This document shows, piece after piece, positions 1 through 64,000 of a stretch of 64,000 nt of DNA. Each line of letters starts with the position of its first letter. Position 1 is the first letter of the stretch. Source of the DNA: Adineta ricciae (Eukaryota; Rotifera; Eurotatoria; Adinetida; Adinetidae); assembly GCA_905250025.1 (NCBI GenBank), contig CAJNOJ010000069.1, forward strand, positions 68,458 to 132,457. Direction: 5' to 3'. The translations under genes were made by a program, and so were the position numbers. The notes beneath the pieces are model-generated. The model did no database searches and had not been told where the DNA came from. It saw nothing but the letters and a program-made list of their open reading frames with translations.

Positions 1-116
1 AACCGCTACACATTCTATTTTCATTAATATTAAGACAACATTTATAATAAAATAGAAGACTAGAGACAATATACGTATATATATATGTGTGTGTGTGGAA
101 AGAAATAAAGAGTTTC
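1..116 (-). other. 3' flank of the Eps15 gene
   Basis: AT-rich sequence downstream of the Eps15 stop codon, holding a short AT then GT dinucleotide run at about 76-97. It is probably the 3' UTR and the polyadenylation region; on the minus strand AATAAA-like motifs can be made out but no cleavage site can be fixed. Confidence 0.4.
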
Positions 117-2350
117 CTATGAACCAAATACATCGAAGAGATCAGTAAATGCCTGGGTGCCAGGTTGTGGTGGAGCTTGACGGGTCGGTTCCCATGGCAT
201 TGCAGATTGCGGTCGATTGACTGCTGGCGCTGCCATGTGACTAAAATCACTTCCACCGAACATATTTGCACCAGGAGTTTTCGAACGGTTGGCCATAGAT
301 TTTTTCATCAGTTCATGCGCCATATTAAAGTCCACCGGTCGGAATGGATCCGATTCGTCTAATTTTTGATTACCACCACCAGTTGATGCTGCCGAAGCCG
401 AAAAGAATGGATCATCAGCTCGACTAACTCCAAACGGATCGGCTGTCGTTGGAAATGCGTTGAATGTATTATTCACATTGGCGGGCAAGCCGAACGGATC
501 AGCAGACGTGCTCGTCGGTGACGTGACTTGTGATTGTTGTTTTGGAGTAACAACTTTATTAGCTGTAAGTGGTGGAACTGCTGTTTTAACTGGACTATCA
601 GCCAGCTAAGGAAAACAATGAATAATCACTGATGAATGTCGAACAAAATGTGGTCATACCTGTTTGAATTTTAAGGTTAATTCATTGATTGCTGAGAGTG
701 AATCTTTTTGTTCACTCTTCATATATTGTTCAATGAGTGCACGTTGACCTTCGACAACATTCTGATATCGTTCGAGATCAAGTTTAACTTGATTGAATTG
801 CTGTTGTTTGTTCAAAAGTCGACTTTCAATGGTATTTTTTTCGTCACGGATTCTATTTAATGTTTGACGAACTTCTTGCTGAGCATCGGTTTCAACGGAC
901 AGTTCATTGATCTTTTCTCGTGCTAGCTCAATTAAGCGATTTTCCTCTTTGATTCGCTGTTCGATATCATGAATATCTTTGATTGCCTTTTCCTTACGGT
1001 TTTGTATATCGCTCAGTTCGCTCTGCTTTTCGGTCATACGTTGTTGACGCTCAACTAGCGTTGCATTCACTGTTCCACATCGAAGCTCAAGTGATGCGAG
1101 CTCAGCGCGTTTATCTTTGACAGCTTGTTGTTTTTCATTGAATTGGATTTCGCATAAACTTTTCTCGCTGGTTAATGCATTGACTTCGCTCAATAATTGT
1201 TGCAATTCAGCATTGTCACTGTCATTAACTGAGAATGTCTTCGGTCGAAGCGATGGTGGAATCATATCATGCGAAAGTTCCATAGGAATTTGGTAGTTCG
1301 GTGCTGAAAATATCAAGAAAAAGAAGTTATATTCGTATAGGAAAGAAACGAACCTTGCAATTTCAGTTGAATGAAGTGCGATGCTAATGCAAATTGTTCA
1401 GGATTGAGTTTACCCGTTTGACCAATATCGCATAGATTCCATATATGCGATAGTACAAAATTGGGTAGGCCACTTGTCAGAAATGTTTGAAAAACATCAT
1501 TGCCTGACAAGAATCCGTCTTTATCTGAGTCGAGTTGATGAAATAGCACATCGAATTTTTGCTTGTCTTCGAAACTAACAATCCATTGATCGTCCGTTCG
1601 TTTCGATGGTGAGATTTGCGAAGGTGCCAACGATGCTAATGCGCCTCCTGCTGGCATGATATTCGGTAGACTAATATTGATGTCAACACCTGATACTCGA
1701 CGCATGCGTATTGGCATTAGATTTGTTGGTAATCGGTCGGGTAATTCGCGGATAGTTGCAGTTTTTACACCATGAATAAGAAACATTGCAATTGCGAATT
1801 CATTTCGATCTAATGCGCCATCTTCATCAATGTCACTCAAGTCCCAGATCTTATGCAATTGATCAGCTGATAGACCAGACTTGAGAAATATGGGCTTGAC
1901 AGATGTACCTGGTAATTTACTCATTGTTCCACTTAATTTCTCGAATGCAACATCAAATGTACAACGAGCTGTAGGTCCAATTGTCCACATATCCGCAACG
2001 GCAAGACTTATGCTTTGTGGAATATCGCCACCTAAATTCGGCGGGACAATATCTTTCGTTATATTCGAGTAATCATTGAAATCGAGCTTATTTTGTGCGA
2101 GAGCAATAAGTTTCAATCCAATATAAAATCCTCGTCGATCTAAATAACCTCGACCGTGTGGATCAGCTAAGTTCCAAATGATTTTCAATTGTTCAGGTTT
2201 TAAATGTGAACGTTGAAAGTAATTATTCGCTTCGATGGAACTCACGATACCATGATCGTGAGGGTCGGATTGCGCGAAATGATATTCATACAAAGCATAT
2301 TGCGATTTACCGACTACGGTATCTAAATCGATCGTGTCAAATTCAGACAT
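117..2350 (-). CDS. EPS15: Eps15-like endocytic adaptor (three EH domains, coiled coil, DPF tail)
   Basis: Three exons (2350-1354, 1303-660, 605-117) give a 709-residue protein. Exon 1 encodes three EH domains, roughly residues 10-105, 115-215 and 250-340; the second and third keep EF-hand-like calcium loops (DIDEDGALD, DSDKDGFLS). Exon 2 is a long charged coiled coil (about 350-560), used for dimerisation in the family. Exon 3 has repeated DPF motifs (SDPFRP, DDPFF, ADPFG), the AP-2 alpha-ear ligand. The order EH3, coiled coil, DPF is diagnostic of Eps15/Eps15L1, a scaffold at clathrin-coated pits that binds NPF proteins. No ubiquitin-interacting motif is obvious at the C-terminus, and the protein is shorter than human Eps15. 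The ATG follows directly after a T-rich tract and CAG, so this start is strongly favoured. It is the last gene of the minus-strand cluster, 165 bases after the Kintoun stop. Confidence 0.93.
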
Positions 2351-2363
2351 CTGAAAAAAAAAG
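2351..2363 (-). promoter_or_regulatory. Splice-acceptor-like tract abutting the Eps15 ATG
   Basis: On the minus strand a run of T ends in CAG immediately before the ATG at 2350. No matching 5' splice site with a coding exon lies upstream, because the neighbouring gene Kintoun ends at 2516. This fits a trans-splice acceptor, though a 5' UTR intron cannot be excluded. Confidence 0.6.
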
Positions 2364-2515
2364 AAACAACATAAAAGTGAATGTTTTTTTTTTCTTTTTT
2401 TCTTTTAAACACCACCAGAGAAACGTCAGTGTAGAAGGAAATGTAATAGTATATACAGAGACAGAAAGAAAAACACTAGATAACCATGCACATCACGAAA
2501 GAAAATTTAACGAAA

Positions 2516-5245
2516 CTAATTGTCTAATTCGAAAATAAGAGGGTTAGTAAATTGAACAGCTGATTTAGTTTTTGAGGCATTTCCATCTTCACTCTTCGAC
2601 GACGCGATGCCGCTGGCTTGCCGAGCGATAACATCCTGGAATTCCACGGGATTTTTGTATTCATTCGATTGATTGGCTGACTTGTTTTTCTCCGATGTTG
2701 AATCATCTGGATCGCTCGATTGAGAGTTGAGAGAGTCTTGCCGTTTACGCTTTTTCAATTTACGTTGTTGATGCGACGATAATTTTCTCATACCTGAAAC
2801 AGGTCCACCTGGTTTAAATGTTTTTCTTGATACTTGATTGTTGAATGTCACATGTTTGACATTCAGCGACGAACTTGGTGTTGTGCATAAACTACTACTA
2901 CCACCGCTATCTGGCGATGTTACAATACTATTATTTTCATTACTACTAGTCAAATCATCAACAGTTGAACATGCTTCGAAAACAGGTTCTTCATGTTGAT
3001 TATCATTGTTCGAATTATCAAAGTTTTCACTGAATGATGCTGAGTACGAACGATATTTTGTTGAATTTTTTAGTATGCCCTAGAAAAGCGAAGGAAACTT
3101 AGTGGAAATGACTGAAAAGATATACTTTTAGTTTGAATTCTCCGTTTGATGTTAATCCCAGCTCAACTTGAGATTCCGACATATGGCGACGATAGGCTGT
3201 TGGACGCGCAATACTTTTAGGCATCTCAGGAAGTTTATCTTCCTCTTTTTCTTCATCGGTATTTGATTCAAGTGATATAGTCGAAATTTTATTCGATAAT
3301 TTATCGTTACTATCTGGTGCGGTTAACGAATTCTTTCGTTTTTGCTTGGCCATCTTTTTCGCTTGTTTCTTTGTTAGTTGTTTCGGCTGCTCGCCGTTCA
3401 ACGAAGTGGACGAGTCCGATCTGGACACGAGAAAGTCGTCCTTGGTCATTGCTTGAGTAGATGAAGTGCTGGCTTTGTCAGGAGCGGGCGTATTCGATAC
3501 AGTTGAATAATGCGTCTAAAACATGAAAAAAAATTTATCGATAATGAAGAGAAATACCGTGTACAGCTGGTAATGTTAGACATGATTCAATATTTGCATG
3601 CATGACTTATGAGGGGTGTTTATTTACCTTCATATCGTCGCGATTAACACTACTTTGAAAGTGATCGATTTGTTTATTGTTGGAAGTCTTTTTCAAAATA
3701 ACTAAAACATTGTCGTCATTGAATTTTATACTTGAAGAACTTTCGGCGGTGTCGAAAGTCATTGGTTCATCAAAATCAAGACAAAGTTGATGTTGAAGTG
3801 GATAAAACCCAGAGCCTAACGAGGATAACTGAATAGTAACATGTTGACCATCATTGTCTAGTTTGAAACTAGATTCATCGACATTTTTCACATAAATGAC
3901 AATTGCTAGATGTCCGGAACCTTGTTTGTATTCAAATGGAATTGATGTATAAACTACATTCGCAGGTTTCTCAATTGCTGGTGCGGGTTCTGTTGCTGGA
4001 ATGGGTGAGTTGACCTCAGCAGTCTCTTCATTCGTCTCTTCTGGAGGAGTATCTGTTTGCATTTCAATGACCGCCGGCATTTCTTTGATAACAGCTAATA
4101 CAACGAGTAACTTGCGTTGTTTTTTGTCAAAACGTGCATGACTATCACTCTCACGAACTGGATAAGATAATGGCAAATCAAGTGAATACTTTGGTGAGTC
4201 ACAGTGAAGTTTAAGTGAACGTTCACATACATCAAGATCGACATTACTCGATGATGCGCACAATGGCAGGTCAATTTCCACGAGTAACTCTTTCGGACGC
4301 ATTGAATGCACTTGTGAAACGAGAGGATTTGTACAATCCTGCATGTCGAACTCACCGCGATGAACTATACGATATGTTGGAACCGTAAAACCATTTTCAT
4401 CGGTACGAGGTGTGTTCGTCTCAGGCGGAGTGATACTGGCTGGCGGAGAAGAATTGTTATTAGTTGAACGGTTATGATTCGAAAGGATAACTTTATGGTT
4501 TTGAGCAGCAGATAGTGCCTTGTCGATGATTTCATCGCTAGAAAAGGTTATTAATCGATGCAATGAGATAGTAATTAGTTGCAAACACTTACGTTTCATT
4601 TTTTAATTGTTTTTCTGTTTCTTCCACAAAATTCTCTTGCTTTTTCCTAAGAATTGTTGCTTTTGGCACCCCTTTGAACTTCATTTTCAACCGTTTCACG
4701 TTTTTTCGATCCAATTTGCAATTGTAATTCTTTTCAACTGAGTCCAATGCTGATTCGTCGATCATATTCATGAATTTCTCGTTTGTTTCGCCCATTCGAT
4801 AAGTATCCGGAGAGAAAATCACATCGTAAACAGTACACGATTTCGATTCATGATCAAGATCTTCGTGTGGACCAGCTAGACAATGCGGTAAACTCCATTG
4901 TGCACCTTTTTTTCCATTCGGTCCATCGGTTTTCGCATAGGAAGGTTTATCTACATGTTCATTCATTGCAATGTTAATAAAACATTTCGTCTTATCACCG
5001 ATTGTTGTTTTCAGTACATGACCTGCGTTCGGATGTATGAATGTCACATCCGAGCCACGTTGTTGCTCGGCGGCGCGAATTTCTTGCTCGTATAGCTCGC
5101 GATTCTTTGGATCATTGAGTTCTTCTGCGTATTGAATAAACAATTTGCGAAATTCTGCGTTTTGAAATGCGTCCGAAAAGCGTTTCATTTCATCGCCAGT
5201 TAAATTTAAATCTTTTAATTTATCTTGAAAAGTACTTGCAGTCAT
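2516..5245 (-). CDS. DNAAF2: Kintoun/DNAAF2, PIH1-domain dynein arm assembly factor
   Basis: Four exons (5245-4593, 4537-3628, 3515-3126, 3079-2516) join in frame to 838 residues. The N-terminal PIH1 domain includes DVTFIHPNAGHVLKT and the PHCLAGPHEDLDH stretch typical of Kintoun. The middle holds the PIH C-terminal/CS-like part (TVPTYRIVHRGEFDMQDCTN, LLVEIDLPLC, LDLPLSYPV). A second CS-like segment lies near IPFEYKQGSGHLAIVIYVKN. The C-terminus is lysine- and serine-rich and contains GILKNSTKYRSYSASFSE, resembling the conserved motif near the end of animal Kintoun. In animals the protein works in the cytoplasm with HSP90/HSP70 to preassemble axonemal dynein arms, which fits a ciliated rotifer. 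The ATG lies 35 bases after the METTL9 stop and has a TTTCAG acceptor 9 bases upstream. The C-terminal exons are assigned by frame and motif. Confidence 0.9.
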
Positions 5246-5254
5246 AATTGTTAT

Positions 5255-5273
5255 CTGAAACAATGAAAATGAA
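5255..5273 (-). promoter_or_regulatory. Intercistronic acceptor between METTL9 and Kintoun
   Basis: The minus strand reads a T-rich stretch ending TTTCAG, then ATAACAATT and the Kintoun ATG. It sits about 24 bases after the METTL9 stop at 5281. So little space leaves no room for a separate promoter and supports polycistronic transcription resolved by trans-splicing. Confidence 0.65.
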
Positions 5274-5280
5274 CAACTTA

Positions 5281-6247
5281 TCATATTGCTAAGACAAAGA
5301 CATAATCATATAGGAAATAATAACTCCGTTCCATATCACCTTCACATAAATATGGTAGACGCGTTAATTTTTCTAGATGAAAACCTGATGGTTGAATGAC
5401 GTTCAGCACAAAACTGTTAATTTGCTCCTCAGGTAGTTCACCTTCGATCTGTAATGATTCATTCGGTCGGTGATGACTGTTATACTCAAAATAGGGTTTG
5501 AACGGAAGAACAAGACTAAGAACTACACGACCGATCTGAGGATTTAGATGATCGCGAATCTGCCTGAGTAATTGTACAGGATTTTCGCAACGATCAAGGA
5601 CATTTAAACAAGTAATAACATCAAATATATGATCTCCCCAATGGTTCGTATCGAGCACTGTGTAACCATACGTTGATAAACGCCAACGCATAGTTGGAGA
5701 TAGTTCAGTAACGTAGACTTTGTTAAAATTATTCGCCATGCGCTCCGTTATTGACCCGTCGCCCGCACCGATGTCGAGTAAGGTGCTGAATGGTGATTTT
5801 CCATCTGATTCGATATCGAGTAAAGTTTTAAACTGTGCACTTGAGTAAACAAACATTCGACCACGCCCGAGTAGACCATTTGCTAAAAATAAACATCACA
5901 GACTTTTATCAGTTCGACGAAAAACGAAACTTACCTGATGTTCGTGTCATAAACAATGTTAACAAAGACGCAAATACAGTATGAATCATTTGTAAGAACA
6001 CATTTTCAGATTTCTCTTCGCTTTGTTTGAGAAACAATTGGGTATCTTCGTCTTCATTCAATTGACAGAAACGTTCGCGATATTCGTCATGCAATAGATC
6101 ACTTCGGGATAAACGATACCATCTCGTTCGATCGATGCTTTGTAAACATCGATCGTTTTCTATCTTAATCAACGCAGCCCTTGCCCATGACGAACGCACC
6201 AAGGGATATGATGATTGGTGACAATTGGTACAGTATTCATTCATCAT
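5281..6247 (-). CDS. METTL9: METTL9/DREV-like protein-histidine methyltransferase
   Basis: Two exons (6247-5935 and 5882-5281) encode 304 residues. The junction rebuilds TSANGLLGRGRMFV, matching the TSINGLLGRG region of animal METTL9. The SAM-binding motif is LLDIGAGDGSITE; later conserved blocks are CLNVLDRCENP, RVVLSLVLPF and TRLPYLCEGDM. Family members methylate histidine in HxH-type motifs of target proteins, which is established for mammalian METTL9. The mammalian N-terminal signal sequence is not seen; the start used here has tandem ATGs and a TTTTAG acceptor 4 bases upstream. The gene sits between retinol dehydrogenase (98 bases upstream) and Kintoun (35 bases downstream), all on the minus strand. 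Confidence 0.9.
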
Positions 6248-6252
6248 TCTAT

Positions 6253-6265
6253 CTAAAATTTATTG
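6253..6265 (-). promoter_or_regulatory. Intercistronic acceptor upstream of METTL9, with AATAAA
   Basis: The minus strand reads CAATAAATTTTAG then ATAGAATGATG. An AATAAA hexamer lies right next to the acceptor, so the same short gap could hold the polyadenylation signal of the upstream gene and the trans-splice site of the downstream one. Confidence 0.5.
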
Positions 6266-6345
6266 ATTCTATACGTAATTTTTTCGTAGGAAAACGAATG
6301 ATTAGACAAATGAAATCACAGCGAGAAGTCGAGAGAATTTGTTAT

Positions 6346-7752
6346 TCAATTATTACGAATTTCTTTTAATGCATCTCGTAAATTTGTCATTTCTTCACTT
6401 AGCTTCCACAGACGTTCAGCTGATTGTCTGTCTTGCGATGTTTTCGATGATGGACATTCTTTACATTCCCTGTAGACATTCAAATCTCGATGGGACAATG
6501 CATCAACAGAATGGCAAATACTCACGAAAAATACTTGCCAGTCACATGATCTAATTGCCGATCCGTTGCAAGATAGATCGATGTCTGAGCGCCTTGCTCG
6601 GGAGTTTTCGTCAAACAGTACCATATTGGTGTAATCAACAGAATAATACCATCTAAAATACTTTGATAATTCCCCAGGATACTTCGTGTGACTTCCGTTC
6701 GAACAACGCCTATGAATAATTTATGAAATGAACTCAATCAGTAAGAATCTATTAATACCTGGGTGGAGGCTATTGGCTGTGATATTCGTATCTGAAATTG
6801 AATTTTTGATGAGCAGAGAATTTATTCGATGACGAAACATACCTTTTAGCCGCCGCGCTAGTTCATTGGTAAATAAAACATTGGCTAATTTACTATGAGA
6901 ATAGGCATTCATTCTCCAGTATGGTTTCGAGAAATTGATGTCATCCCAATTGATTTGGAGTCCCCAAACTGAATTTCACGAAAGAGAATGAATGTTTTTA
7001 TCATGAGGAAGAAGAAATGATTTACAAGCGTGATTGATTGATGAAACATTGATAATCCGAGCTGCGGGTGCTTTTTTCATCAGGTCCAATAGAAGATTGG
7101 TTAGGAGAAAGTGACCGAGATGATTAACAGCAAAATGAATCTCATAACCATCAACCGATTTTCCTGATGCCATCATAACACCTAAAGAAGTGCTCTGTTT
7201 TATTCAGAAATCATTTCACTGGTCTACTCACCAGCATTGTTGATTAAAACATCTAATTTTGTTAATCTATCGCGTAGCCGTTTAGCACACTCTCGAACTG
7301 ACTGCAATGAAGCAAGATCCAGCATCTCCATCTCGACTTTCTCACTTCCAGACAGTCGACGTATGTCTCTTAATGCTTCTTCCGTTCGTTTCCGATCTCG
7401 ACATGCTAATATCACGTGTGCACCTATTCCACAACAAAGACAACCATTCGAAAATCTGACTTCAATGATAAAGTCTCTCACCTCGCCTAGCTAATTCAAT
7501 CGCGGCGTATTTGCCAATGCCTGTATTACTTCCCGTAATCACAACCGTCTTCCCATCCATTCGATCCGACGATGGGCACCGTGCAGCAGAGACATAGTAG
7601 ATATTAACCAAATAAAGTAAAACTATAAGAAACGAAGAAAAAAGAAAACAAGTGAGAAATTTCAAGCGACTGATATCTCGTCGTACACAATAAGAGCAGC
7701 TTCACGTACACATGACAATACTAGCGAGGAAAATCCACATGAGCCAGGTCAT
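6346..7752 (-). CDS. Short-chain dehydrogenase, retinol dehydrogenase 11-14 type
   Basis: Eight small exons (first 7752-7710, last 6469-6346) join in frame to 332 residues. An N-terminal hydrophobic anchor (about residues 2-24) precedes the Rossmann fold: cofactor motif TGSNTGIGK, the NNAG motif (VLINNAG), catalytic Ser in INVSSI, and YSHSK carrying the catalytic Tyr and Lys. The basic pattern ACRDRKR after beta-2 suggests NADP preference. These features match animal RDH11/12/13/14, membrane-bound retinal/retinol oxidoreductases that also act on lipid aldehydes; which paralogue this is cannot be told. The start was moved upstream to an ATG whose short exon supplies the membrane anchor; TTTCAG lies 14 bases before it. 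The gene starts 34 bases after the TSEN2 stop. Confidence 0.88.
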
Positions 7753-7766
7753 AGTGAAGAACTTAT

Positions 7767-7780
7767 CTGAAATAAACAGA
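7767..7780 (-). promoter_or_regulatory. Intercistronic acceptor between TSEN2 and retinol dehydrogenase
   Basis: The minus strand reads TCTGTTTATTTCAG followed by ATAAGTTC and the ATG of the dehydrogenase. The AG is about 19 bases from the TSEN2 stop codon. This is the tightest gap of the cluster and the best single argument for a polycistronic unit. Confidence 0.65.
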
Positions 7781-7786
7781 GAAGAG

Positions 7787-9122
7787 TTAGTGAGTTTCAT
7801 CCGCTGATTGATGCTGCGTTGGTATCCATCGTTGGATTTCGACTGTTTTTATCTTGACATCCTCGAGAAACTCTCCGATATTATTTGAATTTGTATCTAC
7901 GTTTTCAACATGAACTAGAAGCAATACTTTCGCCGCATTCAGACATGCTCGATTTAGACCAGAGAGAAATGACCATGTCGAACTGTTGATCTGCCAAAAA
8001 TTCTCAATCGAAACGCAATAAACAGCGTGATTAAGGCTTGGACCAAATTTATAGAGCACTATAAACACGAAAACAAACAAAGCTCAATGAATACAAAACC
8101 AGTTAACTAACTGTAGTCGCAACCAAATTTCAATCCACACTTGACTATCCACCCGCTACTACGAAAATAATAATAAACAGCATATTTCACTGGAAAATTT
8201 TGATCTTTCAGAGTAAATCGGTGCCAGAGATCATCTGGAGATAAAATCTATCATGAATTACCGTACTGAAATCTGATTTTCAGAGTTAACTTACTTGATT
8301 AGTTTCATCTTTGACACTCAAGCAGCCAAGACCATGTTGTAAAAAGATTGTCTATCAAAAATCGAAGGTCATTTCGGAGCAGCGATAAAACAATCGTACT
8401 TCTTCAGGTAAAAGATATACACGCTCGTAAAGGATTAACTTTGACGATGAAATCTCCATAGTGTTATCTGAGATCGATTGAAATTCGAGCGGAAATCTCG
8501 ATGAATAGATCTGCCTTTCTTCAAGAATTGTCTGACATGCTTGACGATTTTCTTCGCGAACTTGATCGACAGATGACGCCAACATTTTTTTATTCAACTC
8601 TTGAAGGAATTCTTTTTCGAAATCGGACATCGGCTCACTGGAAGTAAATTTGATCAAATCGAATAAGAGCAAAAATTCTGAATGACAAACTTTGTTTCAG
8701 TAGATTCGACAGTTCGTAGACGATACGGTTTTTCATATCTCTTTCTGCTATTCGGAATTGTTTCTAACGGTAACGATGGCGATGCTTGAGTGGTTGTCCG
8801 CACAAATTCACATTTACCAAAACTTCCCTAAAACCAAAGAAATGACACTTCCAAAGGAAACAAATGATTCTCTGCTTACATATCTAAAAAGTTTATCACC
8901 CTGTTCAACATCGGGTATCATAACAAGATCGTCCACAATCTTAGCTTCGTAACATGGCCAATGCTCATCATTTTCTTCGACCTTTATTCACAAGAATGAA
9001 TACCGTATGAAAATTCCATCGATTATTCTTACTCGATCAATATCATAGATAAACAATGGGAATAGTTTCAAATATTTGATTCTGTTCGCTCGAACTTTAC
9101 TGAAATGTGCCGTTTTTTTCAT
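7787..9122 (-). CDS. TSEN2: tRNA-splicing endonuclease subunit Sen2-like
   Basis: Seven exons (9122-9033, 8981-8880, 8827-8691, 8637-8400, 8351-8295, 8247-8112, 8058-7787) give 343 residues. The C-terminal nuclease fold is clear: GLGCLSV, YAVYYYFRSSGWIVKCGLKF, then DYMLYKFGPSLNHAVYCV and NAAKVLLLVHV. These supply the Tyr, His and Lys expected of the catalytic triad in Sen2. An N-terminal GSFGKCEF block also matches the family. In eukaryotes Sen2 cuts the 5' splice site of intron-containing pre-tRNAs as part of the TSEN complex. The protein is shorter than human TSEN2, mostly in the middle. The ATG follows TTTGTAG and ATTTCA. It is the first gene of the minus-strand cluster, so any shared promoter would lie above 9130. 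Confidence 0.88.
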
Positions 9123-9128
9123 TGAAAT

Positions 9129-10996
9129 CTACAAACAAGAAAATAAATCAGACCTCACCCGTCTCCGATGTCCTAAATGAAAAATCAAAGCATTTAGATC
9201 AGTCGGTAACATACTGGCCAATTAACTTAATGCTTGAAATCGTTCTACGTAAAGCAATCACGCGTTATTTCGTTTTCTGATTTGTGGTTTATCTAACTAC
9301 GTCATTGAGATAATTACGTCAAGGTCGGAGGCAAGTTTGTACTCGAATCCGAACTATATTTGCTTTTCAATGTTTAAAATTGTTTGATCAATGATCAATT
9401 CTGTGTTCGAGAAACAATTCATGAGTCACTATATGCAGATGATCGAACGAGCAACCAGTTAGTTGCTTAGATGTACCACACGAATGAGAACAGAAGAACG
9501 CATGACTGGCACACAGCGACCTCTTAGCATGTGTAGACAGTAACATATGAACGAGCATGGAATGTTCTATCCTGGGATTAGTTTCGAAGAAAAACATCGG
9601 TTCCAGGATTTCATGAGTATGCAGACATGTTGCTCGGCAAAATTTCTGTGTAAAGATCTCTGGGAACAATTCTTAGGTTCATTGATACATAGATCATAAA
9701 ATATCGATTAATGTTGTTGATTTATTTAAGATTTCTTTCATGGCTGAAAAATAATCAGTTGTTCATGCTCCTTTGAGAGATAACGGAATGAAAGGCGAGA
9801 TGTGATTTTGTTTTTCAAACAAAAACGTACATCAACAAGGGATTGGATTAATCAATATAACGAAGTTTCGTCGAGAAAATTTCTTTCGATTGACTATCCT
9901 TAACTTGACAGGAATGTCAAAATATCCGTCGACGTCTATTTAGTTTTTTGTGTAAATAAATAAAGAACTAAAAGAATAGCCAATATACTATTAAGAAGGA
10001 TAACGTTGAGAATATCGAAATGAGATTTGTTTTCCTTACGCTGTTATTAGGAGAGATATATATGTCAACGCGAAGTCTTAATGAAAATTCTGTTTGTTAC
10101 ATTAGAAGAGCCAGAGGAATTATTCTATTTGTCTTTCTTTTCTTGTCTGCAAGTAGTGCCAGCGACTGCTGTTGTAAATAGCTAATTAACGCCGAATTAC
10201 TATTAACAAATCTGTAACGAGATGAGAAATGTATTCGATGAATTGACGAGTGGATGTTTGCTTGTCGGATATCGCGACAAGAAACGGTATAGGTACGAGA
10301 GTGTTCTCTTTGCTGCTTGCATTCGCTGAGGGAAATTAACAATTCGTGAGTTTCTCGATTCATTCGATAGTTGAAGCAGTGAAAGCTGATCATAAGAGAG
10401 AGAGAAAATAAACATCATTCAGTTATCGTTTATTTACATCAAATGAGACAAATATAATAAACAAATAGTTTCGTCCGAGATGCAATCTGCTCGAGTTGAC
10501 GTACAAGATTCGATTATGATAAGGTCATGTGTAAATTTGAAGAGAGAGAGAGGGAGAGATGATCTACATTTTTGCATATAAATCGAAAACGTGATCACGG
10601 GAACCAACACGTAAGTTTTGTAGAACTTAGAAATCGATCTATTTGTTCGCTTAATGCATTTTGAAAACTCACGGCGAGGAAGAAATGATATCGATTTCTG
10701 TTCTAGATACATACAAGTCGTTTATTATGTAGATGAAATATTTTTCTTTGTATACAATAACAAAAGGTGTTTCTCTCGATTCTCATGATAATATCAGCAT
10801 AGAAATAAAATATTCTGTATCTTTTCTTCTTTCATAGGATAGTGATTCGATACTAAATGGCGTTGAGTGGAAATACAAACCTTATATGTAAGTTATACTC
10901 GTCAATTCTGATGAGTTTTTTTCTTCTTCTTCTTCATGATAAATCTCAAGGATGAATTCTTTTCCTCTTTTCACATCCAACTAATTCTGTATCACA
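9129..10996. other. Intergenic region between divergent genes
   Basis: About 1.9 kb between the start of TSEN2 (minus) and the cysteine-less channel gene (plus). I see no convincing gene: open frames are short and lack recognisable motifs. A short purine run (GAGAGAGAGAGGGAGAG) lies at about 10540-10557. The region should carry promoters for both flanking transcripts, including the whole five-gene minus-strand cluster, but no core element can be named. Confidence 0.5.
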
Positions 10997-12768
10997 ATGA
11001 ACCTAAAATCGGCTAAAGAGTCCGAACGAGAAGGCTTTTCTTATTTGATTCTAGTGGGAGCTGCGCATTATCATAACTCTCAGCCTCATTCAACGCTTCG
11101 TCATCAAACTTCCATACCTGAAGCACCTAATCTTCACGCAATCAATCGTCTAGCTGTGTCCGATCAGTCATTCGATGATACACTTTCTCTAACGTCTCCA
11201 TGTACATCATCGTCGTATCCATATCTCGATCAGTTCGCCTTACGCAATGCTTCAGTTTTTGCGATTTCAACATCGGATTACAAAGATCAAAAGCTGTTCA
11301 CTAGTCTGAGTCGACTGAATATGATTTCTTCCAATCCAAATGTACGCTCATCCAAAATTCAGACACCCGACGATGCCAACAATAAGTCATCAGATGAAAA
11401 TACCAGATCCACATACGTCTCCAATATGACAACAATGATTCCAACGGATATTACACAAAAACATCTTCCAATCGAAATTCGTGTTCGCTGTATTTTTCTA
11501 CGTGTGGGTGAAATCGATACACTCAATGAGCGATTCACCAGTGAGATCTTCTTCGAAGCCTCGTGGTATACGCGAGATCACAAACATGGGTCTAAATCTG
11601 ACTCTCATCCAGGTCATTTCAATCCACAATTAGTTGTCCTCAATCATATGGGAGATTCCTTGAGACACGAAGTGAGTTGAGTTCTGTGTTCTTCAAAGAT
11701 GTAGAAATGATATTGAAAACTAGAAATGGTATTCAACTAATGCGATAGCAGAAAACGGTCTGTTCGAAGTGACTGAACATCACAAATTCAAAGGTGTTTT
11801 CTGGGAGCGAATGGAATTAAATCATTTTCCATACGACGTCCAAGAATTGTCAATATCGTTAACAACACCGTTGAACGTAAATGAGATCTACTTTGTCGAG
11901 AATAAACAAAAACCTTCCGGTGTGAATCGAACTGTATTCAGTGATCAACAATCGTGGCATTTGTACGAACATGTCGAATTCCAATTCGAACAATACCGGG
12001 AAGAATATTCCTTGAATTACGATCAAATACATCCAGTTCTCGTTTGCACCTGCCATGTTGGAAGAAAATGTGGTTATTATATTTGGTAAAGCGAACGATT
12101 GTTTTTTGAGCTGAATCTTTCTCGAACGTTTCGTCTAGGAATGCATATTTTCTCATATTTCTTATTACGTCCGCGGCCCTCTCAACATTCGCTATTCCGC
12201 CATCAAACTCACATGGACGCTTACAGATTACATGTACTCTTCTTCTCACATCTGTTACTTTTCGCTGGGTTGTCAACAAATCTCTGCCGTAAGTTTCGCA
12301 AAGTCACTGTCGAATTTCTTAATCAACTGTTTTTCTCTCTCAACCAGAACAATATCCTATCTCACAGCGTTAGACGGTAAGGAAAAGCAATTGCTTTACT
12401 CTTTCAAGACCTTTTCTCCTTCTTTAGTTTACGCAATCGCGTCAATCGTTGCTTTGTGTATAATCAATGTATTTCATGGTGTTGTTAGTTATATCTATTA
12501 TAATCAAATTTATATAGCCTCTTATTTAACACCCACTGCAACCAATGCACTTCATCTGTCACTTTATCCGGAATACTCTCTTTGTCGTTTAGATCGAATT
12601 GGTTTTTACGTCTTGTCAGGTGCATTCTGTCTATATCAAATTTTAATCTTATTATGGACTTTTTGGAAACCATATAAACGGCGTCGAGCAATGAAACGAA
12701 AAGATGAGAAGAATCGAGAAGATTTTTTGAATAAACTCGGTAATGGCGAATCATCCAGTGGCAAATGA
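10997..12768 (+). CDS. Divergent pentameric ligand-gated channel-like protein without Cys-loop cysteines
   Basis: Five exons (10997-11671, 11724-12085, 12139-12288, 12348-12376, 12428-12768) encode 518 residues. The first about 150 residues are Ser/Thr-rich with no clear signal peptide. Then comes a ligand-binding-domain-like beta region (EIRVRCIFLRVGEID, KGVFWERMELNHFPYDVQEL). Four hydrophobic segments follow: YYIWNAYFLIFLITSAAL, the TM2-like QITCTLLLTSVTFRW, YAIASIVALCIINVFHGVV and RIGFYVLSGAFCLYQILILL. The segment HFPYDVQELSISL aligns with the Cys-loop FPxDxQ motif, but both flanking cysteines are absent. The TM2-TM3 linker PTISYLTALD resembles that of the superfamily. Ligand and ion selectivity cannot be told. 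A further upstream exon is possible, since a short ATG frame starts near 10857. The gene faces the glycine-receptor-like gene tail to tail. Confidence 0.75.
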
Positions 12769-13377
12769 CGGCAACCAGCGGAACGCTTCATTCGACTTTT
12801 CTTTTGCCAATGTCAAGACAACTCCAAATAGCACACCACTTGTACTTGTATATCAATAAATATCTCTACCGATCTGAGGGACATGTTGACACCTTGTCAC
12901 AGGGGAAAGCAATGACTTGATTAGATTAAGAGCATTCACAACTCATTCTTGTTTTGCGAAAAAATGATCGTCAAAATCAATTATATTTTCATTCATTCAA
13001 GAATAATTTTTAAAAAAAAGAGAGACAGAAGAACTTTCAATAGATACATAAGAATAGCTGTGAAGATATTTAATAATACATCGATCATGTATCACATTCA
13101 AGAAAAAGAGAGACAATATACTGTTCGATGATGATCATTACATTGAAGAAGAAGAAAAAACGAAGAGGGAAAACGAAACAACATCATTGTATGGTATTCG
13201 TTGATAGATTTGAACAAGAAAAAAAAAGACAACTGCACTGTTTCTTTTCCTTATTAATTGTGTGCCACTGCCAATTATTTTAAAATATATTCAACATGCA
13301 TATTGAGATAAACCATCCTAGAATATGAGAAGGCAAATTGACTTGACAGATGAATTGATTTCGAAAGCACACGAATC
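12769..13377. other. Convergent 3' region between two channel genes
   Basis: About 0.6 kb between the two tail-to-tail channel genes. It contains AATAAA on the plus strand near 12855 (ATCAATAAATATC), a likely polyadenylation signal for the plus-strand gene. It also has A-rich tracts and no supported coding sequence. Confidence 0.5.
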
Positions 13378-16300
13378 TTACCAGTAGATAATATTAAATA
13401 CAATGAAGGCAACAGGAAACAGGACTGCTGAAACAAGATCGACCTTAATTAAAGAAGTAAGTGAAAGGATGAAAACATGATTTTTCACTCACAAATTGTG
13501 CACTGTCACGAACAGGTTTAGCAGCTTTCGCTAACTGTGCTGGCTGTGACAAGACAACCTGTGGTGTTTGTGAAGGTGCGCTAGTATTTGACATCGTAGA
13601 ATAATGAGAGTGTGAAGTAGTGGTGGTAGTTCCACCACCTAGATTTCTGTCGGCACCACTTGTTTTATGAACAAGCGTTTCCATCGTTTCAGCGTTACTT
13701 TGATGTGCATCGTCTTTCTTGTAGAAATGCACTTGAGCAAGACGATTGCCAATAACCTTGAAGACGAATATGAGTAAAAAATAAAAATTCGAAAAGGACA
13801 ACAATTAGAATGAGCTAATATAGATGTAGAATGATAATATTGTGAAAATAATATATATGTACGTATATATATGTATAAATGAATGTGTACGTGTATATGT
13901 GAGAAAATTATAAGAAGAAGCTTTAGGAAAAATATTCTAGTGACCACTACGTAAGAAAAAAAATTCAATTGATTTACTCTCTCAGCAGCAAAAGATGAGC
14001 CATTCTGTAGTTTTTGTATCAGAGTGACTTTTGGTGGTCTGTCTGGATTTTTCCTCTATAACATATTGTCGAAATGTTTGTATCATACATATAGGCTAGA
14101 TGTTCAAAGCAATGGAATGGCAAGATGAAGAACTTACTTCTTTGGAGAATCGAACTTGTTGTTTAAGTTCGCCTTTTCGAGCAATAACATTAACAAGTGC
14201 GTATTCAAGCAGGCCGGCAAAAACGAAAACAAGACATGCTGACATCCAGACATCGATGGCTTTTATATATGACACACGTGGCAATTGTGACCGAATACCT
14301 AAACATGAGAAAAAACTTTGGTTACATCGAGTTCGTCGTTCGGCTTTCGACACGGGGCGATGAGGGTCAAAGTCATAAGCAAGGTCTGTAGGCAGCAAGG
14401 TGTGTTCATATTCGGAGAGGAAATAAAACATGTCTTTCTGCCTGAGACCCATAAAAATAAGCAATCAAGCATTATAGCTGTGTATTTGATAAACAGAAGA
14501 AGAAAGGAAGCGGTGAGCACGGTGTGAACAGGTGTAAAATCAATAGAAATGATTTGTTTTCATGACGAGTATTTGAATTTTGCTTTTGTTTTTTTTTATA
14601 AGTTTTTCGTTACCTGAGCTTTGAGTAGTAACTGTAAGTACAGTTAAAAGACCGACTGAAATTCTCGCTGGAACCTGAATATAGTGAGTAGAAATAAAAG
14701 TGTGCTAGTCGACTTGGATTGTGCGACCTTACCGACTTATGATCGATCCAGAATGAAACAAAAGAAAGAATCACAATAAGCATTGATGGAATATAAACTT
14801 GAACTATAGAAATGTACCTTGCTCGAATGCATACTCGCACAAAACAAAGTTCACTAAACTCACCAAGATAATAACCAAATAAACGTTTCAAATGAAGAAC
14901 AACGAGAAGGCATGTGAAACTGCCTAGAACATATCGATCGTTTAAGTAAATAAACGAGTATGATATTTGAAAAAACTTTCTTCATTTGTGTATACTTTGC
15001 TACTAACTCAGTCTAGACGATGATTGAGGTGCACGGGAAGTAGTTGTGTGGTGAATCTCTCGAAAGGAAAAGTACAAACAAACGGACAAAGAGTGCAAGC
15101 AGAAAATGCGCGCGCGTGTGTGTTGATGAGCTTGGACTACTCAAGATAAAGGTTCAAGGAAGAAAGAGAGAGAGAGAGATAGTTAAAAAACAATAAGAAA
15201 GAGAAGTTTTTTTTTGTACCTTCAGCCTTTGTTGTTACAGTAACAATGCTGAGTAGACTCAATAATGTTCGTGCAGGATGAGATTTATAGTCGATCCAGA
15301 ATGCGATAAATGATAGAGCAACAATTAACGTTGATGGCAAGTAAAGCTGTTGTAAATATAAGTTGATGTTGCGTTGAAGAGCGAGGTGTACTTCGATACA
15401 AGCGAATTTTCCTACGAGTCAGTCGAGGAGAAAAGCAAACTTATTACATAAGAAAAGACATATCATGAAAAGTAACTCAAATGAAGAAAGTTTTTTTTTC
15501 CTTTTGCCTTTGTAAATCAAATTGACAAACAAAGAAATAGAAGCAAACCTGTTGCTGTCGTTCGATTACAGTATCTTGCTTCATGGTTACTCAAAACAAA
15601 ATCGGGCATTTCAAGATCTTCATTAACTCGAATAGCACTGACATTTGGAGCTTCTTCCCAGAAAAAAGCCAAGTCATTTGTAGCAAAGCCATCTAGAGAT
15701 AAACAAATTATTTGTCAAGTGCTATTAACATTCGCTTTTTAGTACGTACAACTGCCTATGTTAACTACACATGTCTGGTTATCAAGTGGGAATTTTTGTA
15801 ATTTCATTTGACAATCAAGTTTAAGTAGAAGTCTACGAGAACGAATCAAGAAGCAATCGATTGATAATTGAAACATGAAAAGACTACCAACCTTTGACTA
15901 TAGAGGACTTTGCCATCGCGATGAATACGAATCAGCCGATTGGGCACCGTTATGTCACTTCGTTTACCTTCTTTGGCATTCCGAAAGAATGAATCCGGTA
16001 CCCAAATACGATCAATCAGCGAATAATGCAAAGTGATTATTGGTGATTTGATCGCCCAATCCGTTCCAGTATAATTCAACCTTGGATCATACCACGACTG
16101 GCGAAAAATGAGATCTGTATTATAATCCTGCAAGTTAATCGTAAAGAAATTTCGCTGACATTGTTATGCTAACCTTACCATATTAACTTCATTAATCGCT
16201 GATATGGTGTTAATATGAATCGTCATTGTTACATTACATGCTTCTATAAAGAATAAGGCAAAGTAATGAATGCAGAGATCGTTTGTAAGAAAAGATTTAC

Positions 16301-16469
16301 TTCGTTGACTGAAGAACGGTCGAATACGTCGATCGTACCGACTTGAATTGATCAGTGTGTCGAGAAATTCTTCGACTGTATTAATAGTTGCATCATGCCG
16401 TAAATAATTTGTACTAGAAACAAGCGTAAAAAGAGTCATTAAGCACTGTAAATCCAAATAGGAATGCAT
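13378..16469 (-). CDS. Glycine/GABA-A-type Cys-loop chloride channel with two alternative TM1-TM2 exon sets
   Basis: Exons read on the minus strand: 16469-16301, 16243-16179, 16127-15892, 15832-15750, 15692-15549, then either set A or set B, then 14298-14138, 14055-13978, 13756-13493, 13443-13378. Each choice yields 485 residues. A signal peptide begins MHSYLDLQ. The ligand-binding domain ends in a canonical Cys-loop, DC then 13 residues then C, with FPLDNQT. TM3 is [20 protein letters not shown] and TM4 is [16 protein letters not shown]; the last exon ends with the stop right after YW, as in many anion channels. The set-B PAR motif before TM2 and TVTTQSSG match glycine receptors, so anion selectivity is inferred. 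The TM3-TM4 loop is Thr/Ser-rich. Ligand could be glycine, GABA or glutamate; the sequence alone does not decide. Confidence 0.88.
14614..14923 (-). other. Alternative exon set B (three exons) encoding pre-TM1, TM1 and TM2
   Basis: Exons 14923-14864 (60 nt), 14803-14733 (71 nt) and 14674-14614 (61 nt) sum to 192 nt. They encode [33 protein letters not shown] and [19 protein letters not shown]. They enter in phase 1 and leave in phase 1, the same phases as set A. This version is the closer match to vertebrate glycine receptor. Confidence 0.8.
15220..15411 (-). other. Alternative exon A (single exon) encoding pre-TM1, TM1 and TM2
   Basis: One 192-nt exon encodes [20 protein letters not shown], then [19 protein letters not shown], a short charged linker and [19 protein letters not shown]. 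It is flanked by acceptor CGTAG and donor GGTACA. It begins and ends in phase 1, exactly like set B, and has exactly the same coding length, so the two can replace each other but joining both would add a second TM1-TM2. Confidence 0.8.
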
Positions 16470-17987
16470 GTCTAGTTGGCGATAAACGCGAGACGGTGGC
16501 TGATGGATTGACTTTAAATAATGATGCGTAGCATCAACCAACAGAAAATGAATAATGTAAATAACTGGCAAATACGAAGAATCTTAACCAAAAATGCAAG
16601 AAGAACAGCAACATCGTCTTGTCTCATACATAGATGATGTCCGATGTTCTTGATACGTGAATATTAATACCGATGACATTTTCAACGAAGGGAATATAAA
16701 TAAATAGTTGACAAACGTATGGTTGTGAAATTTAATCTATTTTTCTAGATGTTTTTTTGATGGAAAGAAACAGAAGTTTTCGACGCCGTTTATCAGAGAC
16801 ATTGATACGTAATCTCGAAGAGAGACGACATCATCGAACAAGCTGGAGCCAACAGTAATAGTGGGCACAAACAACTGACAAATGATGAAATAAAAGAGAG
16901 AGAGAGAAGAAAAGCGGAAGAGGGAACAGTCGGCGAAGAAACGACGTCTTCTATTTGTCGTCGGACGAGAACGCTAATAGTAGAAGATCTGTCTAGGGTC
17001 CTTTGCTTTGATGAAATATTAAAAAAAGAGTAATTGAACAACAAATTAACTCTCGATTTGACATGTAAAGCAATGCTCTCCTAGTGCCTTTGAATAAAGC
17101 AAATTTTTATTCTACTCAATCAATCTATCTTACACATTACGTTTCCGATTCAACTCAAGGTCAATGAACAGGCAGCAGCATCAGTAGCGCTTCACATACT
17201 CTCATACACTTCCTATTGAAACAAGTTCTTTTTAATCGAATATGGGCTAGAATCATATTAATTAAATACAGACACGGCAGGAAAAGAAAAGAAAAGAAAA
17301 GAAAAGAAAAGAAAAGAAAAGAATGCTTTATGGAAAATTGAACAGGAATTTTTCAAATATAATGCGCTCAGTCAGCAGGAAGTTGCTTACATGAAACTTT
17401 CTCTGCTGATACGAACTAATCGATCCACTGATGAGAAGCAAAGGAGCAATCAATCTCATTACCACCCGCATTTTTGTCGATCTTTCAATAGATTTCTTTA
17501 TTATTTATGAAGTATGTTCATGCAAACAACTAATATTAACTCTCTTCCTATTTGTATATACGGGCAATTCGTATTCATTCTGCTTGTTGTTTATTAGTTC
17601 CACTTATCAATGCAGTATTACCATTTTGGTATCTAGAGAGATAGACAATGAAGCTTTATAATCGTATCTTCGCCGAAAAAGCATTTAAGTGTCATACTAT
17701 CTCTTCTCTATATTAGCTTAGAAAAAAAACATTATAAAGTCGAAAGACAATGACAGAAAAGTCCCTCCGGCAAGGTGTTTTTTTTCGATGTAGATCAATT
17801 TACTCTCGACTGACGAGGGACGACAACAAAGCGTCTATACATGTACGATCTGAGGAGGGGAAAACGCCTATCAGACATGTGTTGACAAATTTGAAAGCGG
17901 TTAATTAGGAAGTTTTCCACTGGTGTAACTATGATATACACTCGGAAAGCACACAAACAAGATTCTATGCCTTAAAACGATTTTCTC
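16470..17987. other. Intergenic region with a pentanucleotide repeat
   Basis: About 1.5 kb upstream of the glycine-receptor-like gene. No gene is supported; apparent frames lack known motifs. It includes the GAAAA repeat listed separately and probably the promoter of the channel gene on its left side. Confidence 0.45.
17281..17322. repeat. (GAAAA)8 microsatellite
   Basis: Eight perfect copies of GAAAA plus GA. A shorter complementary tract of TTTTC units occurs at 35769-35794. Confidence 0.95.
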
Positions 17988-18206
17988 TTACGCACTCGAA
18001 ACTTCCGCTTGCCGCCCTATTCTCGGGAGCTTGTTATTTACAAAATTTGAACTGGAAAAATTCAAAGGTAGAAGGCAAATTAGTGAGACCCACCTTTCCA
18101 CCGGCTCTTCGTGGGTTTTGCTCGCCCACATCTCTTGAGATGCGACTGGTTGATATAATAGACAAGTGTTCAAGACAAGTAAAATCAAAATGTTGAGAAG
18201 AATCAT
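17988..18206 (-). CDS. Candidate secreted peptide precursor with an amidation-type KLPRIGR site
   Basis: A small frame with a strong signal peptide (MILLNILILLVLNTCLLY, cleavage likely after PVAS). It is 72 residues if read straight through, or 58 if a 42-nt intron with GTGGGT and TTTTTCCAG ends (18093-18052) is removed; both keep the same frame. The C-terminal part reads SNFVNNKLPRIGR then QAEVSSA. Gly-Arg after PRI is a standard amidation and cleavage signal, so a peptide ending LPRI-amide is possible, reminiscent of the PRX-amide neuropeptides. Only one copy of the peptide is present, and the protein has no wider family I can name. Real coding status is uncertain. Confidence 0.45.
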   Translation of the reverse strand: MILLNILILLVLNTCLLYQPVASQEMWASKTHEEPVERWVSLICLLPLNFSSSNFVNNKLPRIGRQAEVSSA

Positions 18207-18229
18207 TGTTGTCGATGATTAACATTGCC

Positions 18230-20235
18230 ACTCCGAAGCTTATGTTAAGACATTCTCTAACTATTCATTACTGTTGCTGCACTACTGCTAACAACATTAT
18301 TTCTTCTATATTTTTCTCTCTACCCTTCATTCCCTTGCTTCTCCCTTTCTCGTTTCTCTATTCATAGCCACCGTAGCAAGTTTCTTTCTTTTAGTATCAC
18401 TTCTGTAATATAAAAAAAAAGGATTTTTAGACGTGCGTGTCGATCAGAGCTTTGTTTTTGCTCTCCTCCATCATTTTCTCTTCGTATTAGATAGCTTTTC
18501 CTCTCTCTCCTCTCTCTCTCTCTCGTTTTCTTTTCCGCTTGTAACTTTCTTCTTTTTATTATGCTGGAACATCAAGCTCCAAGGCAATGTACATTCACAC
18601 CCACCCTCTTCAACAGTTTACAAACAAACAAAAGCTATAAATAACGACCCCGCCGTTCTCATACAACGTTCACTTTCTTTGTTGTCTAAATAAAGATTAA
18701 GATTAATAATTTCTTCTGTTTAAACAAGGAAAACGATCCAGAGAGAGAGAGAGCAGACTTTGGACTCGACATTTGGGCTCTTTAACAAATGGGAAGACGA
18801 TGATGTCGACGAAAGAGAACGTAAATGAATGTAATAATCGCCTGTAGAGGAGATTGAGCGACTCATAAACAACATCTTCTATATGATTTTCCTATTCCCT
18901 CAAGGCAAATCTATTTTATACGCCTGTGCTTTCACCGTGATTAGAAAAAAAAGATAATGAGTTTCACAATATTCGATTTCTTCGACAACATGTATATTGC
19001 ACACAGAATAATCATTGTTGTTGTTAAACAAACGAAAGCATTTTGAAAGATAAATGAAATTTTCTTTGATCTTCATTGCTCATTCAGATCCTATTCCATA
19101 ATCGAATTTCTAGTTATTGATGTTGTTCTTGCAATCACTAACCGGATGTGGAAGCTTTCTGTTTATACACTCTTGGTGCAAGATATTACGCCCTTATTTT
19201 TAGTACTTTGATTAGCATAAGAATGTGTATAAAGACGTATTGAAGACTCACAATTAATTCAATGTTCAAAAAAAAAAGAATGAAAAGGATGGATGTCAAG
19301 GACATATTGTGAATCTCTTGTGCATTTCTTCAGATTATCAATAGAAAGAGTATATCGGAGAAAAAACTTTTCACAAACAGATCTCTTTTGTCCGAAGATC
19401 ATCGGGAAAAGGAGGTAAAGGCGGGAAGAGGAAGAAAGGATCAATGCAAACTATTCACGCTCCCATGCACACATTGACTGGATTTCTCATATAATTGTAA
19501 TGAACTGTAAGTCTCATGTTAAGGTGTACTTCTTTTCATAATAATAATAAAAAAAGTCGAATGATAATAGTGCATCTAGTTGCAATTGCATGTGTGCTAA
19601 ATGAATAAAGCTAACCAGTTAGACTTAATTGCTAGTTTGTCTAATGAGGAAGGATGGATTGCCGCTATTAGATTTCATGTTCGAATATCTTTCACTCTCT
19701 TATTAAGGATTAGTTTAAAGGAAAAAACGACAAGATAGTGTGTGTGTTCAATGGCGTTAAAATATCCTGTTTGCATGTATGTCATCGGCCAAGCAACAAT
19801 CGTATGAAAGGAAGAAGTTTTTTTTCTCACTTTATTCTTGGTATTATGATTATTATGATTACTTTAATTTGACATCCTACCCAACACTTCAGCTAATTCT
19901 GGCAAGAAATTGTAGTTCTACTACACAGTATGTCTATCGTGTAATTAGACATAGGGAGAGAGAAAGAGGAAGAAGTCGATCTCATGTTGAATTTTAATAT
20001 TAACAATCATAATGATATAAGAACAAGATTAGACGAAGTGTTGCCATTATTCTCTCATTTGACTTGCGAACGAGTTATTTATGACAAGTTTCTGACATAA
20101 CTTGTCGATAAAATTATCGACAGTATCAACCTTGTGAAACATTTTCTTCTTCTTTTTTTTTATTCCTATTAGTTTAACTAAGCTCGCATGCCTTGGGCAC
20201 ACAAGAATATCTGTAAATTAGATCAAGATTTTAAC
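18230..20235. other. Intergenic region, no gene seen
   Basis: About 2 kb of AT-rich sequence with pyrimidine-rich runs (CTCTCTCTCTCTCTCTC near 18508-18524) and short open frames. I recognise no protein, RNA gene or element in it. Confidence 0.4.
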
Positions 20236-20442
20236 CTACCGATCAGATGATTGAGACCGACTCGGATCGATCATTTTTCTCCAAAGTTGGTGATTTGGAT
20301 GACCGTCTTCTAGATCAGGTGTGTCCGTTAAGGTCGCTCCTACCGTCGTTGTTGTCGCCTTAGGAGCAGCATATGAACAAAAAACGAAGAATTGATTGTG
20401 AATCCAGAGTGTTAATGTAAGAAGCAATTGCATGAAACGCAT
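20236..20442 (-). CDS. Candidate small secreted protein, unknown
   Basis: A 68-residue frame starts with MRFMQLLLTLTLWIHNQ and a hydrophobic run ending FCSYAAP, a plausible signal peptide. It continues with a Thr-rich stretch, DLEDGHPNHQLWRKM and a Ser/Arg-rich end. The stop codon overlaps a GGTAGGT donor-like sequence, so this could also be the first exon of a longer gene whose next exon I could not place. No family is recognised. Confidence 0.3.
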   Translation of the reverse strand: MRFMQLLLTLTLWIHNQFFVFCSYAAPKATTTTVGATLTDTPDLEDGHPNHQLWRKMIDPSRSQSSDR

Positions 20443-22623
20443 GGCACATTACAACAGAAATAATGACTGACGATTCGTCAGCCTGGAGATGGATCATCCA
20501 TCCATGTCATTGATAATGTTCGTCCATCTAATGAGTGTTTAAAGGAATTTATGTTTATATATACCGTGGAAGGAGTCGTAAAGCTAGCAGACGTGAATAA
20601 AGAGAGGGAGACAGGGAGAGGGAGAGGGAGACGCACACAGAGAGAGAATGAGAGAAAGAAAAATGAGGAGGAAAAACTACGAGAGATCAGAAGAAAAAGG
20701 AAAAGAATAGAGACGAGCCGTAACGATATATCACGCATTACGTGGTAGATTTGTTATTTTTTATTTTCAGCTTTTTGTTCATTTCCACATTTCTATTCTC
20801 TTACGCTCTCTTTCTCCTGTCTACATTTTTCTCCCTAGATATGTCGCGACTCATGCAGTAAAAAAGACATAATCTTCCTTCTCCTTCTTCATCTTCCCTT
20901 TTTTTCTGTTACGCCTTCTGCTATCAACGCTGTTAATGATAATAGGCGGATGGTGGTGATCCGTCTTTCTTATATAAATATAAACGTCTAGTGTCATCAA
21001 AGTATATCTTGTCTTTCTTTCTTCGTTATCGCATCGATGAGTTCATATTCTTTTACTTATTATTAATTATTCGGACAAAATATTCCATCACACGTTGGCT
21101 TTTTTATGCTCTGCCTCTCTCTCTCTCTCTTCCTTCATCCTTATCTTATTCATCATCTTAGCAAATGAATACATGAGAGATTATATTTACCATTTAATTT
21201 CCTCTCTTAATCTCGACGTAATCAATAACACAAGGGAAATTTGTCCTATTCACCAAAGTATAACAAACAAAAACCTATTGAAATAATATTCGAAAAAGGA
21301 AAGATCATGACTGTCCCTCGAAAGTCAATGTAAACATTGCTATGATTAATCGAAGGAGATATATCTCTTTCGGAAGGAAAACGACAAAAGGCCGATTGAG
21401 GAGATGAATAACAAAAGGTTTTACTCTTCGACAAGTGATTGATAACTTCGGCATTTTGCCATAGTGTTTTCCATGAAAAGATAATTAACCATCGTCGTAA
21501 TGCTAAGGAAAACGAAAAACGACAAATTTATGACACTAATTCATATTGAATATGACAGAAAATGTGTTAAAGTAGGAAAAGAAATCATTTCGAAGTCTTT
21601 GATCAGAGGACTGACAAAGAGTGTTATACAGCATTGCTCCACGGAACGCGTCACATAATTTCATTGCGAGGGCAACGTGTGAAAAAAGAAATCGCTTTCA
21701 TTCCATTGCCGCATCATAACTCGACGATCGAAGTCAATCGTTTGTTCCGTTTCGCTGTTGCTCGTGTCTGTTGAGTTCAGCGGAAATCAAGAGGCGTTGC
21801 AACAGATTGAGAAGAAGAAGAAGAAGAAGAAGAGAATTCGGATTGTTGCAATTGAAATAATAAAACGTTTTTTTCTTCTTTACAGTCAATGACAATTACA
21901 TCTCGTCGAACTACGTCGTTCCAAGAAATTTTTTTCTTCTCATTTACCATGTTAATCATTCAGTTGAGTTGTAATTTACTAGTCGATCCCTTAGGAACTA
22001 CAAACATCAAACATAGTTCGAGTGGACGATTAACATATGATTATCTTCATTCGAATGAATGTTCTAAGTATGTAATAGACAATCTTGATGTAGAGAGAAA
22101 GTCTTGTCGAGATGTTCACAAATAACTTTCACAATCGTACCAGTAGAGTAGAAATTTCTATCGAAATAACGACCTTCGCAAAACAATCATCAACTTTTCT
22201 TTCTTCTCCGAACAATTTGTTGTGTCGTTCGTATGCAATCGATTTAAAGACACATCTGGTTAGTTTCAATCGAAAAGACAAACTAGTGCCCAAGTTGTTT
22301 CATCTAACTTCCCGGTTATTGACATTGAAAAGCAAGTTACATCCGGTGTTGATAATAATATTGTACTACGTTCTTGCAAATAGAACAAGACTAATCTTAC
22401 CCGATGTAATCTTTCATCTCCGAACTAATGTAATCCCATATTCAAATGATATCCTGTCGATAGTATCTTTAACGAAGGAGAATTCAAAGTTTCCAGACGT
22501 GAACATATTGAATCAGTTGTTTGTTTTAGGAATATTTAGCTAAGCAATTTTCAGTCAAGTTAAAAGAGAGTAGCATTCGAATTGAATATACAATATCACA
22601 AAAGAAAAAGAAAACGAGATCGG
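20443..22623. other. Intergenic region with purine and pyrimidine tracts
   Basis: About 2.2 kb. It has a long plus-strand purine-rich tract at about 20598-20712, a TC run near 21115-21131 and a GAA run near 21812-21834. Open frames on both strands look random in composition. No gene is supported. Confidence 0.4.
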
Positions 22624-25133
22624 TTAGTTTTGATGTTGTGGCTCGGAGGAGTCAGTAGAGGTGGCAGTTGCATCATTATGTGTCGGTGCATGAACAGTTT
22701 GTTTTTTGATTTGCATTCGGTAGACATACGTATCCTCAGTGGATTCGACTTGACCGGAATTTAGATCGAATGATCGACCTTTTGTTGCTAATGGCGAGGC
22801 AGATGGTGCAGGACTCCACCATGACATAAGATCTAAGTAAGAACATAAGTCAGATGTGAGGATTCTAATCGATGAAACCTTACTTGATACTAATGGCAAT
22901 TGTCGTAGAAGACCATCCTGAGCAAGTAGTTGCAGGTTTTCATCCTCAAGATCTTTTTGAGCTTTGACAATACCCTCTTTGATTTTTTCGGCCATATCTT
23001 CGATGTATTTCAAGGAGGTTTCAATTTCATTTCCAGCATGGGCGATTTTCTGTAACAGAATTTCCAGATCTTCACGTTTGCGGATCATACCTAAACGCAA
23101 ATAGAGCATTGAGTCCAATTCATCTGAGCCGCCGCCTAGAGAAAATGCCGAATCATTGCTTTGTAATTGCCGTGCTAGTTCCGATTGAATACGATTGATT
23201 TCATACATTGATGTTTCATTCATATCAGCCCGGTTGATCGTACTTGGAATATATCGAACGGCGCCAATACCTGCCCAATTTGGTATGGGAATGGCGACCA
23301 GGTTTTCATGTTTTGCAATCGATGCTAATAGATTGACACGTGCTGTGATGGTCGCGAGAAGAATATCAGTGAAGCGTTGAAGATCGTCGAGAAATGCTCG
23401 CATGTCATCCTGATCAATATTATCAATAAGATGTTCCAGTGGTGCGAAGCGAAGTACATGGGCGGGAAGTTGATCCTTTGATTTGACACTTTGAAAATGA
23501 ATACTTTTGAGTAATTCTAAATTCATCTTCGGATATTGCTGAGAGAGTTTATCGAATAGCCAGAGAGTTAAAAGGTCAAGGTAACCAATGAAATCATCAT
23601 TATTTTCACACTAAAAACATATAACAGAGATAATATTGTGCTCATTGTTTTCTCTTTCAAATCGCTAAATAGGAAACAACACTGGCTCGTGAAAATCAAT
23701 TCTAATTGAGTAACTCTATTGTCATTCATATCACTTCAACATCGTTTCGGAATGGAAAGAATAGAACAAAAATGAGTGCCTAATTTAACAGAAACGTACA
23801 CAAGGTTATTGCCATTCCGAAACGACATTGGACTGTTATTTCCTCAAATCAGTGGCAAGGTCTTACTTCACCGAATAAACCATCGGGTTGAAAACGAAAA
23901 ACAACGACCGATCGCGGTAAATCACTATCAGGCGCGCCGTCTGAGCAAACACGTGAATATGTGTTGTGTTCTCTTTCATGTTCATCATTCAGTATTCGTA
24001 TATGTTTCGTTTGTTTCAAACGCGTAAACAATAAGTCTGCCAGTTCGAATGATTGCTTCATATGATGGAGAAGATTTTCGTTTGAACAACGTTGACTAAT
24101 CGACCAAACGCTAAGAAAACTGATCGATGGACTATGGAGAATAAATTCATCGAGTGGATGAACTTTATTTGACGAATGATTGTCTTCAGCTTGTTTTTCA
24201 TTGTTCAATGGTCGAAGAAAACATGTTAAATAAGGGAGATTTTGTATACCTAACAATTTCATTATATCTATTGTTAAACTGTCACACATGATGCTAACGT
24301 TGTCGTTCAATGCTGGTAGCAATGCTAATGATCCTAGAAGATCGCCAATAACATGCACCCAAACGTCATATTGTTCGCACAGAGTTTTGATCTTCTTCAG
24401 ATCATCACATCGGCCTAAGAATGGTGATCCTAAAAGTAGAAGACAGCATAGTGATCAAATGTGTTTTCATGCGAATGAAATTTACCTGCATTGGCGATGA
24501 CCATGAAAGGATAAGATAAAGTATCATTAGCATCGCGCTTGATCAGTTCTTCTAATTGTTGAAGGTCGATCATATCATCATGTGAATTTCGGTTTTGGAC
24601 ATGTTCAAATTTGATATTCGATATCGACGATGTTAAATCGAATTTTAAATTCGGCTCGAAATCCGTTGCGATATAAATAACGGCTTTTTTATATTGATCA
24701 GTTTTCAATGCATAGCGAATGACGCGCTGGAATGCTTCGGAATAATACGTTGAACAAAGAATGGTCTGACTATGAATATGAAAGAGTTTTTCGCACCACT
24801 GAAGAATTTCGTTCTGATATTTTGGTAAAACCGATGTTTTGACATGATACGGAAGTGTATCGAAGAAAGCGGCTAACTGAAATAAGACGAAGTAAATGCA
24901 TGGAAAAGATTTGTTTATGTTTTGTTTCTAGTTACCACTGCGGCATCGCCAACACATTCTAAATATCGATTCCAAACAAGATGAACACATTGCCGAGCTT
25001 CGTCATCTTCATGGAGATAAGATAAACAATGGGACATAAAGTCAGTTTTCAGTCGATTGTTCAATTCAACGATTTGTTCTTCATTAGCAATTGGCAAAGT
25101 TTTGTTTTCCATCTCGGCTTGTTCGGATGTCAT
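22624..25133 (-). CDS. PDXDC1: PDXDC1-like PLP-dependent decarboxylase domain protein
   Basis: Five exons (25133-24936, 24876-24486, 24429-23867, 23610-22884, 22832-22624) give 695 residues. The decarboxylase-like region runs from LAAFFDTLPYHVKTS through SYPFMVIANAGSPFLGR and VWVHVIGDLLGSLAL to CDSLTIDIMKLLGI. The C-terminal half, beginning near MNLELLKSIHF, has the alpha-helical extension specific to PDXDC1 and ends in a low-complexity tail. Group II decarboxylases place a His-Lys Schiff-base pair near the CDSLTID segment; here only IMK is found, so catalytic activity is doubtful, as is also suspected for vertebrate PDXDC1. The function of the family is poorly known. The ATG directly follows TTTCAG. 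The ABCD4-like gene ends 332 bases upstream on the same strand. An additional small exon between 23867 and 23610 cannot be excluded. Confidence 0.85.
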
Positions 25134-25465
25134 CTGAAACGACGGCCTTGTATTACTTTTTGCTATTTGTTGAATGAGTGTACACATGCACACATTTAGT
25201 TGTTCTCTTTTCTCGTATTAGAGGTAGAGACAGAGAGAGAGAAAATGAGGACGTGGCAACTGAGAGAAGAGCAAAGGTGACAAACACGTGTGTCTCCATT
25301 GGAAGAAAAAAATACCTATCGTTCATACAGAGTAGACAGTCTTCTCCTACAATTTGTTATATATATGCACCAACCGTAAGAAAGAACGGATAAAAAACAA
25401 TAAGTAACCTATAGAAAAGTCTATTTTACTGTTGTTCTCCTGAGCTAGAGGTGAAAGAAAACAAT
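25134..25465 (-). other. Gap between ABCD4-like and PDXDC1-like genes
   Basis: 332 bases between the stop of the upstream minus-strand gene and the ATG of the next. The pyrimidine tract and TTTCAG lie at its PDXDC1 end. It may be an intercistronic region or a compact promoter. Confidence 0.4.
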
Positions 25466-27565
25466 TTAATTTATTGAGGAAAGGTTTTCGAGCAGATATC
25501 GGCCATTCTTAAATATTTTCAGTTCGATTTGGTGATATTGTCGAAGACTATCTCGGTGGCCAATACTGATGAGAGCCACGTTTTGTTCGATCAAATAATT
25601 GTACATTTTCGCTTCCATCTGTGCGTCAAGTGACGAAGTGATTTCATCAAGAAAAATAAGACTAAGGTTCGATGAAACGGCCGAAAGACGAAGAATCAAT
25701 CGTAAAAAAGATAGACGTTGTAGTTCACCGGGCGATAAGATATCTTGCCAAGGATATTTTGGACACACAAATACACTGCATTCTACACTATCGAGAATAT
25801 GAGAAAGATTCCACTCGTGAAGAAGTTGTTCAATTTCTGTCTGACGTGCGATCAGTGGGACGTTCTCCACATTCGGATACTCAAGTTCATCATGGATGGA
25901 TTGATTGGTAAAATAGGGACGTTGTGGAAGTAAAAAGGCACGAGATGAATTGTAAGAAAAATCACCATGGATGCTTACAGGCCATAAGGAATGGAGAACA
26001 CGGAAAAGGGAGGTTTTCCCAACTCCACTATCGCCTGAAACGAGACTTAAGTTTTTGAAATCAATTCTCTTCGAGGTTCATACCTGTGATGAGCAATCGT
26101 TGGCCTTGGTATAGAACTAAATTCAAATCCCTCAACAGAACATGTTTAGGTTTGTTCGGAATCGAATACGAAAGGTTTTTTATCGAAAGAATCTCATTCT
26201 GTTGACTAATTGGATTGACGAGTTTCTCTGCCCATGTGGTATCGATATTTTTCATAAACTCAACAAATGTTTGCACACGATGTGTATTCGCAGCGATGAC
26301 TGTGACGCGATCAGTTAAATCATTCAGTTGACTAAAACGGTATATCAAATACATAATCATAAACGAGGTTTTACTAATCTTTTCCACTAAGGCCGCCGGG
26401 GATAAATTATCGTAGAAATGAAAGACAAAGATCACTAATGCTAATAGAAGATAGCTTAAAATACTTCCGATATAATCGAATAGATTCGTGGATAGACTAA
26501 GGGAAAGTTCTTGAAAATTTCGACGGTAAAGAATTGGTGTAAGACTTTGTAGAAAATAATTATCGAATCGTTTATGTTCAAATGCTCCGCCATTGTAAAA
26601 TGCAATCGATTCATTATACGTTCGCACTTGAGTGTGAAGAAAACGGAAAGTACCTTCCAAGATATTTTGAGAGAAGATTGTTCGAGACACGGCTGATAAA
26701 AAGATTTTGTTGATCGGTGTCCAAATCACAAAGTAGAGCACGATGGCTAATGGACCATAGTAACCTGTTACTTCCCATGTGCGATATGTGTAGTAAACAA
26801 TAGTAAATGGAGAGATAAGAACGATTGGAAGAATAACAGATAGAGATCGGCATAGAGCGTCAACATCTTGAGCTATACGTTGATCGGGATTATCAATCAA
26901 TGGTTTCGTTGTGTATAATAGACGAGGAGTAGTCGGAGAAATACCATCAATAGACTCGTCATCATTGTCATCGATATCAGTACTGAAAAGAAAAGAAAAG
27001 AAATGAAATAGTTCGATTGTAGATTTCATATGCAGTCTAGAAACATCTTTGCTTTCCATCGATGGAATTCTTACGTTTGTACTGTCTGATTTTCATAGAC
27101 GCTTGCTTGATCATGATTCGACCGATTGTGGTTCTGTTGTGTGGTATTCAGTAAATGATAATATCGTTGCTTAGTGAAATAAATGGAATGTAGATAAAGA
27201 ACAAGTCTCATTCGCCATTTGACATAGAGTACCGATGAGAAAAACGTTGACAAAGATTTGAGAACTGCATTTAGAATAACTAGACCGAATGATCGAATAA
27301 CTAACCAACGAAACAGAGAAAAGTTTCGTTGGTCAGGTGCTTTGCTCAATTCAACATAGAATTGAGATGGAAGTAAACCGACGAAATAGATCACAAACTG
27401 GAGACCGATCTCGTTGGCTAGTAGTAGAAAAATAAGTACCAATGGATGTGCATAGATACCTTCCTTGTGGGAATTTGTTGAAAGACGAGAGAGTGGTAAG
27501 AAAATATGAAGAAGATGAGCAATACGTTTTACAAATAGATAATTAAAACTATTCCTTCCACTCAT
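25466..27565 (-). CDS. ABCD4: ABC half-transporter, ABCD4 type
   Basis: Three exons (27565-27075, 26982-26084, 26034-25466) give 652 residues, near the usual ABCD length. The N-terminal membrane domain has several hydrophobic helices (PLVLIFLLLANEIGLQFVIY, IVLYFVIWTPINKIFLSAV, LSYLLLALVIFVFHF). The signature for ABCD includes DNPDQRIAQDVDALCRSLS. The C-terminal nucleotide-binding domain has Walker A TGDSGVGKTSL (completed across an intron), the signature LSPGELQR instead of LSGGE, Walker B LSLIFLDE with the catalytic Glu, and the switch His in SIGHRDS. Human ABCD4 sits in the lysosomal membrane and is needed to release cobalamin; that role is inferred here by family. A very-long-chain acyl-CoA transporter (ABCD1-3) is less likely because the conserved EAA-like motif differs. 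Confidence 0.85.
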
Positions 27566-27571
27566 GATGAT

Positions 27572-28492
27572 CTAAAACAAACAGATGGGATGAAGAAACT
27601 GAAACATATACACCTATGTGCGTGTAATTATTTCAAGTATTCTATTAAATATATGTAAGAGAATAAAGCACGACCTTTTAGCTGAATAGATATGAAGAAT
27701 CTGTTATTTTCTTTACTTATCTTTGTCCTTTGAATATAAAACAATAAGCATTTAAAAGAACTTAGGAAGATTTCATTCAGTATGATGAGACGAAAAGTTT
27801 GACATCGATAGCGATTCGGTACATCGGTAATATACCAATCAATTCTCTGTTTAGTTGACCTCTCAGCAGATGTCATTATTGGTAAGTTGCGCATCAGACG
27901 TTTTCTTCTTTCTCGCGAAAGAAAAAGGACTCGTGTTTAGTTCTCATAGATTATCTGATGTTCGTACTATTCTACATACGGCAATAACATTGAGGGTACT
28001 GGAAATCTAAAGCGGACATGAGTGAATGTGTATATTGAGTACAAAGCCTTGAAAACTTGATTATCAACAGAAATTTATCAAGAAGATTTGCATCGGATGA
28101 TGATTATGAAGTTATCTGCATACTCGTCACAGAATGTGCGTGACGGTCAAATTGTTATCATTGCACGAGTCTAAAACTAGTACAGCGTTATGTCTTGGCG
28201 TTGCTATTCGACATAAAGTTTCAATTCTAAGGCAAGCAGTAAATAGACATTAAAATCTGCCTTGTTATTATTTAAAATAAAAGTGAAGTTGAAAAAATGT
28301 TATATTGGAAATAAACTCAAAAGAATAAGCGAAATGATTCAGAGAGAGAAAATGAAAAGAACGTGACAAAAAAAAATAATTCATTCACATCCGTTGTTAG
28401 CTTTGTTGAATATAAGTACAACAAAAAACGCTAATGGCAAGGATATTCTAATGTTTTTTGTTTTCATTGTAAATATGTCTACGAAATCTCTT
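27572..28492. other. Intergenic region, no gene seen
   Basis: About 0.9 kb between the proline-rich protein gene and the ABCD4-like gene, both minus strand. An 88-codon minus-strand frame (27628-27894) has no recognisable motif and is not called. The right end should hold the 3' UTR of the proline-rich gene; the left end precedes the TTTTAG acceptor of ABCD4. Confidence 0.4.
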
Positions 28493-30416
28493 TTAAACAT
28501 ATTTCGAATAAGCTGCCGATTGGCTTCCATTGTTACCACCTCGACCACTTTGGTTTGTGTAAGATGCACGATAGGTTGTTGTGTAGGCACCTAAAAGACA
28601 AATATTTACATGTTGATCTTCTCGGATATATGTCAAAAGCAACAACACACTAACCTGGGTAATTGTAAGTTGTTGTACGATATTGTTGTGGTGGTTCAGT
28701 TTGACTTAACTGTTGTTGCGGTGCTTGTTGATATTGATCGTAAAGATTTCCGGCTGACGATGACAAGCGTGGTTGACCTGTTTGAGGACGGCGGTTGTTC
28801 AAATACTTGGAATAATTCACGGGTAAATCGGTGATCTTGTCAACAATACGCACTTCACTAGAAAGTCAAGCAAAGAGTAGGAAAATTTGAGAAATTCGAA
28901 ACAAAGATCTTACCCAATGGTACTTGTTGCATTGTGCGACTGAGGATCGGCACGAAATACACCTTCATCAATGATAACTTGTTCATGATGAGCTCTGGGT
29001 TGTTCGTATTCGATGATTAAATTCTTTGGTGCTCGAATTCTAAATAGTTATCAAGAAAATTTAGCCTAGATCACTCGAACTCTGCGTATACATACATTTC
29101 AGCAGGTGGTGCTCGTTCGACAATCACTGGTCGCTCTTTGGTTTCTTGATAAGGTAACCATTTTTCATAGATTACATTACGGGGCTTTGGTGGCGCAGGT
29201 GGAAGACGTTCGACGATGACCTGACGGGGTGGAGCTGGTGGTGCTGGTAAGATTTTTTCGATAATTTGTGGTTGTTGTTGGACTGGTGGTGTTGGTGGAC
29301 GTTCGCCTAATATTGTTTTAATTGAAGAGATGTTTAGAATTCCACGTCACAATGTTTATTCTTACGGATGATAAGTGGAGGTGGTGTTGGTGGAGTTGGT
29401 GGGCGTTGTCGAATGACTACGGGTGGTTGCGGGGGTGGAGCTGGTGCTTGACGTTCCTAGAATATTTCACATATGAAACGACGGATGAAACCAGCGGTGA
29501 AAACGTACCTTGATGATGATTGGTGCTGGTTCAGGTCCTGGTGGTGGCTCCAAGAAGCGAACATTCACTTGTTGTTTGTAGTGAATGTTTTGATCTGTTG
29601 GTTTAACAACACGAATTGGATCACTGTCCGATTGGATATGTAAATTCTCCAAGCGAGCATCAGGTGCAATAACTGAACAGTAAAAAGAACGAATAGTCGT
29701 CAAAGAATTACTTTGAAATCTTTTATACCTTCATGAGTACGATATTCCGGGCGTTGGTATTGATGACTTGGACCAGCACGAGCAAGAATTTCGTTACCGA
29801 AACGTTCATCATGAATGACGTTTCCTGTAGCACGTAATGTTGTTGTATCAACATTACCATTACCGCTTTGCCATTGTTGTGATGTCGATACATAATTGTT
29901 ACGTTGTTGGTTACTAATTAACAGGAAAGAATGTTATTCATTATTCATGCTCATCAATTTTTCATAGAGAAAAGTATCTACTAATTTTAAGAGCAGGAAA
30001 GCGGGAGATATTTGGTCTTGAATACTTTTTTACCTGTTAGATGTATTACACTGACTACAACTAAATCAAAAACAGTTGAAAATTAAAATGTGACTTCTAC
30101 GTTTAAGCACTGTGAGATTAGAGTATGAGCATTACTACGACTTACTTTGGATCATAAGCTGAGTCGCTATAGAAAGCAAAAGGGAATTTCGTTTTCTAAG
30201 TTTAACTAATAAAAACAGGCGCACGGGCTGATTGTCCTTGAAAAACTTAGACGATACATATGTGTGCCGATCGATTATGTTATCAACCTCTCTACCTTGC
30301 GTCACCTGTCTTATCGTGACGATATCTTACCCGCCGCGTGAATTTCCATCGGTTCGGTATTTTTCAAGGAATGAATTACCATAACCATTGTGTCCCCGAT
30401 TAGCAGATGTAGCCAT
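28493..30416 (-). CDS. Proline-rich protein with VIVER/KWLPY repeats, cytoskeleton-like
   Basis: Ten exons join in frame to 403 residues, including two micro-exons of 21 nt (30165-30145) and 27 nt (30060-30034). The N-terminus is Asn/Ser/Gly-rich. The middle has repeats of hydrophobic-charged and proline units: QVIVERLPPAPPKPRNVIYE, KWLPYQ, RPVIVERAPPAE, PKNLIIEYEQPR, QVIIDEGVFR. These recall the valine/glutamate/proline repeats of alveolin or articulin-type membrane-skeleton proteins, but I cannot place it firmly in that family. The C-terminus is Gln/Tyr/Gly-rich. No signal peptide or membrane helix is seen. The ATG has a TTTCAG acceptor about 33 bases upstream. The exon chain is well supported because each junction keeps the frame, but the function is unknown. 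Confidence 0.75.
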
Positions 30417-30449
30417 TGGTGATAGATTTCAACAACAGTAGCCTTCTAT

Positions 30450-31220
30450 CTGAAAGAGTACGTTTGCCTTTGAATAATGTTATATCCAAATGATTTTATA
30501 AAAAGTCGCGAATACAACCAATGTTGGTAAAAGTGTTGTGGGGACTGCAATTGGTTGCTATTCAACGAAAGCATCGTTTGGAGTTTATATGGTTACTAGG
30601 CGCCGGCCTCTATTAATTTTTCAATTTTGCTACACTTTATGTCGGATTTCTTTCGTTACTAGGCAATGAAGAGGCGAGTAGCGTTTCTCTTGGTTTCCTT
30701 TTCTTTTTTCACAATTTAATTTTCAATCGAATTTTTCTTTCTCATGTGCAATCATACAGAAAGGAGAGAAGAAACCATAATTACCTTTTCTTTTTCTTGT
30801 CAAACGACGATTAAAAAAGTCTCTGGCGATAGTGACAGCAAGGAAACTACAAGAGAAAGAAGAAATGTTGCTGAGCAACATCGCATACCTTCTACTATGT
30901 TGTAACTAGATACAAAATGTGAACTTGAACATATTCTTTTACGACAAATATAGAGAGAACAAAAAAAGTGCAGCGACAGAGAAAAACAATGAAATGGTTT
31001 TATTAAAATTGAACGGCGGAACTACTATTTTTAAACTGAATGACTTTATTACACTCGGTGATCTTGTGATGTCTTCCTTATATGACATTAGTTGAGAAAA
31101 TTACAGTAATTTCAATCAATTTATAATTTATTTATTGTTTCTAAGTAAAGTAAATGGTACAAGCAAAAGAATATTATATAAATATAAGCATACTTTGTTC
31201 ACCAAAGAATATTATTTACT
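30450..31220. other. Intergenic region upstream of the proline-rich gene
   Basis: About 0.8 kb between the FRRS1-like stop and the start of the proline-rich gene, both on the minus strand. I see AT-rich sequence and no coding region. Confidence 0.4.
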
Positions 31221-33399
31221 TTATATTTGGCCAACAAGAATAGCCAAAGCCAATGCTAATCCCAATGCTACTAGGATATGAATAACGAGTAGGATAATCT
31301 TGATACGATCTCTTGTTGGATTATTTTCGATCTCTTTTGTTTGATCTGGCGAGATTGCGTGTCCATTTGTATTGCTTAAATCATAGGAATTTGTAGTTCT
31401 TTGCCTTGATTCTTGCTGTTTAAAGTAGAATTCTACAAATTGAAATGAACCAAATATCACCGGTAGCCAAATTGTCCATGCTAATACAATGCCCCATCGT
31501 TTATTGCCATCAGGATTAATTGCGGATAGAAACATTCCAATAAATATTGCCACAACTGAAAGAATGAATGCCAGGAAACCAACAGTTGCATGAACATAGT
31601 TAAAAATAAAACGGTATTGCGCGTCCGGCGCACAACGAAATAGTGCCATGATTGGTTGAACAATGGCGAAACAAATAACAAGTATTCCAACGATTGAATG
31701 AGCAAATTCTCGTGTTTCATTTCGCGGTATCCATTGTCCGCTTTCAAAAACAAGAATAAGAACGAAAGCAATTATTGTCAAGATCGCCACACTAAACATA
31801 ACAGCACGATGGATCGCGAACCACACGGCTTTACCACATATTTTTCTTTCTGGCCATACTGTTTTGAAATAGCGAGCAATAAGGACACCCGTTGAAACAA
31901 ATAGTATCCAAGTAAAGATCATGATGATACCATGTGCTTTCATTAGGGGAGTTTTGCTGGAATCACCACCGTCAGCATTGTAACTGAACGATGCTGCTTG
32001 ATTCAGTTGAACAGTTTGCGAAAGTGCTGTAACCGATGTGTGTTGGATCAAATTATCTAAACATAAGTGAATCGAATGCTTTATTTTTCGACTTTATTCA
32101 TCGACTTACTCGAACTATCTAAATTTCCGATGGCTATCAATGGATAGTAAGATGTTGTTTGAGAAAGTGAAGCTATTGCACGTCGGCGACGTTTCGAAGA
32201 TGTAAAACCCGAAAGAGTAAATTCACAAGAAACCACACCGTTCTCAACCTTCTGTGTTGTACTATTAAATACACCACCTGCGCCTCCCAAAACGGGTGGA
32301 GAGTAACCACCTGGGTTTATACGACGTTCTACTACTACATTGTATGTCGACAAATATTTACAAACAAAAACATGATCTTCACCCTATACAAAATCGAAAT
32401 TGGAATTCAAGGAATTTCTTCCTATTCTTTTTCTTTTACCATATTTTTATCAAGTGACAGACCGAACGCACACCATTGTGATGCTTGTAAATTAGTAATT
32501 TGCATTTTCACTGAAGTTACGCCAGATGCGTACGTCCAATTGACAGCAAGCTGGACGCCAACAATCGGTTGGATAGTAGTTGTAGTAATAGTAGTTGAAG
32601 CAACAGCAGTTGTGGAACTTGCTGCTACCTATGACATAGCACAATAGTTGCAAATTAGAATGATGAAAAAAGAAACAGTTATACGAACAGTTGTTGCATT
32701 TGTAGATATATTCGCCTAAAAAAGTATTCAAATCAAAATTCTTATTTCAAGCAAAATTCAATTCACTCTCATACTTGCTTGGCAGTTAATGTCACATTAA
32801 AGCAATTGACAAAAAAGGTGTTATATACGCTAACAACCGTTGCTCTAGAGTCGTTGTTAAACGTCTGATTGTTTAGAATATCTCACAAGAAAAATTCGCT
32901 TTACTTTATCACTGTTGTCGTCTCAGTGATAGTCGATGGTGGAGTCCAGATAGCTTGTACCGACGTTTTATCATCTCTAGAATTGTGAGTTATAGCTGAA
33001 TTTGTAACACTATTACAAGCCAGTGCTTGAGTTGTTGAGCCAACGACTGTCCAAGTTCCGATAATTTGATTACCATTTAGTGTTCTTGCTTGCAATAAAA
33101 TTCCTCGAAATGTATTACTGCCTGTTGCACCGCTCACAGTAACTAGACGATAAGGTACACTTCAATAATACCGATATTTCCTAATAAAGCAATCACTTAC
33201 TAAGTACAGTATCATTTGGGTAATATTGCGTTTTGTCCGCTTGAATTGTGTACATCGCTGAACATGATTGTGCAGTATTAGATCCGTGACCGGGTGTCAT
33301 TGCTGAACAAGCATCTGTGGGCGCTCCAGTTGGATAATTGTTCACATATTCAGTACAAATTAAAACGAAAACGAGTAGTTGATAAGTAAATAATTCCAT
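31221..33399 (-). CDS. FRRS1: Reeler-DOMON-cytochrome b561 protein, ferric-chelate reductase 1 type
   Basis: Seven exons (33399-33201, 33142-32905, 32844-32775, 32715-32689, 32628-32440, 32383-32110, 32056-31221) give 610 residues. A signal peptide (MELFTYQLLVFVLICTEYV) leads into a reeler domain (YPTGAPTDACSAMTPGHG, ITVSGATGSNTFRGILLQAR). A Thr-rich linker follows, then a DOMON domain (GVQLAVNWTYASGVTSVKM, FGLSLDKNMGEDHVF). The C-terminal cytochrome b561 core has six helices, with heme-ligand histidines in KAHGIIMIF, WFAIHRAVM, EFAHSIVGI and NYVHATVGF. The architecture equals animal FRRS1/SDR2, a transmembrane electron carrier that reduces ferric iron or ascorbyl radical. The ATG directly follows TTTTCAG. 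The 27-nt exon is the weakest part of the model. Confidence 0.88.
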
Positions 33400-34655
33400 C
33401 TGAAAATACATAAAAAAGACTCTTAGGCTTTTTCTCTCCGTTTCACTCAGCACGACGAAAAGAAATTTCCTAATCGATTCGATTCATTGCCACTAGCTCC
33501 ATTTAAAAGCACATTTGTTTTTATTACTCATCCAACCTCTTAGCTTTCTATGATATGTTTGGTAAAAAGTACTTTTTACTATAGGTTGATCAAAAACAGC
33601 ATCTCTAAATAAGATTCGCTTACGTGATAGTCAAGTAATATGCGTCGTCATATGCACACTTTTCGTCTATTCACTGTACACAATATACTTCGTCATTCAT
33701 GATCCATTAATATATCTTTTTCTTTTCTACAAGTTTTTACCTTGCGAAGCTGTTTTTGTTCTTAGCATTTCTGTGTTTGTCCCTTATGATGATTGAATAT
33801 TCATTTATAACGCTTTTCATATGACTCATAACATCAAACAATCGTTTTAGGGCGTTTTCAAGCTGTAGAAACGAAGAAAATGTCACGACTGTTTACCTTG
33901 AAGTACTGGACTTCAATCGTATCCTGCGATGAAGTAACTAGTTACGTGGCTTTTGATTTGGGTTTATGCGAACTGATTACCAGGTCTCCTTACCTGCGGA
34001 AAAAGTTTTCATGTGCTTTTTTCTTTTATTTTTTGTCTCACGAAGCGAAACTAACCTGAAAAATTAAAAAGCAACCAATGAGAAAAATACATGCTTTTGG
34101 TAGTAACTGGCAAGCGTATGTCAATCTTTCCTTTAATGTGATACTTCTCACAGAAATTCCTTCTAAAAACTTAATTATCTAAAGAGTAAGAGTTTTTAAG
34201 AAAAGGCAGATCCTGTTCTTTATAAAATATTTCCCTGAATGTTATGATCACGTTCGAAAACGCATGTATGTTAGGCGTTGTTATCTTTTCAAAATTCAAT
34301 TCTTGTGATGTCTTCATTGCAATGAGTATTTCGACCCGTTAGCGCTCTATATTTGGCAATGATGAAAATAAACAAAACAGGAGACATGTTTTGTATTGAC
34401 ATATACTATAAGAGCTGACTCTTTCGAAAAGGTTTCAAATGAAAAATGATTAACGACAAGAATGACGAGAGAAAACACCAAACTGTGTTTACATACTTCA
34501 GGTGAAAAAACATCAAATTGAATTTTATGTTAATTTCTTGCACTGACACCAGCCGGTTTATTTGAATACTTAAATAAAAGTGAAAATAATATAGCAGCAA
34601 GTTGAGCTTCCCCCTATTGATATCGCAATTCTTTGTAACGAAGAATACTGGGAAA
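33400..34655. other. Divergent intergenic region
   Basis: About 1.3 kb between the starts of the FRRS1-like gene (minus) and the Ser/Thr-rich gene (plus). It likely holds both promoters. No gene or RNA is recognised. Confidence 0.4.
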
Positions 34656-35717
34656 ATGTTCACAAGTCCAGTTAGTCAATGGTCGAAAGCCGAACATTTT
34701 CGCACGCTCTCCACTCTTCGTCATACCGACGACCCTACCATTTGTTCCGCGCGCTTCTCTACACGACATTCTCAGATTCCCAGCTGCACTTATGTGACAT
34801 CTCCTTCAATCTCCGCTAATGAAAATGTCAGCACAGAGACAAAACATCCTTCATTCCATCCATCGCTGGAGAAACCTTATGATACAGGAATGTGTTCAAC
34901 TGATGGCGATATTAAACAAAAGCTGACCTTGGAAATCTGGTTGCCCAATACACAGCCTCATAATGACGATGAAAATGTTGATCAAACAACATCAACAACG
35001 AAAATCGATGTCGTCGAAACTCTACCAATTCTCACTAATCCTGTACAGTCAAAACCACCGGTTGCATCGCATCAGGAACGAACTAGTTGTTATCCAACAA
35101 TATCATCATCTTACAATGAAGAGACTAATACTTTCAAGATTGTCGAAAAATTGGTGCCTTCGAACCCTTCTCCAGTCGTTACACCGAGATCGAACAGTTC
35201 AAAACCGATTAGTTCTTTTCTACGAAAATACTCTTCGATGAGAAAGGCTAATCCTCCTCCCATGATGAGTATATATCTGCAGATTATTACTTGAAGTCGA
35301 GAGAATGCATGTCTACTCCTTTTCTTAGATAATTCAAAGCTGATTCAATTACCAATCCTGCCTGGCAAAGCGCCAATACATGTTTCGCGACCATCGTCAG
35401 TAATTCGTCAAGCGAATACAAGCACAACATTTCTTGCACGTTGTCCCTCATCTATTAACTGGTCTCGCACGGATGTTCATCCTCAACTACGTGTATTTTC
35501 TTTAACAAATCAACAACCTTCATCTATCTTCCTAACAAGTCCGTCTAACAAAAAAACTAATGAAACACTTCACCCACTACGACGTAGTCGAACGTTTGAA
35601 ACGCTCTTCGATTACTCCACCTCCGTTCGCATACCATCATTTAGTGAGACCTTGGTAAATCCAATCCTTTCTCTTACATCGAAACGAATGTCGTTTACCT
35701 TTCGTTCGAAACAATAA
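34656..35717 (+). CDS. Unknown Ser/Thr-rich protein
   Basis: Two exons (34656-35268 and 35329-35717) are joined by a 60-base intron with GTATAT and CTTAG ends and give 333 residues. The product is rich in Ser, Thr, Pro and Asn, looks mostly disordered, and has no signal peptide or membrane helix. Short basic motifs (PISSFLRKYSSMRK, HPLRRSRTFETLFDY, SKRMSFTFRSK) could be kinase or phosphatase docking sites. I recognise no domain. The frame is open over both exons and codon use looks like that of neighbouring genes, which supports it being real. It converges on the securin-like gene, whose stop is only 254 bases away. Confidence 0.55.
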
Positions 35718-35768
35718 TCACTTTTATTCGTTTACTTCTACAATTTATATGGTTTATTCGTTTTGGTT

Positions 35769-35794
35769 CCTTTCTTTTCTTTTCTTTTCTTTTC
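35769..35794. repeat. TTTTC pentanucleotide microsatellite
   Basis: About five TTTTC units between two convergent genes; the same motif family, on the other strand, as the GAAAA repeat at 17281. Confidence 0.9.
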
Positions 35795-35971
35795 ACAACA
35801 TCTACACAGACACATACATAGAAACAAGTAGAATCGAAGACACATATACACAAACCAAGTAAAAAAACCTGTACATAACATATTTTGTTTATCCGAAACT
35901 GAGAAAATAAGTGAATTTAGTTGAGAGAAAACCCTGAGAGTTAGTACGAACAGAAAAAAACGTCCACACAT

Positions 35972-36669
35972 CTAATTGAGAATATCGATCATATCGAGTA
36001 AAGTTGGTACATCAACACGAGTATACACAGGTGATTGACAGCGAATTGTATTTTCCAAGCCACCATAGTAAGAAAACATATTGACACCATTCGTTTGTTT
36101 CATAATCATATGTTCAATGCGTTCGTCCATTGGAATAAGATCATCGAATGTATCTTGATTTGAGTGATTCACATGTGGAAGATCATCTTCCGGATGAGAA
36201 GGTGCCGTTTTCGAGATTGGCTCTTCTTGTTTAGTATTCACATTTTTTTGTGCATTCATTCGGGTGAAATCATCACTTGAAACAACGCGAGATATATGAT
36301 TACTATTGTGATTGACTAAACCTAAAGCGCGACGACGTTGAGTTGAAACAGGTGTATCAAATTTGCTTTTATTAAAACGAATTGGTGTCGTTGTAGATTC
36401 TGAACACATTTGTAAATCATTCATACTTGTTGCGTTGACAAATTTCAAGTGTTTATTGGGATTATTATTGGAATAAGAGGCTAAGTCGTTCAATGTTGCC
36501 GAGGATAACATACCATTACGTACTGAAAATCAATTCGTTCGATTTAATTCACTAATTTCATGTCGAGATGTGACTTACCTGGTGTTCGTAATGGATTACG
36601 AAGTGGTGTTTTGAATAAGGAAAAATCACAACCATTTTCTTTTGTTCTTGCCGCTGCTGTCGTCGTCAT
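35972..36669 (-). CDS. Securin-like protein (KEN box and D box)
   Basis: Two exons (36669-36579 and 36522-35972) give 213 residues, about the length of animal securin. The N-terminus has a KEN box (RTKENG) at residues 10-12, followed by FSLFKTPLRNPLRTP. About 75 residues later lies RRALGLVN, nearly identical in pattern to the RKALGTVN destruction box of vertebrate securin. The C-terminal part is acidic (DDLPHVN, DDLIPMDERIEHM), as expected for the separase-binding segment. Securins are poorly conserved and disordered, so KEN plus this D box plus size is the usual evidence. If right, it inhibits separase until the APC/C (whose CDC27 subunit is encoded at 46-49 kb) marks it for destruction. The alternative is another unrelated APC/C substrate. 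SKP1 lies 335 bases upstream on the same strand. Confidence 0.55.
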
Positions 36670-37004
36670 TCCGTGTTTTCAACTATTATCTAAATAACGC
36701 TCAATCTAAAACAATAAAATCGTCTCGATCAACATCCAAGTTCATGTTCCTATTCGAACGAGCATAGAGGAAAAATCTAGTTGGTTTCGAAATGATTTAC
36801 AGCTATTCTTAATATGAAATCTAGATCAATAGAAAATAACTGTTTACCTAACGAAATTTACAAGCATATGTTCACTCTCGTTTTTTTTTAATGACAAAAT
36901 ACAACCGTTGGGTATTAAAAAATATTCCTTAGACATAGATACACACACACACACACGCATAATGAACTCTTTTCAGTTTGTATTTCATCCGAAAGTCTGT
37001 TGAT
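36670..37004 (-). other. Gap between SKP1 and the securin-like gene
   Basis: 335 bases. On the minus strand an ATTAAA lies near 36890 and a TTGTTTTAG acceptor ends at 36706, followed by ATTGAGCG. A CA run lies at about 36943-36957. This arrangement would suit 3' end formation followed by trans-splicing. Confidence 0.4.
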
Positions 37005-37878
37005 CTAGTGATTCATGGGATCTGGCTGCGGTGAAGGGCCGGTGGCATCGGGATTTTGTGTCGTTGGAACTGTTCCTGCTTGTCCTTCGATGGCTTCTGG
37101 AGCATTGATGCCTTCACCAGGTGGGTCGTACGAAATGTGAAATAATTCTCGAACTTCGCTTGATGATTTTCCACGAACCATATTGGCAATTGTTTTACAA
37201 CCAACAGCTAGCAATGTTTTGATACCTAAGTAGTTAGCCGCCTATACAGAAAACAAAGACGAACTAGCTATTGCAGAGTAAACTTCAAATTTGAACGTAC
37301 CATGATAACATCAAATAGTGTACCTTCGGAGACGGTAAACTGTTTGATAAAGTTCTGGTCCCATTCGCTGATATCGTCGGAACTAAGAAGAAAGCCAATG
37401 CTCACATATGTCCTTAACAAGGTCGAAATTTAGTACCGTTTTGGTTCGTAGATATCCTTGTTTGGATCGTCATCCTCGTCTTCTTCGGTGGATTCTGGTG
37501 TTTGATCGTTCTTGTGATGGTTGCAGTATTCAACAATCTAAAGCACGATCAAAACGGATATAGATACGAAAAATCAATTGAGAAATCAATACGAACTGGA
37601 CCAAGGATGGACGCCTTCACATTAGGTAGAGGAATAGGTACATCGCCAACATCCACCACTGAAATAGACAATCATTGAAAATAGCACTTCCTTGGAAAAG
37701 AAGGAAATGTTTACTAACATTCAGCCAATGTTTTTATAGTTGAAGACTGTTCGACTACACCTTGGTCGATTTCGAAAATTTGGTCGTCATTTGACTTGAT
37801 TTTGATTATTCTCGATGGTGCATTTTCCGCAGCATTTGTGGCATTACCCGATGTATTAACGTCAGTAGTCGTTGCCAT
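37005..37878 (-). CDS. SKP1: SKP1, SCF ubiquitin ligase adaptor
   Basis: Five exons (37878-37719, 37658-37597, 37537-37437, 37382-37301, 37241-37005) give 213 residues. The BTB/POZ-like core is clear: [66 protein letters not shown] and [16 protein letters not shown]. The two last helices bind F-box proteins in the SCF complex, which ubiquitinates cell-cycle substrates. The protein is about 50 residues longer than human SKP1: an extended N-terminal Ala/Thr/Asn stretch and a Pro/Gly/Asn-rich tail after [11 protein letters not shown], where the usual WCE end is replaced. The ATG has a TTGTAG acceptor 15 bases upstream. Confidence 0.93.
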
Positions 37879-37894
37879 ATCTCTTCTATTTAGT

Positions 37895-38829
37895 CTACAA
37901 TAGAATAGTGAAAGAAAATGAGATGTGAAGCTTCTTTTATAATCATTTGGTTTTTTCACAGATTAAAAGGACGTGACGAAGAAAACGGGACCATACGTCG
38001 AAAAAAGAGACAGCGATGTGGATATACTTACTCGTTGTTGATGAAATTACGAAAGGAAGAAGCCCATTTATCCAAAAAAGGTAATGACTCAAAAACAAAC
38101 AGGACTGATGAAAGAAACCGTGCAATGCAGTGTATATTTAAATATAATAAGCGCTTATAGTCGAAACAAAGCGCATACTGTGGCCATGTGAAATAGACGA
38201 ATGATATTGTCGTATAGTATGATTTATTTCTTTATCTCTTCTTTAACGAAATCTACCGACATAATCGACGAGAAAAGTCACATAAAGCAAGGCAAACATT
38301 GGAAGAATTGCGAGCCGTGGCTTCATAAAAGCATATTTAACAAAGAAAAACAATGATATATTTTTGCACAATAGATGGCGCTAGACACTATCATGACCTT
38401 CAGCAGATGCTATATCAAGGAGACATCCTTCAGGAGTTCGACCGGAAAGAGTCTTCTAGAGAAACGAAGCATGAATGAGAGGCCGTGTGCCTTTGAGTGA
38501 ACATCGCCCGATTGAATTTCCGTCGTGTTTACTTTTCGTATCCATGAATAAAATGTACACGTTATTTTAATCGGTGACAGAAGAAAACAATAGACATACA
38601 AGAAAAGATTCATTCACTGTCTTACAAATATAAAGCGAAACAATAAATCGTTGTTTTTATTCTTTCGCTTAGTTCCATCGAGAGAAAAGACAAGTAGAAG
38701 GAATAGAACGAGACTATTTTACAAAAAAATAAAATCCAAAACGAATAAAAAGTTTGTTATGTTAAAATAAATCGTTTAGGAATGCATTTATATATGTAGA
38801 TGCGAAAGAGTTTGGATCGATCGAATCTG
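37895..38829. other. Intergenic region between SKP1 and Raf
   Basis: About 0.9 kb. It should include the SKP1 promoter and the Raf 3' UTR, with AATAAA-like motifs on the minus strand near 38639-38650 and 38727-38771. No gene is supported. Confidence 0.4.
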
Positions 38830-41800
38830 TCATGAAACGTCAGCGTTGAATCGTCGTTGAATGGATACGGGAGTTTTGGGCACGCCGAAATTGATCGACA
38901 GACCGAGTAAATCATCTTGAGGATTACGAATTAAACATGGCTCTGATTGTGAACGTTGTGTGCGTGGAAATATGAATTCAAATTTTGATAAAACATCATC
39001 AATCTAAGATAGAAAGCACAAGTTTTATCCACACAAATATTTTATATGACAATGTACTTCAGGTGCAAAATCCGGTCGTTGTTCTCGGTCAAATTCTGTG
39101 CATTGACGTATTAAATCTGTTATTGCTTCCGGTGTATCATCACGACATTCATCAACTTTGATTTTCAATTTACCTTTGCCAACAAGCCACATTATCTAAA
39201 GACGAAAATCATCTCAAGGTCGTTTCTCAACACAACTAACCTGTTCTTTGTTATTGATTGGCGCGTGTGGTAGTTTTCCGCTAAACATTTCAAATAAAAC
39301 ACATCCGTACGCATATACATCCGAGCTAGTTGAGTAACAATTAGGATCTTTCTGTTGAATAACTTCAGGTGCCTACGAGACAAAGCAGTTACAGCACAAA
39401 AAATTATCTCGAAGAACAAAATAGAATTTACCATCCATAAAACTGAGCCCGTAGGCTGAAATTGTTGATTAACACCTTCGGCAAGAACGGTTTTAACAGC
39501 TGCCAAGCCAAAATCTCCAATCTTAACGCGCCAACAAACGCCCGCATCGTCAGGTTCAGCACACATATCAAGAAAGACGTTGCTTGACTTCAAATCTCGA
39601 TGAATAATGCCGCGATCATGTAGATATCTATGAGAAACATTGTCCGGTCCTGTCTATGAGTTTGCTTCGTAGCACTTACGACATTCCTTGACAAATTTGT
39701 CGAGCAATATCAATGAGTTGATTGATTTTCCAATGTCGATCGAGAATGTGAATATGTTTATACAATGTTGAGCCCTTGTCAAAGAAAAGTCATCAAACAA
39801 GCGTGAGAACAAAAGACTTGATCTCGATCTTACATCACACCATTGTGTTACAATGGCGAAACGAGGTGAAACGATATATCCATAGAAGTTCAATGTATTC
39901 TGGTGTGTAATTTTTCTAAATAATTCCAGTATGCAATGTCGAATATGTGTCAGCGAAACGGAGATACAAACTTTAGTGCAAAAACTTCATTACGAAATGC
40001 TTGAAATTGACTCGGAGTCGGTGACACGAAATTCAACTCTTTCAAGGCCACATCACCTATTTCGAGAAACATTCAATGATGATCCGACGTCCCTCTTCAA
40101 TTTAGTATCACTTCTTACCATGTAATCTCACTTGAGCTTTATATACAGTTCCATAAGTACCTTTACCAACCATTCGGCCATGGTCAAGTAAATCTTCCGG
40201 TCGAATTTTCCATTCACTGACATATTTCTAGCGAAATGAATGAACATGAATATTGTTGTTTCTGTTAAGCGAAAAAAGGCAAAATCACACTTACAGGTGA
40301 GGCTTTCTTTGCGTCCGCAAGAAGGTCACTATTTGGCTTGACCAAACTCGGTCGAAGCTTCTCCGGATTAGTTACAATCGATCCATTGGCCACTACAATG
40401 AATAAGAAAACAAAAGGTTAAAAGTTTGTTTTACAGGTGTAACTTGCAAGTAACAATCAAAACAAGAAGAAGAAGAAGAAGAAGAAAGTGATGATCGATG
40501 TTAATCAGTGTAGCTAATCAAATCACGTTCGGAAGTCTTACTCAGTAATAACTGAGGAATGTGAAGTATGAGTGATTCGGCTGACGGCAACGATGATGAC
40601 AGAAGTGTTGTAGACGGTTGAAAAAGTGTGTTCGATGATGGTGATGACGATATATTGATCGTCGATAGAGTAGCAGTTGGAGTGGTGCCAACATTTGATG
40701 TTGTTGTTGTTGGGAGTGAATCTTGACTAATGTCCTTTTGTGGACCTGTCAAGGTACAAATGTGTTTATTGTAGGAGGGAAAAACGGAAGGGAAAGCATG
40801 TGAAAGGAAACAAAATATAAACCATGAGAAATTGAATGCACTTCTTTTCATCGAAATAAAGCGAAAACCGCATAGATCTACCTACACCGCATATGCAGCT
40901 ATATCTGCAAAGACAGCCAAATATGGAATATGGATGGATAGAGCGAGAGAGAGAAAGAAACGAAATCAAAGTGGCAAATAATCGAATGCATCGTACATAC
41001 CGACTCCTTGGTTTATTGCAATGCCTTGTCTCTATAAGACGACGAAGAATGAAAGTTTCCAATGTATTTTTTAAAGTTATTTCTTACGGGTAGTGGAATG
41101 CGTGGCAAGCTACGCGATTGTTCCTTGTTTCGTGCTTGAACATTTGGTCGATCGACGTTAAAACGATCAGGACCAAGATGTTTAATATGTCTACGATAGA
41201 GATCGATTCAAAAGAACATCGAAACCATCAATAGATTGACATCATACTGAAGAATCGGATGAGAACAAACAGGTGCTTTGATACAACACTGATTATGATA
41301 AGTATTGCCACATGAAACACAACGTTTATACATTTCACGAATACGATGATGACAAAACACACAACGTACACCCATAAATGCACGAAAACGAGGCGATGGA
41401 AGCGTTTCCTAGATGAACACATAGACGAAAAGCTGGACGACATATAGACAAGATATATCCGAAAGCAGACAACAAATCAAATACCGATAGAAATCTCGTC
41501 TAACAATGGTACATATATGTAATTTATGTATACATCGGGTGTGTATACGAGAGCCACATACAAGACATCGGAGTCCTTGCAAGAGGATTTTATGACAACT
41601 GTCACAATAGGTGAGAGTAAAAAATCTTTTTCGTATCTACATAAGCGAAAAGAGATGTTGTCGATGAAAATCTTTTCAATGGATTTTCCAAACTCAGAAC
41701 AGAGTACTTACGAATGAATGATCAAAATTTGGTTTTTCTTCGAGTTCGATTTCTGTTTCTTGTAGACGATCGAGAGTGATATCCCAAGGGCACGGTTGTC

Positions 41801-42728
41801 TATGCACATATGTTGATTTTAGTCCGAAAAAAAACGAGTAAGTTTTATGAAATACCTTGATATCATATAGACTGGCGTATATGCACGTATATTAGTCACC
41901 GAATGTCTTGAAGCGCGTAATTGAAGTGCCGTTTCAAGTGTTTCATCAGTACGCGGCGCAAGCTAGAAAATTCAAAGCGATGGAAATAAATATAAAAACT
42001 AGTTCATTTACTGCAGTTGTGTGTTTATTCGGAAAATGAACGCGGATAAAGTTGTTTGACATCATAGTTGGACTACGCGGTCGTTGAGTTGAGTGATGCT
42101 CGTTGGGAGTTGAATGTTCATTATGAGAACTATCTTTTGAGTTCGAATGTGTTGAAGAAATGGATGATGTATGCTGATGATGAGATTTTTCCGATGGAGA
42201 CGAACGCGGAGAGTGAGACATGGTGGGAGAATATTGTAACTGTTGTTGAAATTGACTATGCATTGTCGAAACATCATTAAATGATGACGAATAAGGGAGA
42301 TTTGTATCGATTGTTTGACTTTGTAGTTCACGAAGATATTCCGTTAGTGTATCTCGCGCTTTTGTTAATGTATCAATTCGATCAGTTAATCTTTGAAATT
42401 CCTGGAAGAAGAAGTATTAAACGTGCCGAAAATTTCATCAGTTAAATTGATTTACCTGCATATAGAATGAGGGTCGTGTTTCACGAAACGCTAGATTGTA
42501 ATTATTCACATCTGTTGTCAAATGTTTGAGCAGTTTGAGAAAATCATCAAGTATCTGTTGGCACTTTTCAACATTTCGAGATTGTTTCGCTTCTTCGATC
42601 TTATCAAATATCTTGCGATGGAAACTGTCTTCTTGATTGTTTGACTCATGCAGCTGATTATAAGAATCCATAGGAACCGTGCTGCTATTGCCAGTTGTTG
42701 CACGATTCGCTTGAAGAACCATAGCCAT
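38830..42728 (-). CDS. Raf-family MAP kinase kinase kinase
   Basis: A multi-exon gene. The N-terminus is helical and B-Raf-like ([16 protein letters not shown]). A Ras-binding domain follows ([14 protein letters not shown], then PVYMISRQPCPWD). Next is a C1 zinc finger ([25 protein letters not shown]). A Ser/Thr-rich linker leads to the kinase: glycine loop [16 protein letters not shown], catalytic [20 protein letters not shown], and TGSVLWM before the APE region. The tail [12 protein letters not shown] matches the Raf 14-3-3 site RSASEP. In the activation loop the B-Raf T599 position is Ala while V600 is kept. Raf kinases link GTP-bound Ras to MEK and ERK. Exons are short with introns of roughly 50-100 bases; the ends are firm (ATG at 42728, TGA at 38830), and a few internal junctions were not resolved base by base. 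A tiny upstream frame (MSSP) follows the CAG acceptor. Confidence 0.92.
40459..40484. repeat. AAG trinucleotide repeat in a Raf intron
   Basis: A run of AAG units within the intronic sequence between linker exons of the Raf gene. Confidence 0.8.
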
Positions 42729-42758
42729 CCAAACAACGCTTCTCTACGGACTGCTCAT

Positions 42759-44491
42759 CTGAATCGACGCAAACAAAAGCAGAAATAACTCGTTGGTTTT
42801 CTAAAAATAAAAAAATCCTACCGTTAGAAGCAAACTATCACTTGTATTTGTATCTAAAATAGAACAATCGTATCGTACAACATATGGCAAGAACAACGGG
42901 TCAAACATTGAACGATAAAATAATAAAATATTCATCTCCCGTCACGATGCAAATACGTGACAGACAAAAGTATACGAGACTGAAGTTCACAGAAATTACA
43001 AAAGTAAACTTCATAAATATGTTCCTGATGTTTTGCAAACGAAGGCAACAAAACAGTGTCTGACGTCGTAATCGAACTATCAATAAAGTCTACTTACTTG
43101 AATTTCCTTACTTCTCTGCGTGAACAAATGTAATAAGTGCCTGAAGTTGTCGACAAAGTTGTTTTTTTCTCTACTCTAATGTAAGCCTGTCAGTTTTTTC
43201 TCTTCTTCAAAAGGATGAGAATACGTAAGTAACAATTGCTAATTAATAATTCATTATTATATTGAAGAAAAAACAACATTCATGCATACATTTATCTTTC
43301 TCTAACGAAAAAAGTCTAAATACTTGAGAAAATAACATCGAGTATTTGTGAAAGCATCTCGCAAGCTGATCAGTGGCTGGTCGTCGTTAACAAAAAATAT
43401 TCATCCAAATTTGTTTGTCATGAAATATACAAGCGGTTATTTCTTTTCTTTTTCGGCACGCACTACTCTCTTTTTCTCATCAAACAACTACTAATAGCGT
43501 ACTGATGTTTTTTCATTCTTTTCGAACATACAAACGACAATTTTTCTTTCCTCCATACTCTACGTTTTTCTCCTATGCTAATTGTACAACATACCCGTCA
43601 ATATTGGACTGACACGTGATCGGCGAACGTTTAGCTACTGAAAGGTTGGAGTAATGACCTGTCAGCCATCCAGGGGTACTCAAAAGATGTTATTTTTCTA
43701 CCCTTTCGAATGAATCACTAACGTACGGAGTCAACACAGTGGCTCGGCAAAGTTCTTTTTTTGCCTTGAAAACTGATTTACGTCTTAACTAATTAAAAAT
43801 AAAGGAAACTTTCTAAGGCGATTTGAGCTCATTTCCGATAAGTTAATAACATGTTATTCAACGATTAGAAATAAGACCATCTCCTGCAAGGAGAGCAATA
43901 TCCAGTGAAAACTTACGGTTGATTAGACGTTTACAATAAGAAAAACGAAAAAGGAAAGTAGGGATCTAGTCATGATTTCTCAACTAGTGCTTCAGTTAAT
44001 TAATTATAAGCTCACGGATGAGGAAAAATAATAATAATAACAACAACAACAACATAGACAGCATAACAACACTATCCTTCGATGATTGATTAGTTTAAAA
44101 AGAGACACCAATCGGAATGGAAAGAGTCTAGAGGTCGTGAGTGAATCAAACGGAGGAGAGTCTAGGAACTAGTCTTTTCGGTGGAACGGTGACTTACACA
44201 AATTGTTGTGAAAGCAGTTGCTTGAAAGTCGACACTGGTAGAAACGGTTACGAAGTACTCGATAGCTATATCTCAGTACAAGATAATATTTAATTTGCTC
44301 GCTTTTTTTAAATCTGTTTTAATAGAATCGTTAGTTTCTTTTCTTCTATATGATAAGGATTAGACGGGAAGCCAGCGAAAAAAAACTGATATTTCTTTCT
44401 AAGAATACATATGTTGTTTTCGAATGATATGCGATAAGAAGAAATATTAGATCAGATTGTTAATTTATTTTTATGAAATGATGAGTCAGGA
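42759..44491. other. Intergenic region upstream of Raf
   Basis: About 1.7 kb between the esterase stop and the Raf first exon. It has an ATA/ACA trinucleotide run at about 44026-44053. No coding region, tRNA or transposon could be recognised. Confidence 0.45.
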
Positions 44492-45916
44492 TTATGGAAA
44501 TAACCATTTGATAGCTGTAGGAAATTCGCGTCTCCAAAACCATTCTTGGTGTTGACCGTCAGCAGCAACGACAAGTTTTACCTTAGAAGGATTTTGTTTA
44601 TACTCAATGGTTGTATTTTGCAGAACATTGATCATTCGTTGCACATCACTAACCATTGTCGAACTCTCCAATTGACCCCCGACAAAATAAAGTCGTGGCG
44701 GAGAACCTCGGAACGTATGCTTTGCAGCGTAAGTATAAATATCATCAGAAAACCAGAACGATGGACTGAAGATGCCAATCAATCCAAAGATATCTTCATG
44801 TCGAACACCGGCATAGAAACTACACAGACCACCAAGTGAACTACCTAAGATAGCAGTATTCTCACGTTCGGGTTTCGTTCGAAAACGGCTGTTGATATAA
44901 GGACGAAGTTTGTCAACAATGAAATCCAAATAAAGATTTGCTTGGCCGCCACCGTATTTTGCATTTGGGTATGGTGTTAATTCATTCAACCGTTCAGAGC
45001 CTCCGTTGTCAATACCGACAACGATCATTTCTTGGGAGAAATTATCCAAACTTTCGTCTACACCCCATTCGCCGGAAAATGATGTGCTGGCATCGAACAA
45101 GTTTTGAGCATCGTGCGCGTAAATCACTGGATAGCGTCGATTGAGATCAGTGGAATAACTTCGAGGAAGGTAAATCCAGATACGACGTGTGCGTGGAAGA
45201 TGATTCCACATGGAAAAGTTCGAATCTAAGATGTAAACTTGATTCGTAGCAGTGTGAACACGGCCAGCTGTATCCAACCATTGCTCAATAGAAACATCAA
45301 TTGATTGAAGATTGTTTGACTAAAGATTAAATAGAAAATCCTCTTAATGGTTATTCGATGTCAGAATAGAAATATTTGAAAAATGATTAGAACTAGATGA
45401 CCTCGATTGGGACTCATTTTCACATACTGTTGTTAACTTTCGATTTGCTCGTGCTGTTCCATCTGCCCAGGTTTCGGTTGTGGACCAACTTCCTCTTGTT
45501 ATCTTGAATTCTACCGTAGTCGATTGCGGCAGATCAATTGTTAACGATTTCGTAATACTATTGAATTCATATCGTTGATCATTCGGTATCCACTGATTAA
45601 ATGATCCAGCTAAGAAAATCTTATCATTCAATGGCGTATAGAATCTCGGTAACTGTTTCAAATTGAATCGAACAGTTACACAGTGAAGAGAGTTGAAAAC
45701 TAAAGTATTGGAGACATTCTACTGCAAAGCTATCGAACGATGACTTACCTGCGCATAGGACAATGATGATTCGAAACATTCTCCGTTGATATTTCGTATC
45801 GAAATAGAACTAATCCTTGATTTTACATGCAATATATATACTTTTTTATTTTTGTTATTCATTTGATAATGGAAGAGAGAAAGGAAACAGAAGAACAGAA
45901 AACACGCGTTGATCAT
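44492..45916 (-). CDS. Secreted alpha/beta-hydrolase esterase with N-terminal starch-binding-like domain
   Basis: Three exons (45916-45749, 45652-45428, 45319-44492) give about 406 residues. A signal peptide begins MINACFLFFCFLSLFHY. Next is a CBM20/AMPK-type carbohydrate-binding-like segment (IFLAGSFNQWIPNDQRYEF, KITRGSWSTTETW). The C-terminal domain is a putative esterase (Pfam Esterase/D family): RRIWIYLPRSY, YPVIYAHDAQNLFD, nucleophile elbow GSSLGG, late catalytic His in ADGQHQEW. Such two-domain proteins are common in bacteria, and bdelloids carry many acquired genes, so horizontal origin is possible; the introns show it has been domesticated if so. The substrate may be an acylated polysaccharide or a siderophore-type ester. 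The ATG directly follows TTAACAG. Exon 2 limits are the least certain. Confidence 0.75.
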
Positions 45917-46222
45917 CTGTTAAGGATTCGTTTTCTATTGTTTAGTATAACAGATTAGACATTGTTCGTGTCTGATAAATAGAAAGAAAGGAAAAGGAGG
46001 AGGAGAAGAAGAAGAAAAAGCAGAAGTCTAATTGATTAGATATGCTATTCAATAGAGAATTGATCTCGATATACTAGAGAATGAATAAAGTAGGTAAAGA
46101 GATAAACATACACCTGAGTAACAGCGTTGGCTCTTTGATTTAACAAATACAAGAATATATACACATGAACTCGTTGGATAGTCATCTGCGTGTGTGCGAG
46201 CGAGAAAGAGATGGATTCGTTT
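45917..46222. other. Gap between CDC27 and the esterase gene
   Basis: 306 bases on the minus strand between the CDC27 stop and the esterase ATG, containing a purine-rich run on the plus strand near 45980-46022, which reads as a polypyrimidine tract on the transcribed strand. Confidence 0.4.
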
Positions 46223-49200
46223 TTAAAGAATTTCTTCACTTGAATCCATCGGTTGAATATCTTGAAGTGAACTTTGAGATTGCATTTGACTATTATCATC
46301 TTCGGTTACTGACGAAGCGATGTCTTCCATACCGAGGAGAAGATCTTCATCTTTCGAATAGAGTTTATCGGCATTTTCTTTCAACTGATTGTTAGCACCT
46401 TGGAAAAACAAACAGGACTGTCGTATGAAAATGGTCGACGATAGACAACTTTGTTTTACCTTTAGGGTCGAGATCCATACTCCATGACATGTACATATAT
46501 GAGTAATGGAAGTTCTTCAAATGTCGATGAACCTGAACGAATTAACGTGAATGAATGAATGAATGAATGAATGAATGAAAACTTCGCTTACTTTACTAAG
46601 TAAATAGTAAACAAGGGACTCTTTCGGCGCAATTTGCCGCAATTCTTCAAGTTCACTCAATGCTTCGTGATACCGCTCGAGGTGTAATAGAAGACCAGCT
46701 CTAAAAAACAAAAATTTCCTCAAATAAATCATTCTTTTCCCAGAAAGTATTTTACTCACTTGTGAAATTTACACAGTGCATTCTTCGAATCAATTTTCAA
46801 TGCATCATTCAATAATGCTAGTGCATCAGCGGATTGATTACATTTATGTTGTGCCTAAACGAATTTTCCTCATCAGAGAAAATACACATGACAAATAAAA
46901 AGTATCGTTACCACTGCTAAGTGACAAATTAGATCCGGATTGGTACGATATATACTCGTAGCTTTCGTGAAATGAAATGCAGCTGATTGAAATTTTTCTT
47001 GTTTCAAATAAATCATCGCTACACCATTCCTATTCGAGCAGAAGTAACAATTGACCAGTAAAATCACGTCAGCAGACTCACCAAGCTTTGTAACTCCGTG
47101 GATTCAGTTGTATAGCTTTGCGAAAGCAAGCCATTGCTCGCTCAAGTTCATCGATGAGAGAATATTCATTGCCTAATAGTGTGTATGCATAATCAGACTC
47201 AGGTGCTAGTTGAATGGCACGTTTAAATGCTTGAATTGCTTTATCATATTCATGATTCAAACTTAGACAATTGCCCGACGCACACCAACTCTGAAGTTAG
47301 GAAAACAAAAAGTCACAGATATCCTATCAGAGATTTCCTGAGAATGACTTACAGCTGGATGCTTTCGATCAGTTTCAGTTAATTCGTGTGCTAACGTTGC
47401 CAGAGCAATATCGTCTTTCAAATGCCAGAGGACAGTACTATAATATTCTAGTCCGTCAATGTGATATGGATATTTTGTACGCAATTCTCGATAGATCAGA
47501 GAGGATTTTTGATAATCATGTAAATGATAATAGCAATTGGCTAATCGTAATAGAGCCCAAGGTGTATTGAGATGCTTCAGAGATATCGACTCGAATAATT
47601 CAATTGCTTGTCGACATTCAAATTGGGATAAGTATTGAAGGCCTTGGCCAAGAAGTTTAAACACGTTGATTATATTTTCGATAATTTCTGCAAAAGATAA
47701 AAACGAAACGATCAAAACTGTCAATTGATGACTGAGGAAAAACGAACCAGATATGCGTGGAGTTGATTGTGATTTCTTTTGTCGTTCACGTTTATTACTA
47801 ATGTCTGTTTCCATCGATGAATTTAAACTGGTATTACTTGATCGAACTTGCGATCGTGTTGTCATTTTATTTGGAGACTCGGACGATGATATAGGAGTGA
47901 TACTCATGTCAGCACAGGGTGGACGCGGCTTTGTGATACGTGTCGTACGTTTCGTTGGAGCTCGAATGGATTTATTCTCCTTCAAGTGCAGAACAATCGT
48001 TCGAGCATATCGAATTTGAGCGAAAAACAACCTACCTTTCGTGTACTCGCTGTTTTCTTTGCCTCACTGATGGAAGTCGATGCCATATCATGCTTATGTA
48101 TAAGCGTAGCTGTTGAGATAGGTGTACTCGTATCATCAAATCCATACTGTTGCCTAGAAAAAGAAAACACAAACCGATAGTTATTCGAACTGATGTTCAC
48201 GATGAATTCATACAGCATTCGCGTATTCTGTCGTTTGGGTGCTAAGGGCGGATTACGTAACGTGGGAATATTATCAGGTGGCTTGATAGTGGGTGGAGTG
48301 TATTTATCACCATCTTGCAGTTGTTCAGAGAGTAAGCCAATAGGCGTTGATGTAATACTTGCTGAAATGTTCGCTGAATCAACATTCAAAATCGAATCTG
48401 TTAATTTCATAACATATGCCGGCGCTGGGAAAAGACGTTGTTGAGGTCGTTCTTTGATAGGAAGACTGGTACTTGTATTTATCGACTAAAAGAAGAAGAA
48501 AGATCAGCAATTGCTTCAGATGAGTTTAAAATCGAAACGAACATTTTCTATAGTTTGGTTTTCACTTTGGATATCTTTTATAGACTCTGCATAGGGAGTG
48601 ATACATATGGGTGATTCTGATATAGATCGAGCGGACTTGATCGTAGACGAGCAGAATATACTTGTATCAACACGTTCACCTAGAAGAAAAAAGTGAAAAT
48701 TAAACCTATTTTTTTTTGGATAAACAAACAATTGTTACCTAATCGACAGAGAGCTTCGAAGGACGACCAGAGAAATGGATTGATTTTCAACGATTTCCGA
48801 TAGCATTCACTCGCCTTTTGATGACGATCTGATTTTCTACATGAATTCAATGAAATATTCAGATCTATCCCATCACTCGGTCACTTACTCGCAAATTTTA
48901 GCTAGTAATTGTAATGCAAATGCTGCTTGATCTCCATGATCAGTAGTAAAATCATCAAGTACCACTGTACTAATTGACGAACAATTTCCCAGTAGGACTG
49001 ATTCTGCTTCGTGCAATCTTCGACGCGAAAACAAGCATTTTCATATTCCGTCCTTTCGAAAATTCTCTCAACTTACTTGTCTATATCAAAACAACATTTT
49101 GCTAAAAGAAGTTTAGCAGTGGGTACATGTTCAATCGATGAATGTCGCAATAGCCAATAAGATTTGTTAATATCACCGCTGAGATAATAAGTTCGAGCTA

Positions 49201-49379
49201 ATAAATAAGTTGATTCATCGTTTTTGACTAAAACAAATAAGATTGCTTTTGACATTGTTCTTCGATGTGTTTTTACCTTCAGCATAGAGACGTTCAGCAA
49301 GAAAGATTGCATCGGCATAATCGAAATTTTGGATAAATTGATTGATATAAACTCGAACAGAATCGACTGTGACCGACAT
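46223..49379 (-). CDS. CDC27: CDC27/APC3, TPR subunit of the anaphase-promoting complex
   Basis: A multi-exon gene, ATG at 49379, stop at 46223-46225. The N-terminus (FLAERLYAE, then ESTYLLARTYYLSGDINKSY, AKLLLAKCCFDI) matches the dimerising TPRs of APC3. A Ser/Thr-rich disordered centre follows (SISESPICITPYAES). The C-terminal superhelix has canonical TPRs: LLGQGLQYLSQFECRQAIEL, PWALLRLANCYYHLHDYQKS, DKAIQAFKRAIQLAPESDYA, NEYSLIDELERAMACFRKAI, GVAMIYLKQEKFQSAAFHF and GLLLHLERYHEALSELEEL. The gene ends with an acidic tail. APC3 binds the IR tail of CDC20/CDH1 and APC10 and is essential for anaphase. The DNAJC22 stop is 238 bases upstream on the same strand; a TTAATTAG acceptor lies 15 bases before the ATG. 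Confidence 0.92.
46548..46579. repeat. (TGAA)8 tetranucleotide repeat in a CDC27 intron
   Basis: Eight perfect TGAA units lying just inside an intron of CDC27, downstream (minus sense) of the exon ending LLSK. Confidence 0.95.
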
Positions 49380-49617
49380 TCAAACAAAATTTTATCTAAT
49401 TAAGACATTAAGAAGATTTCTAAAAAGCAAAACAAACAAATATGCGTTATTATTCACTGAATTATCGCGAAAATAAAACTATCCATCACCAAAATTTAAA
49501 AAAAAAAGAGAGCAAAATGATTACTGTTATGAAAGATCACGGCACAACGTTAACAAAAACAAAACAAAGATCTGTCTGAGAGAACAGAAAACGAATGAAT
49601 CAATCAATTGGAATGAT

Positions 49618-50938
49618 CTATGGATTTTCACGTTTTTGCGTATTGATTGCTTGTCGATGTCGGCGTCCCTGAGATAAACGATCGCATGCTTGTTGAATAT
49701 TCATAAATGTTGCTTCGGCTTTTTGTTTTTCGTTGGGATCCTAAAGAGTAAACACTTGATGAAGCAAAGACGAAATGGTTGTTCGATTTTCTTACGCGAT
49801 ATCGATCTGGATGCCATTTACGTGATAATGTTTTGCATTGAAGTTCGATATCTTTCTGTGAAGCATCTGATTTCAGGTTCAATGCCTAGAAAACAGGAAA
49901 TATTCAAGTATATGTTTAGATTTCTTACGGGAAATTTACTTCAAACGCTTTCTTATCACTTTCCGAACTCAATTCTGCCCAGATTTGTGTCCATATTCCT
50001 TTAAAACCATAATGTTGATAAAAGGCATACAGTTCTTTCATAACACGTGATAATTGCTGATAGAGTTGAATGAATTCTTGCGATTTGAAGAAATCTGCAA
50101 TGACATCTTTGACTTTTACGCGTTCGCCATGAAGATCAACTTGTAAATTTTGATACACCGCTGACGTAATCAACAATCCAAATAGAATAGCACCACATCC
50201 AAGTATCAAACAACGTTTTACTATATGACGTCGTGGTTTTGATTTCGTTTTCGATTCCTCGGACACATACTCCGGATCCCAATCGATTTTCCATTCAAAT
50301 ATCCAACAAGAGATGAGAGCGGCTATATTAAATGACGGGGCTTTATCGCCATTTGTCAGAAGAAAAGGTGTTCCAAGCAAAGCGCCTAACAATGGCCACA
50401 CGAATGAGCACTGCCGGGGACCAAGTGTACCCGCTAATTGCGTACCTAGGGAAATATTTCTACTAGATCAGGTGAGATTTTTCAGGAAAGATTCTCACCA
50501 AAAGCGATGGCAACTGCAGACGAAACGACCACAATGAACGATAGAAATCTACTCTCGAGCCATGTATCAGGAAAAGCATAATATGCAATAAAACCATAAA
50601 ACATGGCGACAACATATTGTCCTTAAATAGAGAGAATGTTATCTTTGTCATACATCATTAGTTTTTTTTAGGTTACCACAAAAGCGAATCAGTTCAAATG
50701 CTGGTGACTTTTGTTCTTGCATTTTCTTTTCGTAATGATCATGAACTGAACGATCGTTATTTGCTTCTTGAACATATTTTTTTATTGAAAATATCAATTC
50801 ATAGAGTAGTCCAACGCCGAAACCGCCCAATGTTGTGAACCATAGCAAAGCCTGTTGAGTACGGCCCAAATACAAATGATGTAGACCGAAAAAACCTCCA
50901 ATGATTGCAAAAAAATAAGCAGTTGCTGTTTTCTTCAT
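49618..50938 (-). CDS. DNAJC22: DNAJC22-like membrane protein (TM2 domain plus C-terminal J domain)
   Basis: A multi-exon gene. The N-terminus MKKTATAYFFAIIGGFFGLH, then HLYLGRTQQALLWF, is a TM2 domain. Several more helices follow (FLSFIVVVSSAVAIAF, FVWPLLGALLGTPFLL, CLILGCGAILFGLLIT). Near the C-terminus is a J domain with the HPD motif (RKWHPDRYRDPNEKQKAEA), spanning an intron. TM helices first and J domain last is diagnostic of DNAJC22, the homologue of Drosophila Wurst, which links clathrin and HSC70 for endocytosis and airway clearance in flies. The ATG has a TTTTTAG acceptor 11 bases upstream. It heads the minus-strand series DNAJC22, CDC27, esterase. Confidence 0.88.
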
Positions 50939-50949
50939 TGACCTGTTAT

Positions 50950-53244
50950 CTAAAAATGTTCATAAATCTGATTTCACACGACTAATTTCGTTTCTTTCCA
51001 ATTGAATAGTTAAGGTCAAAAATCAGAACGAATAAGGTGAGAATAACATATCTCGAGGATGATTTTGTTTCTCTTTCGAGTATCGTTGGACTAATTGAAC
51101 AATTGTCGCTAGAGTTTTACTTGTTATTGACATTGAAGGTAGCGATTAATCTGTCCTTAGCAATATTTCTTCCTCTCGATCACAAACGACATCTAACCGA
51201 ATCATCGTACAATAGAACAAATGTGAATATTAGATGAAACAGCAACAATCGAATTGATTATTTCAATCGACAATACCATTCTTCTTTTTTTCCGAGAATC
51301 TAGTTAACCTTTGCAAGATAAGTTCGAGACTAATCGGTTTTTGGTTACAATTCTAAGGTCGGCATTTACAAGATAAACTTCGATGACATTTTGTTTTTAA
51401 ATTTATTTCAGATTATCCATCAACAGAAACGAACATTCGGACATGCTGCTTTACATGGAAGGCATTTCTTAATCACATCCGATAGAAATCCAAGGTTTTC
51501 GTGTATGACGCAAAGAATAGGTCATTCGATGTATACAAAGTGCCAATTGCAATATTTCATGAGAGGATAAGCAGAGCGATGCTAGTCAAAATCGATTTGT
51601 TGTAATTTCGTCTGTATAATATCCCGAGAAGAAAAAAACTTATCGACATTAATCTTTTTATATTGAAGTTGTTATGAAATACGGATTCATTGAAAGCAAA
51701 ATGTCGCGATTTTGTTTGTCTAGTTATTTATTTAATGAAGTAGACAGTATATGAGCACAAGAGAAGTCATATAAACAAATACAATAACATCGAATCCCAG
51801 CAAAGAATGACTAAAATATCGCGAGAGCAATGTGTCTGTTCGACGATTTTTATCAATGAACAGATGACGAAGTACAATTACGTCTTCTATTATTTAACCA
51901 TAACAGATTCCTATCTAAACGTTGAAATAATTAACTTTTCTTGTTTGTTTATATAAATAGCAAGTGTAAATGGCTTTCTCTCATTCATTTCATCGAACCA
52001 TGTTATATGCTGTGTATAGTATCAACATACATAGCGATACATGAGCATATGCATTCGAAGAGGAGAGTATCTCTGTGTATATGATGTATATATATATATA
52101 CATCTATACAGTTGAAGGCGTTTGTTCACGTTTAATTTCAGATTATCATTACAGTATATATGATTGAGTGGGAGATTGGACATTTATTTATGTTATTGTC
52201 GTTAAAGAGAGGGAGGGAAAGAAAAGGTTCGTTTATACAAAAAAAAAAGCGACGAAGGCGATTATAATGTAACTCGTAAGTGTATTTTAAAATATGTACC
52301 AGTACATGAATGACAAGCCGATTTGAATCTGTTCGATGCGCACGAGAAATCTGAGGGTATGTTGAATGCATAGGGGAATTGCTATATAGGATACTTTTTC
52401 TCTCATGTTCATCTACAGAAGGAAGAAGTTGGAGAGAGAATTTCGTTATCATTAAGTGTTGTCAAACAGAAGAAAAATTTGAACTTCTTTGTCGCGTCGT
52501 TAATGTTATTAATGCTATCAAGATTGTAATCTATACCTAAATATATGCTGGACGTGTGCGAAATGACAATATCTTTCAAATGAACAAAATGTAACTATCG
52601 ATTAGTTCGCGTATGTCATGTTAAAATTTCTCCTTGAATAAATCTTTCATACGAAGCCATATGTATCGAAGAAAATTTTTAATCCAACTTCTACCTTTTG
52701 TATACCTATAAATCTTAGTCCCGCCTTCTTTACTTTCGATATCATAAGGTTTCACTTCAATATATATTGTATATACATACATATTTATATCTGCACAATG
52801 CTTTTATTAACACTTGACAATTTTTAAGCGAGCATTCTGGGTTTCAGTTAAGTCAAGTATTCATTCAACTTAGCAAATCGAGACAAAATAGACGAACAGA
52901 CCTTCTGAGAAATTGTTTTCTTTCCATCAACAAATCAACACATAATGAATGAATTGCTTTCGAATTGTATATGCAATAGGAACGAAGAAGAGAGCACGAG
53001 AGAGAGAGAGAGAGACAGAGAGGAAGAGAGAGGGAAAATGTGATTCTCCTCTTTCTTTTTCCTTCAGTAGGCGGCGTCATCACATATACAGTTTTGTTGC
53101 TCTGACATTTACAAAAAAAATATCATACAACTCATATGAAAGAAGACCATCGGATCCTCTTAAAGCTAAAAGTTATTTTACTTCTACCCTTGTTTTCGTT
53201 ACAGATTTCACCCATTTTGCTCTATGCTCTGATAACCAACAGCC
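50950..53244. other. Large divergent intergenic region
   Basis: About 2.3 kb between DNAJC22 (minus) and the EGF-like membrane protein (plus). It has a TA run near 52086-52102 and a GA run near 52998-53015, the latter within the probable 5' region of the plus-strand gene. No gene or RNA is recognised. An acceptor TTACAG at about 53199-53204 lies 40 bases before the next ATG. Confidence 0.45.
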
Positions 53245-54228
53245 ATGGCCACCCATATAACGAACACGTCTGATCAGCAACAGCAACGGCAGATGATTTA
53301 CAATAATCGAACGTATGTCCGTACAATGTATACTTCGACAACAAATCAGTTCTTCCATCCATCATCGAAATCTTCACCCGTGTCATCAGTAAATGTTTGT
53401 GACTATCTCTTATACGAAACGAAATTAGCTGAAGATGTTGGCTCAGCTACGTCATCGTCGTATATTCGTAATAATGAACTTTATGATAACGCTTATTCAC
53501 ATACATATGATAATCCCATCGAATGTCTTGAAAGTGTAAGTGTATACGTGATATGACGAGAAAAACAACAAGAAATGTTTCTCTTACGCTCGCTCGTATT
53601 TTCTATTTGTTTTTTTGTTTTAGTACAATGTAAAACAAAGTTTAATCAACTTGCCTCAAGGTAATAGAAGTCTGAGTGATAACATCAAGGATGAAAACAT
53701 AGCTAATGATGATGAAGACAAATATGGTTCATCAAATTCACCTCATAGTACTTCACCGATATTATTCTATCTGGAAAATCGACGTTTAGCATTATATGCA
53801 TGTTTAATATCATTTCTTCTCTTATTTCTTCTCGGTATTGGAATATTTCTACTATATCGCTTACTTCGTCCGGTTGTAATCACTACGACTGTGAATAATC
53901 ACTATGCGATGATGAATGCGTCTACGATATCTCCTACTCTGCTTCGAATATTAACACAATCAACGACACAGAAATCAAGTACTAGTGTACCATTTTCATA
54001 TTCGATGTGTCCACCAGATCGCTGGGGGATGTATTGTAAGAATATTTGTAAGCCCTGTGGACTTGGTGTGTGTCATACAATAACAGGCCAATGTATTTGT
54101 CCAGATGATATCTACGGCGAATTCTGTGATTTAACCAAAGGTAAATAAACGAGCGGAAGTCGACCTACTAATGTATCTTTCGTTTTCTAGTCAACGATAA
54201 ACCCAAACGTGGCGACATGATGAGTTAA
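53245..54228 (+). CDS. Single-pass membrane protein with a Cys-rich EGF-like ectodomain
   Basis: Three exons (53245-53535, 53624-54140, 54191-54228) give 281 residues. There is no N-terminal signal peptide; a strong hydrophobic helix (ALYACLISFLLLFLLGIGIF) lies near residue 145, flanked by Arg on both sides. After a Thr/Ser-rich stalk comes a compact Cys-rich EGF-like unit (MCPPDRWGMYCKNICKPCG, VCHTITGQCICPDDIYG), with eight cysteines, resembling the laminin/EGF type. The cysteine-rich part would be outside the cell if the protein is type II. The N-terminal half is Ser/Tyr/Asn-rich and probably cytoplasmic, with tyrosine motifs such as LYDNAYSHTYDN. No named family is recognised; a role in adhesion or signalling is only a guess. 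Confidence 0.7.
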
Positions 54229-55016
54229 TTCTTCTTCATTGATCGTGTACATATATTTTCCAAAAGATGATGATGTCATTTCGTGTTTTTTATGTCGATA
54301 GAAGAACAAAAATCGAAACTAATAAATAAAACGGATAAAATAGTCGGTCTAGTTACTACTTACATTGGTTAAATACTCAATCAGTTGACCTTAATCAATC
54401 GATTATGTGAAAAATACTTCTTAGATAGTTCGTAAAAGCAACTTATTTACATCACGGGCGCATTTACGAATGATATGGATCAGTGTCTATTAGATAGGAA
54501 ATGAACTTGAGTATGTCTATGAAAAGAAATCGATGTGTTATGATGAATAATATGATATATCTAATAAGAACACGGCCTTGAGAAACTAAAAGACAATTAT
54601 TCGGTAATTTGAATAATTTCAGTATTATTCTGTTTAATTTTCAAATAATGATTTGCAAATTTGTGCTAAACACAAAAAGAGAATGATGTTAAAGAGAATA
54701 TTAAATTAACCTTGCTATGCTTGATTGATGTGACAGGATGAAAAGAGTGGGTACAGGTAGAAGAGAAAAAAAATGGAAAAAAAAACGAAACGTTAAGAAA
54801 TGATATGGATAGTTGCGCTCGTTCTGACAACGTCTCATTTTTCAACCTTCCTTTACATTCGTTGATGTATAAGCAACCTTGCGACCTGAAGGTTTCATAT
54901 ACATTTTTCTCTTTCTAATATTCACTTGTTCGAAGCGTGTGTACGTCTGCGTTAATAGCCATGTTTTGCATCAACATAACAGGCCAATAGAGATTGCAAC
55001 GAAATAGTTTTGCTCC
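54229..55016. other. Intergenic region between two plus-strand genes
   Basis: About 0.8 kb. AATAAA occurs near 54321-54328, a likely polyadenylation site of the EGF-like gene. No further gene is seen. Confidence 0.45.
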
Positions 55017-55954
55017 ATGGCAGGTCGACGCATATCTGTTCGTGGTACAACTTATCGGCTTGAAAACCAGATTGGTCATGGTCTTCACAGTCTCGTTTAT
55101 GCTAGTCGAGATCCACGCAGTGGCCGACCAGTAGCTATAAAGATTATCAATTTTCTTCATGGATCTTTTTCTGTGAAAGCTGATACGGAATCCCGACGAC
55201 AATCGTATTGGAAAGAACTTCAAATGCTTTTATATTTACAGCCTTTGAATCCTTACATAATTCGAGTTTTGAATCACGATCACAACGATCGACAAGGTAT
55301 CATCGTCATGGAACGTGGCGAAACATTGCGTGACACACTTATCGAGCACGTTCTTGGTGGCAAACCATTGCCCGGCGCAACTGTACATCTCTTTTGGACA
55401 CAAATGGTCGAAGCTATCTACTACATGCATCAACTTGGCATTGTCCACGGCGATGTTAAACCGGAAAATTTTATTCAAGTTGGTGCGGATGGTTCGGCAC
55501 TGAGATTAATTGACATGGGTATTAGTTTTCGATTGCCACCGAATGTGACTAGCCGTCTGAAGACGGCGGCCGGTACACCAGGTAAGTTTGTTCGACGTAG
55601 TGCTCATTCGATACTCACTGTTGCTTGTTTTCAATAGATTATGTCTCGCCAGAAATGGTCAATTCTCGTGTTGGTCTAAGTTCCAAGTCGAAATGTGGCT
55701 ATAAAGCGGATATCTGGGCACTCGGTGTGATTCTCTTCGAAATGGCGTTCGGTTATCGTCCGTTGCAATCTCTACGTAGTAACGAAGCAAAATTGAACTT
55801 TCTGGGTAAACTACGTCGCGATATATCAATACCACCACATCCTGATAAACAGTTACGTGATATTTTGAAACGTTGTTTACGTTCCAATCCTCGTCGTCGC
55901 CCGGGTGCTGATGAAGTCTTTAATCATCCATATGTAAGCGGTAGACGTAAATAA
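55017..55954 (+). CDS. TTK/Mps1-like protein kinase, kinase domain only
   Basis: Two exons (55017-55581, 55638-55954) give 293 residues, little more than a kinase domain. Motifs in order: glycine loop IGHGLHSLVY, VAIKII with the ATP lysine, GIVHGDVKPENF as catalytic loop, LRLIDMGISF in place of DFG, YVSPEM in the activation segment, YKADIWALGVILFEM and RCLRSNPRRRPGADEVFNHP. The non-RD catalytic loop (HGD; Mps1 has HSD), the GIS after the magnesium motif and the C-lobe pattern point to the TTK/Mps1 family. Mps1 controls the spindle checkpoint, but the long N-terminal kinetochore-binding region is missing here, so this could be a divergent or specialised paralogue. DMG for DFG is unusual but keeps the Asp. 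Confidence 0.75.
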
Positions 55955-56700
55955 GACAAAAGAAAGATTTTCTTTTGTTGTTCGCTTATCTCGCTTATAT
56001 TTTTACTCTTTTTCTTGATAATTTGTTTTGAAAAATTCATATTTAACATCGTTCGAATGACGGATATTTTCTAGTTTAACTAATTGAATGATGGTAGGTG
56101 AGATAAGTAGAGCATGTTTTCTTCGTAGTTTCGTTTAGTCGCTAGGCTTCTTCCTCTGATTTTTCGAGCTTGTTTATCATAATTATTCGCGCAGTGTATG
56201 AATAATTTTCGGGTGTCAACTTGTTGATATGAAGGATATATGGTGATCGTTTGTGATAAGGCCTTGAAAAGAAAATTAACTATTCCGAAAGGACAAGATG
56301 GAGCTTCATTAATGAGTTCGGAATGAGTAAGTCTGTTCTTAGCAGCAAAGATGCATTCGTAGACAAGAAAGTATGAATGATCAGATAAAATATTGATTTT
56401 GTTTTAAATAAGAAGAAGAAAAGAAAAATAGAAGAGCATCATTGAGAATAAAAAAAAACGAAAACGTTCGCGCACACCATATTTTGAATAATAAGTGAAA
56501 CAATTTACAAAGTAAGATAGAATATGGTTAAAAATTTCATTCACACAAAACAAAATAAATAGATTCATTTCTTTTTTTTCCCATTCATTCCAGATGAGAT
56601 TAGTCTAGATGATGATAGTCGACTAGAGTCAATCGACACTATCAATGAGTAAGAGATGTAGAAATCTTATCACAACGAGAAAGCGAATCAGCTGATATTT
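55955..56700. other. Convergent 3' region
   Basis: About 0.75 kb between the stop codons of the TTK-like gene (plus) and the GRAF-like gene (minus). It is AT-rich and has no supported gene. Confidence 0.45.
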
Positions 56701-59700
56701 TCATACACCACTTGTGAAACTTATGTAATTCTCAGGGATCAGACCAGTTCTACCATTGATGGTGCCGATTAACTAAAGAAACAGGATGGAAAATGGTGTA
56801 TTTCGTAAAGAAAAAGAACATTTACCCATCCTGGCTCACGTGAGGTCCGAACTAAACATATAGGAGTAGTTTGGGTAGAGTTATTGTAAAAGGTCGTGGA
56901 GAACTTACCATCGGTAACAATTTCATTGGGATTGAATGAGAGTTCTGTTTCATTATCGGCCACACATGGATACAATGTTATCGCTCGTGTTGGCCTATAT
57001 ATAAAGATAGAGGAAATAAAAAAGTTCTGCTGAAATAGTTTTTGTGAGTTACGAACACTTTGGGTGTTGTATGGGCGACCGGCGTTGATCGTATAGAGGA
57101 CGATGATGGGCTTATAGGTTCGATGTTTGACGATGTTGATAGACTTGTCGATAAACGACTTTGACTTTCAGGTAGTGATAATTGCTTTGTAAACGAAAAT
57201 GACGAAATTGAGCGCAAATGGCTACTAATACCACTGAATGGATTGGAACCTTGACAAATTTATCGCCAATCAGATAATGTAAGACTGATAATAGTCTAAA
57301 CTTACTGTGCACTGATTGAGTGTTGGCAGTCGAGACATTACTTAAAGATTCTAAACTACTGCTTGAGCTAGCTACAAGAGCAAAAGAATAAATCGGAATA
57401 TTTTGAAAGAGAATATGTTTTGATAGTTACATTCTTTTCTTAAATTGTCTTCGGACATCGGCGGAAAAAGATGCTTGTTAGTTTCGGTAATGTAATAATC
57501 GGGATTGTATAAACCTCGTCGTCTTGCATCAGCAGTTGTTTCGAGCATTTCACTTGTTGGTGGTGGTGCTCGTCTTGCAATTGACTTGAAGAAAGAGAAG
57601 AAGAAGAAGAAGAACATTGATGGTGTAGGAAGGAAAGAAATTTTCTTACAGTCAACGATGATAGGGAATTACTCAAATTCACAACGGCAGATTGATCGTT
57701 TTCACTTGAACCAACCATTTCATCGATGTCTTGCTGTTCAAGTGTCGCTTGAAACATTTTATCATAATGTTCAATCAGCAGTTCGACAATTGCATTACGA
57801 AATTTGATATCATAAATCGATGAAACAGTTTCAAATTCAGGTCGAAGTAATGACGGACCGAAGCAAACACCTAAATTAACCGGTGTCATGAGATTCTTGT
57901 CTTTATGTTCCGAAACACTGCAAAAACAACAATAACAGTCAAATTGATGTGACTAAAATATATTCAATCAACAAACTTATGTAAATGTCGCATTAGAATA
58001 TGCAACAAATCATAGTTTTCTTTTGGCAATTCTTTCATTAGACCATGAATCGTTCGTATACGCTCGGCTTTGTCATCCATCACTAAAAACAATCGAGTTT
58101 TAAGAGAGTGAGATATTCCTGAAAACGAATTATCATACTTGCAGCTTCGATAAATCGATTATGAAGTTTAAATGTAAAAACTGGTTCAGTTAACGTACGT
58201 AAATAAAGTTTAAGCGCTGAACAAATCGTTTTCAGTTCCATATCTTCTTCGACAGGTGTTGCTAATCGTTGAGCAAGTGTTTTGTGCGCATCTGACAAGG
58301 TGATAACAAAGAATGCTTCGTTCTGTTGGATTCGAAACAGGAAGAAAATTACCGAAGTGACCAGCAACGAGAGAATTGACCTTCGATTGCATGCCAACGA
58401 TACGATAGAGACCTTGCTCATCAAGACCTCGTCGTTCGATAACTTGAATGCATTTTTTAACGAAATCAATACCCGAATCATCCAATTCATCTATTCGGAA
58501 AGTAAATTTTGCTATGATTGCTTCATTTTCAAGTTCACTTTACTTTGTAGTTCTGTTTTCGATGATAACTGCGGTTTCGAAACATTAATCTGTCCACCAC
58601 AGATCGCTACCCATCCTTCGAAATCTTCCTCGGTCGTTGCTTGAAAGGTAAACAGGATCATTTTATCTGTTGAACCACCTTTCTCAATCCCGTGCGCATC
58701 GAACATAAAACGTTTATCTAATTTTTCATCTGCTGGATGAACAAAGCAATGTCGGACAAATACATCATACGGAATCAACTAAAATTCGAAATGAGCAATG
58801 TAGAAACATATATGTTTGTCAATGCTGAACAAAGCATTTTCATCATGCCAATCGATCCGACATCATCTGTACCCTCAAGACTAAAATTAAGCAAAAGATC
58901 GATAACTCGACAGCAGAAGGTCGCACATCCGACCGACTCGAGGGCATTCGATAACTGAATAAGATTTATCATTTACACAGATATTCAGTTGTGAAACGAT
59001 GAAGACATTTCGAGGTTTGCTTCTTCATATACCTGTTTTGTACTTGTCTGCGTAAAACTAGTCATTCGGAGTAAACCGATATCTTTTCGATATTGACAGT
59101 AATGTTTTGTTGTTGCTGTTGTGCCAATGAGTTTGTCTAAAGAGAAGAAAAAAACACATTTTCATACTAAATAGACTTGTTTTCGTTTCGCTATACTTCG
59201 TTCAATAAGAAACAGGTAACCTTCACGGTCAAATTCTTGATTTTTTAATAGATGGTCTTCTGGTCTCTGAAGGAGTAAAGAAAAATATGTAATTATGTTT
59301 TGATAATGTCTATTTTGTGTCTCACCATTAGCATTTTCCATTTCAGTTCCTCCCCTTCGCGTTGAAAACAATCGAAATTCTCACGACACTAAAATCACGG
59401 AGGAAGACGCATGAAAAAATCAAGTTTTGTCGTTACTTTTAGGACACGATGATGTAAAAATCGAATGAAATAATCGAATTCTTTGTAAATTTCTTGTCCT
59501 AAACAAAACCAAAATCATTGCGAATTGTTGTTGTTTTTTTTTCAATTCGTCACGCATTACCTGCATGATAAAATGACAAGAAATTGAGCATCAATGCCAA
59601 AAGCTAAATATATCAATTGCTTAACGAAGAATTCAGTCAAAATGAATGATTTTACTGTTTCAACAAAATCAAATTTTTTTCTTTCTTGCACTTGTTGCAA

Positions 59701-60518
59701 TAAGAAGACATATTCGAGTGTTTCTTCACGAAATTTTTTCGTTTGCATTTGAAGATTTGCATCCGCCTATAGAAAAACAAAACTCGATATTGATTACGAC
59801 AAACAGATAATCAACAACAATGCTCTACCTCTTGAAATAAGTCGGATCGTTTTGTCGGAATCTTGGCATTATTTTCAATCATGGCACAATAACGTTGAGT
59901 AGTCTTGTCGAATTCTTTCTTCTTATTCTAAATTAACATGATTATCAATTGATATCGTTGACGTAAGCAACTAACTTTAGCTTTGCCAATGGTTGTTTTA
60001 CGAAATTCATCCAATTTTTTCAAATATGTCTCCGATGATGCATTCTAGTCGAAGAAGAGAAAATTAACAACAAATTTATTTATTGCAACTTACAAGTGCA
60101 TCTCGTGCTTCTTCGATTCGATGTAATACCTCACCCATGTATGAAAGTGATGATTCTAAAGTGACGATGTAATGTTTAATGAGATTTTTATGATGGATAA
60201 CGAACCGATGTCTCGTTCTTCTTCGGTTTGTTTGCTACCGACAATAAAAAATTTGAAACTTTTCAATGTTTCAGCAACACTTCTCGATGCTTTCGACAAA
60301 GCTACAAAGAACATGCGACTCTACTCGATTATTTTTGTATGAAACAAGTGCAACGTACTCTTATTGGCTACCATGACTTCATTAAGTTTCTTAATTAAGG
60401 TTTTAATTGCATTTGAGGTATTCTCGAGTTCATTCTCGTGTTGCCGTAATTTTTCACGAAATTCAGGCGAATCAGTAAGAGCTTCAGTGAATTCGAGTGG
60501 CGGTAATTTAAGCACCAT
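56701..60518 (-). CDS. GRAF/oligophrenin-type RhoGAP (BAR-PH-RhoGAP-SH3)
   Basis: A gene with many short exons, ATG at 60518, TGA at 56701-56703. Domain order: BAR (MVLKLPPLEFTEALTDSPEF, HENELENTSNAIKTLIKKL, ETVKSFILTEFFVKQLIYLA); PH (EGYLFLIERS, RFMFDAHGIEKGG, DFEGWVAICGG); RhoGAP (DSGIDFVKKCIQVIERRGLD with arginine finger in GLYRIVG, LKLYLRTLTEPVFTF, MTPVNLGVCFGPSLLRPE); Ser-rich linker; SH3 (TLYPCVADNETELSFNPNEI, GLIPENYISF). This equals ARHGAP26/10/42. The terminal SH3 excludes oligophrenin-1, which lacks it. The family inactivates RhoA/Cdc42 and shapes membranes in clathrin-independent endocytosis. The SH3 is split by two introns. A CAG acceptor lies 25 bases before the ATG. Confidence 0.92.
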
Positions 60519-60543
60519 ATTTGTTAGTGTTCACAGATAAAAT

Positions 60544-63010
60544 CTGGTATTAATTAAAGAATCTTGAATGATAAATATAAGATATCAATAATATCGAAGA
60601 AACAGAAGAGGATAACGAGTAATTAATTAATTCGTTATACTCTCCTTTTTCTCTCTATCACGTTCCTTTATTCAATACTAACTTCCCGAAACAAAATAAG
60701 CTTCGTACAGTATGCGAACGACTATTATTGATGCAAAAAGAGGAAAGAAGAGTAACAAGTTGGAAGGAAGGAGAAGGAATTGCGCACTCTCTCTCTTCGT
60801 GCTTATTTCTATGCGTATAACCCTACAACTCGTCATTGTCTCGCAACGACTGCTTGTATTCGCGTTATCAGAGAGCCCGCTTACAAAACGAGAAACGAAC
60901 AAATGGCACAGTAGTGTTCCTCTGTGCGTACAGCAATTATGGACAACACAAGTCGTTTGTTGCCGACCTACCACGATCACCTCTTTTTTTTGCTTAAGTT
61001 TGCCTCTCGATAAAAGCAAATCTATATACACATATCCACTAGTATTATTCTATATCAAACTGTGTCGAGCTGATAGTATCTCCTCGAAATTCTACTTGTC
61101 TTGGTCTTACTTTAATCGACATGTCATGTTGATCTCACGCATACATCCGAAATGATTATTAGGCGACGATGGTATTATCGAACGGCAAGAAAAAGATTTC
61201 CACAAGTTTGACTCCCACTACTGTTGCTGACGTCATCCATGGCCTCGAAATATAAGTTAGATGCATACGATCTGTCTTCTACTCCTTTCTATCTAGTATA
61301 GCAAGGCCATTGAAACTATTATGAATATATATATATATATATTCTCTTGAGTTGTATAAATCAAGATGAGGAAGACTTTTGCAGGAGATTTGTTTTCGAC
61401 ATTAACAACATCTTGTATGATCTGTGTTATTAGCTAATCAAATCGTTTACTTTTCTCGATCAAAAGCATTGAATTGCATGAGAGATAAACAAACAAATTT
61501 GAACCTAGTTTCATTTCGAAATAATACAGCTGCTAAGAAAGAAAAGAATCGAGAATGCTAACTCGTTCTAATTTAGATAAGCGAACTTCGTACTATCCAT
61601 CTAAAACAATGTATTTTTATAGTATAACTAACTGGGAAATCGACATGTAGTACAGCGTCTGAAACGTGATGATAGAATTGCGCCGAACACTTTTTTCAAA
61701 TTTGTGCAAAATATTCTCTAGATAATCATCAACTTATCGAGAATATCGGAAAGGATGGAGAACAAGAATGTATATGTGTTAATATGCAGATACATTCAAT
61801 CAATTCCAAAAATAAATCTCTCACGAAAAACAGATTCCAAAAAATGAAAAGTTCAGTAGTCTTGTTTTCGCGTCTGACGCTTTCATATAATTATTCATGA
61901 ACAAAAAACACCATCGAATAGAGTGATGTCTGTACTCAATGATAACATCTGTGTTTTTGTTTATTTGATATATAGCGATTATGATTTAATGACTGCTCGA
62001 TTTGATAAGTAAACATTTTTTTCCGGCATTTTCCGCATTCGAATGCGGTCAGATCGAGTTCTCAGAAACTCCTTTATAAAATGATTGACAATAATTATAT
62101 TTTCTATATTTGTTAGTTCAGACGAGTTAATCAACTCTGTTTTTTTGCTCATTGAAGCACGTAGGTACAATCTTCTAGTATGATGAATTTCCGAATGCGA
62201 AGAAAATATTATGTATATGTGCAATTTAAATAAATCTCTAGAAAATCCGAATAGAATCCTGGTGGAAACAATAGATCACTGTGATCAACGTGTTAGCTAA
62301 AAAAAATGTTTACCTATATCCTTGTTTCCCTTCTATAGGTCTATTTATGATTCAAATAGAATTTTTTCAAAGTTCGTCCCGTAAGTAGAAACGTCACCGT
62401 TCGACACTTTTCGCTTGGTTCAAATCGGACGTGATTGTTTTGCAATTCATTTCGAATTTTATTCATACAAATTATAATGATCGCTTTGAACAGACTCAAC
62501 AGCTTCGAGACTAATTGATTTAGAAAGTATATCTGAAGATGCTAGCAGAGAAATAAACCGTGGCTCATGTTGCAGAATTGTTTTGTGAAGCAATCGAGAC
62601 AATCGGTGTAATTTACTCTGAAACATAAAGTGATTTGATCTAATTCTGCTTTAACGAACTTCATTGGTCAATTCAGTTTTATTTCATGATATCGATGACT
62701 CATCAATTGAAACAATCAACCAATAAGAGAATTATTGTAGTTTATATACAAAACGGTTCATGAAAAAGAATTCTTTCAATTATCTTCATTGATACAAATT
62801 TTTCCAAAAGATTTCCCAAAAATATTTATTACATTGAGACACATGTTCGTATAACACTTATATCTGATTGGAGGATTATTATACCTTCCAAACTGTATAT
62901 ATGTAAACATCATCAGATCCATTCTTTAGTTGTTTTCTTTTTCTTTTTGTTGATTAAAATTGAATCGTTCAGAAGAGAAACTAATACAACATGTTATCTT
63001 TATCTTTTAG
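60544..63010. other. Divergent intergenic region upstream of GRAF and eL6
   Basis: About 2.5 kb between the starts of the minus-strand GRAF-like gene and the plus-strand eL6 gene, with a TA run near 61325-61342. I found no convincing coding frame. It presumably holds both promoters; a ribosomal-protein TCT initiator could not be located with confidence. Confidence 0.45.
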
Positions 63011-63027
63011 AGAATTGAAATTCAATC

Positions 63028-64000
63028 ATGTCGACGCCATCGGCCAAGACTGCAACATCAGGTGGTAAATCAACAACCAAAACGACAACTACAGTTGTTA
63101 AAACAACAACCACCACCGTAACAAAAAAACAACCGCAACAACTTTCACTAACACCCCGCAGTGTTAGTTCAAAAACGAAAAGACCAAAAACAAGACCGAA
63201 TGGAAAGAAAGCTATTAGTTCACACACAAATCGTGAATTAAATGCTAGTGGTTTGATGCGCTTTTCACGTGGTCGTATGTTCCAGCGACGTGCATTACAT
63301 CGTATAAATAAATGGAAAGGCGCTCAAGCCAAATTACAAGGAGATAAAACAAAGAAAACTGCTGGTAGCATTCAGAAGAAGAAACAACGCAAACCAGCAG
63401 TAGTTAAGAAACCTGTTGGTGGTGAACGTAATGGCAAACAACGTAGCGTATTGGCAAAACGATTTGTATGTCAATTAGAGCCCGTACTGATTGATATATG
63501 ATGTTATATATTTTTTCTAGCCTCGTTATTATCCAACAGAAGAACGACCAAAGAAGTTCAGTGCTAAACGTAAGACATTCGGCAGCCATGCACGTCGTTT
63601 TCGATCAACACTTGCGCCTGGTAGTGTTGTTATTCTTCTCGCTGGCAAACATGCCGGAAAAGTAAGAGACTATCATGAATTCGTTCGTATTTACATAGAT
63701 GGATTTTCTAGCGCGCTGTGGTTGTTAAACATTTGGCATCTGGACTTTTATTGATCACTGGTAAGGGTTCGATATTGATGATTCTTTCGTTAGAAATTTA
63801 TTTAGGTCCACACAAATTGAACGGTGTACCATTACGTCGTATTAATCAAATTTACGTCATTGGCACAAGCACCAAACTCGATTTATCAACAGCTAAATTC
63901 GATAATTTAGATGATAAATACTTCAAACGTGTTCGCCCAGCTAAGAAAAATGCCGAGAAAGATATTTTTGATTCAAAGAAAGAGGTATAGTTGCTTCTCT
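63028..64000 (+). CDS. RPL6: Large-subunit ribosomal protein eL6, cut by the window edge
   Basis: Exons 63028-63465, 63521-63661, 63712-63760 and 63806-63984, with the last ending at an AGAGGTATAG donor, so the gene continues beyond the window; 269 residues are visible. The N-terminus is a Thr/Lys-rich extension typical of animal eL6. The conserved core follows: [76 protein letters not shown] and [11 protein letters not shown]. It is a structural protein of the 60S subunit. A TATCTTTTAG acceptor precedes the ATG by 17 bases. Confidence 0.94.

What the first reader, a model, noticed from the sequence alone, without database searches (positions are those of the whole stretch)
14614..15411. Two interchangeable pore exon sets in a glycine-receptor-like gene
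Set A (one exon, 192 nt) and set B (three exons, 60+71+61 = 192 nt) both encode pre-TM1, TM1 and TM2, and both enter and leave in phase 1 between the same flanking exons. They differ at pore positions: in B TM2 reads [13 protein letters not shown], in [14 protein letters not shown]. That changes the 2' residue (Ser to Leu) and the 9' gate residue (Leu to Val). Splice choice would therefore set gating, conductance or drug block in one receptor. Mutually exclusive exons are known in insect ligand-binding and TM3 regions of such channels, but a swap of the whole TM1-TM2 unit is not one I know.
Basis: partly seen in the sequence, partly recalled or inferred. Interest (0 to 1): 0.88.

Follow-up and report, generated by a model that had tools for sequence, protein, structure and literature searches.

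The report
Two swappable channel-pore exon cassettes
An animal glycine-receptor-like gene carries two intact, interchangeable versions of its channel pore that differ at residues thought to control how fast such channels shut, so splicing probably gives one receptor two gating behaviours, though no transcript has been seen yet.

Summary
A minus-strand glycine-receptor-like gene (13275-16413 plus leader exons) holds two in-frame versions of the pre-TM1/TM1/TM2 unit: set A (15220-15411, one exon) and set B (14864-14923, 14733-14803, 14614-14674), 192 nt each. Both enter and leave in phase 1 between the same exons, and both give a stop-free receptor. They share 34 of 64 residues; 9 of 10 comparable fourfold codons differ; simulated neutral drift over that distance left no copy that was both open and as similar (0 of 4000 from either start). 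Each scores as Neur_chan_memb alone.

Set B is near-canonical. Set A differs at -3' (V to H), 2' (S to L), 4' (G to S) and 9' (L to V) but keeps the PAR anion motif. Positions -3' and 4' belong to a published desensitisation gate (PMC4410641 section 7); its TM3 half lies in shared exon C and is canonical. Best reading: a mutually exclusive pore cassette that tunes desensitisation and conductance.

TM2-changing exclusive exons are already reported in insect nicotinic subunits (passages), so this is a new variant of a known kind. No transcripts, relatives or species identity were available; exclusivity is inferred.

The parts
15220..15411 (-). Set A: single exon, 192 nt, pre-TM1, TM1, TM2 (TM2 [15 protein letters not shown])
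   Evidence: Open, phase 1 in and out, AG/GT borders; 31.8 bits to Neur_chan_memb alone
14864..14923 (-). Set B exon 1, 60 nt, pre-TM1 and start of TM1
14733..14803 (-). Set B exon 2, 71 nt, TM1 and TM1-TM2 linker
14614..14674 (-). Set B exon 3, 61 nt, TM2 ([15 protein letters not shown])
   Evidence: joined set B 50.7 bits to Neur_chan_memb alone
15549..15692 (-). Shared upstream exon P (end of ligand-binding domain); weak donor gtttgc chooses between A and B1
14138..14298 (-). Shared downstream exon C (TM2-TM3 loop, TM3; TM3 half of the desensitisation gate)
15750..15832 (-). Shared exon x4, with the Cys-loop
   Evidence: Neur_chan_LBD match
15892..16127 (-). Shared exon x3, ligand-binding domain
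16179..16243 (-). Shared exon x2, ligand-binding domain
16301..16413 (-). Shared exon x1, start of ligand-binding domain
13978..14055 (-). Shared exon d1, intracellular loop
13493..13756 (-). Shared exon d2, intracellular loop
13382..13443 (-). Shared exon d3, TM4
   Evidence: TM4 aligned to glycine receptor alpha-3
13275..13317 (-). Shared last exon d4 with stop codon
18094..18206 (-). Candidate first coding exon (MILLNILILLV..., signal peptide judged by eye), joins x1 in phase 2
20240..20442 (-). Second candidate first coding exon (MRFMQLLLTLT..., signal peptide judged by eye), also joins x1 in phase 2

Best explanation
This is a tandem-duplicated, mutually exclusive pore cassette in a glycine-receptor-like anion channel subunit. 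Splicing from exon P enters either A or B1-B2-B3 and leaves to exon C, so the same ligand-binding domain, TM3, intracellular loop and TM4 are joined to one of two TM1-TM2 units. Shown here: two intact, equal-length, phase-matched sets with usable splice sites, both retaining family features and not explained by neutral drift since they diverged. Inferred: that both are used, one at a time. Inferred and less sure: B (4' Gly, 2' Ser, 9' Leu) gives an ordinary chloride pore, while A (4' Ser, -3' His, 2' Leu, 9' Val) gives a channel, or a partner subunit in mixed pentamers, that desensitises faster and conducts less. This follows because A changes the TM2 side of the M2/M3 desensitisation gate while the TM3 side, in the shared exon, stays canonical. 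I put the gating detail at about 0.4 on its own; the confidence below is for two alternatively used pore cassettes.
For: Geometry, phase and open frames. Independent Pfam score of each set. TM1-TM3 with A or with B best matches glycine receptors; whole isoform B best matches glycine receptor alpha-3 at 1.3e-103. A and B: 34 of 64 residues identical, codon-position differences 29/16/42; dN 0.45, dS not computable, 9 of 10 identical-residue codons of the V/P/T/A/G families differ at the third base. Neutral drift from A or B at 0.78 changes per site: open in 2.2% or 3.3% of 4000 runs, open with 34 or more residues kept in 0 of 4000 each. Splice sites of A: acceptor rank 2 of 137 AGs, donor rank 16 of 174 GTs, within the spread of the other exons. 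PAR motif in both, 4' and 9' changed in A only. Desensitisation gate: Gielen et al. PMC4410641, section 7 read and passages; TM3 V, L, N partners conserved in exon C.
Against: No transcript evidence. No relative in which A could be seen to be conserved (searches found none; no genome held). The A branch is far longer than the B branch (1.14 against 0.15), which fits relaxed constraint as well as new function. A keeps 11 and B 13 of 17 columns invariant in six reference receptors. Recent decay of A is not excluded: at drift of 0.1 per site 32% of copies stay open. No reading-frame penalty for including both or neither. Pairing between the flanking introns did not stand out from shuffles (9, 6 and 29 of 100 shuffles as strong or stronger), so no exclusivity mechanism was found. 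Position -3' is variable among the six references (A, I or S; rows), and -3' is V in B but that is not invariant; B itself is unusual at 6' (Leu) and in pre-TM1 (CLL).
Confidence: 0.7

Rival explanations
1. Set A is a dead or dying duplicate: spliced rarely or not at all, still open because its decay is recent.
For: Long A branch (1.14 against 0.15) and loss in A of 4' Gly and 9' Leu, both invariant in the six references; at low drift (0.1 per site) 32% of simulated copies stay open.
Against: Exact 192-nt length, phase, good splice sites, PAR motif kept, Pfam score above the cut-off; long neutral drift excluded.
Confidence: 0.16
2. A was not duplicated within this gene but copied in from a diverged paralogue (exon shuffling or conversion through a spliced copy, which would explain why A lacks B's two introns); it may still be an alternative exon.
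For: A has none of B's two internal introns; A+B as sisters is only weakly supported, 77/84; large synonymous divergence.
Against: A and B are each other's neighbours in the tree, though weakly; both share W-to-F and A-to-S (-4') changes and 5' Leu, 6' Leu, 11' Val, which no reference in the set of six has (rows).
Confidence: 0.08
3. Both sets are included together, giving a subunit with six membrane helices (topology would be preserved).
For: P-A-B-C stays in frame without stops.
Against: A second pre-TM1 strand and second pore helix in one subunit has no precedent that I know (recall); such a subunit is unlikely to assemble.
Confidence: 0.03
4. Assembly artefact joining a paralogue's exon into the gene.
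For: No second genome or reads to check.
Against: No N in the window; A lies between ordinary introns with fitting splice sites.
Confidence: 0.03

Closest known systems
Insect nicotinic receptor alpha6, mutually exclusive exon 8 (8a/8b/8c)
   Same: Tandem exclusive exons in a Cys-loop subunit that change TM2 residues (passages of PMC2064938, PMC1919356, PMC6393475)
   Different: Cation channel; one exon against one exon; exon 8 holds only part of TM2, not the whole pre-TM1/TM1/TM2 unit
Silkworm nicotinic alpha8, alternative exon 7
   Same: Alternative exons in the membrane domain, located at TM2 and TM3 (passages of PMC2045683)
   Different: Exons 86% identical and so recent; TM3 included, TM1 not; cation channel
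Insect RDL exons 3 and 6, GluCl exon 3
   Same: Exclusive exons in anion-selective Cys-loop subunits (passages of PMC2064938)
   Different: They alter the ligand-binding domain, not the pore
Tropomyosin first-exon substitution
   Same: A homologous swap in which two exons are replaced by one (passage of PMC9741552)
   Different: Not a channel; two against one at the 5' end
Vertebrate glycine receptor alpha1-3
   Same: Best solved-structure matches over ligand-binding domain and TM1-TM4; PAR motif
   Different: No alternative TM1-TM2 in these that I know of (recall); 6' is Thr there, Leu in both sets here

Membership tests
Cys-loop (pentameric ligand-gated) receptor subunit | Neur_chan_LBD and Neur_chan_memb domains | tested here: met
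   Both isoforms, LBD 153.5 and 152.4 bits, memb 116.6 and 138.6 bits
Cys-loop (pentameric ligand-gated) receptor subunit | Two cysteines 13 residues apart | tested here: met
   [15 protein letters not shown] in the model, counted by me (sequence)
Cys-loop (pentameric ligand-gated) receptor subunit | Four membrane helices | tested here: met
   Pfam memb match covers profile 1-233 of 233; TM4 aligned; no dedicated helix predictor was run
Anion-selective subunit | PAR motif before TM2 | tested here: met
   In A and in B
Glycine receptor | Closest relatives are glycine receptors | tested here: inconclusive
   Best solved-structure match is glycine receptor alpha-3, but invertebrate families without structures were not compared
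Glycine receptor | Opened by glycine | not testable with these tools
   Needs expression
Mutually exclusive tandem exons | Adjacent homologous sets, same phase, same flanks, similar length | tested here: met
   34 of 64 residues, 192 nt each, phase 1
Mutually exclusive tandem exons | One and only one set in each transcript | not testable with these tools
   No transcripts; both-in and both-out stay in frame
Mutually exclusive tandem exons | Competing intron base pairing | tested here: inconclusive
   Three intron pairs: 9, 6 and 29 of 100 shuffles reach the observed energy; steric exclusion unlikely since the A-B1 intron is 296 nt
Insect nicotinic alpha6 exon 8 system | Cation-type (GEK-type) nicotinic subunit | tested here: not met
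   PAR before TM2; best matches are glycine receptors

The most novel reading that the evidence does not exclude
Alternative splicing exchanges the whole pore-forming half of an anion channel's membrane domain and, through 4' Gly/Ser, 2' Ser/Leu and -3' Val/His opposite an unchanged TM3, switches the receptor's desensitisation gate: a splice-controlled change of desensitisation and conductance with an unchanged ligand-binding domain.
Probability: 0.35. Interest if true: 0.78.

Novelty: new variant of a known kind. Interest (0 to 1): 0.56.

Why it matters
If both sets are used, one gene makes two receptors with the same ligand-binding domain and different pores. That would be a natural chimera experiment separating binding from gating, and would show evolution changing the desensitisation gate that was located by mutagenesis in GABA-A and glycine receptors. 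It would extend exclusive exons in Cys-loop receptors from parts of the binding domain or of TM2 to a complete TM1-TM2 unit in an anion-type subunit.

Tried and rejected
Own genome search: none is held. Relatives: viral contigs gave 10 pattern stretches and no relative; genome contigs gave 67 stretches and one called relative, which on inspection is a bacterial signalling-type fragment matching 48 residues at 31% (judged by eye), so no comparative test was possible. Intron pairing as the exclusivity mechanism: no signal beyond shuffles. Steric exclusion: intron too long (296 nt). Frame-shift/decay control of wrong products: rejected, both-in and both-out are in frame. RNA families and tRNAs: none in the window. 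Opposite strand over 14501-15600: longest stop-free stretch 50 codons, nothing of note. Species: not determined; the compact eukaryotic gene layout suggested a rotifer to me, but that is a guess from no call.

Full report
What is there. On the minus strand the window holds a complete membrane-receptor gene. From exon x1 (16413) to the stop codon in exon d4 (13275) the exons join with AG/GT borders into an open model with set A or with set B, 479 aa each. Both models carry Neur_chan_LBD (153.5 and 152.4 bits) and Neur_chan_memb (116.6 with A, 138.6 with B; cut-offs 26 and 28.1). The closest solved structures to the B model are glycine receptors, alpha-3 first (E 1.3e-103). Two candidate first exons, at 18094-18206 and 20240-20442, both fit x1 in phase 2.

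The two pore sets. Set A is one exon, 15220-15411. Set B is three exons, 14864-14923, 14733-14803 and 14614-14674. Each totals 192 nt and runs from phase 1 to phase 1 between exon P and exon C. Alone, A scores 31.8 bits and B 50.7 bits against Neur_chan_memb. With exon C, A matches glycine receptor alpha-2 at 9e-36 and B at 7e-44. A tblastn with relaxed settings showed no further set in the window. My first pass had B2 one base off, mended.

Is A alive? A and B share 34 of 64 residues, and differ at 29, 16 and 42 of 64 first, second and third codon positions. dN is 0.45; dS could not be computed; of 10 codons with the same residue in the V, P, T, A or G families, 9 differ at the third base. 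The third-position difference (42 of 64) corresponds by hand to about 1.56 changes per site between the copies, 0.78 each. Neutral drift of that size leaves 2.2% (from A) or 3.3% (from B) of 4000 copies open, and none open with 34 or more residues kept. So neither has drifted freely for most of its history. A recent release is not excluded: at 0.1 per site 32% (from A) stay open. Also against full health, the A branch is much longer than B's (1.14 against 0.15; tree of 8 rows, 65 columns, no strongly supported fork; A+B 77/84). If A came from a paralogue, the constraint could have acted there.

Splicing. Scored with a matrix made from this gene's own sites, the tested ones included, A's acceptor ranks 2 of 137 AGs and its donor 16 of 174 GTs; leave-one-out scores (6.2 and 2.9) lie inside the spread of the other exons (-0.8 to 8.2 and 0.2 to 8.4). 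The donor of P, which would have to choose, is the weakest by that score (0.2). P-A-B-C and P-C are also in frame, so exclusivity must come from the splicing machinery. I found no intron pairing beyond shuffles, and the A-B1 intron is 296 nt, too long for steric exclusion as I understand it.

What the swap changes. Against glycine receptor alpha-2, alpha-3, alpha-Z1 and beta, GluCl and GABA-A beta-3, 17 of 65 columns are invariant; A keeps 11 and B 13. A alone breaks 4' Gly (Ser), 9' Leu (Val) and a TM1 Ser; B alone breaks 3' Leu; both break three others. PAR is kept by both, so both should be anion pores. At 2', A has Leu, which none of the six has (A, G, P or T). At -3', A has His and B Val; this column varies among the six. 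In GABA-A receptors the 4' glycine, described as highly conserved in all GABA-A and glycine receptor subunits, the -3' residue and TM3 residues V296, L300 and N307 set the desensitisation rate: Gly to Ala 2.5-fold and Gly to Val 14-fold faster; -3' changes 7- to 14-fold faster (PMC4410641, section 7). Exon C, shared by both isoforms, has V, L and N at the three TM3 places (glycine receptor beta and GluCl do not have all three). The swap therefore alters one side of the gate only. The prediction that A desensitises faster and conducts less, or acts as a modifying partner in mixed pentamers, is inference; Gly to Ser was not among the changes in the section I read.

Comparison with the literature. 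Exclusive exons that alter TM2 are reported for insect nicotinic alpha6 exon 8 and silkworm alpha8 exon 7 (passages); insect RDL and GluCl exclusive exons lie in the ligand-binding part. A two-for-one homologous exon swap is reported for tropomyosin (passage). In seven completed searches no listed title or abstract start described a TM1-TM2 swap in an anion Cys-loop receptor; most subscription papers are not in that library, and I did not read the listed papers beyond those named. So the kind is known and the extent is new.

Verdict. Observation confirmed; interpretation plausible and partly supported; novelty a new variant of a known kind.

Noticed in passing
window 18094-18206 and 20240-20442 (-): Two candidate alternative first coding exons, each beginning with a hydrophobic leader (by eye) and each joining exon x1 in phase 2: possible alternative promoters for the same receptor.
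   Followed up: partly
window 17391-17471 (-): A third ATG with a hydrophobic leader (MRVVMRLIAPLLLISG...) followed by a GT in phase 0, which does not fit exon x1 (sequence, phase by eye); the downstream limit is my estimate.
   Followed up: partly
window 14614-14674 and 15220-15411 (-): Both pore sets have Leu at TM2 6', where five of the six references have Thr and glycine receptor beta has Phe; picrotoxin resistance would be expected (recall).
   Followed up: partly
window 10985-12765 (+): Convergent neighbour gene with a very weak ligand-binding-domain match (Neur_chan_LBD E 0.042, below cut-off; 5-HT3A receptor E 0.063): possibly a highly diverged pentameric channel.
   Followed up: partly
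window 15549-15692 (-): The donor of exon P (gtttgc) is the weakest of the gene by leave-one-out score (0.2), as might suit regulated choice.
   Followed up: no
window 15206-15219 (-): A run of A's directly after the donor of exon A (gtacaaaaaaaa); with A's lack of introns it made me think of a reverse-transcribed copy, but it is not evidence by itself.
   Followed up: no
window 17281-17323: Perfect tandem array of GAAAA, 8.6 copies.
   Followed up: no
window 1316-5895, 22627-27092 (-): Other genes by Pfam: EH-domain protein, PIH1-domain protein, DREV methyltransferase, PDXDC1-like protein, ABC transporter with membrane region 2.
   Followed up: no
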